Assembly: GCA_945906965.1 (NCBI GenBank)
Contig: CAMDRP010000010.1
Location: 1 to 51,258 of the forward strand
Direction of reading: 5' to 3'
DNA: 51,258 nucleotides
From: Opitutus sp. GAS368
GTDB lineage: Bacteria > Verrucomicrobiota > Verrucomicrobiia > Opitutales > Opitutaceae
The notes under the pieces: generated by a model
Seen by the model: the letters and a program-made list of their open reading frames with translations, nothing else
Databases searched by the model: none
What the model was told of the DNA's origin: nothing
Shown: positions 1 through 51,258 of the stretch, piece by piece
How positions within the stretch are numbered: the first letter of the stretch is position 1
Layout: each line of letters opens with the position of its first letter
Made by a program: the position numbers and the translations under genes

Positions 1-761
1 AGTTTTTCAAAAGTGGCGGCGGCGCGTTCGTGGCGCGGGTCGAAGGCGCGGAAGTACAGGCTCAGTTCTTCGTAGGCGGCCTTCGCTTGGTCCATTTCCC
101 AGACGCGCAGATAGTCGCAGAGAAACGGAAAAATCGGCGCCGCCCGGCGAATGCGCGGCTCGAGGGCGGCGCAGGCGAGAGCGAGCGCTCCGCCTTGGGA
201 GGCGCCCATCGCGCCGACGCGCGCAGGATCGACTTCGGGTAACGCCATCACGACGCGGGCGAGTTGAACCGTATCCAGAAAGATCGCCCGGAAAAGGAGT
301 TTACGGGCATCGGGGTCGTCGAGGCCACGGATGATGTGACCGCGCAGGGTGTTGCCTTGGACGCCACCGCGGTCTTCGGAGCGACCGCCTTGACCGCGAC
401 AATCCATGGCGGCGACGCAGAAGCCGGCTCCAGCGTAAGCGTGTTTGCTGACCCAATCACCGGAGTGGCCGGAGTAGCCGTGAAATTGGAGGACGGCGGG
501 GGCTTTGTGCGCGGCGGCCGAGGTGGATTTGGGGCGGAGGTACTTGGCGTAGATGCGGGCGCCGCCCACGCCGGTGAACCAGAGATCGAAACACTCGACG
601 TGGGGCGCAACGACGGTGGTGCTGGGTCGGAGTTCAGGTTGTGGAGCCGTGGCGTCGAGCTCAAGCAGGGCTTCGGCCCAATAGGCATCGAAGTCGGCGG
701 GACGGGGATTGCGGCCGGTATAGTGCCGGAGTTCGGCAAGGGGGAGGTCGATGAGGGGCAT
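1..761 (-). CDS. Acetyl xylan esterase / cephalosporin-C deacetylase family (CE7), 3' end outside window
   Basis: This gene reads leftward from an ATG at 761 (MPLIDLPLAELRHY) and leaves the window after about 253 residues, so the C-terminus is missing. The alpha/beta-hydrolase nucleophile elbow GASQGG is present, preceded by the CE7-typical RGQGGRSEDRGG stretch. CE7 enzymes remove acetyl groups from xylan side chains, xylo-oligosaccharides and related esters, usually in the cytoplasm. No signal peptide is seen at the start, which fits that. The catalytic Asp and His lie further along in this family and would fall beyond the edge. It is divergent from the oxidoreductase at 936. The family call is firm; the true substrate is not shown. 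Confidence 0.9.
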   Translation of the reverse strand, partial: MPLIDLPLAELRHYTGRNPRPADFDAYWAEALLELDATAPQPELRPSTTVVAPHVECFDLWFTGVGGARIYAKYLRPKSTSAAAHKAPAVLQFHGYSGHSGDWVSKHAYAGAGFCVAAMDCRGQGGRSEDRGGVQGNTLRGHIIRGLDDPDARKLLFRAIFLDTVQLARVVMALPEVDPARVGAMGASQGGALALACAALEPRIRRAAPIFPFLCDYLRVWEMDQAKAAYEELSLYFRAFDPRHERAAATFEK

Positions 762-935
762 TTTGAGGAAAAGAAAAAACGCGGGTCAAAACGTGGGGCT
801 GAGCGGCAGTGTTGTCGGTCGAGCTGGGGCAGAGGGTCGAGCTAGAATTACGGGCTCTGTTGTGACGCGATAAACTGAAGTGGAGAGAAGACGGGGTTTG
901 TTTTCGGGGCTTTCGTGTGTTTCGTGAGGTTTATT

Positions 936-1775
936 ATGAAAACTATCGGCGTACTGGGTCTGGGGATTATCGGCAGCGTGTGGGCGCGGCATTATCAAGC
1001 GGCGGGCGTCTTGGCCGGAGCTTGGAATCGGACGCCGCAGCCAGATTTTCCACATTGGAAAACGACGCCGCTGGCGGTCGCGCAAGCAGTGGATATCGTG
1101 CAGATCGTTGTCGCGGATCCGCCCGCGGTGCGGGCGTTGCTCGCACAGATTTTGCCGGCACTCGGTCCGGGGAAAACCGTGGTGCAATCGAGCACGATTG
1201 ATCCGCGCAGCAGCGAGGAATTTTACCAAGCGGTGACCGCGCGTGGGGCGCGTTACTTGGAGGCGCCCTTCACCGGCAGCAAGCCGGCGGCGGAGCAGAA
1301 GCAGGTGGTTTACTACGTCGGCGGCGACGCAGCGACCGTGGCGGATATGGATGCCATGTTGGGTTTGGTGTCGCTCGTGCGAATCCCGATCGGTGACCAC
1401 CAGCAGGCGACGGCGCTCAAGCTGGCGATGAACCTGAATATCGCCGCGCAGATGGAGGCGTTGTCGGAGGCGATCACGTTGGTCCGCCGCGCAGGGATCT
1501 CGGATGATGTGTTTTTCGGCGCGTTGGCGCGCAATGCCAGCCAATCGGGCTTGGCGAAACTCAAGGAGCCGAAGCTGCGGTCAGGCGATTTTTCCCCGCA
1601 ATTTTCCGTGAAACACATGTTGAAGGATATGCGTTTGGCGGCGGGTATCGGCGGGTGCGAAGCGTTCCCTGTTTTAGGTACGATGCGCGACCGGCTGGCG
1701 GCGGCGGATCAGGCGGGATTGGGCGATCAAGATTTCTCGGTTCTCGTCACGCTACTAAATCAAAAATCAAGCTGA
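936..1775 (+). CDS. NAD(P)-dependent beta-hydroxyacid dehydrogenase family oxidoreductase
   Basis: A 279-residue protein with an N-terminal Rossmann fold (GLGIIGSVW at residues 6-14). It has the family substrate-loop region (EAPFTGSKPAAEQ, where relatives carry DAPVSGG) and the helix bearing the catalytic Lys followed by Asn (LKLAMNLNIAAQ). This is the 3-hydroxyisobutyrate / tartronate semialdehyde reductase / GLYR1-like superfamily, which reduces or oxidises small beta-hydroxy acids or aldehydes. The ATG at 936 is chosen because it begins the Rossmann strand directly and has a Shine-Dalgarno-like gtgaggt 5-10 bases upstream; an in-frame GTG at 915 is less likely. It converges on mrdA. The substrate cannot be assigned from sequence. 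Confidence 0.88.
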   Translation: MKTIGVLGLGIIGSVWARHYQAAGVLAGAWNRTPQPDFPHWKTTPLAVAQAVDIVQIVVADPPAVRALLAQILPALGPGKTVVQSSTIDPRSSEEFYQAVTARGARYLEAPFTGSKPAAEQKQVVYYVGGDAATVADMDAMLGLVSLVRIPIGDHQQATALKLAMNLNIAAQMEALSEAITLVRRAGISDDVFFGALARNASQSGLAKLKEPKLRSGDFSPQFSVKHMLKDMRLAAGIGGCEAFPVLGTMRDRLAAADQAGLGDQDFSVLVTLLNQKSS

Positions 1776-1845
1776 AGGGTGGCGCTAACTCAGTCGGTAT
1801 ATCACCAGGTGTGCCACGCGGTCCGCTTGCGGGCGCGGAGGGCGC

Positions 1846-3834
1846 TTACTCGATCTTGAACGGAGCGAGCTTTTGGTCGGCGGGACGGTTTTTCTTCTCA
1901 AAATATTTCTTGAGCACCGACCCGGCGACAGGAGCGGCGTAGCGGCCACCACCGAAATTTTCGCCGAGAGTTTCGCCTTCAATCATCACGGCCATGGCGA
2001 TCTCGGGGTTGTCGGCGGGGGCAAAGCAGATGAACCAGGCGAAGTTGATGTTACCGGTTTTGCCGTCTTTGGTGACTTTTTTCTGCGCGGTGCCGGTTTT
2101 GCCGGCGATGCTGACGCCGGGAATTTTAAACAGGTCGAGATTGAGCGTGCTCGCCGTGCCGTAGGTGGTGGTTCCGACCATGCCTTCGATCAGGGCGGCG
2201 CGTTGCGTTGGCGTGAGACCGATAGATTCTGTGCGTTGGACGGGAGCGTCCGGGTTGTGCAGGAGCGTGGGTTGGGTGAAGACCTCGTTGCGGGCGACGG
2301 AGGCGGCGAAGCAGGCCATCTCGAGCGGGGTGACGAGAACGTAGCCTTGGCCAATGGACATGTTGGCGGTGTCGCCGGGAAACCATTTTTCGCCGATCAC
2401 TTTTTCTTTGTAGGCAGGATCGGGAATCACCATGCGGCCGGTCTCGTGGGGGAGCTCGATGCCAGTGCGTTGGTGTAAATGGAAGCGGCGGCCTTCATCG
2501 GCGAGGAGATCGGGGGTGATGAGACGGCCGGCGCCGAAGAAATAAATGTCGCAACTGTGGGCGATCGCTTCGGGTAGAAGCACCTCGCCGTGTTGGCCGC
2601 GGCGGTTGTCGCAGACGAAAACGCGGTTACCGATGCGGATCGCGCCTTGGCAGTCCGCGATGGCTTGCGTGGGATCGATCACACCGCGGCGGAGGCCGGC
2701 GATCGAGGTGAGAATTTTAAAGGTGGAGCCCGGGGGGAAAGCGCCGCCGATGGCCAGGTTGGTCCAAGCTTCGCGCGCGGTGATGTCGGCGGCGTCGGCG
2801 TGGCCGAGGCGTGGGGCGAATTTACGAAGGTCGTAATCGGGTTTACTCGCTAGGGCGAGAACCTCCCCGGTCTTGATGTCGATGGCGACGGCAGCGCCGA
2901 TCTGGTCGCCGATAGCGGCTTCGGCGGCGAGTTGGAGGTCGATGTCGAGGGACGTGACGAGGTTTTGGCCCTGGATGGGGAGGCGGGATTCGATGGGCTT
3001 GGCGTCGCGGATGCGGTAGCCCAGCGGGTCCACGCGGAAGATGGAGCCGCCGGCATCGCCTTGAAGCATGGAGTCGAATTTCAGCTCAAGGCCGTCGCGG
3101 CCGATGGAACCGCGCATTTTGAAAGTGCGGAGTTTTTCTCCGGGAAAATCGTCGGCGGTCACGTCCTCGTTGATGCCGACGTAGCCGAGGGTTTGGGAGG
3201 CGGCGGAGCCGAACGGGTATTCGCGGGTGTTGGTGGTGTAAAGCTGGAGCGGGGAGACGACGGGCAGGTGTTCGAGGAGGCGGGCGTATTCGGCGGGAGC
3301 GAGGTCATCGACGAGCGGGTAGGGCAGGAGGAGTTCGCGGGCAAAATGGGTGTTCAGGCGGACGGAGTCGACCTTGAGATCGCGGCCGATGATGGCGTTA
3401 ATTTTTTCTAGGTAGGATTGAACGACGCTAACGCGGGCCAGAGTCCAAAGCTGGTCGGCGGTGGGGATATCTTTGTCGTCGATGGCGCGGTAATTTTTGC
3501 GGATGCGGATAAACTCAGCGCGGAATTTAGCGCGAAGTTCATCGAGGTAGAGCACGACGGCGAAGCGCGGGCGGTTGCCGACGAGCAGTTGGCCGTGGCG
3601 GTCATAGATGTTGCCACGGGGGCCGGGGATGAGGATGCGCCGCTGGTTTTGGGAACTCTCGCGCTCGGCGTGGAGTTCGGTGTTGAAGAGTTGTTGGTAC
3701 GCGAGGCCACTGGTGAGAACGATCAACAAAGCGGTGACGATGAAATAGAATAGAACGACGCGCGGATCGTAGCCTTTTTGGGATTCGAAGAGGCGGCCCG
3801 AGCGGTCGGCTAAGTTATTTTCGTCAGCAGCCAT
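1846..3834 (-). CDS. mrdA: Penicillin-binding protein 2, elongasome transpeptidase
   Basis: A 662-residue class B PBP. It has a short cytoplasmic N-terminus, one membrane anchor at about residues 26-46, and a dimerisation region with the RG-N-YDR motif near 73-79. The transpeptidase domain carries S370-T-F-K373, S427-C-D429 and K579-T-G581. Asp in the second motif is usual for PBP2. It cross-links peptidoglycan during lateral wall growth together with MreB, MreC, MreD and RodA. It is the last gene of the mre operon and starts 10 bases after mreD ends. rodA, which often follows, is not here: the next gene downstream is convergent and unrelated. Confidence 0.96.
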   Translation of the reverse strand: MAADENNLADRSGRLFESQKGYDPRVVLFYFIVTALLIVLTSGLAYQQLFNTELHAERESSQNQRRILIPGPRGNIYDRHGQLLVGNRPRFAVVLYLDELRAKFRAEFIRIRKNYRAIDDKDIPTADQLWTLARVSVVQSYLEKINAIIGRDLKVDSVRLNTHFARELLLPYPLVDDLAPAEYARLLEHLPVVSPLQLYTTNTREYPFGSAASQTLGYVGINEDVTADDFPGEKLRTFKMRGSIGRDGLELKFDSMLQGDAGGSIFRVDPLGYRIRDAKPIESRLPIQGQNLVTSLDIDLQLAAEAAIGDQIGAAVAIDIKTGEVLALASKPDYDLRKFAPRLGHADAADITAREAWTNLAIGGAFPPGSTFKILTSIAGLRRGVIDPTQAIADCQGAIRIGNRVFVCDNRRGQHGEVLLPEAIAHSCDIYFFGAGRLITPDLLADEGRRFHLHQRTGIELPHETGRMVIPDPAYKEKVIGEKWFPGDTANMSIGQGYVLVTPLEMACFAASVARNEVFTQPTLLHNPDAPVQRTESIGLTPTQRAALIEGMVGTTTYGTASTLNLDLFKIPGVSIAGKTGTAQKKVTKDGKTGNINFAWFICFAPADNPEIAMAVMIEGETLGENFGGGRYAAPVAGSVLKKYFEKKNRPADQKLAPFKIE

Positions 3835-3844
3835 GGCAGCGATT

Positions 3845-4375
3845 TTAGGCGAAACGATTGGCCTCGTGATCCGTGAGAGCGAGGGCGCGGGCTTGGATGG
3901 CGAAGAACCATGGGGCGATCAGCGCGAGCAAGATTTGCGAGCATGCGAGGTCGGCGAAGAGGCGTGGCCAAAGGCTGGCGGGTGCGGGCGAACGGGCGAC
4001 TTGGGTGAACGAGAACACAAGGAAGAGCCCGAGGTTGGCAAAGAGGGCGATCAGCACGCGACTGAGTGTGTCATCGCGAGGGAGACGGTCGCGGAGGTTG
4101 AAAATTACGGCGTGGGTGAGCGCGAAGAGAAAGGCGTGGGTGCCAAAGGTGACGGGGGCGACGGCGTCAAAGAGCAGCCCGCCCAGGAAGCTGGCGAGGA
4201 GCCCGGTGCGCAGAGAAAACGTGAGTGCGGGCAGGGCGACCGCTAGCGCGCCCACGAACACATACAGACGCCAAGGCGCGAGTGCGTGATTGAGTTGCGC
4301 GGTGACCGCCCACAGAAGCAGCGTTGAGAGGAGTATGAACACGAAGCGAAGCACGTGGGTAGAGCGGGGCACCAA
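3845..4375 (-). CDS. mreD: Rod shape-determining membrane protein MreD
   Basis: A 176-residue, very hydrophobic protein with about five predicted membrane helices, including LRFVFILLSTLLLWAVT near the start and VLIALFANLGLFLVFSF near residue 115. It is immediately downstream of mreC (3-base gap) and upstream of mrdA. Size, topology and position all fit MreD, a poorly conserved inner-membrane scaffold of the elongasome. The sequence itself has few diagnostic residues, so the call leans on synteny. Confidence 0.88.
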   Translation of the reverse strand: MVPRSTHVLRFVFILLSTLLLWAVTAQLNHALAPWRLYVFVGALAVALPALTFSLRTGLLASFLGGLLFDAVAPVTFGTHAFLFALTHAVIFNLRDRLPRDDTLSRVLIALFANLGLFLVFSFTQVARSPAPASLWPRLFADLACSQILLALIAPWFFAIQARALALTDHEANRFA

Positions 4376-4378
4376 TTA

Positions 4379-5206
4379 TTAAGGGGTGTCGAGCGGCAGC
4401 AGGACGGTGACTTCCGTGAGGGCGGCGAGGCGGTCATCGAGTTTGACTGCGCCGGATTTAAAGAGGCCATCGGTGCTGGGTTCGACTTTGATGACAGAAC
4501 CGATCGTGAGGCCGGGTGGAAAAACGCCACCGAGTCCGGAAGTGACGAGGCGCTTGGTGGCATTGGCGCTGGCAAAAATGTCGAGCGGCACAAACTCAAT
4601 CACGCCACCGGCGGACCCAAAGGTGGGATTTAGCCCCCCTTGATAACTGATCGGGCGGGTGTCGCCTTCGACGACGGCGGCGAGGCGCACCGTCTGGCTA
4701 CTGATGAGATCCACGGTGGCGGTATAGGCGAAAACTTCGCTGACTCGACCGACGACACCGCCGCTAAAAACGACCGGCGCGCCGACCGTGAGGTTGTAAT
4801 TTTTGCCTTTGCGAATGGTGAGACGTTGCCACCAACCGGAGAAATCGCGGCGGACGACGCGTGCGTGCTCCGATTGATAACCGCTGTAAGAAGGCAAACG
4901 GAGGATGCCTTCGAGGCGGGCGACTTCGCCTTGCATCTCGATGTTTTGCTGGACGGCGAGATCGTAGGAAGCATTGAGGCGGGCGAGGTCGCGGCCGGCC
5001 TCGATGAGCTCGCTGTTGGAGTGGAGCCGGAGCGTCCAGTATTCTTGGAGATCGCGTGCGTAAGAGGCCGCGACACCCACGGGCGCGGTGAGTTCGAAGA
5101 ACGAGGCGCGGGTAAAGGTCTTGAAAACGGTGGGTATCACGAGCCATGCGGCCACGACCAAACCGAGCGTGAGAAACGGTCGAGCTTGGTCTAAACGTTT
5201 GGGCAT
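4379..5206 (-). CDS. mreC: Rod shape-determining protein MreC
   Basis: A 275-residue protein: short cytoplasmic tail, one membrane anchor (TLGLVVAAWLVIPTVF), a heptad-like helix, then the beta-rich periplasmic domain. The family-typical block VGAPVVFSGGVVGRVSEV is present, as is a second barrel with a GGVFPPGLTIGSV segment. MreC links the cytoplasmic MreB filament to PBP2 and RodA. I chose the ATG at 5206 (MPKRLDQ) because it leaves a normal short N-terminal tail before the anchor. An open frame extends 45 codons further upstream, but that stretch is proline- and arginine-rich and unlike the family. Confidence 0.93.
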   Translation of the reverse strand: MPKRLDQARPFLTLGLVVAAWLVIPTVFKTFTRASFFELTAPVGVAASYARDLQEYWTLRLHSNSELIEAGRDLARLNASYDLAVQQNIEMQGEVARLEGILRLPSYSGYQSEHARVVRRDFSGWWQRLTIRKGKNYNLTVGAPVVFSGGVVGRVSEVFAYTATVDLISSQTVRLAAVVEGDTRPISYQGGLNPTFGSAGGVIEFVPLDIFASANATKRLVTSGLGGVFPPGLTIGSVIKVEPSTDGLFKSGAVKLDDRLAALTEVTVLLPLDTP

Positions 5207-5341
5207 AGATCGGGCGGAATTTAAAGCGGGGAGCGTAGGCTTAATATATGGCCCATGGAACGTGCGGAAGACACGGAAAAACAGACGAAACAAAGTTGGG
5301 CGCGTTGCTGGGGCGGGATCGCACGGGGTAAACCCTTTCAA

Positions 5342-5581
5342 CTAAGTTTTCTTATTTTGACCGTAGCGCTCGAATGAGGCTTCGGCGCGCCTCCACATGA
5401 AGAAAGCGAAAAGGCTCCAGCACAAAAATCGCAGCAGGTACTTTTCGGGTGAGATCGCAGATCCGAAGGTGAGGTCTCCGAGAAATTGGACTGCCGTCAC
5501 GGTTGAGCTGAAAACGAGGGAGAATTTGCCGCGGCCCAATTTACGCAACTGAGCCCAGCGCGGCAGGAGACGGAATTTCAT
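5342..5581 (-). CDS. Small membrane-associated protein inside the mre operon, unknown function
   Basis: A 79-residue basic protein between mreB and mreC on the same strand. It has an amphipathic basic N-terminus (MKFRLLPRWAQLRKLGRGK), a moderately hydrophobic middle (about residues 20-42), a stronger candidate helix (YLLRFLCWSLFAFFMW, about 48-63) and a charged tail. I do not recognise a family. It starts 30 bases after mreB stops and ends 135 bases before the mreC start, so it is probably co-transcribed. The ATG lacks a clear Shine-Dalgarno sequence, as do several neighbours. It could be a chance open frame, but its position and composition favour a real gene. Confidence 0.55.
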   Translation of the reverse strand: MKFRLLPRWAQLRKLGRGKFSLVFSSTVTAVQFLGDLTFGSAISPEKYLLRFLCWSLFAFFMWRRAEASFERYGQNKKT

Positions 5582-5611
5582 CGCGATCGGCGGCGCCCGC
5601 AGGAGTGGGAC

Positions 5612-6625
<1,014 letters not shown>

Positions 6626-6739
6626 GATGGGGGATGGTCGAGACGAGAATGAGGCGGCGTCTCCGCCGACGGAAACGAATGGGTGGCAGATCAGGGTGTC
6701 AACGCGGGAAACCGCTGGGACAATCCTTGCGGCGGGCGT

Positions 6740-7336
6740 TTAGTCTTTTTTGGCTGGGGCTTTTTCGGCTTCGGTTTTTTTCTGGGCGTCTTCGTAGGCT
6801 TTGCGTTGCTGGATACCGATTTCCAATAGGTCGCTGACCAACATGCGGGCTTCGGTCTCTTGCTGGGCGATGGAGCCCGGGGCTGGGGGTGGTTGCGGTG
6901 TGCCTTGATTGATGGGCATGACCGTGGGGTTGGCGAAACCGGCGGCAGCAGCTCCGGGGTTGGAGTTAGCGGCACCTGAACCGGAAACGGTGGCTTTACG
7001 CAGACGCAAAACTTTTTGCTGTCCGCCGACCGATAGGCTCACTTGGTCAAGGACGGCATCGTACGCGAGGACCTTGATGCCTTCGACGGTGGCGTTGACC
7101 GCAATCCAGTGGCTGCGTTTGGTTTGATTGTCGTATATGCAGACTAAGGTGTTTTTGGCCGTGCTGCTGACGCCGGCGAGTTCGAGTCCCTCTTGTGAGG
7201 TCGTAGCGTCGGTCGCGGCAGCACCTGGAGCGGGTAGAAACGGAGAGTCTTTGGGCAGGGCGGTCTGGGCTGAGGCCGCCGTGACCGCAAGGATTACGGC
7301 GAACGTAGCGGAGCAAAGAGGTGTAACACGAGGCAT
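6740..7336 (-). CDS. Secreted or periplasmic protein of unknown function upstream of mreB
   Basis: A 198-residue protein with a classical signal peptide: basic start, hydrophobic core FAVILAVTAASA, likely cleavage after ASA near residue 23. After an Ala/Pro-rich linker comes a compact region (about residues 48-113) with beta-strand character and the phrase VLAYDAVLDQVSLSVGG. A Gly/Ala/Pro-rich spacer and a charged C-terminal helix ending in KKTEAEKAPAKKD follow. No family is recognised with confidence; the small beta region recalls pilus or secretion accessory proteins of the GspC/PilP kind only superficially. It ends 114 bases before the mreB start on the same strand and may share its transcript. 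Confidence 0.75.
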   Translation of the reverse strand: MPRVTPLCSATFAVILAVTAASAQTALPKDSPFLPAPGAAATDATTSQEGLELAGVSSTAKNTLVCIYDNQTKRSHWIAVNATVEGIKVLAYDAVLDQVSLSVGGQQKVLRLRKATVSGSGAANSNPGAAAAGFANPTVMPINQGTPQPPPAPGSIAQQETEARMLVSDLLEIGIQQRKAYEDAQKKTEAEKAPAKKD

Positions 7337-7461
7337 GGTGATAACAAGTTATGCAGGGGGATGGGTTGCGTCAATTGTGGAGCCGGGGCGGCCTGATAGG
7401 ATGAACGGTTAAAATTCCCTCTTGTCTCGGTGGGCGGGCTCGCCCCATTTCATAGCACGAC

Positions 7462-7836
7462 ATGATCTCCGCAGATTATATTCCCTTCCTGATCCAAGCT
7501 CTATTAGCCGGCGGCATTACCGCGTTTATCATCGGGGCGAGTCATTTTTTCGGTCAACGAGCCAAGCTCAACAAGATCAAGGACTCGGCCTATGAGTGCG
7601 GCGTACCTTCTGAAGGGATCGTGCATACGCGCTTCTCGGTGAAGTTTTTCCTCACGGCGCTTTTGTTTATGTTGTTCGATCTAGAGATCGTGATTCTTGT
7701 GCCGTGGACGTTTATTTATCGAGAGTTTCTGGCCAACCAGATCTCGATCATCGGGCCGGTGTTTTTCTTTATCGGCGTGCTGGTGCTCGGTTTGATTTAC
7801 GAAGTTAAGAAGGGCGCACTCGATTGGGAAAAGTGA
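7462..7836 (+). CDS. nuoA: NADH-quinone oxidoreductase subunit A
   Basis: A 124-residue membrane protein with three helices and the family signature YECGVPSEG around residues 45-53, followed by RFSVKFFLTALLFMLFDLEIV, the most conserved part of NuoA/ND3. It is a membrane-arm subunit of respiratory complex I. It stands alone here: no nuoB or other nuo gene follows, and the next gene (25 bases downstream) is the EIIA-DAC protein. The ATG has no obvious Shine-Dalgarno sequence. Confidence 0.95.
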   Translation: MISADYIPFLIQALLAGGITAFIIGASHFFGQRAKLNKIKDSAYECGVPSEGIVHTRFSVKFFLTALLFMLFDLEIVILVPWTFIYREFLANQISIIGPVFFFIGVLVLGLIYEVKKGALDWEK

Positions 7837-7860
7837 GTAGGCGTTTAATATAAATTTTTC

Positions 7861-9204
7861 ATGCGGTTAGAAAAAATCATCGCCCGCAGCCGCATCATCG
7901 ATTTGCGGAGCGGGGATCTGCCCGGCGCGTTGCAGGAGTTACTCGCGGTGAGCGTGGCGAGTTTTTCAGACCTTAAGCCGGAGTCCTTGTTGAAAGGATT
8001 GTTGGCGCGTGAGAGCACGATGACGACCTACCTCGGGCTCGGGGTGGCGTTGCCGCACGTGCGGGTGAAAATGTCGCGGCGCTATATCCTCGCGATCGGG
8101 CGCAGTCGCGCGGGGATACGGCATGACGGGGCTTTGGCCGACGAGCGGGTGCATTTGATCGTGATGTTGATCGCCGGTGAAAAAGCCCGCGATTACCTGC
8201 AGGTGCTGGCTTCGATCGCGCGCCAGGTCAAAGAGCGAACGATGGTTGATGGCCTCGTGCAGGCCCCAGATCTGGATCAACTTTACGAACGTTTAGTGGG
8301 CGGTTTCGGCGGGATCCGGCCGGTGCAGACTCAGCAGAATCGCGTCAATCGGCTCATGTTGCGTGAGGCGCAGCGCGTCGCGAAGGGCGCGGCGTGTGAT
8401 GCGTTGATGGTTTTTGGCGACACGTTTATCGGCGGGATCGATCGCGCGGCCTTCAGCCTTAAGATGAAGACGATCTTGGTGACGCGTAACCCGATCGAGG
8501 CTGGCGACGACGAACGCGATTTTGCTGAGACGATCCAGGTACGATCGTTTTCCAATCAACGGATGGCACAGTTGCGCAGTGCGATCTTGGTGGCACTCAC
8601 GCGCGGGGTTTTAAAATTTACGGATCGCATTTGCTGCCTGGACGGCATGACGGGGAGTAACCAGTTCGACACGCTCGTTGTCGTCGATATCGAGCGCGAA
8701 TTCCAGACTTTGCTCACGGGACAGACCGCGGATCTTTTGCCCGAAGACGTGAAGCCGGAAGTGTTGGAGCGCGTGTTGGCCGTGGCCACCGAGCTTGCCG
8801 TGGAAGGACGCGAGGGTCGGCCGGTCGGGTGTTTATTTGTGGTGGGCGACTCCGAAAAAGTCGCCGCACTCTGCAAACCCCTCGTTTTGAATCCTTTTTT
8901 TGGCTACAAGGAAGAAGAGCGAAATATCCTTAATCCGTTCATGGATGAGACGGTGAAGGAATTTTCTTCCATTGATGGCGCCTTCACGATTCGCGGCGAT
9001 GGCGTGGTGGAATCGGCCGGCAGCTTGATTCAGGCGACCGATAGCAACCACTCCTTGCCCAGTGGTTTGGGGAGCCGGCATGCGGCGGCGGCGGCGATCA
9101 GTGTGGCAAGCAATTGCATCGCGATCGTTGTCTCCTCGAGCACCAGTCAGGTGACTCTTTTTCGGCGCGGGGTGATGTTGCCGCTCACGGAAAAACGCCG
9201 TTAA
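7861..9204 (+). CDS. Three-domain diadenylate cyclase candidate: PTS EIIA + pyruvate-kinase-C-like + DAC
   Basis: A 447-residue protein. Residues 1-150 resemble a fructose/PtsN-type EIIA domain and keep the phospho-acceptor His66 in LGLGVALPH. Residues 165-285 resemble the pyruvate kinase C-terminal fold (AKGAACDALMVFGD, then KTILVTRN, then LTRGVLKFTD). Residues 300-447 are a DisA_N diadenylate cyclase domain: EGREGRPVGCLFVVGD, the DGA motif at 372-374, and GLGSRHAAAAAIS at 402-414. The middle and C-terminal parts match the CdaZ-like layout. DAC enzymes join two ATP to make c-di-AMP. The canonical RHR motif reads RHA here (Arg406, His407, Ala408), so activity needs proof. There is no membrane segment. 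It may be co-transcribed with nuoA. Confidence 0.82.
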   Translation: MRLEKIIARSRIIDLRSGDLPGALQELLAVSVASFSDLKPESLLKGLLARESTMTTYLGLGVALPHVRVKMSRRYILAIGRSRAGIRHDGALADERVHLIVMLIAGEKARDYLQVLASIARQVKERTMVDGLVQAPDLDQLYERLVGGFGGIRPVQTQQNRVNRLMLREAQRVAKGAACDALMVFGDTFIGGIDRAAFSLKMKTILVTRNPIEAGDDERDFAETIQVRSFSNQRMAQLRSAILVALTRGVLKFTDRICCLDGMTGSNQFDTLVVVDIEREFQTLLTGQTADLLPEDVKPEVLERVLAVATELAVEGREGRPVGCLFVVGDSEKVAALCKPLVLNPFFGYKEEERNILNPFMDETVKEFSSIDGAFTIRGDGVVESAGSLIQATDSNHSLPSGLGSRHAAAAAISVASNCIAIVVSSSTSQVTLFRRGVMLPLTEKRR

Positions 9205-9293
9205 GGCGTTGGGTGGGGTAGGGAGGCCTAGAAGATTGGAGTTGCAGCACCGCGCCCGCGGGCTTTGCTCTGACCCTTCAACCTTTTATAACC

Positions 9294-9458
9294 ATGCAAG
9301 AAGTCGTCACCCTAGAATGCACCGAAGCCAAAAAAGAGGGCAAGCCCGCCTCCCGTTATCTCACGAAGCGGAATAAAAAGACCGTGACCGAGCGCATCGA
9401 GAAGAAGAAGTACAATCCCTTCCTCAAGCGCCACACGCTCCATAAGGAAATCAAGTAA
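9294..9458 (+). CDS. rpmG: Large ribosomal subunit protein bL33
   Basis: A 54-residue basic protein ([20 protein letters not shown] onward) ending in [15 protein letters not shown], which fits L33. Only one cysteine is present (Cys9), so the two CxxC zinc pairs of the zinc-binding form are absent; this is the zinc-independent type. The ATG at 9294 is preceded by cttcaaccttttataacc, with no Shine-Dalgarno sequence. A strong hairpin terminator follows at 9491. Confidence 0.93.
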
Positions 9459-9490
9459 ACGCTCCGCGTTTACCTTTCCGTCAGTTTCAA

Positions 9491-9517
9491 AACCGAGCCG
9501 CAACGCTCGGTTTTTTT
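9491..9517 (+). terminator. Intrinsic terminator after rpmG
   Basis: An eight-base perfect stem (aaccgagc / gctcggtt, 9491-9498 with 9505-9512) with a six-base loop, running into an uninterrupted T tract to 9517. It lies 33 bases after the rpmG stop on the same strand. Confidence 0.88.
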
Positions 9518-9586
9518 GCAGGCTAAGTTGTAGTCCTCGCGCTGGGTCTGGCTACGCCGCCGCAAGGCCAAGCGAGCCGAGTGGTC

Positions 9587-9892
9587 TTAGCTCCCGACGG
9601 GCTTTGGGATCTGGCTAGCCGGCGCGGGCGCGAAAGGGTGCGATGAATGAGCTGCGGCAGGTGACGCTGTTCCGCTTTGTTGACGGCGCGCAGCGCGCCA
9701 GCTCTCCCGGTGTTTACGAATCCAATCGAGCAGCGCCCGTTCGAAACCGATGTCGTACCCTAGGCGCTCGGATTCCAGCCACTTGTGTTTCAAAATCTCC
9801 TCACGCTCGGCCAAAAATTCTTGGTACAGGCTAGATTGCTTCACGAACTCGCGGGACGAGGAAGGGGCGGACTCTTGGTTGGTAGAAGTCAT
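9587..9892 (-). CDS. Small conserved-looking protein of unknown function
   Basis: A 101-residue protein (MTSTNQESAPSSS onward). Its core, about residues 15-60, is helical, charged and aromatic (SLYQEFLAEREEILKHKWLE, then GFERALLDWIRKHRESWR). The Ala/Pro/Ser-rich tail looks disordered. I recognise no named domain. The core has the regular spacing of a real helical protein. The ATG at 9892 is preferred over an open extension to 9952 that reads as low-quality sequence. It lies just downstream of the Mrp gene on the same strand. Confidence 0.6.
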   Translation of the reverse strand: MTSTNQESAPSSSREFVKQSSLYQEFLAEREEILKHKWLESERLGYDIGFERALLDWIRKHRESWRAARRQQSGTASPAAAHSSHPFAPAPASQIPKPVGS

Positions 9893-9973
9893 GCAGCGGG
9901 TCGTCGACGTGGCAAAAATCAGAGTGAGCGCAGGAGGCCTGTCAATGCCCACGATGTCATCAAATTATAACAA

Positions 9974-11065
9974 TTAAACCGGCATGGGCTTGACCAAGCG
10001 GGCGAGCAACGTTTCGGCGATTTCGCGGAACGTGCGCCCGGCCAGACTGGCGGGTGCGCTGACGACGATCGGTTCGCCGGCGTCGCCGCCAGCGCGGATT
10101 TCTGGGATGAGTGGAACTTGGCCGAGCAGCGAAGTGCCGAGTCGTTCGGCGGTGATGATGCCGCCGCCTTCGCCGAACAGCGTGTGCTTTTGTCCGGCGG
10201 GATCGACGAAGTAGCTCATGTTTTCCGCGACGCCGAGGAGTGGGACGTTGACCTTTTGAAACATCAGGCCGCCTTTACGGGCTACATTGGTGGCGGCGGG
10301 TTGGGGCGTGGTGACGAGCACGGCGCCGTCGAGTGGGAGGGTTTGGACGAGGGAAAGTTGTGCATCGCCAGTGCCGGGCGGCAGGTCGACCAGTAAGACA
10401 TCCAGCTCGCCCCATTTCACGTTTTGGACGAATTGCTGAATCGTCTTCATGATCATCGGGCCACGCCAGACGACCGGCGTGTTGTCATCGACGAGGAAGC
10501 CCATGCTCATGACTTTCACGCCGTGGCGTTCGAGTGGGATCAACGTGGAAGCGGCGCCTTCGCCTTCGACTTCGGGTCGCCCCTGTATGCCCATCATGAG
10601 CGGCACGCTCGGGCCGTAGATGTCGCAATCCATGAGGCCGACGCGGCCTGGGCGGCCTTGCGCGGTTAGGACTTGGGCGAGGGCGCAGGCGAGATTGACG
10701 GCAAAGGTGCTTTTGCCGACGCCGCCTTTGCCCGAGGCGATGGCGACGGAGTATTTCGCGGTTTTCGGCGTGGCGCTGGCACCGGGGAGATTGCCGGCGC
10801 CGTTGGCGGGTGCCGCCGGGCGGGCGGCTTGCACGGAGATATCGATGATGACTTCGCTCACGCCGGGGATGGCGCGGAGACATTTTTCGACCTCCGCTTT
10901 CAGGTGAAGCGGGATCTTTGGATCGCTGGTAGTGAGGCCGAGGGCGACTTTGGCTACGCCGTCGACCAGCGCCGCGGACCGCACCAGACCAAACGATACG
11001 ATATCGCGGCTGAAGCCGGGGTATTTTACCTGTTGCAGGTGGACTTTGATTTCTTCGGTGGTCAC
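9974..11065 (-). CDS. Mrp/NBP35-family P-loop ATPase, Fe-S carrier type, lacking the CxxC motif
   Basis: A 363-residue protein if it starts at the GTG at 11065 (VTTEEIKVHLQQVKYPGF). Residues 1-80 are a MIP18/DUF59-like domain. After a linker comes a ParA/Mrp ATPase with deviant Walker A SGKGGVGKST at 111-120, then DCDIYGPSVP and the DLPPGTGDAQL block. Relatives load Fe-S clusters onto apoproteins and normally carry CxxC after ENMS. Here the same place reads ENMSYFVDPAGQKH, so both cluster cysteines are missing. The open frame extends to an ATG at 11134, but those 23 residues are not family-like. It is divergent from tolB. Confidence 0.9.
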   Translation of the reverse strand: MTTEEIKVHLQQVKYPGFSRDIVSFGLVRSAALVDGVAKVALGLTTSDPKIPLHLKAEVEKCLRAIPGVSEVIIDISVQAARPAAPANGAGNLPGASATPKTAKYSVAIASGKGGVGKSTFAVNLACALAQVLTAQGRPGRVGLMDCDIYGPSVPLMMGIQGRPEVEGEGAASTLIPLERHGVKVMSMGFLVDDNTPVVWRGPMIMKTIQQFVQNVKWGELDVLLVDLPPGTGDAQLSLVQTLPLDGAVLVTTPQPAATNVARKGGLMFQKVNVPLLGVAENMSYFVDPAGQKHTLFGEGGGIITAERLGTSLLGQVPLIPEIRAGGDAGEPIVVSAPASLAGRTFREIAETLLARLVKPMPV

Positions 11066-11155
11066 GGCGGTACGAATGTTTAGTAAATTAGAGTTGTTAT
11101 GACGGCGCGGCGCGCAAATAGAAATCCCCTTCATCGCGTATCAACCTTCTCCACC

Positions 11156-12352
11156 ATGCAATCTTTCATCCGTTTAACTTTGGTATTAATCACCGCTGGG
11201 AGTTTCTCCCTGCGGGCCCAACCCGTACGAGACATCGGGAAAATCGAGGTCATCGCCGAAAACAAAACCCTGCCCATCCGCGTCTCGGCGAATACGCCTG
11301 AGCTCAACGCCCTCGCGCTCCAGGCTTTCGGGACGCACGGGCGCTATCGGTTGGTTGCGAGTGGTTTTGCTTTCGACATCAAGTTTTCCGCGGTGACGCC
11401 CACGCAGGTGCGCGTTGATATCACCAAAACCCCCAGCGGGACCCCCGTCGCTTCGGAAGTGCTTACGGGTTCGAGTGCGCGTAACGCCCTGCTGAAAGCG
11501 GCCGACCTCGCCGTCGTCAAAACCAATGGCCTCGGGCTGCGCGGTTACTTCGCCGCGAAACTCGCTTTCATCAATGAGCGCACCGGCAAAAAAGAGATTT
11601 ACACCGGCGACTCGATGTTTGGTGAAGTGAAGCAGATCACCCGCGATAATTCGATCGCGCTCAATCCTCGCTGGGCGCCGGATGGCTCGCGACTCATCTA
11701 CACCAGTTTCTACAAATCTGGATTTCCGGATATTTTCACCATCGATCTGGGGAGCTACCAGCGTTCCACGTTTGTGAGTTTCAAGGGCACGAACAGCGGC
11801 GCCCGTTTCAGTCCTAACGGCTCGCAAGTCGCAATGATACTTAGTGGTGAAGGTACTCCAGAAATCTACGTCAGCAACGCCCAAGGCCGCGCCGTCGCAC
11901 GCAAAACTCGCTCCGACGCCGTGAAATCTTCGCCGACGTTTTCGCCTGATGGTTCGCGCCTGGTTTTCGCGAGCGAGCCCGGTCCGCAACTTTACACGAT
12001 GCCGGTGAGCGGCGGCGCCCCGACTCGTCTCACCTCGGGTATCAGTGGTTATTGCGCCGAGCCAGATTGGAGCCGCACCAACCCCAACAAGATCGTCTTC
12101 ACGATACGGGTGGGCCGCAATTTTCAGATTGCCGTCTATGATTTTTCGAAACGCGCAAGTGAACAAGTTTCCAAGGCCCCTTTCGACGGCGTAGAACCGA
12201 GCTGGTTGCCGGATGGTCGCCACGTGGTTTACTCCGCGCGCACCTCGACCACCAGCCGCGTCTGTATTCTCGACACCGAGACCGGTAAGAGCACGCCGAT
12301 CAGCCCGACGAGTTTCGGCTCCACGCTGCAGGCCAACGTCTGGGCCCCGTAA
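11156..12352 (+). CDS. tolB: TolB-like periplasmic beta-propeller protein
   Basis: A 398-residue protein with a signal peptide (LTLVLITAGSFSLRA, cleavage near residue 21), an N-terminal alpha/beta TolB-like domain, and repeated propeller blades of the form WAPDGSRLIYTS, FSPNGSQVAMIL, FSPDGSRLVFAS and WLPDGRHVVYSA. TolB works with Pal and the TolQRA complex in outer-membrane invagination and integrity. No pal or tolQRA gene is in the window, so the gene is separated from its usual partners. The ATG at 11156 is chosen because it begins the signal peptide; its upstream bases (caaccttctccacc) lack a Shine-Dalgarno sequence. A bidirectional terminator follows. Confidence 0.88.
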   Translation: MQSFIRLTLVLITAGSFSLRAQPVRDIGKIEVIAENKTLPIRVSANTPELNALALQAFGTHGRYRLVASGFAFDIKFSAVTPTQVRVDITKTPSGTPVASEVLTGSSARNALLKAADLAVVKTNGLGLRGYFAAKLAFINERTGKKEIYTGDSMFGEVKQITRDNSIALNPRWAPDGSRLIYTSFYKSGFPDIFTIDLGSYQRSTFVSFKGTNSGARFSPNGSQVAMILSGEGTPEIYVSNAQGRAVARKTRSDAVKSSPTFSPDGSRLVFASEPGPQLYTMPVSGGAPTRLTSGISGYCAEPDWSRTNPNKIVFTIRVGRNFQIAVYDFSKRASEQVSKAPFDGVEPSWLPDGRHVVYSARTSTTSRVCILDTETGKSTPISPTSFGSTLQANVWAP

Positions 12353-12396
12353 TTCAGTCGAACTTGTGCTGTTTCGCCCGGATTTTTCCGGACAGC

Positions 12397-12426
12397 AAAA
12401 AGCCGCGCTTTTCAGCGCGGCTTTTT
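12397..12426. terminator. Bidirectional intrinsic terminator between tolB and sod
   Basis: A perfect 13-base stem, aaaaagccgcgct (12397-12409) with agcgcggcttttt (12414-12426), with a four-base loop. The A run on one side and T run on the other give a U tract in both directions, so it can end both tolB (plus) and the convergent superoxide dismutase (minus). Confidence 0.93.
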
Positions 12427-12444
12427 ATTTACCGAGGAAAAAAA

Positions 12445-13077
12445 TTAATGCGTCGCGGCGACGTAGTAAGCCTCGGCGGCGTCCCAATCGACGACGTTCC
12501 AGAACGCGGCGATGTAATCAGGGCGACGATTCTGGTAGTTCAGGTAATACGCGTGCTCCCAGACGTCGAGGGCGAGGACAGGTTTGCCCTCGATGCCGGC
12601 GACGGCTTTGCCCATAAGCGGGCTGTCTTGATTGCCCGTGGAGCCGACGGCGAGTTTCTTGTCGGCGGTGACGTAGAGCCAGGCCCAACCGGAGCCGAAG
12701 CGCGTGGCGCCGGCTTTGGCGAAGTCGTCTTTGAATTTGGCGAAACCACCGAGCTCAGCCTCAATGGCGGCGGCGAGTTTGCCCTTAGGGGCTCCGCCCT
12801 TACCGGGGCCGAGGATCGTCCAGAAGAACGAGTGGTTGCTGTGGCCGCCTGCATTGTTGCGCACGCCGGCGCGGATCGCTTCGGGGACTTTGCCGAGATC
12901 GGCAATCAAGGCGTTGACCTCGAGCGCGGCGAGGTCGGCGTGGTCTTTGAGGAGGTTGTTGGCGTTGGTGATGTAAGCTTGGTGATGTTTACCGTGATGG
13001 ATCTCCATCGTCTTCGCATCAATGTGCGGCACGAGGGCGTCGAGAGCGAAGAGCAGGGCGGGGAGCGAGTAGGCCAT
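12445..13077 (-). CDS. Iron/manganese superoxide dismutase
   Basis: A 210-residue SOD of the Fe/Mn family. Metal ligands are visible: His27 (MEIHHGKHH), His82 ([10 protein letters not shown]), Asp171 and His175 ([11 protein letters not shown]). The GGHSNH and GNQDSPLM contexts are more typical of the manganese form, but metal choice is not certain from sequence. It converts superoxide to peroxide and oxygen in the cytoplasm; no signal peptide is visible. It is a single-gene unit ending at the shared hairpin. Confidence 0.96.
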
Positions 13078-13152
13078 GATGACTGGTGGTTTAGTTTTCT
13101 GAGTTTATGGGAAAATGGGAACAGTTAATAGATGCACTGGTGAAGGAGCGCG

Positions 13153-13692
13153 TCAACTTTCCCCTGCGGGTTCGGCCACGCGTTTGGCTTTAAAAAAAGC
13201 CTGCAAGAGCTCGCGGCACTCGGGCTCGAGGACGCCGCCGGCGGTGAGTTCGACGTGGTGGTTGACGCGGGGAAGCTCGTTGAGGTTGGTGGCGCCACCG
13301 AGACAACCCATCTTAGGATCCGGTACGGCGTAGCATACACGTTGCACACGGGACATGAGCAGCGCGCCAGAGCACATCGGGCAAGGCTCCTTGGTGACGT
13401 AGAGCGTGGCGCCTTCGAGTCTCCAGTTGCCCAGTTTCGAAGCGGCTTGAGTGATGGCGAGCATCTCGGCGTGGGCGGTGGGGTCTTGCGCGCTTTCGAC
13501 GGTGTTGTGGGCCGCGGCGATGATCTCGCCCCCGACCGCGATCACCGCGCCGATCGGCACCTCGTCTAGGCGCCAAGCATCGATCGCTTGATTGTAGGCT
13601 AGGCTCATGAAAAAGGTGTCATCGCGCACCAGTTGCGACGGGAAACGTTTCTCAAACGGGCAGGCAGGCGGCGTGGATGCGGGTGAGACCAT
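13153..13692 (-). CDS. tadA: tRNA-specific adenosine deaminase family (TadA-like)
   Basis: A 179-residue zinc cytidine/adenosine deaminase fold. The catalytic HAE motif is at 74-76 (PTAHAEMLAI) and the zinc cysteines are Cys104 and Cys107 in PCPMCSGA. The block ending MGCLGGATNLNE, at the usual place after the second motif, supports TadA, which makes inosine at the wobble position of tRNA-Arg. The N-terminus is about 25 residues longer than usual; an internal Met at residue 29 (MSLAYNQAIDAW) is an alternative start. A guanine-deaminase-like relative cannot be fully excluded. Confidence 0.85.
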   Translation of the reverse strand: MVSPASTPPACPFEKRFPSQLVRDDTFFMSLAYNQAIDAWRLDEVPIGAVIAVGGEIIAAAHNTVESAQDPTAHAEMLAITQAASKLGNWRLEGATLYVTKEPCPMCSGALLMSRVQRVCYAVPDPKMGCLGGATNLNELPRVNHHVELTAGGVLEPECRELLQAFFKAKRVAEPAGES

Positions 13693-13714
13693 GGGTGCGC
13701 TTCAGAGGAAAACC

Positions 13715-13745
13715 TTGACTAAGCCGGGTAAATTCCCGCTTACAA
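13715..13745 (+). promoter_or_regulatory. Putative sigma-70-like promoter for infA
   Basis: TTGACT at 13715-13720 followed after 18-19 bases by CTTACA or TTACAA (13739-13745), about 70 bases ahead of the infA start. The -35 box is good, and the -10 box and spacing are poor, so this is tentative. Confidence 0.3.
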
Positions 13746-13815
13746 GTGTGCTTTACGTCCTCACCACCACACCGATCCATGATGCTCACCTGTTCTCTTC
13801 AAACCCGCGTTAACC

Positions 13816-14076
13816 ATGGCTGACAACGACGCGATCGAAGTTGAGGGTAAAGTGATGGTCGTGCTGCCCGGCACGATGTTTAAAGTGCAGCTGGCCAACG
13901 GTCACGTGGTCCTCGCCCACATCTCGGGCAAGCTCCGCAAAAACTTCATCAAGATCGCGGCCGGCGATAACGTGAAGATGGAGATGAGCCCCTACGATTT
14001 GGAGAAGGCTCGCATCACCTTCCGCATGAAGGAAGCCAATCCCTTGCCGCGCGCGCCGATGCGCCGGCGTTATTGA
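13816..14076 (+). CDS. infA: Translation initiation factor IF-1
   Basis: An 86-residue S1/OB-fold protein starting [20 protein letters not shown], with [20 protein letters not shown] and a final strand ITFRMK. IF-1 binds the A site of the small ribosomal subunit during initiation. It is about 14 residues longer than the common 72-residue form. The extra tail ([13 protein letters not shown]) is basic. The ATG follows ttcaaacccgcgttaacc with no Shine-Dalgarno sequence. Confidence 0.95.
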
Positions 14077-14097
14077 GCGCCTCTTGCGCTCTCTTTT

Positions 14098-14126
14098 AAC
14101 CAAAGCTTTCCAGCTTTGGTTTTTTT
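14098..14126 (+). terminator. Intrinsic terminator after infA
   Basis: A nine-base perfect stem accaaagct / agctttggt (14099-14107 with 14112-14120), a four-base loop and a T tract to 14126, 22 bases after the infA stop. Confidence 0.88.
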
Positions 14127-14199
14127 GTGCCCAGACAACAACTCGCGCCGCTGGCTTTGACTTGCGGTAACGCCGGGAGTTGAACGCACTGTTGCCGGC

Positions 14200-15150
14200 A
14201 TGGCCCGTCGCTCGACTCCTTCTCGCACCTTGGCGCTCAGTCGCGCTCCCGCGGCCTTTGCGGGCGATATCGACGGCTTCATCGCGTTTCTTGATCTTGA
14301 GCGCGGACTTTCCCGGCACACGCGGGAAAATTATCAACGCGACCTTGATCAAGCTGCCACGTGGCTCGCGCGGCAGGAGGTGGCGGATTGGCGCTCGGTG
14401 TCGCCCGCACAGGCTGGTGAATGGTTGCACTCGCTCTCTCGAGCGGATTTCGCGGTCGCCAGCCTCGCCCGCAAACTGACGGCTCTGCGGGTGTTCGCTC
14501 GATATCTTATGCGTGAGAAACTTCGCACCGATGATTTCACGGCGCTGTTGGCTGGACCGAAGTTGGGGCGACGATTGCCTGGGACGCTTTCGGTGGATGA
14601 GGTCGCACGCTTGCTCGCTGCGCCCGGCGCAGGCGATCCGGCGGCGCTGCGCGACCGAGCGTTGTTGGAGCTTTTTTATTCGAGTGGGCTGCGCGTGACC
14701 GAACTCGGTGGGCTCATGCTCCAGCAGATTGATCTCGAGCAGGGGTTTCTCCGTGTGTTTGGCAAAGGTTCCAAGGAGCGCGTCGTGCCTATCGGCGCTC
14801 GGGCGTGTGCCGCAATTGCCACGTATCTTAGTGCAGGTCGTCCGCATTTCGTGAAGACGCGCACGGGTAGCCAATTATTTTTGAGCAATCGCGGCGGCGC
14901 GCTCTCGCGGATTACCTTGTGGTACATCGTCAAAAAACACGCCCGCCATGCGGGCATCACGCAAAACGTAAAACCGCATCTGCTCCGGCACTCGTTTGCG
15001 ACCCATTTACTTAGCGGCGGGGCCGATTTGCGTGCGATCCAAGAAATGCTCGGGCACGCCAGTATTGCCACGACCCAAATTTATACCGCGGTTGAGCCGC
15101 AGCGTTTGTTGGATCAGCACGCCAAGTTTCATCCGCGCAACCGCGATTGA
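14200..15150 (+). CDS. Tyrosine recombinase XerC/XerD-like
   Basis: A 316-residue protein with an N-terminal SAM-like core-binding domain (about residues 20-110) and a C-terminal catalytic domain. All catalytic residues are seen: Arg165 (SGLRVTEL), Lys189 (FGKGSKER), His260-x-x-Arg263 (HLLRHSFATH), His286 (LGHASIATT) and Tyr295 (IYTAV). Length, motifs and the housekeeping neighbourhood fit a chromosome-dimer resolvase rather than a phage integrase. Only one Xer is in the window, so XerC and XerD cannot be told apart. It is preceded by a terminator, so it has its own promoter. Confidence 0.92.
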   Translation: MARRSTPSRTLALSRAPAAFAGDIDGFIAFLDLERGLSRHTRENYQRDLDQAATWLARQEVADWRSVSPAQAGEWLHSLSRADFAVASLARKLTALRVFARYLMREKLRTDDFTALLAGPKLGRRLPGTLSVDEVARLLAAPGAGDPAALRDRALLELFYSSGLRVTELGGLMLQQIDLEQGFLRVFGKGSKERVVPIGARACAAIATYLSAGRPHFVKTRTGSQLFLSNRGGALSRITLWYIVKKHARHAGITQNVKPHLLRHSFATHLLSGGADLRAIQEMLGHASIATTQIYTAVEPQRLLDQHAKFHPRNRD

Positions 15151-15240
15151 GTTGGGCGCACGTGGGTGCGACGTCCCTGTGCGCTATGCGGACGCACTGG
15201 ATGCTTGACGACAGGCGGGCACGTGCGGCCCCTTTGCGCG

Positions 15241-15483
15241 ATGGCTACGCCCAACGAGGAAAATTTTACTGACTACAAGCGCGCGGAGAAAAAAGCGCTC
15301 GAGCTCTTGGCCGAAATGAAGGCCGTGAGCCCCAAAAAGGTCGATATCGAGCTGGCGCTCATGGTTGCGATTTTCGAGCTGCACAAGGGCACGCCGGCAG
15401 CGTCTTCGGTGGCGATGATCGTGCAAGGTCATTTGAAGCAACTCGTGCCGTACTACGCGACGAAGCAGCCGGCCGGCAATTGA
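15241..15483 (+). CDS. Small conserved-looking protein just upstream of rapA, unknown function
   Basis: An 80-residue, mostly helical protein (MATPNEENFTDYKRAEKKAL onward) with a charged first half and a more hydrophobic second half (VDIELALMVAIFELHKGTPA). I recognise no family. The ATG at 15241 is chosen because the open extension upstream, to 15166, is Cys/Arg/Gly-rich and unlike a protein start. It ends 4 bases before the rapA start, so the two are almost certainly translated from one message. Confidence 0.65.
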   Translation: MATPNEENFTDYKRAEKKALELLAEMKAVSPKKVDIELALMVAIFELHKGTPAASSVAMIVQGHLKQLVPYYATKQPAGN

Positions 15484-15487
15484 TCGC

Positions 15488-18352
15488 GTGATGTCACCCG
15501 GAATTGTTGGTCAACGTTGCCTCAGTGAGCGCGAGCCCGAGCTCGGGCTCGGCTTGGTCGCGACCCTCGATGCGGCCGCGCGTCGGATCGGGATCGAATT
15601 TCCCGCTACCGGCGAAAAACGCCTGTACGCGCTCGGTACGGCGGTGCTCAAACGCGTGGAATTTCGCGCCGGGGAAACGGTCGCCACGCGCACGGGTGAA
15701 GCGTTTGTCATTGAGGCGGTCGAGGAGGCGTCGGGCCTGCTCGTGTACATCGGCCCCGGCGGTTTACGCGTCCGGGAAGATGCGATTTCTGATGTCACGA
15801 GCGTGAGTTTGCCGCAGGAACGATTGTTAGCTGGTCAGGTGGATTCAGGAGAAGTTTTTGATCTGCGGTACCGCGCGCTGCTGGCTCAGGCCAAATTTCG
15901 CCAATCGGAGGTGCGGGGCTTTCTCGGTGGGCGCTTGGAGCTGATTCCGCACCAATTTTATATTTTGCGTGAAGTGACAACGCGGCAGATCCCGCGGGTG
16001 TTGCTGGCGGATGAAGTCGGCTTGGGTAAGACGATCGAGGCGTGTCTGATCTTGCAGCGCTTGCTCGCGGTCGGGAAAGCGCGTCGTGTGCTTATTCTCG
16101 TGCCGGAGGCGCTGACCCATCAGTGGTTCGTTGAGTTGCTGCGGCGGTTTAATCTATGGTTTAGTATTTACGACGAAGCGCGCTGCCTCGCTTGCGAAGG
16201 CAGTGATCCGGGTAAAAATCCGTTTCTCGCGGCGCAACTCGCATTGGCGGCGGTGCCGTTTCTCGCGGGTAACGAAATGCGTCGCGAACAAGCGGTCGCG
16301 GCTGGCTGGGACATCGTGGTCGTCGATGAGGCGCATCATCTGGCGTGGGCACCGGATGCGGTGAGTCCCGAGTATGCGCTCGTCGAGCAACTGGCGCGCT
16401 GTGTCGCGGGATTGCTCCTGCTCACCGCGACCCCGACGCAGCTCGGTTTGGCGGGGCACTTTGCGCGACTCCGTTTGCTTGATCCCAATCGCTACGACGA
16501 TTTCGAGGCGTTTCGTACGGAATCCGAAGGTTTTGGTGCCGTGGCGGCGATTGCGGAAAAAATCGTCGAACAGCAACCGCTTAAACCGAAGGATCATACT
16601 GCGCTGCGGAAAATTTTTAACCGCGACCCAGAACGGCTCGTCGAGCACCTCGACGCGCTCGGTAAAGGCCGGGCGGGCGCGCGCGAGGCTTTGTTGAAGA
16701 CCTTGCTCGATCAGCACGGCACCGGCCGCGTGGTGTTTCGCAATACCCGTGCCGCGATGACGGGATTTCCGCGGCGTAAATTTTGCCCGGTCCCCCTCAC
16801 GGTGGAAAATAATCTCACGCATCTGGCCCGCATCGCACGGGAGTTGATTGCGGAGGATACGGGCGCTGACGGCGGTATTCGTTACGCATTTAAAGAGGAC
16901 CCACGTCTCGATTGGCTGGTAGATTTTTTGAAGACACAGAGCGCGGAGAAAATTCTTCTGATCTGCAAATCCCAGCGCAAAGTCGTCGCGCTCGAAACCG
17001 CGTTGCAGGAAAAGATCAACGTGAAGGTCGGGCTGTTTCACGAGGGGCTGCCGCTGGTGCAGCGCGACCGCAATGCCGCGTGGTTTGCCGAGCCAGACGG
17101 GGCCCAATTGCTCATCTGTTCCGAAATCGGGAGCGAAGGGCGTAACTTCCAGTTTTCGCACCATCTCGTGTTGTTTGACCTGCCGTTGAACCCTGGGCTT
17201 TTGGAGCAACGGATCGGTCGGCTGGATCGTATCGGCCAGACGCAGACGATCCAAATCCACGTCCCGTACGTCGCGGGTAGTGGTGAGGAATGCGTGGTCG
17301 AGTGGTATCACCGCGGGCTGGATGCGTTTGAAACGCCGATCCACGGCGGCAACGATTATCAGGAAGCGTTTAAAGAGCGACTGCTCGTGCTCGCGCGTAC
17401 TTATGGTGAAGGCGGTATGGCTGGACGTGACCAACTCGACACCTTCATCGCGGAAACCACGGCATTCAGAAAAGTGTTGAGTCTAAAAATGCAGAAAGGT
17501 CGGGATCGTTTGCTGGAACTTAACTCCTTTAATCCGGCGGTGGCCGAGCAGGTGATCGCAGGCGTACGGGCGGTGGACGCAGATCCTTTTCTGCGGAATT
17601 TCCTCGTCGAGTTGCTCGACCATTTCGGCGTGCGGATCAAAGAGCACGAAGAAGGGGATATGTTTCTGGATCCGAGCCATGCGTATATCGAGGGATTTCC
17701 CTCGATCCCCCGAGATGGCATACTGGCCACGTTTAGCCGCGCGCGCGCCATTGTGCGCGAAGATATTCGTTTTCTATCGCCCGATCATGCGCTCGTGCAG
17801 GACGCAATTGATTTACTGATTGATTCCAAGACGGGCACTTCAGCCTTTGGCTGGATGCGTTCGCCGAAACCGAATTTGCTACTGGAGGCGATTTTCCTGC
17901 TCGAGACCGTCGCCGACTCGCGCTGGCACGTGGATCAATTTCTCGCACCCACACCGGTCCGCGTCGTGGTGGATCTACGTGGCAATGATTTGACCGCGAC
18001 GCGACCGGCGGCGGCGCTCGCGGAGGATTTTGTCGATGCGACGTTGCAACGGTTTCTCGAGCGCCCGGGCTTTAATGCGGCGCTTCTCAAGACGATGCTC
18101 GAATCCGCGACCGAGCGAGCGGAATCACTTGCCCTCTCTTTGAAGTCAGCGGCCGGTGAGCGTGCGGCGACCGCGTTGGGCTCTGAGTTGCAACGACTCG
18201 TCGATTTGCAACGACTCAACGATCACGTGCGACCCGAGGAGATCGCGTGTGCGCGGGAGCAGACGGTGCGCACCGGCGCGGCAATCGCCGAGGCGCGATT
18301 GCGGCTGGATTCTATCCGTCTCGTGGTCGAAGGACCGCAAGCCTTGGGTTAA
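15488..18352 (+). CDS. rapA: RNA polymerase-associated ATPase RapA (SWI/SNF family)
   Basis: A 954-residue protein close in length to Escherichia coli RapA and matching it along its whole N-terminal half. It starts with the Tudor-like region (GQRCLSEREPELGLG). Walker A is ADEVGLGKT with Lys181; DEAHHL is at 280-284. The LLTATPTQLG and LRLLDPNRYDDF blocks follow, then a second RecA lobe with SEIGSEGRNFQFSHHLV and QRIGRLDRIGQTQ. RapA binds core RNA polymerase and helps it recycle after transcription. A second ATG three bases in (15491) is an equal start choice. It ends 24 bases from the convergent DoxX gene. Confidence 0.94.
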   Translation: MMSPGIVGQRCLSEREPELGLGLVATLDAAARRIGIEFPATGEKRLYALGTAVLKRVEFRAGETVATRTGEAFVIEAVEEASGLLVYIGPGGLRVREDAISDVTSVSLPQERLLAGQVDSGEVFDLRYRALLAQAKFRQSEVRGFLGGRLELIPHQFYILREVTTRQIPRVLLADEVGLGKTIEACLILQRLLAVGKARRVLILVPEALTHQWFVELLRRFNLWFSIYDEARCLACEGSDPGKNPFLAAQLALAAVPFLAGNEMRREQAVAAGWDIVVVDEAHHLAWAPDAVSPEYALVEQLARCVAGLLLLTATPTQLGLAGHFARLRLLDPNRYDDFEAFRTESEGFGAVAAIAEKIVEQQPLKPKDHTALRKIFNRDPERLVEHLDALGKGRAGAREALLKTLLDQHGTGRVVFRNTRAAMTGFPRRKFCPVPLTVENNLTHLARIARELIAEDTGADGGIRYAFKEDPRLDWLVDFLKTQSAEKILLICKSQRKVVALETALQEKINVKVGLFHEGLPLVQRDRNAAWFAEPDGAQLLICSEIGSEGRNFQFSHHLVLFDLPLNPGLLEQRIGRLDRIGQTQTIQIHVPYVAGSGEECVVEWYHRGLDAFETPIHGGNDYQEAFKERLLVLARTYGEGGMAGRDQLDTFIAETTAFRKVLSLKMQKGRDRLLELNSFNPAVAEQVIAGVRAVDADPFLRNFLVELLDHFGVRIKEHEEGDMFLDPSHAYIEGFPSIPRDGILATFSRARAIVREDIRFLSPDHALVQDAIDLLIDSKTGTSAFGWMRSPKPNLLLEAIFLLETVADSRWHVDQFLAPTPVRVVVDLRGNDLTATRPAAALAEDFVDATLQRFLERPGFNAALLKTMLESATERAESLALSLKSAAGERAATALGSELQRLVDLQRLNDHVRPEEIACAREQTVRTGAAIAEARLRLDSIRLVVEGPQALG

Positions 18353-18376
18353 GCAAGTGGTTCCGCTACGGCCGGT

Positions 18377-18778
18377 TCAACGCGTGAGCGGGAGCAGCGC
18401 GCGTAGGCGAGGATTGCGCAGAAAAAGTCCGCCCCAAAGTACCACGCCCACGATGATGGTAGACACAAAGGGATCACCCACGCGGATGTGAGTGGCCGTC
18501 GCACCGCCAAGGTACGCGGTTAGCAAGATCGCGCCGAGCACCGATGTGCGGGGAATCGCGTAGAGCACGGTGCAGACGAGTTCGAGCACGCCGAGACTCG
18601 GAGCGAGCTGGATTTTCCAGCCGAGGTGCTCGAAGCCTTTGGCGAGATCCGGCGAACCGGAAAATTTCATGGTGGCGCTAAACAAGAGCATCAGGACGGG
18701 GAGCGTGCTCATGATGCGTCCGGTCCAGAGAATGCCTTTCGATGGGGTGACGGGAGTGGAGTTGGAGTCCATGGCCAA
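18377..18778 (-). CDS. DoxX-like small integral membrane protein
   Basis: A 133-residue protein (131 if it starts at the second ATG, 18772) with four hydrophobic helices: a first around TLPVLMLLFSATMKFSG, then LGVLELVCTVLYAIP, VLGAILLTAYLGGATATHIRVG and IIVGVVLWGGLFLRNP. The last two helices with GGATATHIRVGDP are characteristic of the DoxX-like family, a group of quinone- or redox-associated membrane proteins mostly of unknown role. No partner is adjacent. Confidence 0.82.
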   Translation of the reverse strand: MAMDSNSTPVTPSKGILWTGRIMSTLPVLMLLFSATMKFSGSPDLAKGFEHLGWKIQLAPSLGVLELVCTVLYAIPRTSVLGAILLTAYLGGATATHIRVGDPFVSTIIVGVVLWGGLFLRNPRLRALLPLTR

Positions 18779-18817
18779 AATGGGATGAAACTGGGCGCGC
18801 CGAGGGCGAGTCTGTTT

Positions 18818-19204
18818 TTATTTCGCTTTGGCGGGCTTCAGGTCAACGACGGTGCGGATCGCTTGGAGCAGAGTCGCAGCGTCGAAGGGTTTCATTACCA
18901 TGCCGGCCACGCCGAGTGCCCTGAGTTTTGGCAGTACGGCGTGATCGGCGGGTGAGGGCAACATGATGACCGGAATCGCACGCAACGCCGGTTTCGATTT
19001 CAACATCTCGAGCAACTCTAGGCCGCCCATAATCGGCATGCTCACATCCAGTAAAATCAGGTCGGGCAACGCACGCTCCATCGAGAAAAGGGCGTTGTAG
19101 CCATTGGTCGCACCATCGGCCTCGCAGTCGAAAGGGGCGAGGATATTAGTGGCGATGGTGCGCACGGTTTTGGCGTCATCGATGGTGAGGATTCTTGGGC
19201 GCAT
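18818..19204 (-). CDS. Single-domain CheY-like response regulator
   Basis: A 128-residue receiver domain with the acidic pair Asp9-Asp10, phospho-acceptor Asp53 (LILLDVSMP) and Lys105 (VMKPF). The position 30 residues after the acceptor Asp, normally Thr or Ser, is Pro83, followed by Ser84 (VIMLPS). There is no output domain and no adjacent kinase, so it would act by protein contact or as a phosphorelay intermediate. It is divergent from the M28 peptidase. Confidence 0.88.
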   Translation of the reverse strand: MRPRILTIDDAKTVRTIATNILAPFDCEADGATNGYNALFSMERALPDLILLDVSMPIMGGLELLEMLKSKPALRAIPVIMLPSPADHAVLPKLRALGVAGMVMKPFDAATLLQAIRTVVDLKPAKAK

Positions 19205-19366
19205 GGAAATAATGGGCCGGGCAGCGGTGCGCGGTAAATGAGCACATTGATGGGCCTAACCATGAAAGCAATGGCCGGGCGTGGCGTGATCTGATCCGCA
19301 CTTTTTTGAAGCTGATCCGAAGGTGTGGATTGTCACCGATGAGTGGCGTAGCTAAGTCAATGATTC

Positions 19367-20584
19367 ATGAACGCTTCCTTCTCCTGCTGTCGTCTATGGT
19401 CCTTCGTGCTTTTAACCCTCTCGCTCACCTCTCAGCCGATGCGTGCCGCTGATACGAAACCGGCGGAGCTCCCGGCCGATCCGATTAAGATGATGGTGGG
19501 CCGCCTCGAGTTGGAGCGGTATAAAGCCACGATCAAAGGTCTGACTCAGTTCGGCGACCGCCGCCAAGGTACGGCCCGCAATCGCGCCGCACTCGATTGG
19601 ATCGAGGCGCAGTTGAAGAGCTATGGTTACTCGAACACCACGCGAATGAAGTATGAATATTTTCCGACAGATCCGCGTCGTCCGAGCGGCCCCGTGACGA
19701 GTGGCGCACCCGACGCGGCGCAGGGTGGCGGACGTTATCGCGGGCTTCGCGCTAAAACGGGTGTGAACCAAGATCCCAATTTGCAAACCGACGAAAAACT
19801 ACGCGCATTGAATTCTCAGCCCGGCGACATCGGGCCACGCGAACAAGTTTACTGCACGAAAATCGGCACAACACATCCCGAAGAAATGTATATCGTCGGC
19901 GCTCATTTCGACGGGCTCGGCTACGGTGAGGCTGCCAACGATGACGGCTCCGGCACGGCCATCGTGATGGAGCTGGCGCGCATCTATATGTCGCCTGACG
20001 TGAAGACCGAGCGTTCGATTCGCTTCGTACTGTGGAATAACGAAGAGACCGGCCTCAACGGCGCCCGCGCCTACGTCGCTCAACGCGCTGCCTTGCAAGG
20101 CCAAGAAGCGCCCGCGGGCTCAGGTCTTTATCCGGAGCCGAAGTGGCTCGGCATGATTCAGCACGACATGATGCTCTTTGATCACGGGGCCCCGCGCGCC
20201 GATGGCACGGTTTCAAAGGACCAGCGCCCAGAAGCCGACGTAAATATTGAGTTTCAATCGACCGCCAAGTTTTCCGAAGGCGCGCAGAAACTCGCCTGGT
20301 TTTTTCACGCCGCCAACGAAGCCTATGCGACCGATTATCCCGCGGCCGTCGGCCCGCATATGACCAACACCGACAGCACGCCGTTTATGGATCTCGTGCC
20401 AGCCATTAGCCTGCGTGAAAACGAACGCGGCCGCGAAATCGGCGCCGGTTGGGACCCGCACTGGCACCAGCCGACGGATATGTTTGCGACGTTTAGTGAC
20501 GCCGATTTTCGCCTCGGCCTCAACGCCGCGCAGACGACGCTTGGCGCCCTTGGCCGTCTCACCGGCGCTACCCTCACCAAATAA
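19367..20584 (+). CDS. M28-family zinc aminopeptidase, exported
   Basis: A 405-residue protein with a signal peptide (LWSFVLLTLSLTSQPMRA, cleavage near residue 27). Metal and catalytic residues are visible: His180 (GAHFDG), Asp192 (ANDDGSG), Glu226-Glu227 (WNNEETGLNG), a later HDMM context that includes Asp, and a C-terminal His in WDPHWHQPTDMF. The family removes N-terminal residues or hydrolyses related amides outside the cytoplasm. Substrate preference is not visible. The next gene starts 21 bases downstream and may be co-transcribed. Confidence 0.88.
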   Translation: MNASFSCCRLWSFVLLTLSLTSQPMRAADTKPAELPADPIKMMVGRLELERYKATIKGLTQFGDRRQGTARNRAALDWIEAQLKSYGYSNTTRMKYEYFPTDPRRPSGPVTSGAPDAAQGGGRYRGLRAKTGVNQDPNLQTDEKLRALNSQPGDIGPREQVYCTKIGTTHPEEMYIVGAHFDGLGYGEAANDDGSGTAIVMELARIYMSPDVKTERSIRFVLWNNEETGLNGARAYVAQRAALQGQEAPAGSGLYPEPKWLGMIQHDMMLFDHGAPRADGTVSKDQRPEADVNIEFQSTAKFSEGAQKLAWFFHAANEAYATDYPAAVGPHMTNTDSTPFMDLVPAISLRENERGREIGAGWDPHWHQPTDMFATFSDADFRLGLNAAQTTLGALGRLTGATLTK

Positions 20585-20605
20585 TTCTCCGACTCACGAC
20601 GCTTC

Positions 20606-21247
20606 ATGAAGACGATAACCGAATTGCAACGTCTCGCCTCGCCGGCTCCGAAACCTCAGTCGCTCGCCTGGGCTGGCGCGACGCTCTGGATGGGTTCACG
20701 GGCGACAAAAACTATCTACGCGATCCAACCCGCGAGTTGGACCGTGACCAGTGAAACGCCTGCGCCCGGCACGCCGTGGGGTATGACGGCGGCGGGCAAT
20801 GAACTCCGCGTGCTGTGTGGCGAGACGGCGGAGGATCATCGCGTGATTCGGCGCTTCGTGCCGGGCGTGGGATTCGACGCAAACTGGGCACAGCCCTGTC
20901 CCGACGACACGGGATCACAACTCGGTTTTTCCGGCGGAAAACTCCACGTCAGCCAGTGGTACCCGAAGAAAGTTTTGACCTTAACAGGTGACGGGAAAGT
21001 CGAGCGCGTGATACAGCTGCCGCACGGCATCTGCGGGCAAGTCTGGGTCGATGGGCTGATTTATCTGGTGACGACTGACGCCGAGGAGACAAACGAGTAT
21101 TGGCTGACTCGTGTCGACCCCCGGCCGGCAACGCCGGTGATTGAGAATCTCGCGCTCATTCCATTTCAAGCGCGGGCGCTGGCTTGGGACGGCGCAAGAT
21201 TTTGGACCAACCACCGCGAGCAAAACCAGATCGTAGCTTTTTTGTGA
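20606..21247 (+). CDS. Propeller-like protein of unknown function
   Basis: A 213-residue cytoplasmic protein of short beta repeats with regular Trp/Gly phrases: LAWAGATLWMGSRATKTIYA, GMTAAGNELRVLCGE, GFSGGKLHVSQWYPKKVL, CGQVWVDGLIYLVTT and ALAWDGARFWTNHREQNQI. This recalls the YncE/SMP-30/glutamine-cyclotransferase kind of beta-propeller, but it is short for a full six- or seven-bladed fold and has no catalytic signature I recognise. It follows the M28 peptidase closely on the same strand. Confidence 0.75.
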   Translation: MKTITELQRLASPAPKPQSLAWAGATLWMGSRATKTIYAIQPASWTVTSETPAPGTPWGMTAAGNELRVLCGETAEDHRVIRRFVPGVGFDANWAQPCPDDTGSQLGFSGGKLHVSQWYPKKVLTLTGDGKVERVIQLPHGICGQVWVDGLIYLVTTDAEETNEYWLTRVDPRPATPVIENLALIPFQARALAWDGARFWTNHREQNQIVAFL

Positions 21248-21355
21248 AAGTAATGAGGATTTAGTGTATGGTCCACTGCGGTCGTCACAGCGCTCACTCG
21301 GATTAAATTCACGGAGATTGAGGCGATCGCATCTGCCGCTACGAGTCGCTCAGAC

Positions 21356-22660
21356 TCACTGCCCAAGGAAAGACAGCCGGTGCGCCTTTTGAATCTTGCG
21401 CCGCTGTTCGTCGCTTAGCCGCGCTTCTCCGGCGAACTCCGGCCAGCGGCGTACCGCTGCCTGCACCTCCGCGATGATCGCGGCGGCGCGGCCGCGCTTC
21501 ATGGAAGCAGCCTTCGCGCACGCCTTGAAATCCTCTACTGTGAAGCCGTCGCGTTTTCCGTTTAGGGTCATCTGGTGCGATCCCGTCCACGGGCCGGATG
21601 GATTATAACTGTAGGTTACGTCGAACGCCGGCGCGAGCGACCACTGCCCTTGTTGATTCATTAGAAAGGCGATATTCTTCACATGGTCGTCCTGATTCCG
21701 AGCAACAAGGTTGAAAACCATCCGCCGGAACTGCTCCTCCACTACGGCCATCGGCAGCTTGAGCTGACGAATCGTGAGTAGAGCCTGCTCGTAGGCATAG
21801 GCCCCGGCCTGGTTGAAATCAAAATGCGCCAACGCGCAGAGCGACTGCATGTGCAGCCTTGCCCCGCCGGTCATCCGGTCAAAGCGGCGCGTCATAAAAT
21901 GCCGCCGCCCGTTTTCCTCAAGCAGCCGGCATTCGCTCATCGTGATCCCTGCGGCCTTGGCCATGAGGTGATAGGCGAATTCTATAGCCCCGTAGCCCTT
22001 CGGATCTTCCAGCTCCTTGTCACGGTTTTGCTTCACGCCATCAAATTTCAAGAGCCAGTAATCGAAGCCATCGCCCACCGCAAGCTGCCCCGAGCGCACC
22101 TCGTTCGTCGCTGGATTCCATGCGATTACTGCCTTGGCCCTCGCACCGCCGGCCGACGTGCCCACGCTCAGGATGTCTCGCAGCGCCCGCTCCTTTCCGG
22201 CCTCGTGAAAGTGACCCTCCAAATCGCCTCGGTGAGTCAACACCTCGCTCGCCAACTGCACCAGCGCATCCACCTCGATCCTTGACCTGCCGCCATCCTT
22301 AGGGCCGAGCGTCGGAACGAACTCCAGTGCGCCCATCCCCCGCCTGCCTGTATAGCAGAGCCGAGAGACGGCATCGAAACTGTCTGGCTTGCGTCCCTGT
22401 GTCGCCAGCCAGGCGTTAATCAGCGCGTTTCCAAACTTGTCCGGCAATGAATCCGCCAGTAACCCTGGCAGTCCGTGAAACGTGCTCCGTGGGAGCGCGG
22501 GGAATTCATAGACCCGCTCGCTCAGCGGCATCGTCAGCGGCGAAAGCTCGATCCCGCTGCGCGCAAAGTCCGGGTCGTATTGGAACGTCGCCACATCGCT
22601 GCCCTCCTCGAGCGATACCGCGCCGATGGTCCGGCCCCAGAGCTGTACCGCGGCGATCAT
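21356..22660 (-). CDS. hipA: HipA-type serine/threonine kinase toxin
   Basis: A 434-residue protein. The start at 22660 overlaps the hipB stop by the four bases ATGA and gives the usual HipA length. The N-terminal subdomain 1 begins MIAAVQLWGRTIGAVSL. The glycine-rich nucleotide loop SVGTSAGGARAKAV is near residues 165-178, the catalytic loop RNQDDHVKN at 321-329 and the metal-binding FD in LAPAFDVTYSY at 346-347. In studied systems HipA phosphorylates glutamyl-tRNA synthetase and causes growth arrest, with HipB as antitoxin. Key catalytic residues look intact. An open extension to 22822 overlaps hipB and is not used. Confidence 0.93.
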   Translation of the reverse strand: MIAAVQLWGRTIGAVSLEEGSDVATFQYDPDFARSGIELSPLTMPLSERVYEFPALPRSTFHGLPGLLADSLPDKFGNALINAWLATQGRKPDSFDAVSRLCYTGRRGMGALEFVPTLGPKDGGRSRIEVDALVQLASEVLTHRGDLEGHFHEAGKERALRDILSVGTSAGGARAKAVIAWNPATNEVRSGQLAVGDGFDYWLLKFDGVKQNRDKELEDPKGYGAIEFAYHLMAKAAGITMSECRLLEENGRRHFMTRRFDRMTGGARLHMQSLCALAHFDFNQAGAYAYEQALLTIRQLKLPMAVVEEQFRRMVFNLVARNQDDHVKNIAFLMNQQGQWSLAPAFDVTYSYNPSGPWTGSHQMTLNGKRDGFTVEDFKACAKAASMKRGRAAAIIAEVQAAVRRWPEFAGEARLSDEQRRKIQKAHRLSFLGQ

Positions 22661-23010
22661 GCCGTCTTGCCCCATACCCATTGTTTCGGCTCGCCCGCCA
22701 CCGACTTTTTGCTGGTCGCCCGCCGGCGCTGATGCCCTTGCTCTTTCAGTTGCGCCATAGGACTGGCGGCCTCTTCCGGGACGAGCGCCTCGAACCGCTC
22801 CACCAAGCCCAGTACGCGGCATACGCGCACAAAACCCGACAATTGGGTCGCCGCCGCACCTAGTTCCAGCCGTTGAACCGTTCGCAGACCCAGGCCTGCC
22901 TGCTCCGCGAGCTGTCTTTGCGTAAGATTCTTCGCCAACCGAAGCCGAAGCAGCCGCTCACCGAGCAAACTGAGCAGCGTTTTGTCTGTGTTGGTATGAA
23001 CGAATTTCAT
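22657..23010 (-). CDS. hipB: HipB-type antitoxin, XRE-family repressor
   Basis: A 117-residue protein with a helix-turn-helix at about residues 28-50 (NLTQRQLAEQAGLGLRTVQR) and a C-terminal tail rich in Lys/Arg/Gln, as in HipB antitoxins. It would bind and neutralise HipA and repress the operon. The start ATG at 23010 lies one base from a palindromic site (23011-23026), and a second copy sits at 23051-23066. It begins 87 bases after the end of purL on the same strand. Confidence 0.9.
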   Translation of the reverse strand: MKFVHTNTDKTLLSLLGERLLRLRLAKNLTQRQLAEQAGLGLRTVQRLELGAAATQLSGFVRVCRVLGLVERFEALVPEEAASPMAQLKEQGHQRRRATSKKSVAGEPKQWVWGKTA

Positions 23011-23026
23011 GCGCCTAAAATGGCGT
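23011..23026. promoter_or_regulatory. hipBA operator copy 1, abutting the hipB start codon
   Basis: GCGCCTAAAATGGCGT, an imperfect palindrome matching copy 2 at 14 of 16 positions. It directly adjoins the hipB ATG, so a bound repressor would cover both the -10 region and the ribosome landing site. On the minus strand, TTGATT to ATTTTA with a 17-base spacer, ending inside this site, is a possible promoter that would give a nearly leaderless message. Confidence 0.65.
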
Positions 23027-23050
23027 ATTGCGTCCGAAAATCAAGATTAA

Positions 23051-23066
23051 GCGCCATAAATGGCGT
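23051..23066. promoter_or_regulatory. hipBA operator copy 2
   Basis: GCGCCATAAATGGCGT with arms CGCCAT and ATGGCG. It starts exactly 40 bases from copy 1, about four helical turns, which places both sites on the same face of the DNA and suits cooperative binding by a HipB dimer pair. Confidence 0.68.
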
Positions 23067-23097
23067 TTTGTTGGAATGTTTATAATTTCGCTAATTA

Positions 23098-26000
23098 TTA
23101 ACGAACCCAGCTCCGGGCGTTATAAAAGAGCTTCATCCAAGGGGAATCTTCGGCCCAGGTCTTGGGCGTCCAACTCATGCAGGTACTGCGAAAGACGCGC
23201 TCGGGGTGAGGCATCATAATCGTCACGCGACCGCTAGTTGTGGTGAGCGCGGTGAGGCCGAGGGGCGAGCCGTTCGGGTTGAGCGGATAACGCTCCGTGG
23301 GTTGGTGGTGGTTATCGACGAAGCGGGCGGCGACCAGGCCGGAGGAGGCGCAGCTTTGAAGCGCGGTGTCGTCTTTGAACTCGGTAAAACCTTCGCCGTG
23401 CGCGACGGCGATCGGGAGGACGGAGCCTTCCATGCCGGCAAAAAGAACGCTCGGGCTTTTTTCGATTTTCACGGAAACATAGCGGCTTTCGTAGCGCTCG
23501 CTCTGGTTTTGCACGAAGCGCGGCCAGTGCTCGGAGCCGGGGATGATGCTATGGAGGTTGCTCATCATCTGGCAGCCGTTGCACACGCCGAGTGCGAAGG
23601 CGTCGGAGCGTTGAAAAAACGCCGCGAATTCGGTGCGGGCGCGTTCATTAAACAAGATGCTCTTGGCCCAGCCTTCGCCAGCGCCGAGTACGTCGCCATA
23701 GCTGAAGCCACCGCATGCAGCGAGGCCGCGGAAATTTTTCAGTGAAACGCGGCCGCTCAAAATGTCGGTCATGTGGACGTCGATTGCCTTAAATCCAGCG
23801 CGGGTGAAGGCGGCGGCCATCTCGACTTCGCCGTTTACACCTTGTTCGCGGAGAATGGCGATGGGCGGACGGGCGCCCGTGATAATCGAGGGGGCGGCGG
23901 TGACATCAAAGGCAACGACGGGCGTGATGCCGGGGTCGGTGCGGTCGATGCGCAGTTGGTGTTCGGATTCGGCGCACGTGGGGTTGTCGCGGATCGTGGC
24001 GATGCGGCGGGTGACGTCGGACCAGATCGCGCGCAGGGCGAAGAGGTCTTCGTCGAGCAGGACTTTGCCGCCGCGTTTGATGCGAAAGCGGTTGTCGCGG
24101 TTGAGCGTGCCGATGCGCGTGGTGCAGGCCTTGAAGCCGTGTTGGCGGAGCGTTTGTGAAACGTTGTCTAGGTCGGCGGTCCGGATCTGAAGAATGGCGC
24201 CGAGTTCTTCGTTGAAGAGCGTGCTGTCGACGTTGTGGCCGTGGAGGATTTCGAGGTCGACGCCGGTGTGACCAGCGAAGGCCATCTCGGCGGCGGTGGC
24301 GAGGAGTCCGCCGTCGGAGCGATCGTGGTAGGCGAGGAGTTTACCCTCGCGGCCGAGGAGTTGGATGGCGGCCCAAAATTGCTTGAGGTCATGGGCGCTG
24401 TCGACGTCGGGCGGTGCTTCGCCCATCTGGGAAACGACCTGGGCGAGGATCGAGCCACCGAGACGGTTTTTGCTGCGACCGAGATCGAGGAGCAAGAGGA
24501 CGGAGTCTTCGTCGCGTTGGAGTTGTGGCGTGAGCGTGAGGCGAATATCGGCGACGGGGGCGAAGGCCGAGATGATGAGGGAGGTGGGCGCGGTGACGCG
24601 TTTGTGCAGACCTTCTTTATTGCCGATGGCGGGTTCCTTCCACGCCGTGCTCATGCTCATGGAATCTTTGCCGACGGGAATGGTGATGCCGAGGGCGGGA
24701 CAGAGATCGAGGCCAACGGCGGAAACGGCGGCGTAAAGATCGGCGCCGTCGCCGGCGATGGCGGGCGCGGCCATCCAGTTGGCGGAGAGGTTAACTTTGC
24801 CGAGGTCACCGATCTGGGCGGCGGCGAGGTTGGTGAGGGCTTCGCCGACGGCGAGGCGGGCGGAAGCGGCGGCGTCGTTGATGGCTACAGGCGTGCGTTC
24901 GCCCATGGCCATGGCTTCGCCGGTATAAACGTCGAAGGCGGCGGCCGTGACCGCGCAATCGGCCACGGGGACTTGCCACGGGCCGACCATTTGGTCGCGG
25001 GCAATCAGGCCGCCGAGCGTGCGGTCGCCGATGGAGATGAGGAAGGTCTTGTCGGCAACCGTCGGGTGTGAGAGGACGCGCTGCACGACTTCAAGGAGCG
25101 TGAGTTCACCGAGGTCGAGGGGTTTGCGCGGGCGCGCGAGGGTGACGTCGGTGCGGGCCATGCGCGGCGGTTTGCCGAGCAGGACGTCGAGCGGCAGATC
25201 GATCGGTGTATTTTTAAAATGGGAATCTTCGAGGACGAGTTTTTTTTCGGTGGTGGCTTCGCCGACCACGGCGAACGGGCAGCGCTCGCGTTCGCAGAGC
25301 GCTTGGAACGTGGCGAGGCGAGCCGCAGGGACGGCGAGGACGTAGCGCTCTTGGGCTTCGTTGCACCAAATCTCGAGGGGCGACAGGCCCGGCTCGGCGT
25401 TGGGGACAGAGCGGAGTTGAAATTTGCCGCCGCGGCCACCGTCGTTGACGAGTTCGGGCAGGGCGTTGGAGATGCCGCCGGCGCCGACGTCGTGGATGAA
25501 GGAAATCGGGTTTTCCGCGCCGAGGGCCCAGCAGCGGTCGATGACCTCTTGGCAGCGACGTTCCATTTCGGGGTTGTCGCGTTGGACGCTGGCGAAATCG
25601 AGATCTTCATGGCCGGAGCCGCTGGCCATGGAGCTGGCGGCGCCACCGCCGAGGCCGATCAACATCGCCGGCCCGCCAAGGACGATGAGCTGATCGCCGG
25701 GGTTGATGGCGCCCTTTTGGATGTGTTCAGCCTTAATGTTGCCGAGTCCGCCGGCCAGCATGATGGGCTTGTGGTAACCGCGAAGTTCGGTGCCGCGGGC
25801 GTTGGGCACCTCTTGCTCGAACGTGCGGAAATAGCCGTTGATGGCGGGACGGCCGAATTCGTTGTTGAAGGCAGCGCCGCCGAGCGGGCCTTCGAGCATG
25901 ATGTCGAGGGCGGAGACGATGCGGCTAGGTTTGCCGAAATCTTTCTCCCACGGCTGAATGGCTCCGGGAATTTTGAGGTTGGAGACGGAGAAACCGACGA

Positions 26001-27015
26001 GGCCAGCTTTGGGTTTCGAGCCGCGGCCCGTGGCACCTTCGTCGCGAATCTCGCCGCCGGAGCCGGTGGCGGCGCCGGGAAACGGGGAGATGGCGGTGGG
26101 ATGATTGTGCGTCTCGACCTTGCAGAGGATGTGGATGTCTTCCTCGTGCGCGGCGTATTCGCCGGTCTGCGGGTCGACGTAAAAACGCCCACCACGCGTG
26201 CCGGCGAGGACGGCGGCGTTGTCCTTGTAGGCGGAAAGAATGCCCTCGGGATGGAGCGTGTAGGTGTTCTTGATCATCTGGAACAGCGACAGGTCTTGCG
26301 GTTGACCGTCGATGGCCCAAGTGGCGTTAAATATTTTGTGGCGGCAGTGTTCGGAGTTGGCCTGCGCGAACATCATCAGCTCGATGTCGTGAGGGTCGCG
26401 GCCGAGCGCGGTGAACGCGTTAACGAGGTAGTCGATCTCGTCGTCGGCGAGGGCGAGCCCGAGGGATTGGTTGGCGGCGACGAGTGCGGCGCGGCCGGCG
26501 GCGAGGACTGGGATGCTTTGCATCGGGCGCGGTGTCTCGTGGCGAAACAACGCGGCGCAGGCCTCGAGTTCGCCGAAAACCGTCTCCGTCATGCGATCGT
26601 GGAGTTTGGTGCGCAGCGATTGGAGTTGAGCGGGAGTGAGCGAGGGCGGCGTGCTTTTGGCGTTGGGGGCGAGCTCGATCGTGTAAGCGATGACGCGTTC
26701 GATGCGTAGGATTTGGCTCAGGCCGCAGATGCGGGCGATGTCGGTGGCCTTGGAGGACCACGGCGAAATCGTGCCCGGACGGGGGGCGATGATTTGCGTG
26801 AGACCAGTAACGGCGTGGGCCGCGCGGCGTGGGCCGTAGGTCAAGAGTTGCTCAAGCACGGCGTGGCCCTCCGGCGTGAGGTCGGTAGTCGTATCGACGA
26901 TGTGGACGAACTCCGCGCTGATGGCGCGAATGGGCAGGCCGGCGCTAATGAGGCCTTCCAGAAGTTTTTGCAGGCGAAAGGAAGAAAGGGCAGGGGAGCC
27001 GCGGAGAATCAACAT
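23098..27015 (-). CDS. purL: Phosphoribosylformylglycinamidine synthase, long single-chain form
   Basis: A 1305-residue FGAM synthase carrying all domains on one chain. The N-terminal domain ([17 protein letters not shown]) is followed by the FGAM synthetase core ([54 protein letters not shown]) and a C-terminal glutaminase with Cys1145 in [10 protein letters not shown] and the His-Glu end MPHPERVFR. It converts FGAR, ATP and glutamine to FGAM in purine synthesis. The chain follows the Escherichia coli enzyme closely from end to end. It is divergent from purF and purM across about 215 bases. Confidence 0.97.
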
Positions 27016-27230
27016 GGTCAGAACGCAAGATGTTTCGTGACATCGGGGGCGCGGTCAAGGGAGCGCCGCGCGGCGAGCTGATACGTGGAAAAACGGAGTC
27101 CGGAGAAAGCCGTTGACGATTCGTGGCGGAACTTCGAGATGGCCGACTTTATGAGTAGCCAGCAGCGAACTGCGTTTCCCTACCGTCCCACCTGCGGGGG
27201 CGGCGCTGCGCGCGAGATTTGGACCCCGTT

Positions 27231-29138
27231 ATGAGCGACCGAATTACGCACGAATGTGGCATCGCGATGGTACGGCTGTTAAAGCCGCTCTCTTATTATC
27301 AGGAGAAGTATGGTACGCCGTTGTGGGGGTTCACCAAGTTGTTCTTGCTGATGGAAAAACAGCACAACCGCGGCCAAGACGGTGCGGGTGTCTCGTGCGT
27401 GAAACTCGATGTGCCCGCCGGCGAGCCGTTCATGTTTCGCGAGCGCTGCGTGAAGAGCAATCCGCTCGATAAAATTTTCAAAACCTTACTCGGTGCCTAC
27501 AACGAAAAGGTCGCCGGCGGCACGATTCATCCTGAGTTCGCCGACACGGTAAAGAAGCATTTCGATTTTGGCGGGGAGTTGCTGATGGGGCATTTGCGCT
27601 ACGGCACCAGCGGTGGTTACAGTCTCAGCTCCTGCCATCCGTATTTTCGCCGCTCACCTTGGCCGACGCGCAATCTGGCGCTCTGCGGCAATTTCAACCT
27701 CACCAACACGACGGAGTTAAATGAATCGCTGACTGCGATGGGCCAACATCCGATCTTCGCCACGGACACGCAGGCGATCTTGGAGAAAATCGGCTTCTTC
27801 CTCGATGAAGAGCACGAGGACATTTACCGCTTCCTGCGGACGCGTAATCTCGCCGGCGAAGAACTTTCCCGTCGCATCAGCGAGGACCTCGACGTGGCTC
27901 GCGTCATCCGTCGCGCCTCGGAAAAGTGGGACGGTGGCTACACGCTGTGCGGCCAAATCGGCAACGGTGACGCCTTTGTCGCACGCGATCCTTCAGGCAT
28001 CCGGCCGGCGTTTTATTTTCAAAACGACGAAGTGATCGCTTTTGCCTCGGAACGAGCGCCGTTGATGACGGTGTTCGATCTTGCGGTCGAGCAGGTGCAG
28101 GAAGTCACGCCCGGTCACGTCGTCGTGATGAAGCGTCGCGGCACGATTACCTCGACGCAGTTCACTGCTTCCTTGCCGCGCACCTCGTGCTCGTTTGAGC
28201 GGATTTATTTCTCCCGCGGTAATGATTATGACATTTATCGCGAGCGGCAGGCGCTCGGTGGTGGTTTGGCCAATCAGGTGATCAAGTCGATCCATCACGA
28301 CTGGGGTAACACCGTTTTCAGTTTCATCCCCAATACGGCGGAAGTCGCGTACTACGGCCTGATGTCGGAGTTGCGCACGCGACGACGCGATGAGGTTAAA
28401 GCGGCCATTCTCAAAGCCAGTGCGGCGGGCCAGCTCAACGAAGCGCTCCTTGATGACCTCATTTTGCGCAACTGGCCGCGCGGCGAGAAGGTTGTGAGTA
28501 AGGACATCAAGATCCGTACCTTTATCGGCCAAGAAGGCATGCGTAACCAACTCGCGAGCCATGTGTACGACATCACTTATGGTTCGGTGAAACCCGGCGA
28601 TAATCTGGTCTGCGTGGACGATTCCATCGTGCGCGGGACGACGTTACGGAAATCGATTTTACGCATCCTCACGCGGCTCAATCCGCGGAAGATCGTGATC
28701 GTGTCGACGGCACCGCAGATTCGTTATCCGGATTGCTACGGCATTGATATGTCGGAACTTGGTAAGTTCGTCGCCTTCGAGGCGGCGGTGGCGTTGCTGA
28801 AGGAACGGGGCCAAGCGACGGTGCTCGATGAAGTTCACGCCTTGTGCCGCGCCGAAGTCGCGAACCCGACCGGTACCAATCACGTGCGCAAAATTTACGA
28901 GTCGTTTACCCCGGAGGAAATCTCGGCGAAGATCGTCGAACGCGTGCGCCCGAAGGACATTGAATGGAAGGGTGAGATCGAGATCATCTTCCAGACGATT
29001 GAGAATCTGCACACGGCGGTGCCGGAGCATTCCGGAGATTGGTATTTCACGGGCAAATATCCCACGCCCGGTGGTTATCGCGTCGTCAATCAGGCGTACT
29101 TGAACTATTTTGAAAAATCCGAGGGTCGGAGCTACTGA
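27231..29138 (+). CDS. purF: Amidophosphoribosyltransferase
   Basis: A 635-residue protein starting MSDRITHECGIAMVRLLKPL. The class II amidotransferase Cys is the ninth residue rather than the second, and the chain is longer than the common 470-510 residue PurF; both are features of the Bacteroidetes/Verrucomicrobia type. The glutaminase part has KQHNRGQDGAG and HLRYGTSGG; the phosphoribosyltransferase part has the PRPP loop LVCVDDSIVRGTT. It starts purine synthesis by making phosphoribosylamine from PRPP and glutamine. The ATG at 27231 is preferred to the in-frame start 12 bases upstream. purM follows 25 bases later. Confidence 0.93.
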   Translation: MSDRITHECGIAMVRLLKPLSYYQEKYGTPLWGFTKLFLLMEKQHNRGQDGAGVSCVKLDVPAGEPFMFRERCVKSNPLDKIFKTLLGAYNEKVAGGTIHPEFADTVKKHFDFGGELLMGHLRYGTSGGYSLSSCHPYFRRSPWPTRNLALCGNFNLTNTTELNESLTAMGQHPIFATDTQAILEKIGFFLDEEHEDIYRFLRTRNLAGEELSRRISEDLDVARVIRRASEKWDGGYTLCGQIGNGDAFVARDPSGIRPAFYFQNDEVIAFASERAPLMTVFDLAVEQVQEVTPGHVVVMKRRGTITSTQFTASLPRTSCSFERIYFSRGNDYDIYRERQALGGGLANQVIKSIHHDWGNTVFSFIPNTAEVAYYGLMSELRTRRRDEVKAAILKASAAGQLNEALLDDLILRNWPRGEKVVSKDIKIRTFIGQEGMRNQLASHVYDITYGSVKPGDNLVCVDDSIVRGTTLRKSILRILTRLNPRKIVIVSTAPQIRYPDCYGIDMSELGKFVAFEAAVALLKERGQATVLDEVHALCRAEVANPTGTNHVRKIYESFTPEEISAKIVERVRPKDIEWKGEIEIIFQTIENLHTAVPEHSGDWYFTGKYPTPGGYRVVNQAYLNYFEKSEGRSY

Positions 29139-29163
29139 GCCGGCCAGACGTTTTCATCCGACC

Positions 29164-30270
29164 ATGTCGCTTTCTTACGAATCCTCCGGGGTGAATTACG
29201 ATCAGCTCGATGCGTTCAAGCGGGCGTGTCAGCGGGCGGCGCGCACCACAGCGCCGCTGTTGGCGAGGCACGGTTACGCCGAGCCCGCGTCCACGCGCGG
29301 TGAAAGCTGTTACCTCATGGAAGCGGCCGACCACTACCTCGCTCACGTCGAGGAAGGACTCGGCACCAAGAATCTGGTGGCCGACGCGGTGTACGCGCAG
29401 ACGGGAAAAAATTTCTATCGAGAAATCTCCATCGATACAGTGGCTACGATCGTGAACGACCTGATCACGTGCGGCGCCTTGCCCATCTCGGTGGCGATGC
29501 ACGCAGCGGTGGGTGAGTCGGCGTGGTTTACGGACGAGGCGCGGATGCAGGCGCTCGTCGAGGGCTGGGCGGCGGGTTGTCGCAAGGCCGGCGCCGTGTG
29601 GGGCGGCGGCGAGACGCCGACGCTGCGCGGGATCGTCAACGCTAACGCTATCGTGCTCGCCGGCTCAGCGGTGGGTAAAATTCAGCCCAAAGCGCAGCGC
29701 ATCACCGGCGACGTGCGCGACGGCGATGCGGTCATCTTTTTGGCTTCGACGGGGGTTCAGACCAACGGGCTTAGCCTGTGTCGTTTGATCGCGGATAAAT
29801 TACCGCTCGGTTATCAGACGCCCATCGGTCACGGCGATACGCGCACGTACGGCGAGGCGTTGCTCGCGGCGTCGGCGATTTACGTGGATTTTGTGGGCCG
29901 ATGCCAAACAGCCGGGCTGAAACTTAATTATGTTTCCCACGTGACGGGCCACGGTTGGCGGAAATTAATGCGACTCGACGAGCCGTTTGTTTACGAGATC
30001 ACTGAGCCACGCGCCGCGCCGGCCTTGTTTAAATTTTTGATGGAAGCTGGACCGATCACCCTGCGTGAGGCTTACGCGACGTTTAACATGGGCATCGGGT
30101 TCGCTGCTTATGTCGCGCCCGATTTGGCGTCTGCCGTGGTTGCGGCCGCGCAGGCTTGCGGGCATGACGCTTGGATCGCGGGCAACGTGAAGAAAGTCGG
30201 CGACAAAAAAGCCGTCGTGATTCCCTCGCTCGGGCTGGAGTACGACGGCTCGACCTTGCAGGTGCGCTGA
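29164..30270 (+). CDS. purM: Phosphoribosylformylglycinamidine cyclo-ligase (AIR synthase)
   Basis: A 368-residue PurM-fold protein with DTVATIVNDLITCGALPISV, GWAAGCRKAGAVWGGGETPT and STGVQTNGLSLCR, the conserved ATP and substrate segments, plus the C-terminal HVTGHGWRKLMRL. It closes FGAM to AIR, the step after PurL. The ATG at 29164 (MSLSYESSGVNYDQLD) is chosen because the open extension upstream, to 29110, overlaps purF and is not family-like. It is probably in one operon with purF. Confidence 0.9.
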   Translation: MSLSYESSGVNYDQLDAFKRACQRAARTTAPLLARHGYAEPASTRGESCYLMEAADHYLAHVEEGLGTKNLVADAVYAQTGKNFYREISIDTVATIVNDLITCGALPISVAMHAAVGESAWFTDEARMQALVEGWAAGCRKAGAVWGGGETPTLRGIVNANAIVLAGSAVGKIQPKAQRITGDVRDGDAVIFLASTGVQTNGLSLCRLIADKLPLGYQTPIGHGDTRTYGEALLAASAIYVDFVGRCQTAGLKLNYVSHVTGHGWRKLMRLDEPFVYEITEPRAAPALFKFLMEAGPITLREAYATFNMGIGFAAYVAPDLASAVVAAAQACGHDAWIAGNVKKVGDKKAVVIPSLGLEYDGSTLQVR

Positions 30271-30282
30271 GGCCGTGGCGGA

Positions 30283-31449
30283 TCAACCGCCGTAGCACTC
30301 GAGATATTTCAGCCCCGTGCTCGTGTTAAAGATCACGACGGTGTCGTCGGGCTTCACTTGGTTGGCGGCGAGCAGGGTCTTCAGCGCGGCGTAGCAGGCG
30401 CCGCCTTCGGGGGCGGTGAAGACGCCCTCGCTGGAGCCGATTTCTTTGGTGCAGGTGATCATCAGCTCGTCGGAAATGGCGATGGCGCCACCGCCGGATT
30501 GGCGCAGAGCGTTGAGCATGATGAAATCACCGATGGCTTTCGGTACGCGCAAGCCGGAGGCGCGGGTGTGCGCGCCGAGGTGCTCGGCGGCAAATTTATC
30601 GCCCTGCGTGAAGGCGCGGACGATCGGCTGGCAGCCCTCGGCTTGCACACTATACATCCTTGGGCGCTTCGCATCGATCCAGCCCATGCGCTCCATCTCC
30701 TCGAAGGCTTTCCACATGCCGACGAGGCCCGTGCCGCCCCCGGTGGGATAAAGAATAACGTCAGGCAGCGTCCAATTGAGTTGTTCCGCCAGTTCGTAGC
30801 CGAGGGTTTTTTTGCCTTCAGCGCGGTAGGGTTCTTTTAACGTTGAAACATCGAACCAGCCCTCGGCGACTTTGCGTTTGGCGACTTCGGCGCCGCAGTC
30901 GGTGATCAGGCCGTTGATGAGCGTGACGTGGGCGCCCATCTGTTCGCATTCGATGATGTTGGCCTTGGGCGTGTCACGGGGCATGAAGAGATAGGCTTCC
31001 ATCCCGGCGCGGGCCGCGTAGGCGGCGAGGGCGCCGGCGGCGTTGCCGGCGGAGGGGGCGGCGAGTTTTTTGAGTCCGTATTGCTTAGCCATGGAAACGG
31101 CGGCGGTCATGCCGCGGGCCTTGAAACTGGCGGTGGGGTTCTGCGCTTCGTCTTTGATGAAGAGGCGGCTGAGGCCGTGTTTGGCGCCGAGGCGTGGGGC
31201 GGGTAAGAGCGGGGTCCAGCCTTCGCCGAGCGTGACGATGTCGGCGGTGTTTTTAACGGGAAGGACTTCGCGGTAACGCCAGAGAGATTTCTCGCGGGTG
31301 TGCAGGGATTCTTTGGTGAGAGTCTTTGCGGCGGCGGCGAGATCGTAGTGGGCGAAGAGCGGTTTGCCGCAGGCCGTGCAGACATTTTGAGGGACGGCGG
31401 CGTCGTACTCTTTATGGCAGGCGGTGCAGGCGAGGTGCGTCAGGTGCAT
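30283..31449 (-). CDS. thrC: Threonine synthase with N-terminal zinc ribbon
   Basis: A 388-residue fold-type II PLP enzyme. The N-terminus carries two Cys pairs ([11 protein letters not shown] and VCTACGKPL) that form a small zinc ribbon. The PLP Lys lies in [11 protein letters not shown], and a phosphate-binding loop reads [11 protein letters not shown]. It converts O-phosphohomoserine to threonine. I chose the ATG at 31449 ([11 protein letters not shown]) because it puts the ribbon right at the N-terminus; the open extension to 31623 reads as non-protein. It ends 12 bases from the convergent purM. Confidence 0.88.
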
Positions 31450-31631
31450 CGGGGCCAAGGCAAAGCACGCGCCGTGCGCGACGCAATCGCCGCTTTGAAT
31501 ATCTGCGTGCGAGGTAGACCGGGGCACGCTCAAGCCTGTTCGCTTAGGATCGCGAACGGGCGGATGGCGGGTCGAAGTTAGGCAATTTTCGGGTGGTTTC
31601 GCGCCGCCGAGGAGGGCGAGCATCCAGCTAG

Positions 31632-31898
31632 GGCAGAGCGTTGCCGCCGGTGGCGCTGGTCAAGGCCTCGACGCGCGATTCCACGATTACTCCGCACCGT
31701 GACCAGACCGTGCTCGCTCCGAATGACAATTGCTCCAACTCCGCCAACGCTTTTGCGATCGCGAGCACGGCTACGGCCGTGGGTGCGTTCTTGTTATTTA
31801 CCGGCAGCAAAGACACCGCGGTGCTCACGCCGGGCAGTTACACGGCGGTCGTGAGCGGTGTCAGCGTTAGGACGGACACGGCGCTCGTCGAGTTCTAG
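31632..31898 (+). pseudogene. Remnant of a large secreted verrucomicrobial protein
   Basis: An 88-codon open stretch with no credible start, bounded by in-frame stops. Its end, NAFAIASTATAVGAFLLFTG then TPGSYTAVVSGV then TALVEF, is recognisable as the C-terminal repeat region found in big secreted proteins of Opitutaceae and relatives. Intact copies read, from memory, LTLTPGSYTAVVSGVNGTTGVALVEVYE. Two residues are missing before TPGSY, and the frame stops one residue into the final motif. The rest of the 31450-31993 interval is the thrC upstream region (31450-31631) and a short leader to 31994 with nothing recognisable. Confidence 0.6.
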
Positions 31899-31993
31899 GA
31901 GGTGCCGTGATTATTCCGTTTTAAGCGAATCGACTGGGAGCAGCGTTGACGGCTTAGGACTGCGCCGACAACTCTCGGTTAACCCCAGTCTGC

Positions 31994-32707
31994 ATGCGCC
32001 CCATTGTACAAATTTCGTTGGACCTTACGGATCGTAAAGAAGCGCTCGAAACGGCCGCGTTGGCGATGCGTGCGGGCGTGGATTGGCTCGAGGCCGGTAC
32101 GCCGTTTATTTTGGCGGAAGGCGTGCATGGCGTTCGAGCTTTGCGCGAGCGTTTTCCCGGTGTACCGATCGTTGCGGATCTGAAAATCATGGACGGCGGT
32201 TATCTTGAAGCCGAGATGATGGCCAGGGCCGGCGCGACGCACGTCGTCGTCATGGGCCGCGCGCACGCAGAGACGCTCAAATGCGTCGTAAAAGCGGGGC
32301 GTGATTACGGCGTCAAAATCATGGGCGATAATCTGGGCTTCCCTGATATGGTCGCGGGTGCAAAACTTATTGAGGATCTTGGCTGTGACTTTGTGATTCA
32401 CCATATCGGCTACGACGAGCGCCGCGGCATCGCCGCAGCGGGCAGACGCATGCCGAGCCCGCTCGATGATCTGCGCGCGGTGGTCGCAGCGGTTAATGTG
32501 CCCGTCCAAGCCGTGGGTGGCCTGACGCTCGAGCAAGCGGTACGTACGCCGGAGTTTGGTGCTCCGCTCGTCGTGATCGGCGCGCCGCTGGCGGTGGATG
32601 CGGATGCGTTTCGCACCGCTGATGGTAATCTCGAAGGCACGCTGCGAATCATCTGTGAGCGCGTCCATGGTTACGGTGATGTACCCGTAGGAAAATTTCC
32701 CCGATGA
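31994..32707 (+). CDS. HPS/KGPDC-like decarboxylase or aldolase (OMP decarboxylase superfamily)
   Basis: A 237-residue TIM-barrel protein with the superfamily phosphate and metal motif DLKIMDGG (Asp62, Lys64, Asp67) and the N-terminal strand Asp10 (QISLDLTD). This group includes hexulose-6-phosphate synthase and 3-keto-L-gulonate-6-phosphate decarboxylase, which act on keto-sugar phosphates. The C-terminal VPVQAVGGLTLEQA and LVVIGAPL are the phosphate-binding strands. It is the first gene of a tight operon: it overlaps the next start by four bases. Which sugar phosphate it uses is unknown. Confidence 0.82.
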   Translation: MRPIVQISLDLTDRKEALETAALAMRAGVDWLEAGTPFILAEGVHGVRALRERFPGVPIVADLKIMDGGYLEAEMMARAGATHVVVMGRAHAETLKCVVKAGRDYGVKIMGDNLGFPDMVAGAKLIEDLGCDFVIHHIGYDERRGIAAAGRRMPSPLDDLRAVVAAVNVPVQAVGGLTLEQAVRTPEFGAPLVVIGAPLAVDADAFRTADGNLEGTLRIICERVHGYGDVPVGKFPR

Positions 32708-33729
32708 AAAGTCCCGCCGTCGTCAACTACTCGTCTGAACCCAACAGCGTAGAATTACGCGAAGTCTCCCGGCCTGAGCCCGGCCCAGAGGACATTATCC
32801 TCGCGGTCGAGGCGGTCGGCGTGTGCGGCAGCGATCTGCATCAATGGACGGCCTCGCACAGTTGGAAGGTCAATTATCCTGTCGTCCTCGGGCACGAGTT
32901 TGGCGGACGTATCGCCGAACTAGGATCGGCCGTGCGCGGTTGGAAAGAAGGCGACCGCGTCGTGAGCGAGACGGCCGCGGTGATCGATCCCGATAGCCCG
33001 CTGACACGGGAAGGACTTTATAATTTAGAGCCATCGCGAAAGGGCTTCGGTTACGGCGTCAACGGCGCGATGACACGCTTTGTGCGCGTGCCGGCGCGTT
33101 GCTTGCATCGCGTGCCCGATGGGCTGGCGATGGAACAAGCCGCGCTGACCGAGCCGTGCTGTGTGGCCTTCAATGCCGTGATCAACAACGCCCGTGTACG
33201 TCCCGGCGATCGCGTGGTCGTACTCGGGCCCGGCCCGATCGGAATTTTGTGCGCGGCGATGGCGCGACTCGCAGGAGCGCAGGTGGCGCTCGTCGGGCTT
33301 GAGCGTGATCGTACGCGCCTCGAAGTGGCGAAAGTTTACGGCTGCGAAGTAATCGTCGGTGATGCGACAGCGTGGGCCAAGTCGCGTGATGGTCTCGGCG
33401 TCGACGGAGTGATCGATGCGGCGGGTGCGTCGGCGGCGCTGAAAGTCGCGATGGAACTGGTGCGTCCCAATGGCTGGATCAGCAAAGTGGGTTGGGGCCC
33501 GCAGCCACTGGGTTTCTCGCTCGATCCACTCGTGCAGAAGAACATCACGCTGCAAGGCAGCTTCAGTCACAATTGGCCGGTGTGGGAGCGCGTTCTGGCA
33601 CTCTTAGCCTCGGGTCAACTTGACGTGCGTCCCATCATGGGCGGCGTGTGGGGACTCGAATCGTGGCACGACGCGTTTGAAAAAATGCACTCCGGCGCGA
33701 TCGTGAAAGCGGTGTTGAAACCCGTGTAA
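32704..33729 (+). CDS. Zinc-dependent medium-chain sugar/polyol dehydrogenase, structural zinc site lost
   Basis: A 341-residue MDR protein with catalytic zinc ligands Cys41 (GVCGSDLHQ) and His64-Glu65 (VLGHEFGG), and a Rossmann nucleotide loop VLGPGPIGILCAAM. The lobe at about residues 95-118 (VIDPDSPLTREGLYNLEPSR), where relatives carry four structural-zinc cysteines, has none. Closest in kind are sorbitol/L-iditol and L-threonine dehydrogenases. The stop is 18 bases before the SDR start. It probably oxidises a hydroxyl of the sugar handled by this operon. Confidence 0.88.
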   Translation: MKSPAVVNYSSEPNSVELREVSRPEPGPEDIILAVEAVGVCGSDLHQWTASHSWKVNYPVVLGHEFGGRIAELGSAVRGWKEGDRVVSETAAVIDPDSPLTREGLYNLEPSRKGFGYGVNGAMTRFVRVPARCLHRVPDGLAMEQAALTEPCCVAFNAVINNARVRPGDRVVVLGPGPIGILCAAMARLAGAQVALVGLERDRTRLEVAKVYGCEVIVGDATAWAKSRDGLGVDGVIDAAGASAALKVAMELVRPNGWISKVGWGPQPLGFSLDPLVQKNITLQGSFSHNWPVWERVLALLASGQLDVRPIMGGVWGLESWHDAFEKMHSGAIVKAVLKPV

Positions 33730-33747
33730 TCGAGCGCGTTGTTGACC

Positions 33748-34518
33748 ATGCGCTTAAAGGACAAAGTCATCATCGTCACCGGTGCTACCTCGGGAATTGG
33801 ACAGGCGATCGCGGAGCGTTGCGTCGCGGAAGGAGCGCGCGTGCTGGTGCACGGGATCGTGAGCGCGGACGGCGAGGCGGTCGTGAAAAAACTAGGTGCG
33901 GCGGCGGCGTTACACCTCGACGATTTGGTGGATCCGACGAGTGCGGGGCGTATTGTGGCGGCGGCGCGCGCGGCATTTGGTCGGGTCGATGCGCTGGTGA
34001 ACAATGCCGCGATCGTGCCGCGCAGTACGTTGGCGACGGCGACCGTGGAAAATTTTGACCGCACGATGGCGATCAACGTGCGGGCGCCGTTTTTTTTGAT
34101 TCAGGCGGCGTTTCCCGAGCTGAAAGCGAATCAAGGCTGCGTGTTGAACATCGGTTCGATCAACGCGTACAGCGGCGAAGCTACGCTCCTCGATTACAGC
34201 CTTTCCAAAGGCGCCCTGCAGACGCTCTCGCGCAATCTCGCCAACGCGCACGGTACAGATCGGGTACGGATTAACCACCTCAACGTTGGTTGGGTGCTGA
34301 CGGCGCGCGAATATGCGGACCAACAAAAATGGGGGCAGGCGGCGGATTGGCCGGAGCACCTGCCGGCGGTGTTCGCGCCTTCGGGTCGGTTAATGCGACC
34401 CGAAGAAATCGCAGCGGCGGCCGTGTATTGGCTCGGTGATGAATCGCGGCCGATCACCGGCTCGGTCGTCGAGTTGGAGCAATTTTCAGTGTTCGGTCGC
34501 AACGCGGTGAAGATTTAA
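33748..34518 (+). CDS. Short-chain dehydrogenase/reductase
   Basis: A 256-residue classical SDR with cofactor loop TGATSGIG (11-18), NNAA near 85-88, catalytic Ser137 (NIGSINAYSG), Tyr150 and Lys154 (DYSLSK). It is a NAD(P)-linked oxidoreductase, most likely acting on a sugar or sugar acid in view of its neighbours. The ATG at 33748 is chosen because it gives the usual MRLKDKVIIVTG start; the preceding TTG codons are less likely. A 13-base gap separates it from the TIM-barrel gene downstream. Confidence 0.88.
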   Translation: MRLKDKVIIVTGATSGIGQAIAERCVAEGARVLVHGIVSADGEAVVKKLGAAAALHLDDLVDPTSAGRIVAAARAAFGRVDALVNNAAIVPRSTLATATVENFDRTMAINVRAPFFLIQAAFPELKANQGCVLNIGSINAYSGEATLLDYSLSKGALQTLSRNLANAHGTDRVRINHLNVGWVLTAREYADQQKWGQAADWPEHLPAVFAPSGRLMRPEEIAAAAVYWLGDESRPITGSVVELEQFSVFGRNAVKI

Positions 34519-34531
34519 TTTTTTTTTAATA

Positions 34532-35422
34532 ATGCCTAAACTCGCCGCATTTCCCAAGGCCTTCATGCGGGCGCTCTGCAAGGACGGTACGATGACGTTG
34601 CGCGAATGGGTCGATCTCTCGGCTCCGCTCGGACTCGACGGGCTGGAGTATTACAGCGGGATGCTGGAGCTGGCCGATCCGGCGAATTGGCCGGTGGCGC
34701 GGCGCACGGTGGAAGAGCGCGGGATGGTGATTCCGATGCTGTGTTGCTCGCCGGATTTCTCGCACCCCGATGTGGATTTTCGCGCGCAGGAAATTGAGAA
34801 GGAAAAAAACTGGATTCGGATGGCGGCGGCGCTGGGCGCAGGTTATTGCCGAGTGCTTTCTGGGCAGCGGCGACCGGAGCTGACGCGGGAGCGCGGGCTT
34901 GATTTGGTCGCGCAGAGTATCGAGGCCTGTTTGCCCGAGGCCGAACGTTGCGGCGTCACGCTGATCATCGAGAATCATTACAAAGACGATTTTTGGAGTT
35001 ACCCGGAGTTTGCGCAGAAGATGGATGTGTTTTGCGAGCTGGTAGCACGCGTGAAACACCCGCGCTTCGGCGTGAACTACGACCCGAGTAATGCGTTTCT
35101 CGCGGGGGATGATCCGCTGGAGTTGCTCGAGCGAGTGAAGCACCGGGTCGTGACCATGCACGCGAGTGATCGCTATCTGGCCGAGGGCACAATCGAGGAT
35201 TTGCGCCGGGATGAAACCGGGGCGGAGGGCTACGCCAAACGCCTCCGGCACGGGACGATTGGCAAGGGTTTGAACGACTACGATGCGATCTTCGGGACGT
35301 TGAAAGCCGTGGGTTTTGACGGCTGGGTGAGCATCGAGGATGGGGTCGATGGCATGGAGCAATTGGCGGAGAGCGTGCAATTCGTTCGTCGGAAGTTGCG
35401 GCAGCATTGGCCGGCAGCTTAG
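34532..35422 (+). CDS. Xylose-isomerase-like TIM-barrel sugar isomerase/epimerase
   Basis: A 296-residue protein of the AP-endonuclease-2-like family. Metal-binding acids and histidines sit at barrel strand ends: GLDGLEYYSGM, VTLIIENHYKDDF (the Glu-Asn-His of this family), FGVNYDPSNAF, VVTMHASDRYL and GWVSIEDGVDG. Members interconvert keto-sugars or inososes. It is the last gene of the four-gene unit 31994-35422. Hydroxypyruvate-isomerase and inosose-dehydratase relatives share this layout, so the reaction stays open. Confidence 0.85.
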   Translation: MPKLAAFPKAFMRALCKDGTMTLREWVDLSAPLGLDGLEYYSGMLELADPANWPVARRTVEERGMVIPMLCCSPDFSHPDVDFRAQEIEKEKNWIRMAAALGAGYCRVLSGQRRPELTRERGLDLVAQSIEACLPEAERCGVTLIIENHYKDDFWSYPEFAQKMDVFCELVARVKHPRFGVNYDPSNAFLAGDDPLELLERVKHRVVTMHASDRYLAEGTIEDLRRDETGAEGYAKRLRHGTIGKGLNDYDAIFGTLKAVGFDGWVSIEDGVDGMEQLAESVQFVRRKLRQHWPAA

Positions 35423-35463
35423 ATTTAGCTCTCAATTTGTCTCGGGTAGGGTCAGTTTGAGTT

Positions 35464-37248
<1,785 letters not shown>

Positions 37249-37285
37249 TTTTCGTTTCTCATTTTGAGCAGTCCCTCAGGCGACT

Positions 37286-37522
37286 TTATTTTAAAACCCC
37301 GGTTTTTGAACCGGGTTTTTTTGAATTTTCGAGCGTGGCTCGACTGAGAAAAAAGACGACCTGCAGGCCCTCGGTGATCGTAGTGATTTTACCATCGAGG
37401 TGGTAAACGAGAATGCTGTCGGCGGTGGCGTCCTCGGGCTGACCCATGTCGATGGGATCTTGGGCGACGAAGACGCCGACCGACGGGTGCGAGTAGGGCG
37501 GGTTAAGAAAGCAGCGTCTCAT
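37286..37522 (-). pseudogene. Doubtful 78-codon open frame or gene remnant
   Basis: An open frame reading MRRCFLNPPYSHPSVGVF onward, with a fairly protein-like middle (ADSILVYHLDGKITTITEG). It ends within the helicase terminator, which argues against an intact gene. I recognise no family. It is most likely a decayed fragment or chance frame. The rest of the 37249-37623 gap holds only the terminator and the end of the CE12 gene's 3' flank. Confidence 0.25.
37293..37322 (+). terminator. Intrinsic terminator after the DEAD-box helicase
   Basis: An inverted repeat aaaaccccggtt / aaccgggttttt around the loop tttg (37305-37308), with one mismatch in the stem, ending in a T tract, 45 bases after the helicase stop. 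Confidence 0.85.
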
Positions 37523-37623
37523 GTAAAGTGGCAGTAAAAGTCAGCCGCCAAGACGAACAAATCCCAGAAATATTTTAACCGCGACCGGATGAAAATTTTC
37601 GTCCCGTTTCTTAGGCTCCGTGT

Positions 37624-39297
37624 TTACCGCGCAGCGATAATCTCCGCAGGTGCGATCGCTTGGCCGGCCGGCGAGAGAGTGGTGGTAAGCGGGGTGGTGG
37701 ACAGGGCTTTTAGGGCGGCGACGACGATGGCGGCGTTCAGTTCCGCTCCGGCGCGGCTCGTGTGGGTGTTGGCATCGGCAAAAAGTTTTTCGACGGCTTC
37801 GGCGCCCAGCGTCTCGTAGCGGCGGGCGATGAGCTCGTTAAGCGGAACGAAAGCGGCGTCCGTGGTGCGTGCGACTTCGGCGGCCCAAGCGGCGTAGGGC
37901 GCGCGGGCGATGTGGCCCTCGCGCCAAGATTTGCGCGGCACGAGCGAGCACACGATGGGCGTGACGCCGCGCTCGCGGGCGTCGGCGATGAAGCGCCGCA
38001 AGTACCAACCGTAGCTGTGCACGACCTCGTGTTTTTTGGTCATGACGTTGTCGATCTCGACGCTCTCGTTGCCGGTGCCGCGGATGGTGCCGCGGGCGCG
38101 GAGGGGCCCGGGCGGTTCGTTATTGAGGGCGCCGTCGTCGTTGTGGCCGAACTGTATGAGGACAAAATCGCCGGGTTTCATGAGCGGCAGCACCTGCGCC
38201 CAGTGATCGAGCGTCAGGTAGGTGCGACTCGAAAGACCGCCGACGGCGCGGTTAACGACGTTAATTCTAGTCGGATCGAAAAGCGCAACGAGCGGCTCCC
38301 CCCAGCCCCATTGACCGTTGTTGCCGTCGCCCTGACCGTTGCGGACGGTAGAGTCGCCGATGAGAAAGAGCGTGGGTAATTTCGGGTCAGCGGGCACAGG
38401 CAACGGGCGGCGCGCGCGCGTGGCGTTGAAGGTGGCGGCGGCGGGCGCGGGGGCGACGGTCTGACCTTGTGCGGAGAACGTGCGGGCGAACGGCGCGCCG
38501 TTGAGATTTTTGAGGGCGGCGACGACCAGGCGGGCGTTGAGATCGGCGCCCTCGGGGCTCGTGTGCGTGTGGTCTTTTGGGAAAAACGGTTTCACGGCCG
38601 CGTCGCCGCGGCGTTCATATTCGTCGGCGATCAGTGTAGTGAGATCGATGAAGGCGACGTTTTCGGTTTTCCCTAGTTCGGCGGTGAAGGCGCTCCACGG
38701 GCCGTTGGTGCGCTCGACTTTACCCTCGCGCCATGCGTTACGGACGGTGAGCGAAAGGATGATGGGCGTGGCTTTTTTAGCGCGAACCTCGGCGATCATT
38801 TTACGCACATACCAACCGAAGGAGTGAACGAGCTCGGATTTTTTGGTGAGGAGATTATCGATCTGCTCGGTCTCTTCGCCGAGGGAGCGGATCGAGCCGC
38901 GGGCGCGGGAGGCGTCGTTGATGGCGCCGGCGTCGTTGTGGCCAAACTGGATGAGTACGGTGTCGCCAGCTTTGACTTGGGCGAGCAGCTGATCCCACAG
39001 GCCCTCGGTGATAAACGTGCGGCTGCTGCGGCCACCGCGGGCGGCGTTGACGACGTTGATTTTGGCAGAGTCGAAATACGCGGCGAACGGCACGCCCCAG
39101 CCGGTGGCGGTGGGTGGGCCTTTGGCGGCGGTGGAGTCGCCCGCGATGAAGAGCGAGGGCAGGGCGGGGTTGAGGGTCTTGGGCATGACAGGCTCGGCTG
39201 GCGCGAGGGGCGGAGGGAGCGTGGTGTCGCTTGAAGTGGGCGCGGTGGCGGGCGCGGCGAGGAGGGCAAGGGTGAAGAAAGCAGTGAGCGAAAACAT
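37624..39297 (-). CDS. Secreted tandem SGNH (CE12) rhamnogalacturonan acetylesterase
   Basis: A 557-residue protein with a signal peptide (LTAFFTLALLAAPATA) and two homologous SGNH domains. Domain 1: Ser55 (AGDSTAAKG), GGRSSRT at 88-94, GHND with Asn121, and D242-H-T-H245. Domain 2: Ser316 (IGDSTVRNG), GGLSSRT, GHND with Asn386, but the DxxH motif reads ADANTHTS, with Ala509 where Asp is expected and His512 kept. CE12 enzymes remove acetyl groups from rhamnogalacturonan I. The gene precedes, on the map, a rhamnose/AI-2-type ABC importer on the same strand, which suits a pectin-use role. Confidence 0.88.
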   Translation of the reverse strand: MFSLTAFFTLALLAAPATAPTSSDTTLPPPLAPAEPVMPKTLNPALPSLFIAGDSTAAKGPPTATGWGVPFAAYFDSAKINVVNAARGGRSSRTFITEGLWDQLLAQVKAGDTVLIQFGHNDAGAINDASRARGSIRSLGEETEQIDNLLTKKSELVHSFGWYVRKMIAEVRAKKATPIILSLTVRNAWREGKVERTNGPWSAFTAELGKTENVAFIDLTTLIADEYERRGDAAVKPFFPKDHTHTSPEGADLNARLVVAALKNLNGAPFARTFSAQGQTVAPAPAAATFNATRARRPLPVPADPKLPTLFLIGDSTVRNGQGDGNNGQWGWGEPLVALFDPTRINVVNRAVGGLSSRTYLTLDHWAQVLPLMKPGDFVLIQFGHNDDGALNNEPPGPLRARGTIRGTGNESVEIDNVMTKKHEVVHSYGWYLRRFIADARERGVTPIVCSLVPRKSWREGHIARAPYAAWAAEVARTTDAAFVPLNELIARRYETLGAEAVEKLFADANTHTSRAGAELNAAIVVAALKALSTTPLTTTLSPAGQAIAPAEIIAAR

Positions 39298-39480
39298 CGT
39301 GGGGAGACCGCGAAGGTGGGTCGACGAGGGCGTGAGGCCAAGCCTCAGGTAGGTTGGCTAACTGCGGACCGTCCGATGAATGGCGTGAGCAAGTTTGCAA
39401 CGAAACAACGCTCCCTGCGTCCTACGCGCAGTCGCCCGAACCTCGTTGGGTTTAAATCGCCACCCCCTAGAAATTTATTT

Positions 39481-39648
39481 TTAGGGCGCGGCAGGTTTGC
39501 CGGTTTCATCCACGCTGGTGGGTGTGCCGATCTCGACTTTGCCTTTTTTGGCGAGCGGCTCGTTGACCAATTCGGGGCGCTTCGTCTCCCGGCCTAGATG
39601 CGGCGCGCCGAAGCCTAAGAAACTGGCGTAGGTAGACGAGATCTAGCC
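39481..39648 (-). pseudogene. Probable C-terminal gene remnant between CE12 and the ABC importer
   Basis: A stop-bounded frame with no start codon in a good position. It reads YASFLGFGAPHLGRETKRPE and continues LVNEPLAKKGKVEIGTPTS to a TAA at 39481-39483. The second half has normal-looking codon use for this genome. I cannot name the parent family. The 466-base gap 39298-39764 otherwise shows nothing I can interpret; it would contain the CE12 promoter. Confidence 0.3.
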
Positions 39649-39764
39649 AAGCAAAAGGGCAAGCGCGCGCGAGACTTAGGCGACGCGTAAGGATTGAGCG
39701 GGGGGCATAGCGGCTTAGACGCTCAGCCACCCGCGAAGTTTCTGCCGCGAGCGGCGGTGCGCGA

Positions 39765-40751
39765 TCAGAAGTCGAACTGGTCGATGTTGCCCTGATTGAA
39801 AATGAAGGGCTTCCCAAGGAGGATGTTATCGCCTTCGATGGCGAATGAGCCGAGGGAGCCAGCCTTGAAGGATTTGGCGCCTTTTTTTAGTTCGTCTTTG
39901 GCGAGGGCGACGCCGGCGTAGATCGCGAGGTAGCCGAGGTCGCCGGTGTTCCAGAGGATGACGCTATCGGTTACGCCGGCGTGGACGTAGCGTTTATTTT
40001 CATTAGGGAGGCCGAGCCCCATAACTTTCACTTTGCCGGTGAGGCCGGCTTGTTTAACGGCTTCGGCAGCGCCGGGGACGCCGGGCGAGCAGATGGCCAT
40101 GATCAGTTTGAGCTTGGGGTTGGCGCTGAGGAGCGCAGTCGCTTCGGATTGGGCTTTATCCTTGAGGTCGTCGCAGGGGCGGACGGCGACGAGTTTCATC
40201 TTGGGGAATTTTTCTTTTAGACGGGCTTCGACGTATTTTTGCCACTCGCGCTGGTTGGCGGCGGTGAGCGAGCCAACGATCATGGCGAACTCGCCTTCTC
40301 CGCCAACGAGGCGCGCGGCTTCATCCATCAGAGTTTGGCCGATGCCTTGGGGGGTGGCTTGGTTGACGAAAAACGAACGGGAGTCGGCCATGGCATCAGC
40401 GTCGTAGGTGAGGACTTTGATGCCCTGCTTCTGGGCTTTGCGGAGGGCGGTGGAGATACCCTCTTTGTTTTCCGCGGCGACGGCGATGACGTCCACGCCG
40501 AGCGTGATCCAGTTCTCGACGATCTCGTTTTGTTTGGCGGCGTTAGAATCGGTGGGGCCGTCGAAGAGGAGCTGGATGCCGAGTTCTTTAGCGGCTTTAT
40601 CGGCGCCGGCTTTGCAGGAGATGAAGTAGGCGTTGCCCTTGGATTTGGGGAGCATCGCGACGATGAGTTTGGAATCGGCAGCGGAGGCGGTGACGAGCGA
40701 GGCGAGCAAGACGGCGCCAGCGACGCAGAAACGCAGGAGGTAATTTTTCAT
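39765..40751 (-). CDS. Sugar/AI-2 ABC importer substrate-binding protein (RhaS/LsrB family)
   Basis: A 328-residue type I periplasmic binding protein with a signal peptide (VAGAVLLASLVTASA, cleavage near residue 25). It follows LsrB and RhaS in order: VAMLPKSKGNAYF, then LGVDVIAVAAENKEG, VLTYDADAMADSRSFFVNQAT and VKVMGLGLPNENKRYVHAGV. It binds a sugar outside the membrane and delivers it to the permeases upstream in the operon. Rhamnose is favoured by the neighbouring rhamnogalacturonan esterase; AI-2 is possible from family and gene order. It overlaps the permease stop by four bases. Confidence 0.88.
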   Translation of the reverse strand: MKNYLLRFCVAGAVLLASLVTASAADSKLIVAMLPKSKGNAYFISCKAGADKAAKELGIQLLFDGPTDSNAAKQNEIVENWITLGVDVIAVAAENKEGISTALRKAQKQGIKVLTYDADAMADSRSFFVNQATPQGIGQTLMDEAARLVGGEGEFAMIVGSLTAANQREWQKYVEARLKEKFPKMKLVAVRPCDDLKDKAQSEATALLSANPKLKLIMAICSPGVPGAAEAVKQAGLTGKVKVMGLGLPNENKRYVHAGVTDSVILWNTGDLGYLAIYAGVALAKDELKKGAKSFKAGSLGSFAIEGDNILLGKPFIFNQGNIDQFDF

Positions 40752-41836
40752 GGGGAAAGGGGAGGGGTGGACTGAGTGGCAGTGTGGCGGCGGGGGCGGA
40801 GGTTGGACAAGATTTTTGGCAGGACGCTCGCGGTGAGCGCCACCAACAGCAACGCGCCGGTGAGCAAGCCGGACATCTCCTCGGCGGCGTTGAGGCGCAT
40901 GACCACGGGCAGACAGGCGAGGCCGTTTTTAAGGACAGCGATCGCCGCAACACCGAGCAGCGTGCCTACAATGGTGCCCTTACCGCCGAAAATGCTCGTG
41001 CCGCCCAGAACCACGGCGGTGATGGCAAACAGTTCGTAGCCGGTGCCGGCATCGGCCTTGGCCTGACCGAGCCGCGCCGTGTAGATTATGGCGGCGATGG
41101 CGGCGATGAGACCCGCGAGCACGTAAACTAACGCCAATCTGCGCTCAACGGGTAGACCGGCGTAACGTGCTCCCTCGGGCGCGAGACCGATGGTGCGGAA
41201 AGCCCGGCCAAATGTCGTGCGATGGACCAGCAGTCCCATCGCCAGAGCAACCATGAGAAAAACCCACGCCTGTGTCGGTAGCCCGAGCCAACGCTCTTGG
41301 CCGATGAAGAGAAAAGTTTCTGGGAAATCTGTGTACGTGATCGACCCCCGCGTGATGGCTTCGGCGAGACCGCGGAACAGGGAGTATGTGCCCAGCGTCA
41401 CGATCAAGGGCGGCAATCGCAGCGCGGTGATGAGAATGGCGTTGAGCGCGCCGGCAAGGGCGCCGATTCCGAGCGTGAGCCCGATGGCGACGGGAATGGC
41501 CAGGCCGCCATCGTGCCAGAGTTTACCAAAAAGAATCGCACACAGCCCCAATAACGAGCCGACCGAAAGATCGATCCCCGCTGTGATAATGACCGGCGTA
41601 AGCGCGAGCGCGAGTAGGCCGATTTCGCAGGAATGACGTAGAATATCAAACTGCCGATCCCAAGTGCCAAAGCCGACGATGACGCCGCGCCGGTTGGTGC
41701 TCGTGCCCGCAAAATAAAAAAACAGCCACTCGGCGATCAGGACGTAAAGCAGTAGCATCTCATGGCGCGTGAAGAACGCACGCCAATCGCGACGAGACGG
41801 GTTTGAACTAGCGGGCGCGTGGGCGGCAGTGCTCAT
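40748..41836 (-). CDS. ABC sugar importer permease (RbsC/LsrD/RhaP type)
   Basis: A 362-residue membrane protein with about ten helices and the carbohydrate-permease signature GIDLSVGSLLGLCAILFG plus VVLGGTSIFGGKGTIVGTLLG. It is longer than the 300-330 residue norm owing to an N-terminal cytoplasmic extension rich in Ala/Pro/Ser/Arg and a C-terminal tail. It pairs with the permease at 41840; the two probably form the channel heterodimer. A three-base gap separates them. Confidence 0.9.
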   Translation of the reverse strand: MSTAAHAPASSNPSRRDWRAFFTRHEMLLLYVLIAEWLFFYFAGTSTNRRGVIVGFGTWDRQFDILRHSCEIGLLALALTPVIITAGIDLSVGSLLGLCAILFGKLWHDGGLAIPVAIGLTLGIGALAGALNAILITALRLPPLIVTLGTYSLFRGLAEAITRGSITYTDFPETFLFIGQERWLGLPTQAWVFLMVALAMGLLVHRTTFGRAFRTIGLAPEGARYAGLPVERRLALVYVLAGLIAAIAAIIYTARLGQAKADAGTGYELFAITAVVLGGTSIFGGKGTIVGTLLGVAAIAVLKNGLACLPVVMRLNAAEEMSGLLTGALLLVALTASVLPKILSNLRPRRHTATQSTPPLSP

Positions 41837-41839
41837 GGA

Positions 41840-42769
41840 TCAGTGATGAATCTTTCGACTGCGCAGGCCATCGGCGACGACGGCGAGCAGGATGATCGCG
41901 CCTTGGACAGCTTTTTCCCAATAGGCTTCGACGTGCAGGTGCGTGAGCGCGGGTGAGACACAGGCGAGTAATAACAACCCCGCGAAGGCGCCCCAGAGGT
42001 TGCCGCGTCCGCCCGAGATCGCGACGCCGCCGACGACAACCGCCGCGATCACTTTCAACTCAAGGCCGTTGCCCGTGAGAGGCTGGACTTGGGGGGATTG
42101 GGCTAGATTCATCATGGCGCCGAGGCCGGTGAGCGCGCCGATCAAAACAAACACGAGCAGTGTCACTAACTGCGGCCGGATGCCCGCCAGTCGGGCCGCT
42201 TCCGTATCCGTGCCCACTGCGTAGAGGTAGCGGCCCGCCGCGAGGTGCCGCATCGACCACGCCAGTGCCACGAGCAACCCCAGCGCGGCGCCGACGAGTA
42301 CAAGTTGGCCAGCGGTTTGAGTGAGGCCGAACCACTGCACGTGATCGGGTAAGTTTACGAATTCGCCCTGACGGATGAGGTTTAGGCCCTGACGCAAGGT
42401 CACCATCGTCGCGAGCGTGACCACGATCGAAGGCAAGCGCAGTACGGCGACCAGAAAACCGTTAAACGCGCCGAACAGCGCACCGAGCCCGACGCTCGCG
42501 GGCAAAACCAGCGCCAGCGGCCAACCGCGCGCCACCAACAGGCCTGCGCACACGCTGCACACAGAGAACATCGAGCCGACGGAAATATCGATCTGACGCG
42601 TAATGATGACACACGCCATGCCGCAGGCGACGACGAGCGTAGGCGCTTCGCGGGTAACCAACGACAGGAGCGGCTGCGGAGAAAAAAACGCCGGCGCAAA
42701 TAGTCCGAGCCCAAGCAAAACCGCGAGTAACGCACCGACGACGGAGAGTTCTCGAAAATAGCGTTTCAT
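41840..42769 (-). CDS. ABC sugar importer permease (RbsC/LsrC/RhaQ type)
   Basis: A 309-residue membrane protein with about ten helices and the permease signature QIDISVGSMFSVCSVCAG plus VVGGVAISGGRGNLWGAFAG. It is the partner of the permease encoded next. Its start overlaps the stop of the ATPase gene by four bases, so translation is coupled. Confidence 0.9.
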   Translation of the reverse strand: MKRYFRELSVVGALLAVLLGLGLFAPAFFSPQPLLSLVTREAPTLVVACGMACVIITRQIDISVGSMFSVCSVCAGLLVARGWPLALVLPASVGLGALFGAFNGFLVAVLRLPSIVVTLATMVTLRQGLNLIRQGEFVNLPDHVQWFGLTQTAGQLVLVGAALGLLVALAWSMRHLAAGRYLYAVGTDTEAARLAGIRPQLVTLLVFVLIGALTGLGAMMNLAQSPQVQPLTGNGLELKVIAAVVVGGVAISGGRGNLWGAFAGLLLLACVSPALTHLHVEAYWEKAVQGAIILLAVVADGLRSRKIHH

Positions 42770-44259
42770 GCTGCAGTGCCGAGGGCGGCGGCCATGACGG
42801 TATGCGGATCGGATCCGCCGGGCAGGATCGCGCGCAGTGTCCCGTGAGCCATCACGCCGATCCGGTCGCTCATGCCGATGACTTCGGGTAGATCACTCGA
42901 AATGAGGATCACTGCGAGGCCTTCCTCTGCGAGACGGCGGATGATTTTGTGGATTTCACTCTTGGCGCCGATGTCGACACCCTGCGTGGGTTCGTCGAGA
43001 ACGAGCAGTTTGGGTCGCGTCGCGAGCCAGCGGGAGAGGGCGACTTTTTGTTGGTTGCCTCCGGACAGACTGCTGCCGGGAGCGTCGGGACCGGCGCATT
43101 TCACGGCGAGGTCGCGGATGTAATCCAGTGCGAGTGCGCGCTCGGCGCCGAAGCGGAGCCATGTCGTTGGAAATAGCCGCCGATGGACGGCCATCGTGAT
43201 GTTCTGCGCGATGGGTAACTCTAAGACGATGCCGTGGCGTCGGCGGTCTTCGGGGACGTAGGCGATACCGTGAGCAACCGCGTCTTGGGGCGAACGCAAA
43301 TGTAGGGTTTCGCCTGTGAGCGTAATTTGCCCGGAGTCAGCGGGGGTAAGGCCAAATAGAATACGGGCGAGTTCGGTGCGACCTGCGCCGACGAGACCGC
43401 CCAGACCGAAGATTTCACCCGCGCGTACGTCGAAGGAAACGTCGTGTACGCCGCTTGCGGTGCACCCGAGGCCACGGAGCGAAAGTACCGTGGCGCCCGG
43501 TGCTGATTCCGCGGCGGGATAAATCTGCGCCACCTCGCGGCCGACCATGAGACGGATGAGGCCGGCTTCGTTGATGTCGCCGACGGCGTGGGTGCCGACG
43601 CTTTGGCCGTCGCGGAGCACGGTGACGCGGTCGGCGAGGGCGAAGATTTCTTCGAGGCGGTGCGAAATATAAATGATGCCGACGCCGTTTTTGCGGAGGT
43701 CGTGGACGACGGCGTAAAGAAGGTGCTGTTCTTTTTGGGTGAGCGAAGCCGTGGGCTCGTCCATGATGACGATGCGGGCGCCGGATCCGAGCGCGCAGGC
43801 GATTTCTACGAGTTGCTGCTCGGGCATTGAGAGCGCGCTGACCTCGGTGTCGGGTGAGATGGCGGCGCCGATGCGGGCGAGGAGGGAGGTAGCGCGGTTG
43901 CGGCGAGCGGTCCAATCGACGCGGGTGTGTGCGGTGGTGGAGTCGAGGCGGAGGGCCAAGTTTTCGGCGACGGTGAGATCGGGGAACAGCGCGGGTTGTT
44001 GGTAAATGCAGGCGATGCCGAGCGCGCGCGCGCTGGCGGGCGTGAGGTCGGCGACGGGTTGGCCGGCGAGTGTGATCGTGCCGCCGTCGGGGGCGTGGGC
44101 ACCCGTGACGATTTTGATGAGCGTACTTTTGCCGGCCCCATTTTCGCCGAGGAGCGCGTGGACCTCGCCGGGGTGGAGATCAAAATCGACTCCACGCAAG
44201 GCACGCACGCCGCCGTAATTTTTTACCAGTTGGCGAAGAGCGAGTAGCGGAGACGACAT
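42766..44259 (-). CDS. ABC sugar importer ATPase with two nucleotide-binding domains (RbsA/LsrA/RhaT type)
   Basis: A 497-residue double ATPase. NBD1 has Walker A GENGAGKSTLIK near residue 37 and the Walker B/D-loop IVIMDEPTASLT. Its signature reads LSMPEQQLVEIA rather than LSGGQ, common in this family. NBD2 has the degenerate P-loop GLVGAGRTELARILFG and an intact LSGGNQQKVALSRWLA signature with LLVLDEPTQGVD. It powers import through the two permeases that follow and is the first gene of a four-gene operon. Confidence 0.93.
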   Translation of the reverse strand: MSSPLLALRQLVKNYGGVRALRGVDFDLHPGEVHALLGENGAGKSTLIKIVTGAHAPDGGTITLAGQPVADLTPASARALGIACIYQQPALFPDLTVAENLALRLDSTTAHTRVDWTARRNRATSLLARIGAAISPDTEVSALSMPEQQLVEIACALGSGARIVIMDEPTASLTQKEQHLLYAVVHDLRKNGVGIIYISHRLEEIFALADRVTVLRDGQSVGTHAVGDINEAGLIRLMVGREVAQIYPAAESAPGATVLSLRGLGCTASGVHDVSFDVRAGEIFGLGGLVGAGRTELARILFGLTPADSGQITLTGETLHLRSPQDAVAHGIAYVPEDRRRHGIVLELPIAQNITMAVHRRLFPTTWLRFGAERALALDYIRDLAVKCAGPDAPGSSLSGGNQQKVALSRWLATRPKLLVLDEPTQGVDIGAKSEIHKIIRRLAEEGLAVILISSDLPEVIGMSDRIGVMAHGTLRAILPGGSDPHTVMAAALGTAA

Positions 44260-44305
44260 GCGGGGCGGGGTCTGAAGCAGGCGAGGTTGCTAAGTTCGCC
44301 GCAAT

Positions 44306-44803
44306 TTAGCCAGCTGAAGGACAGTCCGAACGGGAGTTTCCGGCGGCGCGTAGCGCAGCGAGATCGGGGTCGGTTTGAGCGGCGATTTTGAAGTGCGGCT
44401 CGAGGGCGATGGCTGCGTCGACGCGCCGGCGGGCTTCGGCGAGGTCTCCGCGTTGGCAGGCGTAGCAGCCGAGATTAAACTGGATCGTGGGCTCGTGCGG
44501 GTGGCGGAGTTCGGCGGCGCGGAGGATCGCTTCGGCTGCGTGCAGGGATTCGGCGCGGCGCGTGGCGTAGGCGAAGGTGATCCATGCGTCGGCGTTGGCG
44601 GGTTGGCGCCGGGTGAGTTCGCCGGCGGTGAGGCGGAGCTTAATCCAGCGAGATTGCGCGCGGAAAATTTCCATGCGCAAAGCGAGGGCTTCGTCGCTGT
44701 CGATCGAGTCGGGTGGAAGTTGGGCGAGTTCGGCGGCGGCTTCTTTGAGCAGACCGAGCTCGATGTAACCGCGGGCGTGGGAAAGCAGCCAACGCGGTTG
44801 CAT
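44306..44803 (-). CDS. Small TPR-repeat protein
   Basis: A 165-residue helical protein with tetratricopeptide-like repeats, clearest at HPHEPTIQFNLGCYACQRGD and LAEARRRVDAAIALEPHFKI. There is no signal peptide and no enzymatic domain. It is likely a protein-protein adaptor; the partner is unknown. It lies just downstream of the YchJ-like gene on the same strand (23-base gap) and 46 bases upstream of the ABC importer ATPase. Confidence 0.8.
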   Translation of the reverse strand: MQPRWLLSHARGYIELGLLKEAAAELAQLPPDSIDSDEALALRMEIFRAQSRWIKLRLTAGELTRRQPANADAWITFAYATRRAESLHAAEAILRAAELRHPHEPTIQFNLGCYACQRGDLAEARRRVDAAIALEPHFKIAAQTDPDLAALRAAGNSRSDCPSAG

Positions 44804-44826
44804 GGGACGAAAAACGGCGGCGCAGT

Positions 44827-45351
44827 TTAGGCGGCCTTGGAGATACAGCAGTGTTTGTATTTACGGCCGCTGCCGCAGGAGCAGGGGTCATTGCGGCCGG
44901 GTTTGACGGCGGCTTTGGCGGGCGCGGGGCCGGTGCGTACGGGGCGGGTGTAAATCCAACCGGTCACGGGGTGCCGACGGAATTCAGCTTTTTCCTGGAG
45001 GACGTACTCGTTGTTGGCGTCGACGTAGTAAGCGGAGAACTCGACGTAAGAGAGGTCAGGTTGGGCGTTGGGCTCGTGGGCGTGGATTTCGAGGCGAGTC
45101 CAGCCGATGGCGGGTTCATCGGGCAACTCGACGTAGGCCTCGCTGGCGGTGCCGGCGTAGGAGCGGTGGAGATGCGCGTAGTCTCGCGCAACGTGCGCGG
45201 TGAAACGAGAGCGCATCAGCTCTTCCGCGGTGGCGGCGGGGCGCGCGGCTTTGAGGATCGGTTCGCAGCAAAGATCGTAGGATTTGCCGCTGCCACAGGA
45301 GCAGGCTTGTCCACGTTGCGGGGCCAGCAGGGCGGCAGGAAGTTTCGACAT
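44827..45351 (-). CDS. YchJ-family protein with two SEC-C zinc motifs
   Basis: A 174-residue protein with an N-terminal SEC-C motif (CSCGSGKSYDLCC), a YchJ-type central domain (AEELMRSRFTAHVARDYAHL then WTRLEIHAHE), and a second SEC-C motif at the C-terminus (DPCSCGSGRKYKHCC). SEC-C binds zinc and, at the end of SecA, contacts SecB and ribosomes; the role of YchJ is not established. I chose the ATG at 45351 (MSKLPAALLAP) because the open extension upstream, to 45480, is proline/arginine-rich. Confidence 0.88.
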   Translation of the reverse strand: MSKLPAALLAPQRGQACSCGSGKSYDLCCEPILKAARPAATAEELMRSRFTAHVARDYAHLHRSYAGTASEAYVELPDEPAIGWTRLEIHAHEPNAQPDLSYVEFSAYYVDANNEYVLQEKAEFRRHPVTGWIYTRPVRTGPAPAKAAVKPGRNDPCSCGSGRKYKHCCISKAA

Positions 45352-45407
45352 GGAGTCAGTCGTACTCGCGCCGCTATGGCCGATGCGAGCCTGAAGCGCC
45401 GAGGCGC

Positions 45408-45608
45408 TTAGGCGGCGCGGTTGCGGTGGGGGTGGGCGTGGGCGGCAAGCGGGGCGAGTTCCGGCGTGAAATGAGGGCATAGACTCATGAGCAGGAAGTC
45501 ATGGGGCGGAGCGGCGAGGGGCGGCGTGGGCGCGGTTTTGGGCGTGGCGGTGAAGCCGAGGATAGGGCTGCGCAAAGTGCGCGGCGTGGTGGTCGGTTGA
45601 GTTTGCAT
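45408..45608 (-). CDS. Doubtful small proline-rich open frame
   Basis: A 66-codon frame from an ATG at 45608 (MQTQPTTTPRTLRSPILGF onward), rich in Pro, Ala, Thr and His, ending 56 bases before the YchJ-like gene on the same strand. No domain is recognisable and the composition is close to what random GC-rich DNA gives. It lies 66 bases beyond the hairpin at 45674-45701, so it could be the first frame transcribed when that terminator is read through. Confidence 0.28.
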   Translation of the reverse strand: MQTQPTTTPRTLRSPILGFTATPKTAPTPPLAAPPHDFLLMSLCPHFTPELAPLAAHAHPHRNRAA

Positions 45609-45673
45609 CGGGATGGCGTTTTTTTGGTTTTTTTGAAAACCCGCCCGAGGCCGCACCGTGGGGGCCAATAAAA

Positions 45674-45701
45674 AGCCCCTCCGGTTTGGCACCGGAGGGG
45701 C
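45674..45701 (-). terminator. Strong hairpin terminator or attenuator after the valine-rich small frame
   Basis: Arms GCCCCTCCGGT and ACCGGAGGGGC (11 bases each, perfect; 45701-45691 with 45684-45674 on the minus strand) around a six-base loop, followed on the minus strand by TTTTTATT. The U tract is present only in the minus direction. Its 5' arm can pair alternatively with a GGGGGGC stretch at 45729-45723. Confidence 0.85.
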
Positions 45702-45718
45702 GAAAGTCGTTAGACGAA

Positions 45719-45826
45719 TCAGGCCCCCCGCGGCGCGCGGCGAATGGATACGGATACGACGGAAGCTACGACCACGGAAACGTGGGCGAGCGGGGAGGTG
45801 TTAATCGTCGTGCCGGAGAGGCTCAT
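45719..45826 (-). CDS. Leader-peptide-like 35-residue valine-rich small frame
   Basis: ATG at 45826 to TGA at 45719-45721, 35 codons. Codons 16-28 contain seven valines and one isoleucine among serine and alanine (VSVVVASVVSVSI), followed by a basic tail (RRAPRGA). The terminator hairpin starts 17 bases after the stop. A regulatory codon run followed by mutually exclusive hairpins is the layout of a branched-chain amino acid attenuator (ivbL-like). No ilv or leu gene lies downstream; the next confident gene is the YchJ-like protein. There is no Shine-Dalgarno sequence before the ATG. It could also be a chance frame. Confidence 0.42.
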   Translation of the reverse strand: MSLSGTTINTSPLAHVSVVVASVVSVSIRRAPRGA

Positions 45827-45943
45827 GAAGAAGTTGAAACCAAGGTCGAAGCGTGGGGCCGTGTCAAGACCGGGACTGGTGCGGGAGCTTTCGCGCGCGC
45901 TAGGCCGACGGGATCGCGCCTAAATTTGTCACGGGTGCGCCGC

Positions 45944-45972
45944 TTGACAGCGAGGGAAGCGGACCACTATTC
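45944..45972 (+). promoter_or_regulatory. Putative sigma-70-like promoter for the HNH nuclease gene
   Basis: A consensus TTGACA at 45944-45949, followed after 16-18 bases by a weak -10 (ACTATT, 45966-45971, or TATTCC, 45968-45973). It lies 13-20 bases before the HNH gene start at 45985, implying a very short leader. Confidence 0.4.
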
Positions 45973-45984
45973 CACTCATCCCGT

Positions 45985-46605
45985 ATGGATGTTGCTCTCG
46001 ACCAACCGGTGCTGGTGTTGAATCGCCTCTGGCAGGCGGTCAACGTCATCGGCGCTCGACGAGCTTTTGCGCTGTTGGCCCGCGGGCACGCCCATGTGGT
46101 GCATCATCACGATGATGATTTCCGGATGTTTTCGATGATGGATTGGATCGATTTCTCCGCAAGCAATCCGCCCGTCGAGGCTGTGGAAACAGTTCATACG
46201 CCGACCCGCACGATCCGTTTGCCCCGGGTGATCTTGCTCACCTTTTTCGACAAGTTGCCGTGCAAGGAACTGAAGCTCACGCGTGGTAATGTCTTCGACC
46301 GCGACAAGAACACGTGTCAGTATTGCTCGCGGGTTTTGCCGCGCGAGCAGCTCAATCTTGATCACGTGATCCCGCGCGATGCGGGTGGCAAGACGACGTG
46401 GGAAAACATCGTTTGCTCGTGCATCAAGTGCAATTCGCGGAAGGCCAATCGCCTGCCGCACGACGCGCATATGCGTCTCATCCGCAAACCTGTGCGGCCG
46501 AAGTGGCGCCCTGTGATTTCGCTCGTGCTAGGTAACCAAAGCCAGCACGCCGCTTGGAAGGACTTCCTCGACGTCGCTTATTGGAACGTCGAATTGGAAG
46601 ACTGA
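45985..46605 (+). CDS. HNH endonuclease domain protein
   Basis: A 206-residue protein. The N-terminal half (VLVLNRLWQAVNVIGARRAF onward) is typical of the family of stand-alone bacterial HNH proteins. The C-terminal HNH/zinc-finger part has Cys pairs in CQYCSRVL and CSCIKCNSRKANR flanking LNLDHVIPRDAGG, where the Asp-His metal site sits, and NIVCS for the HNH Asn. It probably cleaves or nicks DNA; the biological role in this housekeeping-type subgroup is unknown. It is a monocistronic unit. Confidence 0.87.
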   Translation: MDVALDQPVLVLNRLWQAVNVIGARRAFALLARGHAHVVHHHDDDFRMFSMMDWIDFSASNPPVEAVETVHTPTRTIRLPRVILLTFFDKLPCKELKLTRGNVFDRDKNTCQYCSRVLPREQLNLDHVIPRDAGGKTTWENIVCSCIKCNSRKANRLPHDAHMRLIRKPVRPKWRPVISLVLGNQSQHAAWKDFLDVAYWNVELED

Positions 46606-46639
46606 GTCGGGCGCAGCGCGATGCGGCGCGCGTCTTGGT

Positions 46640-46885
46640 TTAGGCGGGCGGTTTCGATTTTTGGCGCACGAGCAGCAACAATGTGGCGGCCGCGATGATA
46701 TTGATCGCGGCTAAAATCAGGCGGGCGGGCAGGGGGATTTTGGGGTTGGCGACGAAAATCAAGACTAGGGCGCACACAATGAGCACGGTGCACGCGAGGT
46801 AGATGAGTTTGCGTTGGCGCGGGGTGGGCGCGTAGGCGTCGGTCGGGGTGGGCGGGGGAGTGGGGGTGACGGGAGGGACGGTCAT
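46640..46885 (-). CDS. Small two-helix membrane protein
   Basis: An 81-residue protein: a Pro/Thr-rich cytoplasmic N-terminus (MTVPPVTPTPPPTPTDAYA), then two transmembrane helices (LIYLACTVLIVCALVLIFVA and LILAAINIIAAATLLLLV) joined by NPKIPLPAR, and a short basic tail. I recognise no family. The start at 46885 is preferred over an upstream one that adds four residues. It follows the histidine kinase gene by 30 bases on the same strand and may be co-transcribed. Confidence 0.65.
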   Translation of the reverse strand: MTVPPVTPTPPPTPTDAYAPTPRQRKLIYLACTVLIVCALVLIFVANPKIPLPARLILAAINIIAAATLLLLVRQKSKPPA

Positions 46886-46915
46886 GGTGAAATACAAAAT
46901 ATGAGCGGATGCTGT

Positions 46916-48637
46916 TTATGCGAGGGGCAAGGTTAGGCGCATCGTGGTGCCTTCTGGACTGCTCGAGAGGAGGGTGAGATCGCCGTGGTGGGAAATGAGA
47001 ACGCGTTTAGCGATGGCGAGGCCTAGGCCGGTGCCGCCGGGGCGGCCGGAAAGGAAGGAATCGAAAATGCGGTCGCGGATGTTTTCGGGAATACCGGTGC
47101 CGGTGTCGGCGAGGTCGAGTTGGGCGACGGCGCCGGAATCGCGGAGGGCTACGTCGAGCGTGACGTTGATCGTGCCACCGTCAGGCATGGCCTGCATGGC
47201 GTTGATGATGAGGTTGAGGAGGACTTGTTGTAATTGACCGTGGTGGCCTTCGACGACGACCGGGCGTGCGGGTGGCTCGAAACGGAAAGTAATTTTACTC
47301 TGCGCGAGTTTGAGGCGGAGCAGAACGAGTGTGTCTTCGATGATTTCGCCGAGCGAGCAACGCGTGTGGAGGCTCGTGGGGGCTTTGGCGAAATTGAGCA
47401 CGCGTGTGACGATGGCTTCCAGCTGATCGAGTTTTTCACCGATGACGCGCATGTCGGTGTGGCGGGGATCTTCTGGGGTGAAATCGACCCCGAGGCCGCC
47501 GTGGAGGAGTTTAAGGACCGTGAGCGGGTTGCGGATTTCGTGGGCGATCTCGGCGGCGAGGAGGCCGAGGGTGGTGAGCCGTTCGTTTTTGCGGAGGGAA
47601 TCTTCGCTCTGGAAAACGCGGGTGTAGAGGCGGGAATTTTGCAGAGCGACGGCGCCGAGCGAGGCGAGGGCGGCGAGGAGGCGTTTCTCGTCGTTATCAA
47701 AGCGGTGGACGCGATCCGTGAAGACGGCGAGGACGCCGAGAACTTCGCCTTCGTAGCTGAGAGGCGTAGCGAGGGCGGAAACGAGCGCGGGGTCGAGGGG
47801 TAGGTCGTTGAGGTCGCGAAAATCGGGTGTCTGGATATTCGTGAAAGTGATGGCGCGGCGGGTGTGGACGGCGGCGGCGAAGGCGCAAGAATCGAGCGGA
47901 AGCGCGCCAGCGGGTGGCGCGGTAACGGCGGCGCTGGTGGTCAGGGCCGCGAAGCTCAGCGTGGCGGTCTCAGCGTCGTGGAGGTAGAGCGCGCAGGCAC
48001 GAGCCGAGAGGACGAGGCGAGCGTCGCGGGTGAGTGAGTCGAAGAGTTCTTGGGGCTCGAGTTTGGCGACGAGGGATTGGCCGGTGGTGATGAGGGTCTC
48101 CAGTTGGCGGGCCTTGGCTTTGAGGTGGCGGAGTTGCCAGAGGCGTTGGACGACTGCGGTAGCTTCAGCAGTGAAGCGGACGAGCAGCGCGAGGTTGCCG
48201 GGCGTGAAATGGCCGATGGTGTCGTGATCAAGGCAGATCACGCCGATGACTTGGCCGTTGTCCTCCATGGGCGCGGCGATTTCGCAGGCGGTGCTCGAGC
48301 GGACGCGGACGTAGCGGGCGTCGCGGGTGACGTCGGGAACGAGTTGCGCGCGGGAATGGAAGGCGACCCAGCCGGTGATGCCTTGGCCGAGCCGGAGGAC
48401 GACTTCGCGGTAATCGGCGGGGAGGCCGATTTGGGTCTCGATTTCGAGGCGGCCGTGGTCCGGGTTGAGTAGCGAGATGGAGCCGGCGGAGCCTTCGAAG
48501 TGGGTGAGCAGTTCGCCGAGGATGCGCGGCAGGACAAATGCGGGATCCTCGCTCTGAAAACCGAGCGAGGCGATGCGGCCGAGCGTGGCTTGATCGGCGA
48601 GGGAAAGGGCGGAGGCGGATTCCACGCGTTCGAACAT
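46916..48637 (-). CDS. Soluble GAF-GAF sensor histidine kinase
   Basis: A 573-residue protein with no signal peptide or membrane helix. GAF 1 spans about residues 30-165, GAF 2 about 190-335, then HisKA with phospho-acceptor His366 (AAEIAHEIRNPLT). The ATPase domain has the N box (QVLLNLIINAMQAM), G1 (DTGTGIPENI) and G2 (GGTGLGLAIAK). It should sense a cytoplasmic ligand or redox state through the GAF domains. No response regulator is adjacent. It starts 110 bases after glnD ends on the same strand. Confidence 0.92.
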   Translation of the reverse strand: MFERVESASALSLADQATLGRIASLGFQSEDPAFVLPRILGELLTHFEGSAGSISLLNPDHGRLEIETQIGLPADYREVVLRLGQGITGWVAFHSRAQLVPDVTRDARYVRVRSSTACEIAAPMEDNGQVIGVICLDHDTIGHFTPGNLALLVRFTAEATAVVQRLWQLRHLKAKARQLETLITTGQSLVAKLEPQELFDSLTRDARLVLSARACALYLHDAETATLSFAALTTSAAVTAPPAGALPLDSCAFAAAVHTRRAITFTNIQTPDFRDLNDLPLDPALVSALATPLSYEGEVLGVLAVFTDRVHRFDNDEKRLLAALASLGAVALQNSRLYTRVFQSEDSLRKNERLTTLGLLAAEIAHEIRNPLTVLKLLHGGLGVDFTPEDPRHTDMRVIGEKLDQLEAIVTRVLNFAKAPTSLHTRCSLGEIIEDTLVLLRLKLAQSKITFRFEPPARPVVVEGHHGQLQQVLLNLIINAMQAMPDGGTINVTLDVALRDSGAVAQLDLADTGTGIPENIRDRIFDSFLSGRPGGTGLGLAIAKRVLISHHGDLTLLSSSPEGTTMRLTLPLA

Positions 48638-48747
48638 TGGGGAATCAGGGCGGAAGGCCAGAAATTCTGCGTTCGCCGCGCGAGTTGGACGCAGCGGGAG
48701 CGTAGATTTTTTCTAAACCAGCGAGCCGCCGCGGCGGAGCGGGCCGT

Positions 48748-51258
48748 TTATTTGCCGGCGGTCGCTGGAGCGGGTGCGGCGATGACCTCGGCGAGCGCGT
48801 CTCGAAGGGCGTGCAGGCGTTCCGGATTTTCGACGGCGGTATGGTCGCCGCTTTCGATATAAAACGTGTCGATGGCGACGCCACGCTCGGTGCCGATGCG
48901 CGCAAAGGTGGTGTCAAAACCGTGGTCGGATACAGTTTTGGCGAGGCGATAGAGGAGACCGATTTGGTCGCGGGCCTGGATTTCCACGATGGTGCGCTCC
49001 ATGGAGAGTTCGTGGTAAACCTCGACGGTGGGAGGAAAGGAGCTGTGGAGCGCTTCGCCGTTGGTGGTGGAGAGGTAGCGGGTCGCGGCGATTTTTTTAG
49101 CTTGGGCGACGATGTCGGGATAGAGGTCTTTGTTAGAGACGAGGGCGGACTCGATGGTTTTGGCAAAAATTTCCTGCGCGGCGGCGCTTTGGACGACCCC
49201 GCGACCGGGTTCGACAACATAGAAGGTGTCGATGGCGATGTGATCGGTCCGGGAGATGACCTTGGCCCCGAGGATACTCAGGCCGGCGACGCTTAGGGCG
49301 CCGGCGAGTTTATAAAAGAGGCCGGCGCGATCCCAAGTGACGACGTTGACGACGGTGAGGGAGCGGTTGAGATCGTCTTTCCACTCGATGACGGGGCGGA
49401 GCGTGCCGACGGAATCGGCGGCGGCGATGGAGGTGAACAATTTGTTCACCATCTGGATGTGGAGAGCGATTTCGCTGCCTTCGGTGTGGATGAAATAGCG
49501 GTCGGGCAGCAGGCTGAAGTGCGCGGCGATCTCGTCATCACTGATGCCGGGTATGCGTTGGGCGATGAGGTCCTGTTGGGTCATGAGCTTTTTAGCTTCG
49601 TAACTGGCGGCGAGGGTGGGGCCGTGTTTCAGGCGTTCAAGGGTAGCGCGAAAAAGCGTGGTATGGAGCGTATCTTTGTAACTGTTCCATAGATCAACCG
49701 TGGTGCCGCGAGCGTCGCAAAAGGTGTGGACGTACAGCATCCGCAAGCGCTCGGGATCGAGCACAAGATCGGCGAAGGCGGCGGCGGTATTAGGATCATC
49801 GACATCCCGCTTCTGCCAGAATCGTGCCATCGCCAAATGATTTTGGATGACAAAGGAGACCACGGCACAGCCCTCGGTCGAAACATCGAAACGTTTCAGC
49901 AGTGGCTCGGCGATGCGCACGCCGCTTTCGGCGTGGCCCTGGATGCCCTTAGCTTTGCCGATATCATGAAGTAGCAGCGTAAGATAAAGTAAGGCTGAGT
50001 CAGAAATCTCGTGGAGCACCTCACGGTATTTGAGCGTGATGGGCTCGGCGGCGGTAAAGATGCGGTCGAGCTCGCGGATGGCGTTGAGCGTGTGCACATC
50101 AGCCGTGTAGCGATGGTAATATTCGTGCTGCACGAGGCACGTGAGCGCGTCGAAGGCGGGGATAAAACGACCGAGTACGCCCAACTCATGCATCAGGGCC
50201 AGCGCCGGATAAACCGCACCGACTTCGGAGAGGATCGCGCGAAAGCTGGCCGTGGCGTCGGCGGAGGCTGCGACTTCCTCCGTGAGCAAAGGCAAGGATT
50301 CGCGGATGAGTTCGCGCAGGTGCAGGTCGATCGCGCAGTCGAGTTGCTGGCTATGGCGGAAAACGCGAATCAGGCGGACGGGATCGGTCGTGAAAATCGC
50401 GGGGGATTCAGCGGCGAGTTCGCGTCCGCGCACGATGAAGCCATCGAGGCGTTTGCTGCGGGTGAAACGTGAGATGAGGAGTGATTCGCGAATGGAGCTG
50501 GCTGTGCCCTTCGCGCCGCGGCCGATACTGAGCGCAAGACGGCTCTCGACGAGTTTCGACATGCGAAAAATCGTCTGCGCCGCGCGGTAATAATCCTGCA
50601 TGAAATGCTCCACGCGCTGGAGCATGTCGGTCTCGGTGTAGCCGAGGTTTTCGGCGACGCGCGGTTGGGTGTCCAGATTGAGGGTATCCGTAGGGCGAGG
50701 GCTGATGAAATGCAGCTCGTTGCGCACGCGCAGGATGAATTCGTACGCGCATTGCGCGGCCTCGACATCGGCGGGCTTCAGATAATTTTGCGCGGCGAGG
50801 TCAGCGAGGGTGTCGATGCCGAGTTTCACGCGGGCCATCCAAACGGTGCTTTGGTAATCGCGTAGGCCCCCGACGCCGTTTTTTACGTCGGGTTCTTGGT
50901 TGAAAACGGTGTCGGCAAACTTGGCGCGGCGGCTGTTTTGGTCGTCGAGGCGGGCCGCGATGTAGGCCTTGGGGTCTTCGCTCGTGTAAAAATTACGGTA
51001 AGTCTGGGCGAACGTCTCAGCGAGCGCGGGCGAGCCGGCGACGAGGCGCGCTTCGAGCAAGGCGGTCTTCGTCTGGATGTCTTTGCGCGCCTCGATAAAT
51101 ACTTCGTCAAGGGTGCGCGTGGAATGTCCGACTTTCAGACCGCAGTCCCACAACAGGTACAAGATTTCCTGCGTGAGGTGTTCTTGGAGGGGGTGGGCGA
51201 GGGTCGCTTTCGTCTTGGCCGGGAAGAGAAACATCACGTCGATATCGCTCCACGGCGC
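48748..51258 (-). CDS. glnD: [Protein-PII] uridylyltransferase / uridylyl-removing enzyme, N-terminus outside window
   Basis: At least 836 residues are visible, reading leftward; the frame is open to the right edge (APWSDIDVMFLF), where the SDIDV of the nucleotidyltransferase active site is seen. Next come the GlnE/GlnD-like helical part (EPDVKNGVGGLRDYQSTVW), an HD domain (EYYHRYTADVHTL and LLLHDIGKAKGIQGH), and two C-terminal ACT domains (TVVNVVTWDRAGLFYKLAGA and TIVEIQARDQIGLLYRLAKT). GlnD senses glutamine and modifies PII to control nitrogen assimilation. The start codon and the GG loop lie beyond the window. Confidence 0.95.
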   Translation of the reverse strand, partial: APWSDIDVMFLFPAKTKATLAHPLQEHLTQEILYLLWDCGLKVGHSTRTLDEVFIEARKDIQTKTALLEARLVAGSPALAETFAQTYRNFYTSEDPKAYIAARLDDQNSRRAKFADTVFNQEPDVKNGVGGLRDYQSTVWMARVKLGIDTLADLAAQNYLKPADVEAAQCAYEFILRVRNELHFISPRPTDTLNLDTQPRVAENLGYTETDMLQRVEHFMQDYYRAAQTIFRMSKLVESRLALSIGRGAKGTASSIRESLLISRFTRSKRLDGFIVRGRELAAESPAIFTTDPVRLIRVFRHSQQLDCAIDLHLRELIRESLPLLTEEVAASADATASFRAILSEVGAVYPALALMHELGVLGRFIPAFDALTCLVQHEYYHRYTADVHTLNAIRELDRIFTAAEPITLKYREVLHEISDSALLYLTLLLHDIGKAKGIQGHAESGVRIAEPLLKRFDVSTEGCAVVSFVIQNHLAMARFWQKRDVDDPNTAAAFADLVLDPERLRMLYVHTFCDARGTTVDLWNSYKDTLHTTLFRATLERLKHGPTLAASYEAKKLMTQQDLIAQRIPGISDDEIAAHFSLLPDRYFIHTEGSEIALHIQMVNKLFTSIAAADSVGTLRPVIEWKDDLNRSLTVVNVVTWDRAGLFYKLAGALSVAGLSILGAKVISRTDHIAIDTFYVVEPGRGVVQSAAAQEIFAKTIESALVSNKDLYPDIVAQAKKIAATRYLSTTNGEALHSSFPPTVEVYHELSMERTIVEIQARDQIGLLYRLAKTVSDHGFDTTFARIGTERGVAIDTFYIESGDHTAVENPERLHALRDALAEVIAAPAPATAGK

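Follow-up and report, generated by a model that had tools for sequence, protein, structure and literature searches.

A PTS EIIA–diadenylate cyclase fusion protein conserved in its bacterial order, and its likely place in c-di-AMP signalling

Little is known about what regulates diadenylate cyclases, and the fusion protein analysed here appears to have a likely input signal, PTS phosphorylation, built into it. An arrangement of this kind, with a PTS EIIA-2 domain ahead of the DAC domain, is reportedly described for the DacD class in the Corrigan and Gruendling 2013 classification and in the Galperin 2023 survey as well. Proteins of Lacunisphaera, Coraliomargarita, Puniceicoccaceae and Opitutae represent the DacD class, e.g. 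that of Lacunisphaera limnophila (A0A1D8AXP5) (PMC6741144). Our literature search found no experimental work on this class, nor any report of a diadenylate cyclase being controlled by the PTS. The DacZ protein of Haloferax volcanii is essential and makes c-di-AMP, and manganese is the only metal with which it is active (PMC6741144). For CdaA, the side chains listed as contacting ATP or the metal are those of Leu31, Asp71, Thr102, Arg103, His104, Ser122 and Glu124, the last being the metal ligand within the SEE motif; the third residue of the RHR motif, R105, is absent from this list (review, PMC7288161).

A three-domain protein encoded next to nuoA

The window, i.e. the whole stretch of 51,258 nucleotides that was analysed, harbours on its forward strand an intact ORF coding for a protein of 447 residues (positions 7861..9204; all features below are on the same strand). 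The original prediction described it as a fusion of an EIIA domain, a pyruvate-kinase-C-like region and a DAC domain in a single frame. Profile searches bear this out, with three Pfam domains that all score above their cut-offs: PTS_EIIA_2 at the N-terminus (PF00359, residues 40-145, positions 7978..8295; 5.6e-17, 62.5 bits for a cut-off of 27), DacZ_P (PF21755, residues 160-283, positions 8338..8709; 2.3e-27, 95.6 bits for a cut-off of 27.4) and DAC, or diadenylate cyclase, near the C-terminus (PF02457, residues 313-438, positions 8797..9174; 5.4e-21, 74.8 bits for a cut-off of 27). The EIIA domain also matches PtsN structures (1.5e-7) and probably spans residues 1-150. The best NCBIfam match is the haloarchaeal DacZ model (NF041371; E 1.2e-33, 116.7 bits, under its cut-off of 430). 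Fructose/PtsN EIIA models come next; the PtsN equivalog TIGR01419 reaches 42.4 bits, under its cut-off of 138.7.

An alignment-based structure model, for which 38 relatives were used, gives residues 157-283 a fold like that of pyruvate kinase C-terminal domains (Z about 12); the likeness first proposed for this region therefore holds at the level of the fold. Residues 295-446 match the structures of CdaA, DisA and DacM (Z 12-14.8). The protein thus has the layout of the DacZ superfamily, in which DAC comes after a PK_C-related DacZ N-domain, both by sequence and by the two folds. Most of the EIIA part has a pLDDT below 50, because the alignment was used without that part, and structure prediction of the three domains thus agrees with expectation for DacZ_P and DAC, while the assignment of EIIA rests on sequence. 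A single-sequence model of the 447-residue protein (pLDDT 30.8) was of no use. A Cys pair is present at residues 258-259 of DacZ_P (positions 8632-8637); C259 is found in 66 of the 68 relatives and C258 mostly within the window's order, and the pair is possibly redox or metal related.

The immediate upstream neighbour of the cyclase gene, 24 bp ahead of it, is nuoA (NADH-quinone oxidoreductase chain 3; positions 7462..7836; Pfam Oxidored_q4, 3.2e-27), its probable operon partner. An adjoining upstream nuoA in the same orientation recurs in 54 of the 68 relatives. The nuoA-dacZ pair is conserved across the order, and the fusions outside it have other neighbours. A scan of the window with Rfam gave no match, and a promoter scan nothing convincing.

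We searched 387 genomes of the phylum for DacZ_P and found it in 67 of them. The window's order, probably Opitutales, accounts for most of these, with DacZ_P in 59 of 63 sampled genomes and an EIIA-like domain ahead of it in every case; the fusion is therefore order-wide and not a one-off, a fact missed by the original prediction. Outside the order, DacZ_P is present in eight genomes, and EIIA is fused to it in five (families f30 and f73). The succession EIIA-DacZ_P-DAC recurs in 64 of 68 relatives, which is far beyond chance; DacZ proteins without EIIA also exist. The copies from the window's order form one clade (support 100/99). The trees fit either one origin or two for the EIIA fusion. 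The 32 rows compared with non-EIIA DacZ all fall on one side of the tree, with a support of only 68/84, and one of them (L070) ends at a contig edge, so that its EIIA is not seen. The EIIA domains of the outside families cluster with stand-alone EIIAs (support 90/98). Two entries call for caution. The DacZ found in a Kiritimatiellae MAG (L041/L082, genome G347, contig JAQUPZ010000025.1) matches the DacZ of Smithella sp. D17 at 100% identity, and this contig is probably a Smithella contaminant. The long N-terminus of L056 has no Pfam match, overlaps antisense ORFs and is probably an over-extended frame.

Active-site motifs and c-di-AMP output

Active-site motifs were counted in an alignment of 68 relatives, 59 of them from the window's order. 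Asp372, Gly373, Arg406 and His407 are invariant (68/68), and the catalytic DGA (residues 372-374, positions 8974..8982) and R-H are thus in place. The original prediction had correctly located the DGA, the RHA at 406-408 (positions 9076..9084) and His66, and had taken RHA for an altered site that might denote a weak cyclase or a sensor. The GxRHRxA motif is indeed incomplete and reads GSRHAAA. However, residue 408 is Ala in 59 of the 68 proteins (57 of the 59 from the order) and Arg in none, and the corresponding motif is RHH in two annotated haloarchaeal DacZ and RHI in 76 Syntrophales DacZ. RHx with x other than Arg is therefore the rule among DacZ proteins. As R105 moreover lies outside the published ATP contacts of CdaA, we rejected the notion that RHA is a lesion. 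According to the alignment, the real departure of this active site is another one, missed by the original prediction: the (V/I)SEE motif is replaced by VSSS (residues 424-427, positions 9130..9141). S-x-S is found in all 68 proteins, so the metal-ligand Glu has become an invariant Ser (S427). Residue 426 is Ser, Ala or Gly in 54 of the 59 proteins of the order, a position that is still Glu in archaeal DacZ and in most of those from Syntrophales. This conserved loss of the metal-ligand Glu raises the question of how DacZ-type enzymes bind metal.

The fusion is the sole DAC protein of the window's genome, as it is in 56 of the 59 genomes of the order that carry it. Two genomes of one genus (G223, C1:1029127; G310, C3:140153) code for a second, stronger DAC match of another type (open frame of 402 residues). 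The eight genomes outside the order also have a second DAC protein, which fits the DAC model much better than the first and in most cases has the usual CdaA length. A PgpH-type 7TM-HD phosphodiesterase is encoded in the window's genome. Among the genomes of the order, PgpH is missing in three of the four without DAC, compared with nine of the 59 with DAC (Fisher p 0.02 for their joint absence, kinship not being corrected for). Three genomes of family f3 (G102, G298 and G381) have neither.

Six genomes of the same family as that of the window (L183, L185-L189) contain c-di-AMP riboswitches (RF00379) above the Rfam gathering score, and the sole DAC protein of each is an EIIA-DacZ fusion in which the motifs likewise read RHA and VSSS. 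The riboswitches are located upstream of, and correctly oriented with respect to, genes for KimA-like permeases in four genomes, Kup in one and a band-7 protein in one. One of these KimA-like permeases was compared with the PDB and matches the KimA structure 6s3k (E 7.5e-60); the remaining three resemble it and hit the same permease family. In some relatives, potassium uptake thus appears to be under the control of c-di-AMP, and the fusion therefore probably serves to link metabolic state to salt balance. A search of the window's own genome under strict filters gave no c-di-AMP riboswitch. Of the three domains, DAC is the best conserved in the nearest relatives, at 84% compared with 72% and 69%. 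Given a sole DAC protein accompanied by PgpH, the riboswitches of relatives and the joint absence of DAC and PgpH, we strongly infer that the protein is an active cyclase, and consider this very probable.

EIIA input and the proposed circuit

The window's genome codes for one EI, one HPr and three EIIA domains, and the PTS_EIIC profile, the sole EIIC family searched, has no match in it. The two stand-alone EIIAs adjoin ion transporters, CorA and a ClC channel with CBS domains, respectively (L079 1873-3330, L080 2562-4837). In the fusion, His66 (positions 8056..8058), within the motif GVALPH, aligns with the active His of PtsN and is the predicted phosphorylation site. Of 64 fusions, 60 retain His66 and the P-H motif and 63 retain R50. 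Where EIIA/PtsN proteins have a second conserved His, as seen in PtsN structures, the protein has Tyr112 (positions 8194..8196); 59 of the 64 fusions carry Tyr at this place, as do both stand-alone EIIAs of the genome. This second conserved histidine serves onward phosphate transfer to EIIB. The Tyr-bearing EIIAs therefore look like end acceptors of phosphate, that is, reporters. The link between the PTS and c-di-AMP put forward in the original prediction is thus plausible, as EI and HPr are encoded and His66 is largely kept. Phosphorylation of His66 is likely, in our estimate, and control of the cyclase by it is also probable, if somewhat less so.

In three members of family f3 (L066, L069 and L071), with genomes of 1.6-2.1 Mb, the EIIA domain is degenerate and has lost its His, and the cyclase is kept. 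EI is present in 71 of 71 genomes and HPr in 70 of 71, including those without His66, and we thus rejected a coupling between the loss of His66 and that of EI and HPr. In family f30 (L163 7277-14716, and L166), the fusion gene is clustered with genes for a zinc-ribbon EIIA, a radical SAM protein and an amino-acid permease-EIIA fusion; in L163, EI is also adjacent to this PTS cluster.

We propose that the cyclase is a working soluble enzyme of the DacZ superfamily and the only c-di-AMP synthase of the cell, whose DAC domain, in an oligomer, would convert ATP into c-di-AMP. The N-terminal EIIA would receive a phosphate at His66 from EI-HPr and retain it, since PTS_EIIC is unmatched and the second EIIA His is a Tyr. 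The phosphorylation state of EIIA, which would follow PEP/pyruvate and hence carbon and energy state, would together with a DacZ_P ligand set the output of the cyclase. c-di-AMP would restrain potassium import, in some relatives via the KimA and Kup riboswitches, and PgpH would break it down. Most likely, then, the fusion is the housekeeping c-di-AMP synthase of the order, gated by PTS phosphorylation, perhaps also by a DacZ_P ligand, and feeding potassium control. We give the whole proposal, an active sole synthase whose output is set by EIIA phosphorylation and limits potassium import, a probability of roughly 0.6. The domains, the motifs, the sole DAC, the PTS and PgpH genes and the riboswitches of relatives can be read directly in the genomes, and from these we infer activity, phosphorylation and control of the former by the latter. 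Several observations count against the proposal: the metal-ligand Glu of CdaA is a Ser and the adjacent Glu is mostly lost in the order, the window's genome has no riboswitch, the fusion itself is the one pointer to regulation by EIIA, and three relatives with a His-less EIIA keep the cyclase, EI and HPr.

This last observation fits an active cyclase in which EIIA is a structural or binding module that, whether phosphorylated or not, mainly docks partners such as transporters or kinases, with DacZ_P ligands setting activity. PtsN docks TrkA and KdpD in enterobacteria, the two stand-alone EIIAs adjoin the CorA and ClC genes, the second EIIA His is a Tyr, and some DacZ proteins have no EIIA. However, the retention of His66 and P-H in 60 of 64 fusions and of R50 in 63 of 64 suggests selection for phosphotransfer, and we regard this alternative as rather unlikely.

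The altered motifs, RHA for RHR and SSS for SEE with the metal-ligand Glu included, could alternatively denote a degenerate or weak cyclase that acts as a sensor of c-di-AMP or ATP. We deem this very unlikely, as genomes that contain c-di-AMP riboswitches and PgpH have the fusion as their sole DAC, and as DAC is its most conserved domain. Haloarchaeal DacZ also lack RHR and SEE (they have RHH and SES), and yet H. volcanii DacZ makes c-di-AMP (PMC6741144). The loss of both Glu residues of SEE across most of the order might instead point to an altered metal site and to a product made in place of c-di-AMP or besides it, be it cyclic or a linear dinucleotide; c-di-AMP riboswitches in genomes where the fusion is the sole DAC make this more improbable still.

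Beyond the preferred reading of a phosphorylation-controlled synthase, one may tentatively envisage a permease-free regulatory PTS that sets the sole c-di-AMP synthase, a DAC protein devoid of the metal Glu, and whose EIIA outputs form a PEP-driven ion and osmotic network. These outputs might comprise the EIIAs beside CorA and ClC, EIIA-DacZ and, in a related family, the EIIA-amino-acid permease. With a likely input carried by the protein and a likely output seen in the genomes of close relatives, where c-di-AMP riboswitches precede potassium importers, a circuit from carbon and energy state to potassium can be tested across the order through one gene.

Relationship to known cyclases and EIIA proteins

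The fusion resembles euryarchaeal DacZ/CdaZ (DacY) in its PK_C-like N-domain followed by DAC, in being the single DAC of the cell, in the third RHR residue other than Arg and in the Ser that replaces the metal Glu, as seen in Haladaptatus DacZ. In contrast, archaeal DacZ have no EIIA domain, and their neighbour is mscS2 rather than nuoA. The SEE position also differs, with S-E-S in archaeal and most Syntrophales DacZ and S-S/A/G-S in the window's order. With CdaA/DacA, the Gram-positive type, the fusion shares the DAC fold, DGA, R-H and a GALI-like motif, here GCLF; unlike CdaA/DacA, it has no transmembrane domain and does not keep RHR and SEE. With PtsN (EIIA-Ntr) and fructose-type EIIA it shares the domain and the active His, and the location of the stand-alone EIIAs of its genome beside ion transporters is reminiscent of potassium control by PtsN. 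Unlike PtsN, however, it is joined to a cyclase, its second His is a Tyr, and its genome has no PTS_EIIC match.

The fusion and the DacD class are probably the same family, as they appear to match by taxon (Opitutae and other Verrucomicrobia) and by the architecture attributed to that class. The EIIA-DAC architecture as such is therefore already catalogued and not new. What the present analysis adds is the riboswitch-potassium output, the pattern of EIIAs beside ion transporters, the pairing with nuoA and the missing metal Glu.
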